Below, piece after piece: positions 1 to 10,326 of a DNA stretch of 10,326 bases. The notes under the pieces are model-generated. The model had not been told where the DNA came from and searched no databases. It was given only the letters and a program-made list of their open reading frames with translations. Numbering within the stretch: position 1 is the stretch's first letter; every line of letters begins with the position of its first letter. Position numbers and translations under genes: made by a program. Origin of the DNA: Candidatus Saccharimonadota bacterium (GTDB lineage: Bacteria > Patescibacteriota > Saccharimonadia > Saccharimonadales > Saccharimonadaceae); contig JAFWEB010000055.1 in NCBI GenBank assembly GCA_017515925.1, positions 1-10,326 on the forward strand, in the 5' to 3' direction.

Positions 1-1
1 A

Positions 2-247
2 CATCAGCGTTTCAAAACTCCAGGCATATACAATGCTTCGCTCTCCCCTTCCCAGATTGCCAAATTTGTCCAGATCCAGCCAAAGGCGAAGGCTATGCTA
101 GATTCAGCCGCACGTTCGCTAAATCTATCAACTAGATCTTATCTAAAAGTCGTCCGCGTGGCCCAAACTATCGCCGATCTTGACGAATCTACAGAGGTAA
201 AATCACCGCATATCTCTGAGGCACTGGCTTTCCGTCAAAAATTCTAA
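2..247 (+). CDS. comM: ComM/YifB-family Mg-chelatase-like AAA+ ATPase, C-terminal fragment
   Basis: Only the last 81 residues and the TAA stop are present; the gene enters from the left edge. They match the C-terminal domain of the ComM/YifB magnesium-chelatase-like family: a helical stretch, then SARSLNLSTRSYLKVVRVAQ, 'TIADL' and the ending 'HISEALAFRQ', where family members typically read '..LSARAYDRILKVARTIADL.....HLAEALQYR'. In known members (established knowledge) ComM is a hexameric helicase that promotes branch migration during natural transformation. The AAA+ core (Walker A and B) would lie outside the window, so activity cannot be judged. The gene is followed by a 21-base gap and a new promoter for infC, so it is probably a separate transcription unit. 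Family call is fairly sure; the exact symbol less so. Confidence 0.8.
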   Translation, partial: HQRFKTPGIYNASLSPSQIAKFVQIQPKAKAMLDSAARSLNLSTRSYLKVVRVAQTIADLDESTEVKSPHISEALAFRQKF

Positions 248-267
248 GATTTTCCCTGTAAAACCCC

Positions 268-296
268 TTGAAATCGTGAGCGGAATTTGATATAAT
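268..296 (+). promoter_or_regulatory. Sigma-70-type promoter for the infC cluster
   Basis: A -35 box TTGAAA (268-273) is separated by exactly 17 bases from a perfect -10 box TATAAT (291-296). The -10 is also preceded by TG-A (288-290), an extended -10. Predicted transcription start is near 303, giving a leader of only about 26 bases before the proposed ATA start of infC. This leaves no room for the long L20-binding leader seen upstream of infC in Bacillus-type operons. Confidence 0.85.
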
Positions 297-328
297 GGAA
301 AAGATAAGGTTAAACGAAAGGATCCCCC

Positions 329-850
329 ATAGGAAACAATAATTCACACACTCGTATCAACGGAGAAATTCGCTATGAGAAGGTGCGTGTGATTGGGTCA
401 AATGGGGAGCAGCTCGGCATCATGAGTAGCCGAGACGCTCAGCTTCTCGCCAGAGATCAAGGTGTAGACCTCGTTGAGATTGCACCAAATGCTGATCCAC
501 CTGTTGTCAAAATCATCGACTGGGGTAAATACCAATACCAGAAGATGAAAGAACAGGCCAAGAATCGCAAAAAAGCCCGTGAAAAACAATCTGAATTAAA
601 ACAGATGAAAATCGGTCTCAAGATTAGCGATAACGACCTTAACATTAAAATCCGTAAGATTCGTGGTTTTATCGAAGATGGCGACCATGTCAAAATCATG
701 ATTGTCTTTCGCGGTCGCGAAATGGCACATAAAGAAATCGGTCAGGAGCTTCTAGATAAGGTCCTAGAACAGATTAGTGACATCGCCGTAGCAGATGGAA
801 AAGCGAATTTTGCTGGACGCAATTTATCCATTGGGGTTCGGAAGAAGTAA
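329..850 (+). CDS. infC: Translation initiation factor IF-3, probable ATA start
   Basis: IF3 binds the 30S subunit, prevents premature 50S joining and checks start codon-anticodon pairing. The fragment VRVIGSNGEQLGIMSSRDAQ, the lysine-rich linker, and a C-terminal domain with 'FRGREMAHKEIGQELL' identify it. The first ATG/GTG/TTG-type start in frame is GTG at 383, but that would cut off 'TRINGEIRYEKVRV', which contains the conserved IF3 N-terminal signature (R-I-N-x-E-I-R). The frame stays open back to a stop at 311-313. The only start-like codon with a ribosome-binding site is ATA at 329, preceded by AAAGGA (317-322) at six bases. From there the protein has 173 residues, normal for IF3. Non-AUG infC starts (AUU in E. 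coli) are the classic basis of IF3 autoregulation. If a tool calls the gene from 383 it is 155 residues and truncated. Confidence 0.93.
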   Translation: MGNNNSHTRINGEIRYEKVRVIGSNGEQLGIMSSRDAQLLARDQGVDLVEIAPNADPPVVKIIDWGKYQYQKMKEQAKNRKKAREKQSELKQMKIGLKISDNDLNIKIRKIRGFIEDGDHVKIMIVFRGREMAHKEIGQELLDKVLEQISDIAVADGKANFAGRNLSIGVRKK

Positions 851-928
851 CTTTAGACTTCCACGGCTCTGGATATGTTCTTTCCCTGTTCACAGTAGTG
901 AACACAAATATTAATTAAACTAAAGGAG
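851..928 (+). promoter_or_regulatory. infC-rpmI intergenic leader with hairpin and possible SD occlusion
   Basis: Directly after the infC stop, CTTTAG (851-856) is complementary to CTAAAG (920-925), which overlaps the rpmI Shine-Dalgarno AAAGGAG (922-928). Inside this potential long-range pair lies a 7-bp hairpin, TGTTCAC-AGTA-GTGAACA (887-904). A ribosome ending infC translation would cover 851-856 and could free the SD, a plausible coupling device. In E. coli, L20 represses rpmI translation through a long-range structure here; similarity to that operator is not visible and is only inferred from position. Confidence 0.4.
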
Positions 929-933
929 TAATT

Positions 934-1128
934 ATGCCGAAATTGAAGACGCATAAAGGTACCGCCAAGCGTATCAAAATTACCGGTTCTGGCAAGCTCG
1001 TCCGTGAACGCGCATACAAGAACCACATCCTAGCCAAAAAATCTAAGGCTCGCAAACGCAATATGAAGACTGCAGCCACGATCAATGGCAAAATTGCAAA
1101 AAACATTAAGACTGCATTAGGAGCTTAG
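934..1128 (+). CDS. rpmI: 50S ribosomal protein L35
   Basis: A 64-residue basic protein beginning '[20 protein letters not shown]', the standard L35 signature, with the central '[14 protein letters not shown]' (family: '.H.L..KS.KRKR.L'). L35 is a small late-assembly component of the large ribosomal subunit. Length is normal (family about 64-66). The ATG is preceded by AAAGGAG (922-928) at a five-base spacing, so the start is secure. It ends in TAG, the only TAG-terminated gene in the window, two bases before the rplT start. It sits in the canonical infC-rpmI-rplT order. Confidence 0.97.
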
Positions 1129-1130
1129 AG

Positions 1131-1478
1131 ATGAGAGTAAAAAGAGGCGTACCTGCACACGCAAAACATAAGAAGATTTTAACTGCAGCCAAGGGCATGC
1201 AACACTACCGCACCCGCAGCTACAGAATGGCAAAACAAGGTGTTATTAAGGCTCTTAGATATAGCTATCGTGATCGCCGTAACAAGAAGCGCGACCTTCG
1301 TGCTCTCTGGATTACCCGCATCAACAACGCTTCCCGCGAGCTTGGTCTTTCCTACTCTCAGCTGATCGCTGGTATGAAAGCAAAGAATATCACCGTCGAC
1401 CGCAAGATCCTTGCTGATCTCGCTGTTAATCAACCAGAAGCTTTCAAGGCTATCGTTAATACAATAAAGGAGAAATAA
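1131..1478 (+). CDS. rplT: 50S ribosomal protein L20
   Basis: 115 residues, close to the usual 117-119. The N-terminus '[20 protein letters not shown]', then '[20 protein letters not shown]', '[20 protein letters not shown]' and '[20 protein letters not shown]' are the diagnostic L20 blocks. L20 binds 23S rRNA early in 50S assembly and in several phyla also represses its own operon. The SD AGGAG (1119-1123) lies inside the end of rpmI, seven bases before ATG, so translation is probably coupled to L35. Two bases separate the stop of rpmI from this start, and one base separates this stop from rpmB. Confidence 0.98.
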
Positions 1479-1479
1479 G

Positions 1480-1671
1480 ATGGCAGTTTGTGAAATTTCC
1501 GGCAAAGGTAAAATGTACGGCCACAACGTATCTTTCTCCCAGAGAAAGACTCGCAAGGTCTTCAAGCCAAACATTCAGAAACGCACTTTGACCGTCAATG
1601 GTCAAAAAGTCCGTGTGAACGTTGCAACTAGCACCCTTCGCACCCTGAAGAAAAAAGGCTTACTCAAGTAA
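1480..1671 (+). CDS. rpmB: 50S ribosomal protein L28
   Basis: 63 residues with the L28 pattern: 'CEISGKGKMYGHNVSFSQRK', 'FKPNIQKRT', and the ending 'VNVATSTLRTLKKKGLL'. L28 is a basic large-subunit protein. Zinc-binding family members have a CxxC pair in 'CEICGKG'; here the second cysteine is serine ('CEISGKG'), so this is probably a zinc-free form, as seen in many bacteria. The SD AAAGGAG (1466-1472) lies at the end of rplT. L28 following rplT is not the classical E. coli arrangement (rpmB-rpmG), so gene order is a lineage trait. A strong terminator follows. Confidence 0.95.
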   Translation: MAVCEISGKGKMYGHNVSFSQRKTRKVFKPNIQKRTLTVNGQKVRVNVATSTLRTLKKKGLLK

Positions 1672-1704
1672 ATCATTACTCTGGCGCCAGCCAGTAATAA
1701 ATCA

Positions 1705-1740
1705 AAAAGAAGTCAGGACATGTGCCTGACTTCTTTTGTT
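1705..1740 (+). terminator. Rho-independent terminator of the infC-rpmB unit, probably bidirectional
   Basis: A perfect 13-bp stem, AAAAGAAGTCAGG (1705-1717) with CCTGACTTCTTTT (1725-1737), and a seven-base loop. The plus strand runs into TTTTGTTT; the minus strand also has a T run because five A's (1704-1708) flank the stem, so it may stop transcription from both sides. A smaller imperfect hairpin (ATTACT 1675-1680 with AGTAAT 1693-1698) precedes it. Confidence 0.9.
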
Positions 1741-1802
1741 TATCAGGTAAAATCGTCTAGATTGGTGATTTCTTTCGTTGAAGCGCGGTTATTGACCGAG
1801 TA

Positions 1803-1833
1803 AAACGAAAAAATCGCCGAGATAGGCGATTTT
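1803..1833 (-). terminator. Rho-independent terminator of rnpB
   Basis: Read on the minus strand, AAAATCGCC (1833-1825) pairs with GGCGATTTT (1818-1810) around a six-base loop, followed by TTTCGTTTTA (1812-1803). It begins seven bases past the predicted end of RNase P RNA. The stretch 1741-1802 between the two facing terminators shows nothing convincing. Confidence 0.85.
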
Positions 1834-1840
1834 AACGATA

Positions 1841-2187
1841 AACAGCTCTCAGTAAGCCGGGTTTTGTCATCTTCAGCCGAAACCTTAGATGGGTAATCAT
1901 CTATCTGGATCCTAGATTGCTCCAGGACTCTAGCGGTGAACGTGCATCCTCGGGTCGAGGTGAATAGCACTCCTTGCAGCCAGTAGGGTTTGCCTCCAGT
2001 GTGCATCGCTACACACCGCTGTGGGCTCTTACCCCACTCTTTTCACCCTTGCTTTCATCATAAGACAAAAGCGGTTTTGTCTCTGTGGTACTTTCCCTAT
2101 CCTTGCGGACGGTCGCCGTTAGCGACTACCGTACCCTGTGCTGCCCGGACTTTCCTCTGCATAGCAGCGATTACCTTTAGAGCTATT
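1841..2187 (-). ncRNA. rnpB: RNase P RNA (bacterial class A)
   Basis: This is the catalytic RNA of RNase P, which trims 5' leaders from pre-tRNAs. On the minus strand the hallmarks appear in order: GAGGAAAGTCCGGGC (about 2157-2143), CACAGGGTACGG, 'CCACAGAGACAAAACCG', 'AAGGGTGAAAAG' then 'GGGGTAAGAGCCC', the L15-type 'GGCAAACCCTACTGG', and ACAAAACCCGGCTTA near the 3' end. The ends pair as P1: AATAGCTCT (2187-2179) with AGAGCTGTT (1849-1841), nine pairs including one G-U, so the RNA spans about 347 nt. Its predicted promoter fits a start near 2185-2187. The usual GGU of the CCA-binding loop reads GGC here. Open frames crossing this region on either strand are not genes. Confidence 0.95.
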
Positions 2188-2191
2188 GTCT

Positions 2192-2200
2192 ATTATACCA
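2192..2200 (-). promoter_or_regulatory. Extended -10 promoter of rnpB
   Basis: The minus strand reads TGG-TATAAT, a perfect -10 (2197-2192) with an extended TG. No good -35 hexamer is seen 16-18 bases upstream. The -10 contains the TAA stop of the upstream RNase H gene (2195-2193), so promoter and coding end are overlaid. Confidence 0.75.
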
Positions 2201-3110
2201 CAAGTTCTGGCGGGAGCTTCTTTTTTCTCTTGAAATGCCCCTCTAGGGCCTTGTTCGCCTCTCCATCTGCCTCAGCATTTTGAGCGCGTTTGACATGAAC
2301 GAATGCCACCGCCTCAAAATTCTCTAACAACTTCTTAATATCGTTATAAATCAGCATCAAATCTTGGTTCTTTACCTGATAAATACCTCTTAGCTGGTTC
2401 ACCATCATCAGATTATCGCTCACAAATCGCACGCGTTTCAAACCTAATTCAGTTGCCTGTTCTATACCCTCTTTCATAGCATAATACTCCGCTACTCTAG
2501 AGGTGGCAAAGCCGATAAACTCACCACCACGTTTAATCTCCTTGCCATCTTCACCTACAATGTAATAGCCAATCGCTGATGGGCCAGGATTGCCCTTGCT
2601 ACCACCATCTACATAAACCGTTGCGCCGTTAAGTGCGCCCCTGTTATCGGTTGGATTTGGAGTCTTAGCTAATTTCTCATAAGTGGCAGTCATGGCAGAA
2701 TGGGCATTTTTGCCATTTAGAATCTCTAATACAGAAATCGCTGCATCATCAAGCGTGAGAGACACCATCTCTTCTGTGGCCATGTATTTGAAAGCCGTAT
2801 ATCTTTCCATTGGTACAATTTTCGTCTCTGGTAGATCTACTTCGTATACGATATATAGATTACCAAGCTGAGAACTACCGGCAATATTCACGAATGTAAT
2901 TACATCTAGGAGTGAAACTTTTGTTACCTCTACACCGAGATATTCGTAAAACGATCGAACAAGTGCCTCTTCGGGCTGTTCACCAAATTTAATCTTGCCA
3001 GTAGGAAGTTCCCAGGTCGGCAATTCTTCGGTGCGGCCAACGGTGCGCTTCATCATCAAAATCTTGTCCCCCTGTCTGACGATTCCGACTACTCTGATTC
3101 TTTGTTTCAT
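2193..3110 (-). CDS. Nudix-like domain fused to RNase HI
   Basis: 305 residues from ATG at 3110. Residues about 5-130 form a Nudix fold. The box keeps G38-x5-E44, R52, E56 and G59 but has serine and tyrosine where the canonical 'RE..EE' glutamates should be (S53, Y57), so hydrolase activity is doubtful. Residues about 162-290 are RNase HI: 'YVDGGSKGNPGPSAIG', with the four catalytic acidic residues D168, E208 (VAEYY), D232 (VSDNL) and D282 (EADGEAN) all present. RNase HI cuts the RNA strand of RNA-DNA hybrids (R-loops, primers). A TTG at 3179 could extend the protein by 23 residues, but ATG 3110 follows AAGGGTGG and begins the Nudix strand, so it is preferred. It lies between its own promoter and rnpB. 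Confidence 0.88.
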   Translation of the reverse strand: MKQRIRVVGIVRQGDKILMMKRTVGRTEELPTWELPTGKIKFGEQPEEALVRSFYEYLGVEVTKVSLLDVITFVNIAGSSQLGNLYIVYEVDLPETKIVPMERYTAFKYMATEEMVSLTLDDAAISVLEILNGKNAHSAMTATYEKLAKTPNPTDNRGALNGATVYVDGGSKGNPGPSAIGYYIVGEDGKEIKRGGEFIGFATSRVAEYYAMKEGIEQATELGLKRVRFVSDNLMMVNQLRGIYQVKNQDLMLIYNDIKKLLENFEAVAFVHVKRAQNAEADGEANKALEGHFKRKKKLPPELVV

Positions 3111-3270
3111 GCCACCCTTGTTTATTCTAAAAAACTTATCAGGTAGCCCTAGGATTATTTTTCCCTGTAGTAAATACAAGGTGGGTAAAATCTTATGCGC
3201 ATTCCCACGGGAATAACGCCACGAAATCCCTAAACATAATTATTCAGGAAAATTATGCTCTCTAGGGCTA
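3111..3270 (-). promoter_or_regulatory. Structured 5' leader of the Nudix-RNase H gene, candidate riboregulator
   Basis: About 159 bases lie between the predicted start and ATG. CTAGGGCTA (3262-3270) and TAGCCCTAG (3144-3152) are a perfect 9-bp inverted repeat bracketing most of the leader. Part of the first arm (3263-3267) can instead pair with CCCTA (3228-3232), stacked beside CATAATT/AATTATG (3235-3241, 3251-3257), so the two folds exclude each other. A further hairpin is ATTCCC/GGGAAT (3201-3214). The SD region (3112-3120) is complementary to 3177-3184 over eight pairs with one bulge. No known riboswitch class is recognised. Confidence 0.45.
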
Positions 3271-3275
3271 ATTCT

Positions 3276-3284
3276 ATTATAGCA
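3276..3284 (-). promoter_or_regulatory. Extended -10 promoter of the Nudix-RNase H gene
   Basis: The minus strand reads TGC-TATAAT (-10 at 3281-3276). A weak TTGGCG lies 19 bases upstream, inside the 3' end of the M50 gene. Predicted start is about 3269. No terminator is seen between the M50 gene and this point, so read-through from the upstream operon is also likely. Confidence 0.6.
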
Positions 3285-3286
3285 TT

Positions 3287-3934
3287 TTACGCCACTGGAA
3301 CGCCAATAATAAAGTAGAAAAACTTGAATAAATTCGTAATTGCTCCGGTCATAAATGTTGAAAGTGCTGATCCAAAGATGACTACCAGAATCATAATCAG
3401 CCAAATACCGCCGGTTCTCTCTATCTGTTCCATCACATTTCTAGCACCATCTGGAGCGATTGCATAGAGTACTCTAGATCCGTCCAGAGGTGGAATAGGG
3501 ATGATATTAAAGACAGCAAAGCCCAGGTTGATCAGCACCATCTGGCGCAAAATATCGCCGATTATTCCTGGATCGTATAAGCCGCCACCGAAATGACCGA
3601 TCAGGAAGAAAATGAATGCTAGTAGAATATTTGTCAGAGGTCCAACAATCGCAACCAGTGCCATTCCCCAAGCACCGCCTTTGAGCCTACGCGAATTGAC
3701 CGGAACCGGCTTGGCACCACCAAAGATTGGACCGCCCATGATATAGAGTGCTAGTGGCATAATAATAGAGGTGATAGGGTCTAGATGTTTGATTGGATTG
3801 AGGGATAATCTCCCCTCTTCCTTAGCGGTAGTATCGCCTAGAGCATAAGCTACTAATCCGTGAGCCAGCTCGTGTAGTATCATAGACACCAAAATAACAC
3901 CTAAGACTACTAGCAATGCTCCCAAATTGATCAT
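3287..3934 (-). CDS. M50-family intramembrane zinc metalloprotease (site-2 protease family)
   Basis: 215 residues, hydrophobic, about five to six membrane segments. HELAH (residues 21-25) is the HExxH zinc motif in the first helix; 'GPLTN' (98-102) and 'NIIPIPPLDGSRVL' (143-156), whose D151 is the third zinc ligand, complete the M50 pattern. There is no PDZ or CBS domain, so it belongs to the short, single-domain group of site-2 proteases. Such enzymes cleave membrane-embedded substrates; the substrate here is unknown. The ATG at 3934 is preceded by GAGGAGGTGG, an excellent SD, and lies 16 bases after the stop of the MBL-like gene, so it is probably the last gene of the thrS operon. Confidence 0.9.
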   Translation of the reverse strand: MINLGALLVVLGVILVSMILHELAHGLVAYALGDTTAKEEGRLSLNPIKHLDPITSIIMPLALYIMGGPIFGGAKPVPVNSRRLKGGAWGMALVAIVGPLTNILLAFIFFLIGHFGGGLYDPGIIGDILRQMVLINLGFAVFNIIPIPPLDGSRVLYAIAPDGARNVMEQIERTGGIWLIMILVVIFGSALSTFMTGAITNLFKFFYFIIGVPVA

Positions 3935-3950
3935 TCCACCTCCTCTAATA

Positions 3951-4463
3951 TTAGTTCAATGCGACAACTTCTAGTGCCATTGGCAAGGAATCTGCGTTTT
4001 TGACCTTAAGTTTCTTCTCTGTCCTTGCGGTGAGCTTTAACTCAGAAACCATACCGTCAATATTACCAGTTGCAACAACTAATTTTGGTTCGATTTCACG
4101 TACAGCACGCACCGATGAAGTACAAAGAATGTCAGATACGCCTAAATCGTCTAAGCCTTGCTCGATATCACCGATAATACCGATGTGAACGCCGCCGACC
4201 TCTACATCATAGATAGTCTTACCAGAGAGAGCTGGAGTCTTGCCATCTGCTTCGCCATCAGCGATGTCATCTGCAGATGAACCCTTGATTGGAGTAGCAA
4301 TACCACGAATGGCAATATCGCCAATCTCAAACTCACCTGGACCTTTGATTGGGCCAACTTCTAGACCTGCATCAACTGTGTAATCAACAAAATTGATTGT
4401 GGCAGACTTATTTTTGGTTGTAATAGTGATTTCTTCTGGTTTTTTACTCTCTAGTTCAAACAT
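3951..4463 (-). CDS. MBL-fold-related protein lacking the metal-binding motif
   Basis: 170 residues, cytoplasmic, no signal peptide or membrane segment. The series 'GPGEFEIGDIAIRGI' (about 41-55), 'TIYDVEVGGVHIGIIGDIEQ' (about 83-102) and 'EPKLVVATGNIDGM' (about 125-138) resembles the central and C-terminal part of a metallo-beta-lactamase-fold family common in Patescibacteria (typically 'GPGEYEI...NTIY.IE.DG..I.HLGD'). The HxHxDH motif and the later zinc histidines are absent; the 'LGD' histidine position reads 'IIGD'. It is therefore probably non-catalytic, or a structural or regulatory relative. Residues 60-80 form an acidic, alanine-rich insert. SD AAGGAGG precedes the ATG. The family link is from pattern recall and should be treated as moderate. 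Confidence 0.6.
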   Translation of the reverse strand: MFELESKKPEEITITTKNKSATINFVDYTVDAGLEVGPIKGPGEFEIGDIAIRGIATPIKGSSADDIADGEADGKTPALSGKTIYDVEVGGVHIGIIGDIEQGLDDLGVSDILCTSSVRAVREIEPKLVVATGNIDGMVSELKLTARTEKKLKVKNADSLPMALEVVALN

Positions 4464-4481
4464 TGTACCTCCTTAGATAGA

Positions 4482-5093
4482 TTAGTATGTTTCTTTGATG
4501 AACCCTTCTGGATCGTAAGTCTCTGTGATATCCATTTCCATGAGCTCAACCAAGAAACGATCTTTGACACTCTTTCTATAAGTGTAATCGCCAGTACTCA
4601 TAATGACATAATTAAGAGGTTTGCCCATCTTTTTCTCAATAACTTCGGCCCAATGGGTGAGTTTCTTGGTCTTATCATCGCCAATAATCAGCATATCAAT
4701 GCCCTCTTCACCTGGAACGCGATTAGTAACGATCAAACCATCAAGGTAATTCTTAACAGGTTTAACATAATCTTCCCAAGAGGTGCGCTTGACTTCTACT
4801 TCCTTAGCATCAGACACTTTAGTAGAGAAAATTTCTGACAAAGCATGGGAAAATGGATGCTTAGGATTGGCTGAATAGTACACTTTATTGTCATAGGTAT
4901 CATTTTTGACGATACCAATACTCTCGAGATTGATCAATTCGCGACGAACAGAATTAATCTGCTCTTCAATCACACGAGTAATCTCACGTACGTAAAAGGA
5001 TTTGTTAGTATCTTCAAAGAAAAGTGCAAGTAATTTGGTCCTAGTTTTAGAACCGAATAATTTTTCTAGTGGAGTTGCGTTTTCTTTAACCAT
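4482..5093 (-). CDS. Winged-helix protein with a degenerate nucleotidyltransferase-like C-terminus
   Basis: 203 residues. Residues about 9-75 form a winged helix: 'LEKLFGSKTRTKLLALFFED' (the common 'LFGS..R..LL..F' start), 'FYVREITRVIEEQINSVRRE' (recognition helix), 'LESIGIVK', then the wing 'NKVYYSANPKHPF'. Residues about 105-200 resemble the MNT-type nucleotidyltransferase domain often fused to such helices in CPR bacteria and archaea, ending in 'EGIDMLIIGD' (130-139). The GSxxRGE..SDxD active site that should precede it is missing ('GLIVTNRVPGEEGIDML'), so only the fold may survive. It is probably a DNA-binding regulator. The start overlaps the last eight bases of miaA and has no clear SD, implying translational coupling. 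Confidence 0.7.
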   Translation of the reverse strand: MVKENATPLEKLFGSKTRTKLLALFFEDTNKSFYVREITRVIEEQINSVRRELINLESIGIVKNDTYDNKVYYSANPKHPFSHALSEIFSTKVSDAKEVEVKRTSWEDYVKPVKNYLDGLIVTNRVPGEEGIDMLIIGDDKTKKLTHWAEVIEKKMGKPLNYVIMSTGDYTYRKSVKDRFLVELMEMDITETYDPEGFIKETY

Positions 5094-5919
5094 CTTGTAT
5101 ACATTTTAGCACGCTTTCGCACACTTTTTCAAGTGGCAACCAAACAATTTTTTTATTTCTTTTGAACCAGGTAATTTGGCGCTTTGCTAGATGCCAATCA
5201 TCCAGGATAAACTGTCTTTTAGCCTCTGTTTCGGTAATATTTCCCTCCATATAATCCCAGGCGAACTGATAGATATTACTTTTCATGGCTTGGCTGCCCC
5301 AACCAAATTTTTTGACCAAGAAATCAGTTTCTTTGTACAGATCTTGAGTAAAAAGATTGTTCGCACGAAGCGTGAGTCGCTCGCGCAATTCTTCTGGACT
5401 CCATTTTATACCAAAAATACAGTATCCGGGTAGCATTTTTTGCCTATCTGAACAAATTTTTTGTTCAATTTGAACATCTGGGGTGTTTTTGACTTTCTCC
5501 CCTGTTTTTCCGATGAAATGGTAGCCATAAACCAGTGCATCTACGTATAATCCGGTGCCACCAACCACCATTGGAACTCTCCCGCGTGAACGAATTTCCT
5601 CAATTTTTTGTTCAGCATAGGCTTTCCAATCAGCCACAGTGAATCTTTCGCCTGGTTCTACTAGATCTATGCCCCAATGTGGAATGCCATCTTGTTCCTC
5701 AACACTTGGTTTGGCTGTACCAATATCCATATATTTATAAATTGCGCGTGAATCAGCTGAAATAATCTCCGCTGCGGGGCCGTCAAAGCCCTTGAATGGT
5801 TCAAAATCCTTCAATTTCTTGGCAATTTCAATCGAAACTCCAGTCTTCCCTGATCCAGTCGGACCAACAATTACTACCACCGGACCAGAGTAGTAATTTT
5901 TGGAGTTAGAATTTGTCAT
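5086..5919 (-). CDS. miaA: tRNA dimethylallyltransferase MiaA
   Basis: 277 residues. MiaA transfers dimethylallyl to N6 of A37 in tRNAs reading codons that start with U. Visible motifs: P-loop GPTGSGKT (19-26), 'ISADSRAIYKYMDIGTAKPS' (53-72) with catalytic D56, 'PHWGIDLVEP' (80-89), 'GGTGLYVDAL' (120-129) and C-terminal 'LAKRQITWFKR'. Two positions differ from the usual text: 'DSRQ' reads DSRA, and 'PHHLID' reads PHWGID. The swivel/insertion domain is short, as in compact genomes. The start has no recognisable SD and follows thrS by 23 bases, suggesting coupling or reinitiation. The product works on tRNA, like neighbouring thrS. Confidence 0.95.
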   Translation of the reverse strand: MTNSNSKNYYSGPVVVIVGPTGSGKTGVSIEIAKKLKDFEPFKGFDGPAAEIISADSRAIYKYMDIGTAKPSVEEQDGIPHWGIDLVEPGERFTVADWKAYAEQKIEEIRSRGRVPMVVGGTGLYVDALVYGYHFIGKTGEKVKNTPDVQIEQKICSDRQKMLPGYCIFGIKWSPEELRERLTLRANNLFTQDLYKETDFLVKKFGWGSQAMKSNIYQFAWDYMEGNITETEAKRQFILDDWHLAKRQITWFKRNKKIVWLPLEKVCESVLKCIQDG

Positions 5920-5942
5920 ATTTTAGAAAAATTTCGTGAAAA

Positions 5943-7730
5943 TTACATTTTCTGAAGATTCTTTGCGAGTGCAGATAGTTTGATCTTCTCTTCTCTCACG
6001 CCGCCTTCAGATTTTTCGTCGTGGATACGAACGCTGACTTCTTTAGATTCGGCATCTTTTGGACCAACAATCATAATGCAAGGGATTTTCATCTCTGTAG
6101 CACGCTTGATTTTCTTGCCGAGTGACTCACTAGAATTATCTACGCTGTAGCGAAGTGGATTATTAGAAATTGGATCGTCTAATACTACTTTTTCTAGCTC
6201 TTTTTTGATGTCTGCGACATAATCGAGCACCTGATCATTGACTGTCAGGATGCGAATCTGCTCTGGTGCACACCAGAATGGGAACCAGCCTGCTGTATGT
6301 TCGATAAATACGCTCATAAAGCGCTCAATTGAGCCAATCAAAGCACAGTGAACCATCACAGGGCGCTTTTTACTGCCGTCTTCTGCGATGTATTCTAGGC
6401 CAAATCTCTCTGGCTGGGCATAGTCTAGCTGTACTGTGGCTAGCTGCCATTCACGATCGAGTGCATCTACAGCCATAAAGTCCATTTTTGGACCATACAT
6501 GGCTGCTTCGCCGATACCGATGAAGTAATCCATCTCGTATTTGTCGGCCATTTTCTTGATAGAATCTTCTGCTTTCTTCCACATTTCTGGAGTGCCAATA
6601 TATCCGTCTCCATCATCACGGAAAGAAAGGCGAAGACGCAATTTCATGCCAACTTTTGCATATAAATCCTTAGCACTTTCGATTAATTCGCCAAAGATAT
6701 CACCAATTTGATCCTCAGTACAGAACACGTGGCTATCATCCTGTGTAATGGCACGTACACGGGACAAACCACCCAACTCGCCTTTGCGCTCGTCACGATA
6801 AACCATAGTTGTTTCTAGATATTTGACTGGAAGTTCCTTATATGAGCGTGGTTGAGAAGCGAAAATCTGTGCGTGATGTGGACAGTTGACTGGCTTCAAT
6901 GCAAGTTCGTCGCCAGATTCGGAACTAGTGAACTTGAGCAGCTCTGGGAATTTGGCGTAGTGGCCGGAAGTCTTATAAAGATCGACTAATGCAATGTGCG
7001 GAATACAAACTTTTTGGTATCCCCTGTCTTCGCGATAGCTCTGAGCAAAGCGATTGAGCAAATCTCTAAGGATTGTGCCGCGTGGGGTGAACAATGGCAA
7101 ACCAGAACCAACTAACGGAGAGTTGCAGAATAGATCTAGCTCCTTGCCAAGCTTTCTGTGATCACGATTTTTGGCTTCTTCTTGGCGTTTTAGGTATGCT
7201 TCTAGCTCTGCTTCGGTCTCGAATGCTACACCATAAATACGAGTGAGCATTTCACGCTTTTCATCGCCTTTCCAATAGGCGCCTGCGACACGAATTAGCT
7301 TGAATGGACCACATTCACTAGTGTTTTTGACATGTGGACCTTTGCAAAGATCGGAAAATAGATCGCCAAGGTCATAAAAAGTAATTTTTTCGTCTTCTGG
7401 AAGTTCTTCAATTAGCTCTTTTTTGAAATCTTGACCTTCTTCAATCGCCCAATTTAATGCTTCTTCTCTACTGACCTCACGCTTAGTCATTTCTAACTTG
7501 CGTTGGATGATGCCGCGCATCTTTTTCTCAATTCGTTTTAGGTCTGATTCGGAAATTTTGGTCTTGCCAAAGTCAATATCGTAATAAAATCCATTATCAA
7601 TTGCTGGACCGATGCCAAATTTAGCATCCGGGTACATACTTTTTACTGCTGCAGCCATTACATGTGACAAATTATGGCGCATTTTCTCAACAAAATCTGC
7701 CTTGCTTACAGAGTCCTCTTTTTTACTCAT
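5943..7730 (-). CDS. thrS: Threonine-tRNA ligase, lacking the TGS domain
   Basis: 595 residues, against about 640 in E. coli. The protein opens directly with the editing domain: H19-x3-H23 ('RHNLSHV') and C129-x3-H133 ('LCKGPHV'), which removes serine mischarged on tRNA-Thr. The N-terminal TGS domain is missing, and no other in-frame extension is visible because the upstream 57 bases are promoter-like. The class II core has motif 1 (TPRGTILRDLL, 215-225), motif 2 (YRDERKGELGGLSRVRAITQ, 311-330), zinc ligands C283, H334 and H461, and motif 3 with R470 (GSIERF). The anticodon-binding domain spans about 490-595. SD AAAGGAAG precedes the ATG. It heads the thrS-miaA-winged helix-MBL-M50 series. 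Confidence 0.97.
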   Translation of the reverse strand: MSKKEDSVSKADFVEKMRHNLSHVMAAAVKSMYPDAKFGIGPAIDNGFYYDIDFGKTKISESDLKRIEKKMRGIIQRKLEMTKREVSREEALNWAIEEGQDFKKELIEELPEDEKITFYDLGDLFSDLCKGPHVKNTSECGPFKLIRVAGAYWKGDEKREMLTRIYGVAFETEAELEAYLKRQEEAKNRDHRKLGKELDLFCNSPLVGSGLPLFTPRGTILRDLLNRFAQSYREDRGYQKVCIPHIALVDLYKTSGHYAKFPELLKFTSSESGDELALKPVNCPHHAQIFASQPRSYKELPVKYLETTMVYRDERKGELGGLSRVRAITQDDSHVFCTEDQIGDIFGELIESAKDLYAKVGMKLRLRLSFRDDGDGYIGTPEMWKKAEDSIKKMADKYEMDYFIGIGEAAMYGPKMDFMAVDALDREWQLATVQLDYAQPERFGLEYIAEDGSKKRPVMVHCALIGSIERFMSVFIEHTAGWFPFWCAPEQIRILTVNDQVLDYVADIKKELEKVVLDDPISNNPLRYSVDNSSESLGKKIKRATEMKIPCIMIVGPKDAESKEVSVRIHDEKSEGGVREEKIKLSALAKNLQKM

Positions 7731-7754
7731 TAAAAAACTTCCTTTCTTTACTTT

Positions 7755-7763
7755 ATTTTATCA
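7755..7763 (-). promoter_or_regulatory. Probable extended -10 promoter of thrS
   Basis: The minus strand reads TGA-TAAAAT (-10 at 7760-7755), predicted start about 7748 and a leader of roughly 17 bases. No good -35 is seen. The gap 7731-7787 is very AT-rich and holds only a weak hairpin (ATCAA/TTGAT, 7771-7786), so read-through from the upstream gene is likely. No T-box or other aminoacyl-tRNA-sensing leader fits in this space. Confidence 0.45.
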
Positions 7764-7787
7764 TATTTTAATCAATTACTGTTGATT

Positions 7788-9413
7788 TTAAGCTATTGAA
7801 TCCAAAAATTCCTGTGATCCTGGGTGTGGAGTGATGCCGCGGCGCTTCAAATCCTTTTCCTGCTCTTCTAAGAAGAAAACCATAGCCTTGTTTAGGTCTT
7901 TATAAGCCATTTGTTTTAATGGAATCCACTCATCCGGTAGATCATTTCGTCCAATTTTGTCAGAAATAAAGATAATTTTATCAAAATCAGTCATGTCTTT
8001 ACGCGGAATCGTGTGATATTCAATAGATTGGCAAATTTCATCGTCCAAATCAAACCATTCTTTAGCTACTATAGCGCCAATTTCAGAATGACGATAGTTT
8101 TTGGCACCATCATTTAGCAATTCTGGATCCAAATTATACTTTTCTACGAAATATTTTTCCTGCTCTGGCTTGAGACGCTTGGCAATATCGTGTGCAAGCC
8201 CCGCAATGTAGGCTTTTTCGTAGTCTAAACCATAGAAAAGCGCCAAATCCTTGGCCTGATTTGCTACAAGAAGGCTATGAACATAGCGTTTTTCGTCCAC
8301 AGAATCGTGCAATTTCTCCCTAATTTTATCTTCTAGGTCGCTTGCAAACATTGGCTCGTCGATTTTCACGCTTTCCTTCTCAGAATCTAGCTCTGTCACT
8401 ACGCCAAATGGCAAAATCGTGCGTGGCATGCCGTGTCCAAAGTTCATATTATAGGCAATTGGCAGCTGATATTTGTCGGAAATAGTGCAAAGAATTGCTT
8501 TATATTCGTCGTAATACTTTTCATCCATTGGTTTGCCGACCAAAATGCCTTTGATATTGTCAAAAACACCAAATTTTTCAATTGCGTCAATCATTTTTTG
8601 ATATTTTTTCGGTTCTGGCTGGACTTCACTGGTTTCTAGAACCAAAATTTTGCCAGTCCAGTCTTCTGGATTTGGGAAAATTGGAAATTCATCATAGATT
8701 TTTTCCATTTCGGCTGGAAAACGCTCGTGCGCGATAGCATCACACAAAATTTCTATGCATCCGCCGAGCAATTCGCCTTTGATTTTTGCCTTTGGACCAA
8801 GAAATTCGATGCCTTTTTGCTCTTCTACCTCTGTTAGAGGCGTTCCGACTTGATCCGGACCAAATTCTGAGCGAGATTTATACCAAATTGGGCTAGATTT
8901 TAACAAAATACCCCTGTTATTGCTGAACAAATTTTTTATACAATTTAGCGTATACGGCGGGATTTCTGGGCCAAGTTCTGCCACGTCTGGAAGTAGTGCT
9001 GGGCCGTAATATGTGGTGAGGCCTAGCTTATTTAGCATTAAGTGGTTGGTAGTAGTGTCGGAAAAGCCCATAAAAATCTTTGGATGAGAGAGTAAAAGTG
9101 TCTGGAATTCTTCATTCATGAGATATGGCAATGTACGGAAGGTGTCTTCCCCACCAATTGCACACCAAATCATAGAAATTGAGTCGTCTTGGAAGGCTTT
9201 TTTCAGATCCTCGGCGCGTGCTTCGGGATGTTTTTCTAGGTATTCTATGCCCTTTCTCGCATTTGGCATATATTCATACTCTAAGCCTAGCTCACCTAGC
9301 CTTTTTTCTAATAATTCTTCTTCATGTTTGATAAATGGCTCACCCAGAAGACCTTTGGATAGCGATACAATCGCAACTTTATCACCTTTTTTTAACATTT
9401 TTGGTTTTACCAT
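7788..9413 (-). CDS. S66 (MccF/LD-carboxypeptidase) peptidase fused to YqeK-type HD hydrolase
   Basis: 541 residues in two parts. Residues about 5-350 are peptidase family S66: 'WCAIGGEDTFRTLPYLM' (83-99), nucleophile S118 in 'GFSDTT', E260 in 'LETSE' and H327 in 'NFGHGMPR' form the Ser-Glu-His triad. The 'GGED' text and length favour the MccF-like branch over the shorter LdcA. Residues about 360-541 match YqeK, an HD-domain Ap4A hydrolase: H379 ('RYVHS'), H408-D409 ('LAHDIAK'), H442 ('RHSEIGA'), H467 ('YHT'), D485 and the ending 'KRRGITPHPGS'. All key residues of both halves are present, so both may work. SD AGGAG lies five bases before ATG. No signal peptide is seen, so it is cytoplasmic. 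Next gene downstream: thrS. Confidence 0.9.
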   Translation of the reverse strand: MVKPKMLKKGDKVAIVSLSKGLLGEPFIKHEEELLEKRLGELGLEYEYMPNARKGIEYLEKHPEARAEDLKKAFQDDSISMIWCAIGGEDTFRTLPYLMNEEFQTLLLSHPKIFMGFSDTTTNHLMLNKLGLTTYYGPALLPDVAELGPEIPPYTLNCIKNLFSNNRGILLKSSPIWYKSRSEFGPDQVGTPLTEVEEQKGIEFLGPKAKIKGELLGGCIEILCDAIAHERFPAEMEKIYDEFPIFPNPEDWTGKILVLETSEVQPEPKKYQKMIDAIEKFGVFDNIKGILVGKPMDEKYYDEYKAILCTISDKYQLPIAYNMNFGHGMPRTILPFGVVTELDSEKESVKIDEPMFASDLEDKIREKLHDSVDEKRYVHSLLVANQAKDLALFYGLDYEKAYIAGLAHDIAKRLKPEQEKYFVEKYNLDPELLNDGAKNYRHSEIGAIVAKEWFDLDDEICQSIEYHTIPRKDMTDFDKIIFISDKIGRNDLPDEWIPLKQMAYKDLNKAMVFFLEEQEKDLKRRGITPHPGSQEFLDSIA

Positions 9414-9440
9414 ACACTCTCCTAACTTTTTCCTACTCTA

Positions 9441-9449
9441 ATTATAGCA
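9441..9449 (-). promoter_or_regulatory. Extended -10 promoter of the S66-YqeK gene
   Basis: The minus strand reads TGC-TATAAT (-10 at 9446-9441), with predicted start near 9434 and a 20-base leader that includes the SD. No good -35 is present; its upstream region overlaps the divergent tRNA-Val promoter. Confidence 0.65.
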
Positions 9450-9450
9450 C

Positions 9451-9479
9451 TTTTACTCTGGGAGAAAGTGTGATATAAT
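9451..9479 (+). promoter_or_regulatory. Promoter of tRNA-Val
   Basis: -10 TATAAT (9474-9479) with extended TG-A (9471-9473), and a weak -35 TTTTAC (9451-9456) at 17 bases. Predicted start is about 9486, five bases before the mature tRNA. It is interleaved with the divergent promoter of the S66-YqeK gene. Confidence 0.75.
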
Positions 9480-9490
9480 AAAAAGCACCC

Positions 9491-9567
9491 GGGTTGTTAG
9501 CTCAGTTGGCTAGAGCGCCTCGTTTACACCGAGGAGGTCGGGGGTTCAAGCCCCTCACAACCCACCA
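9491..9567 (+). tRNA. tRNA-Val(UAC)
   Basis: A 77-nt cloverleaf including the encoded CCA. Acceptor stem GGGTTGT/ACAACCC (seven pairs), D stem GCTC/GAGC, anticodon stem CCTCG/CGAGG with loop TTTACAC (anticodon TAC, valine GTA and related codons), five-base variable loop AGGTC, and T stem GGGGG/CCCTC with loop TTCAAGC. Discriminator base is A. No defects are visible. It is a single tRNA gene with its own promoter; the hairpin starting at the final A of CCA probably terminates it. Confidence 0.97.
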
Positions 9568-9614
9568 GTAATGGAATAAAAATAGGCCGAAGGCCTTATT
9601 TTTATTCTATTACT
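9567..9614 (+). terminator. Long hairpin directly after tRNA-Val, probable terminator
   Basis: A left arm at 9567-9588 (begins AGTAAT, ends AGGCC) pairs with 9592-9614 (begins GGCC, ends ATTACT) over about 22 pairs, with one G-U, one bulged base and a GAA loop. The right arm carries TTATTTTTATT, so it can act as a terminator. The stem is much longer than usual, and its first base is the last base of the tRNA, so it could also influence 3' processing. Confidence 0.65.
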
Positions 9615-9629
9615 ACATGAGATTATTGA

Positions 9630-9756
9630 GAGTGGGCGCGAACCCCCGCAGGGGGTGCGCGTTCAGTAGGAGCCGAGTAAAAATCCCAAATGGATTTGGG
9701 ATTTTTTGAGGCGACGCCCTGAAGGTTCCGGTGCGTGGCAACGGAACCGCCCACTC
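9630..9756. repeat. Compound palindromic block with nested hairpins
   Basis: Outer arms GAGTGGGCG (9630-9638) and CGCCCACTC (9748-9756) are a perfect 9-bp inverted repeat. Inside, in order: a hairpin of CCCCC/GGGGG type (9636-9664); TTCAG (9662-9666), complementary to CTGAA (9719-9723); a perfect 13-bp central hairpin (9679-9706); and GGTTCCG/CGGAACC (9724-9730, 9742-9748) with an inner TGC/GCA. The layout is roughly symmetric, so a similar branched fold can form on either strand. No reading frame of note is present. It could be a non-coding RNA, a MITE-like element or a run of terminators between convergent genes. Confidence 0.5.
9679..9707. terminator. Bidirectional terminator-like central hairpin
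   Basis: AAAAATCCCAAAT (9679-9691) and ATTTGGGATTTTT (9694-9706) form a perfect 13-bp stem; the plus strand ends in a T6 run (9702-9707) and the minus strand in T5. It is suitably placed to end both the tRNA transcript and the convergent minus-strand gene. The two-base apical loop implies that the inner A-T pairs open. Confidence 0.6.
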
Positions 9757-9764
9757 ACAACCCA
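9749..9764 (+). repeat. Second copy of the tRNA-Val 3' end (att-like)
   Basis: GCCCACTCACAACCCA repeats the tRNA 3' end at 9550-9564 (GCCCCTCACAACCCA) with one inserted A. The shared 11-base core CTCACAACCCA at 9554-9564 and 9754-9764 is exactly 200 bases apart. Partial copies of a tRNA 3' end are typical of integration sites for tyrosine-integrase elements, but no integrase is present in this window, and a short repeat may arise otherwise. Confidence 0.4.
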
Positions 9765-9784
9765 AGACGCCGCCCCTCGCGTTT

Positions 9785-10326
9785 TTACCAATAAGTAATT
9801 TCTAGATCAGAATACCTACCGCCCTTTGGCCAACTTGTGCAATATGCCTCAAACGACCAGGTTCCACCAACTTTTATTCCTCCTACGCTTGCGAAGCAGT
9901 CTCCAGTCTTAGAATTGGCAGTATCGTACATTGAAAAACTAATCTGTAAATAACTAACATCTTTACCAGTATTATTTATAATTCTCCCCTTGATCGTACC
10001 CCAGTCATAATTAGGGTACCCAGCTGAATCATCGATAGTGTAGCAAAACTTTGCGTTTTTACGACAAGACCCATCATCTTCTAGCCTTGAGTACAGATAT
10101 GATTTTGATTCCTCTTCTTTCGCGGCCTTCTCCTCTTCTTCCCTCTTTCTAGCTTCTTCTTTTTCTTTCTCTTGACGAGCTTTTTCTTCTTCTTTTCTTT
10201 GCTCTTCTCTCTCCCTTTCTTCTTTGTTCTTATTTTCTTTCTCTACCCATTGTTCATGGTATTTTTCAATAATATCAATATCATTTTGTGAAAAAGAATA
10301 GTGAATTTTTACATTTTTTGCTTTTA
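9785..10326 (-). CDS. Coiled-coil protein with C-terminal FxLYD-like domain, N-terminus outside window
   Basis: The last 179 residues plus TAA are visible; the start lies beyond the right edge. After 'NDIDIIEKYHEQWVEKENKN' comes about 40 residues of nearly pure E/K/R/Q (a charged helix or coiled coil), then a beta-rich domain: 'WGTIKGRIINNTGKDVSYLQ', 'ISFSMYD', 'GIKVGGTWSFEAYC'. This matches the FxLYD pattern ('..G.V.N.t......v...lYD......G...F'), found in extracytoplasmic and lipoprotein-type proteins. Four cysteines occur in the C-terminal domain (CRKNAKFC, GDCF, AYC), compatible with disulfides outside the cytoplasm. A signal peptide or membrane anchor would be in the missing part. Function unknown; an envelope role is inferred. 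Confidence 0.75.
   Translation of the reverse strand, partial: KAKNVKIHYSFSQNDIDIIEKYHEQWVEKENKNKEEREREEQRKEEEKARQEKEKEEARKREEEEKAAKEEESKSYLYSRLEDDGSCRKNAKFCYTIDDSAGYPNYDWGTIKGRIINNTGKDVSYLQISFSMYDTANSKTGDCFASVGGIKVGGTWSFEAYCTSWPKGGRYSDLEITYW

Follow-up and report, generated by a model that had tools for sequence, protein, structure and literature searches.

An MccF-clade S66 peptidase joined to a YqeK-type phosphohydrolase in a Candidatus Saccharimonadota genome

The 10,326-nucleotide stretch of DNA analyzed here (the window) carries, at 7788..9413 on the minus strand, a gene for a 541-residue protein that joins an S66 serine peptidase of the MccF clade to a YqeK-type HD phosphohydrolase. 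The fusion is real, rare, and well-formed, and its component families are already known. We give an even chance to the reading that it is a two-headed hydrolase of adenylated compounds, pairing an amidase-type cut by the MccF-clade half with dinucleotide splitting by the YqeK half, in a neighborhood of thrS that is mainly positional.

Architecture, distribution, and descent

The gene is a single unbroken ORF with an ATG start, and its assignment draws on the ORF list, Pfam, NCBIfam, sequence matches in the structure database, alignment, and a structural model. The protein matches Peptidase_S66 at residues 13-137 (96.6 bits), Peptidase_S66C at 212-342 (78.4 bits), and HD at 376-487 (58.0 bits), all above the Pfam cut-offs, while the NCBIfam YqeK model TIGR00488 passes at residues 369-523 (105 bits against a cut-off of 70.15). 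The S66 half, delimited by Pfam and structure comparison, comprises residues 1-356 (8346..9413, minus strand) and the YqeK-type half residues 362-541 (7791..8330, minus strand). Sequence comparison with solved structures ranks 4e94 first for residues 13-351 (335 bits) and 8jja first for residues 362-535 (93 bits). An AlphaFold2 model of the fusion (47 sequences) has a mean pLDDT of 94.4, a pTM of 0.91, and zero residues below 70; it was folded from alignment A4. In alignment A3, which combined S66-only with YqeK-only proteins, the YqeK-only rows checked, except P0121, were set on S66 columns.

The same domain order recurs in six protein clusters, P0001-P0006, at 67-98% full-length identity, and in a second genome (G364) the fusion is again one ORF, whose product is 99% identical to P0004; the fusion is therefore not an assembly artefact. 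Together, Pfam, TIGR00488, the alignments, and the second genome bear out the initial annotation in placing S66 and YqeK in one protein with catalytic residues intact in both halves. That annotation also knew of no account of such a fusion, and we found none in open-licence PMC papers. GC content is 40.6% in the S66 half, 38.9% in the HD half, and 42.3% in the window, a base composition that gives no clear sign of recent transfer of the gene. Between the two fusion genomes dN is 0.20 (NG86) or 0.12 (YN00), dS is saturated, and both halves look constrained from the sequence comparison.

Several searches illustrate how rare the fusion is. With the whole protein, 3879 proteins were retrieved at E <= 0.001, and by listed domains the best 120 comprise six with S66 and HD and 114 with S66 alone; the HD part, searched among proteins of 298-947 aa, recovered the same six fusions and nothing further, and searched on its own gave 19 matches, including a piece of a fusion with S66C and HD (P0134; 183 aa, on a contig of 757 bases), all of these searches relying on shared 5-residue words. 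Among whole genomes, in samples that overlap, the fusion is present in 2 of 392 from the order, 2 of 394 from the family, and 2 of 174 from the genus, and a phylum sample of 153 yielded the window's own genome only. S66 alone occurs in seven of the 174 genus genomes, and weak HD-only matches in two. TIGR00488 matches at E <= 0.001 in 16 of the 392 order genomes and above cut-off in three, namely the two fusion genomes and G166; G548 has a standalone HD protein with a weaker match. ApaH matches weakly in 2 of 80 genomes and in none above a cut-off so strict that only one of 14 named control genomes passed it; the survey of Ap4A hydrolases covered the YqeK and ApaH families. In those controls TIGR00488 was found in seven (five above cut-off), ApaH in six (one), ThiF in 12 (11), and AnmK in five (five). 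Apart from the fusion, YqeK and ApaH hardly occur in the lineage. The window's genome totals 516 kb in 90 contigs and is 65.7% complete; carriers of the fusion are a few ultra-small, probably host-dependent bacteria. We assign the lineage to Saccharibacteria (Patescibacteria) on the strength of G321, from the same genus, whose S66 protein matches P0011, a Candidatus Saccharibacteria protein, without a difference across 355 columns.

The fusion seems to have arisen once, judging from a quick S66 tree that unites all seven fusion rows in a single clade (SH-aLRT 98). Elsewhere in the tree, the genus's S66-only genes occupy at least three positions, one group lying beside an Erysipelotrichaceae gene, and these scattered positions suggest repeated transfer. 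P0121, a standalone YqeK-like protein of 188 aa with its own start, has 77% identity to the HD half of the fusion. In the HD tree it joins the fused halves at 100/100 and is placed inside or next to their clade, so an HD half can occur by itself; P0121 could be either a split-off or a pre-fusion YqeK. The HD and S66 trees differ in the place of P0002. Elsewhere in the phylum (G602; L121:643-2049), a YqeK-like HD domain lies N-terminal to RmlD (295 bits), with RmlA- and RmlB-like ORFs adjoining by eye.

By the initial annotation's own reasoning, relatives carrying the two domains as separate genes would speak against it. Such relatives exist in part, as S66 alone in the seven genus genomes and as YqeK alone in P0121. 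This standalone YqeK, the many S66-only relatives, and the YqeK-RmlD fusion indicate that the coupling of S66 to YqeK is not obligatory.

Catalytic sites of the two halves

The S66 half retains a full catalytic triad. The nucleophile Ser118 (codon 9060..9062) aligns with S118 of Escherichia coli MccF, Glu260 (8634..8636) with E243, and His327 (8433..8435) with H311, all three codons on the minus strand; we take E243 and H311 to be the rest of the E. coli triad. The triad letters are identical in all 32 rows of an S66 alignment that leaves out one distant row, L022, and invariant in the seven fusions. As E. coli reference we took the S66 protein encoded in a plasmid operon (L107) whose other genes are of the GNAT, methyltransferase, MFS, and ThiF types; its record lacks the MccF name, and its S118, W186, N220, and K247 match the titles of structures 3tly and 3tlz.

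The substrate pocket presents a different picture. The title of 3tly names N220 and K247 as mutated active-site residues of E. coli MccF, and that of 3tlz gives Trp186 as mutated; R246, the neighbor of K247, was added to the pocket test beyond the residues named in the 3tly title. The window protein failed this test, with E221, E263, and V264 in place of N220, R246, and K247, and among the 32 aligned rows N, R, and K stand together only in E. coli MccF. The relatives aligned, E. coli MccF and LdcA aside, have E or D at the N220 and R246 positions and none has K247; in the fusions V, A, or E replaces it. At the W186 position F184 keeps the aromatic character. With acidic residues or losses at the N220, R246, and K247 positions, microcin C, an aspartyl-adenylate, is a doubtful substrate for this half, and a different aminoacyl-nucleotide appears likelier; since the E. 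coli residues are not kept, the nucleotide link is itself presumed. According to PMC3817062, good activity of E. coli MccF is confined to the adenylates of aspartate and glutamate. Bacillus anthracis MccF was crystallized with alanyl sulfamoyl adenosine (title of 4jvo), so the E. coli enzyme does not settle the acyl preference of the clade.

The HD half has all six dimetal ligands, at a spacing that agrees within one residue with H21, H50, D51, H83, H109, and D127 of Bacillus halodurans YqeK, as given in PMC8177086. Alignment with that account places the metal ligand His379 (codon 8277..8279), the HD motif His408-Asp409 (8187..8192), the second-metal ligands His442 (8088..8090) and His467 (8013..8015), and the metal ligand Asp485 (7959..7961), all on the minus strand. 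R376, three residues ahead of the first ligand histidine, is kept, as is K412, the counterpart of Lys62 of Streptococcus pyogenes YqeK, whose loss reduced activity (PMC11857287). H379, H408, D409, H442, H467, D485, R376, and K412 are invariant in all seven fusion rows. With the ligands complete and TIGR00488 above cut-off, the earlier claim of a complete YqeK catalytic site stands.

Gene neighborhoods of the fusion and its S66-only relatives

The next gene downstream is thrS (5943..7730, minus strand; TIGR00418, 613.6 bits), separated from the fusion gene by a 57 bp gap, and on the other flank is a tRNA-Val (tac) gene (9491..9567, plus strand), present likewise in G364. Beyond the fusion gene the minus strand reads thrS, miaA, a gene whose HTH regulator match is weak and below cut-off, one whose product matches no family, and then genes for an M50 peptidase and a NUDIX-RNase H protein. 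The last of these (2193-3179, minus strand) has NUDIX and RNase H-like domains in one ORF and is present in G364; a class A RNase P RNA (242 bits) lies at 1838-2186 on the minus strand. In G364 the fusion gene again stands between tRNA-Val and thrS, on the same strand as thrS with a gap of 79 bp, in a collinear block. The whole thrS block is common to both genomes and thrS is 94% identical between them, so the two are not independent for synteny.

A thrS search over 30 genomes, three of which yielded no full-length copy (G424, G473, and G446), provides the comparison. Among 26 further thrS loci from the genus, none showed an S66 or HD gene, the 5' side being covered for 1.1-1.5 kb in 24 but for 172 and 421 bases in two. 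miaA is present at all 26 and tRNA-Val within the fetched 5' side at 10; the remaining neighbors vary, so the spot accepts different genes. Synteny with thrS, which the initial annotation had stressed, is thus true of both fusion genomes (gaps of 57-79 bp) but of none of the 26 other loci, the two carriers being related, and on the 0/26 count we set it aside as functional evidence. We take the adjacency to be mainly positional; co-transcription with thrS is possible, and a functional tie, drawn from two close relatives only, is weak.

S66-only relatives offer no consistent setting. We found no thrS near them in 11 stretches, some of whose contigs end nearby, and a conserved context was rejected since the 11 loci differ: dnaG-like/rpoD-like flanks appear twice, a pyrG-like neighbor once, and others elsewhere (names by eye). 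Family scans of neighbors covered L055 (four genes) and L054, L058, and L059 (a single gene apiece), three of those in L055 being repeated in NCBIfam.

One of these loci, in G446 (L055:3950-9282; G446:C6), is a tight same-strand run of a permease (PF03547), an AsnRS/AsnA-like class II core, S66 (54%), an orphan, a methyltransferase, and, at the contig end, a GNAT-like ORF recognized by eye. The S66-only gene overlaps the AsnRS/AsnA-like gene, whose match covers the catalytic domain only; the orphan has faint HisRS similarity and, against 295 family genomes, one weak match (E 8e-4) inside an 842-aa frame. In its set of genes the run resembles the E. coli plasmid operon of L107, and it is possibly a synthetase-paralogue biosynthesis cluster. 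On the same contig are tRNA-Val (tac) and a permease similar to the ones located 5' of thrS at 4 of the 26 other loci (by eye). Since the contig ends 2.3 kb past the S66 gene, in an assembly missing full-length thrS, thrS could lie just beyond, and this S66-only gene may well be near thrS. ThiF (MccB-like) scored above cut-off in two of nine genomes, G446 and G298; neither is a fusion genome, and a ThiF-type gene in the fusion genomes was accordingly rejected.

Candidate functions

Beside the observed fusion with its intact sites, MccF-clade fold, distribution, and single clade, we infer both substrates and any joint role as follows. The N-terminal MccF-clade serine peptidase would most likely cut the amide bond joining an acyl group, an amino acid or peptide, to a nucleotide; given the altered pocket, that acyl group is probably neither aspartate nor glutamate. 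The C-terminal dimetal phosphohydrolase would most likely split Ap4A and related dinucleotides into NDPs. The gene, seemingly of single origin, occupies a variable spot between tRNA-Val and thrS. Here YqeK (TIGR00488), the symmetrical Ap4A hydrolase, is placed behind an S66 peptidase and not alone or behind NadD. As YqeK-RmlD illustrates, YqeK is found with different types of partner, which makes the fusion alone weak evidence for a shared substrate.

A more specific version, which we put forward tentatively, is an adenylate-clearing enzyme of host-dependent bacteria. The charge-changed MccF-clade half would remove non-acidic aminoacyl- or peptidyl-nucleotide inhibitors, perhaps from neighbors or hosts, while the YqeK half would remove Ap4A from stalled synthetases; the S66 pool of the genus includes the G446 gene in its possible synthetase-paralogue cluster.

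Somewhat less probable is metabolite-damage control, in which the halves would dispose of products of the cell's own enzymes, namely leaked aminoacyl-adenylates and incorrect dinucleotides. The mycoplasma NadD-YqeK provides a published precedent with a proofreading role, in which YqeK is likewise joined to a nucleotide-handling enzyme, although the partner here is S66. According to PMC9426524, NaAD analogues and 8-oxo-GTP are among the substrates of the NadD-fused YqeK, so the main substrate may be something other than Ap4A. The NadD-YqeK model PRK07152 matches fusion residues 365-527 under its cut-off. Presence in 2 of 174 genus genomes fits an optional gene better than a housekeeping one.

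The initial annotation's own proposal, a dual guard of tRNA charging, here taken as co-expressed with thrS and as removing Ap4A and adenylated inhibitors of synthetases in the vicinity of ThrRS, now looks improbable. It gains from the same-strand placement of thrS 57 or 79 bp downstream, from a gap with no terminator-like site on the minus strand, and from the G446 relative, with its overlapping AsnRS/AsnA-like gene, methyltransferase, GNAT, tRNA-Val (tac), and thrS-type permease. It loses to the 0/26 count, to the shared descent of the two thrS blocks, and to the Asp/Glu preference of E. coli MccF, from which a threonine link is not expected. Promoter-like sites in 7650-9620 numbered five, against 5.1 expected from shuffles.

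A cell-wall recycling enzyme of the LdcA type, its HD tail a mere accident, is just as hard to credit: the Pfam family name is LD-carboxypeptidase and LdcA, a murein tetrapeptide carboxypeptidase, shares the family and the identical triad, but MccF-like structures beat it by about 9 to 19 Z units, its model PRK11253 failed at 38 bits against a cut-off of 378, and AnmK, one recycling gene only, was found in none of nine genomes searched, the row of G000 being weakened by its two-thirds completeness. Sequence and fold thereby favor the MccF-like half over the LdcA-like alternative that the initial annotation had retained. With the MccF clade (E. coli MccF, Streptococcus pneumoniae 4e94, Ba3275, and AgnC5 of plasmid pAgK84) the fusion shares triad, fold, the aromatic at the W186 position, and a segment near query residues 182-205 that is missing from E. 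coli LdcA; the C-terminal HD domain is its own addition. Anti-phage defence was rejected, PADLOC giving weak matches only (Cas3 HD, HEC-01B).

The fusion draws attention to an S66 subclade, including S. pneumoniae 4e94, whose pocket is unlike that of E. coli MccF and for which we know of no natural substrate. If both activities are real, evolution would have joined aminoacyl-nucleotide and Ap4A hydrolysis in one testable protein, in a lineage nearly without YqeK.
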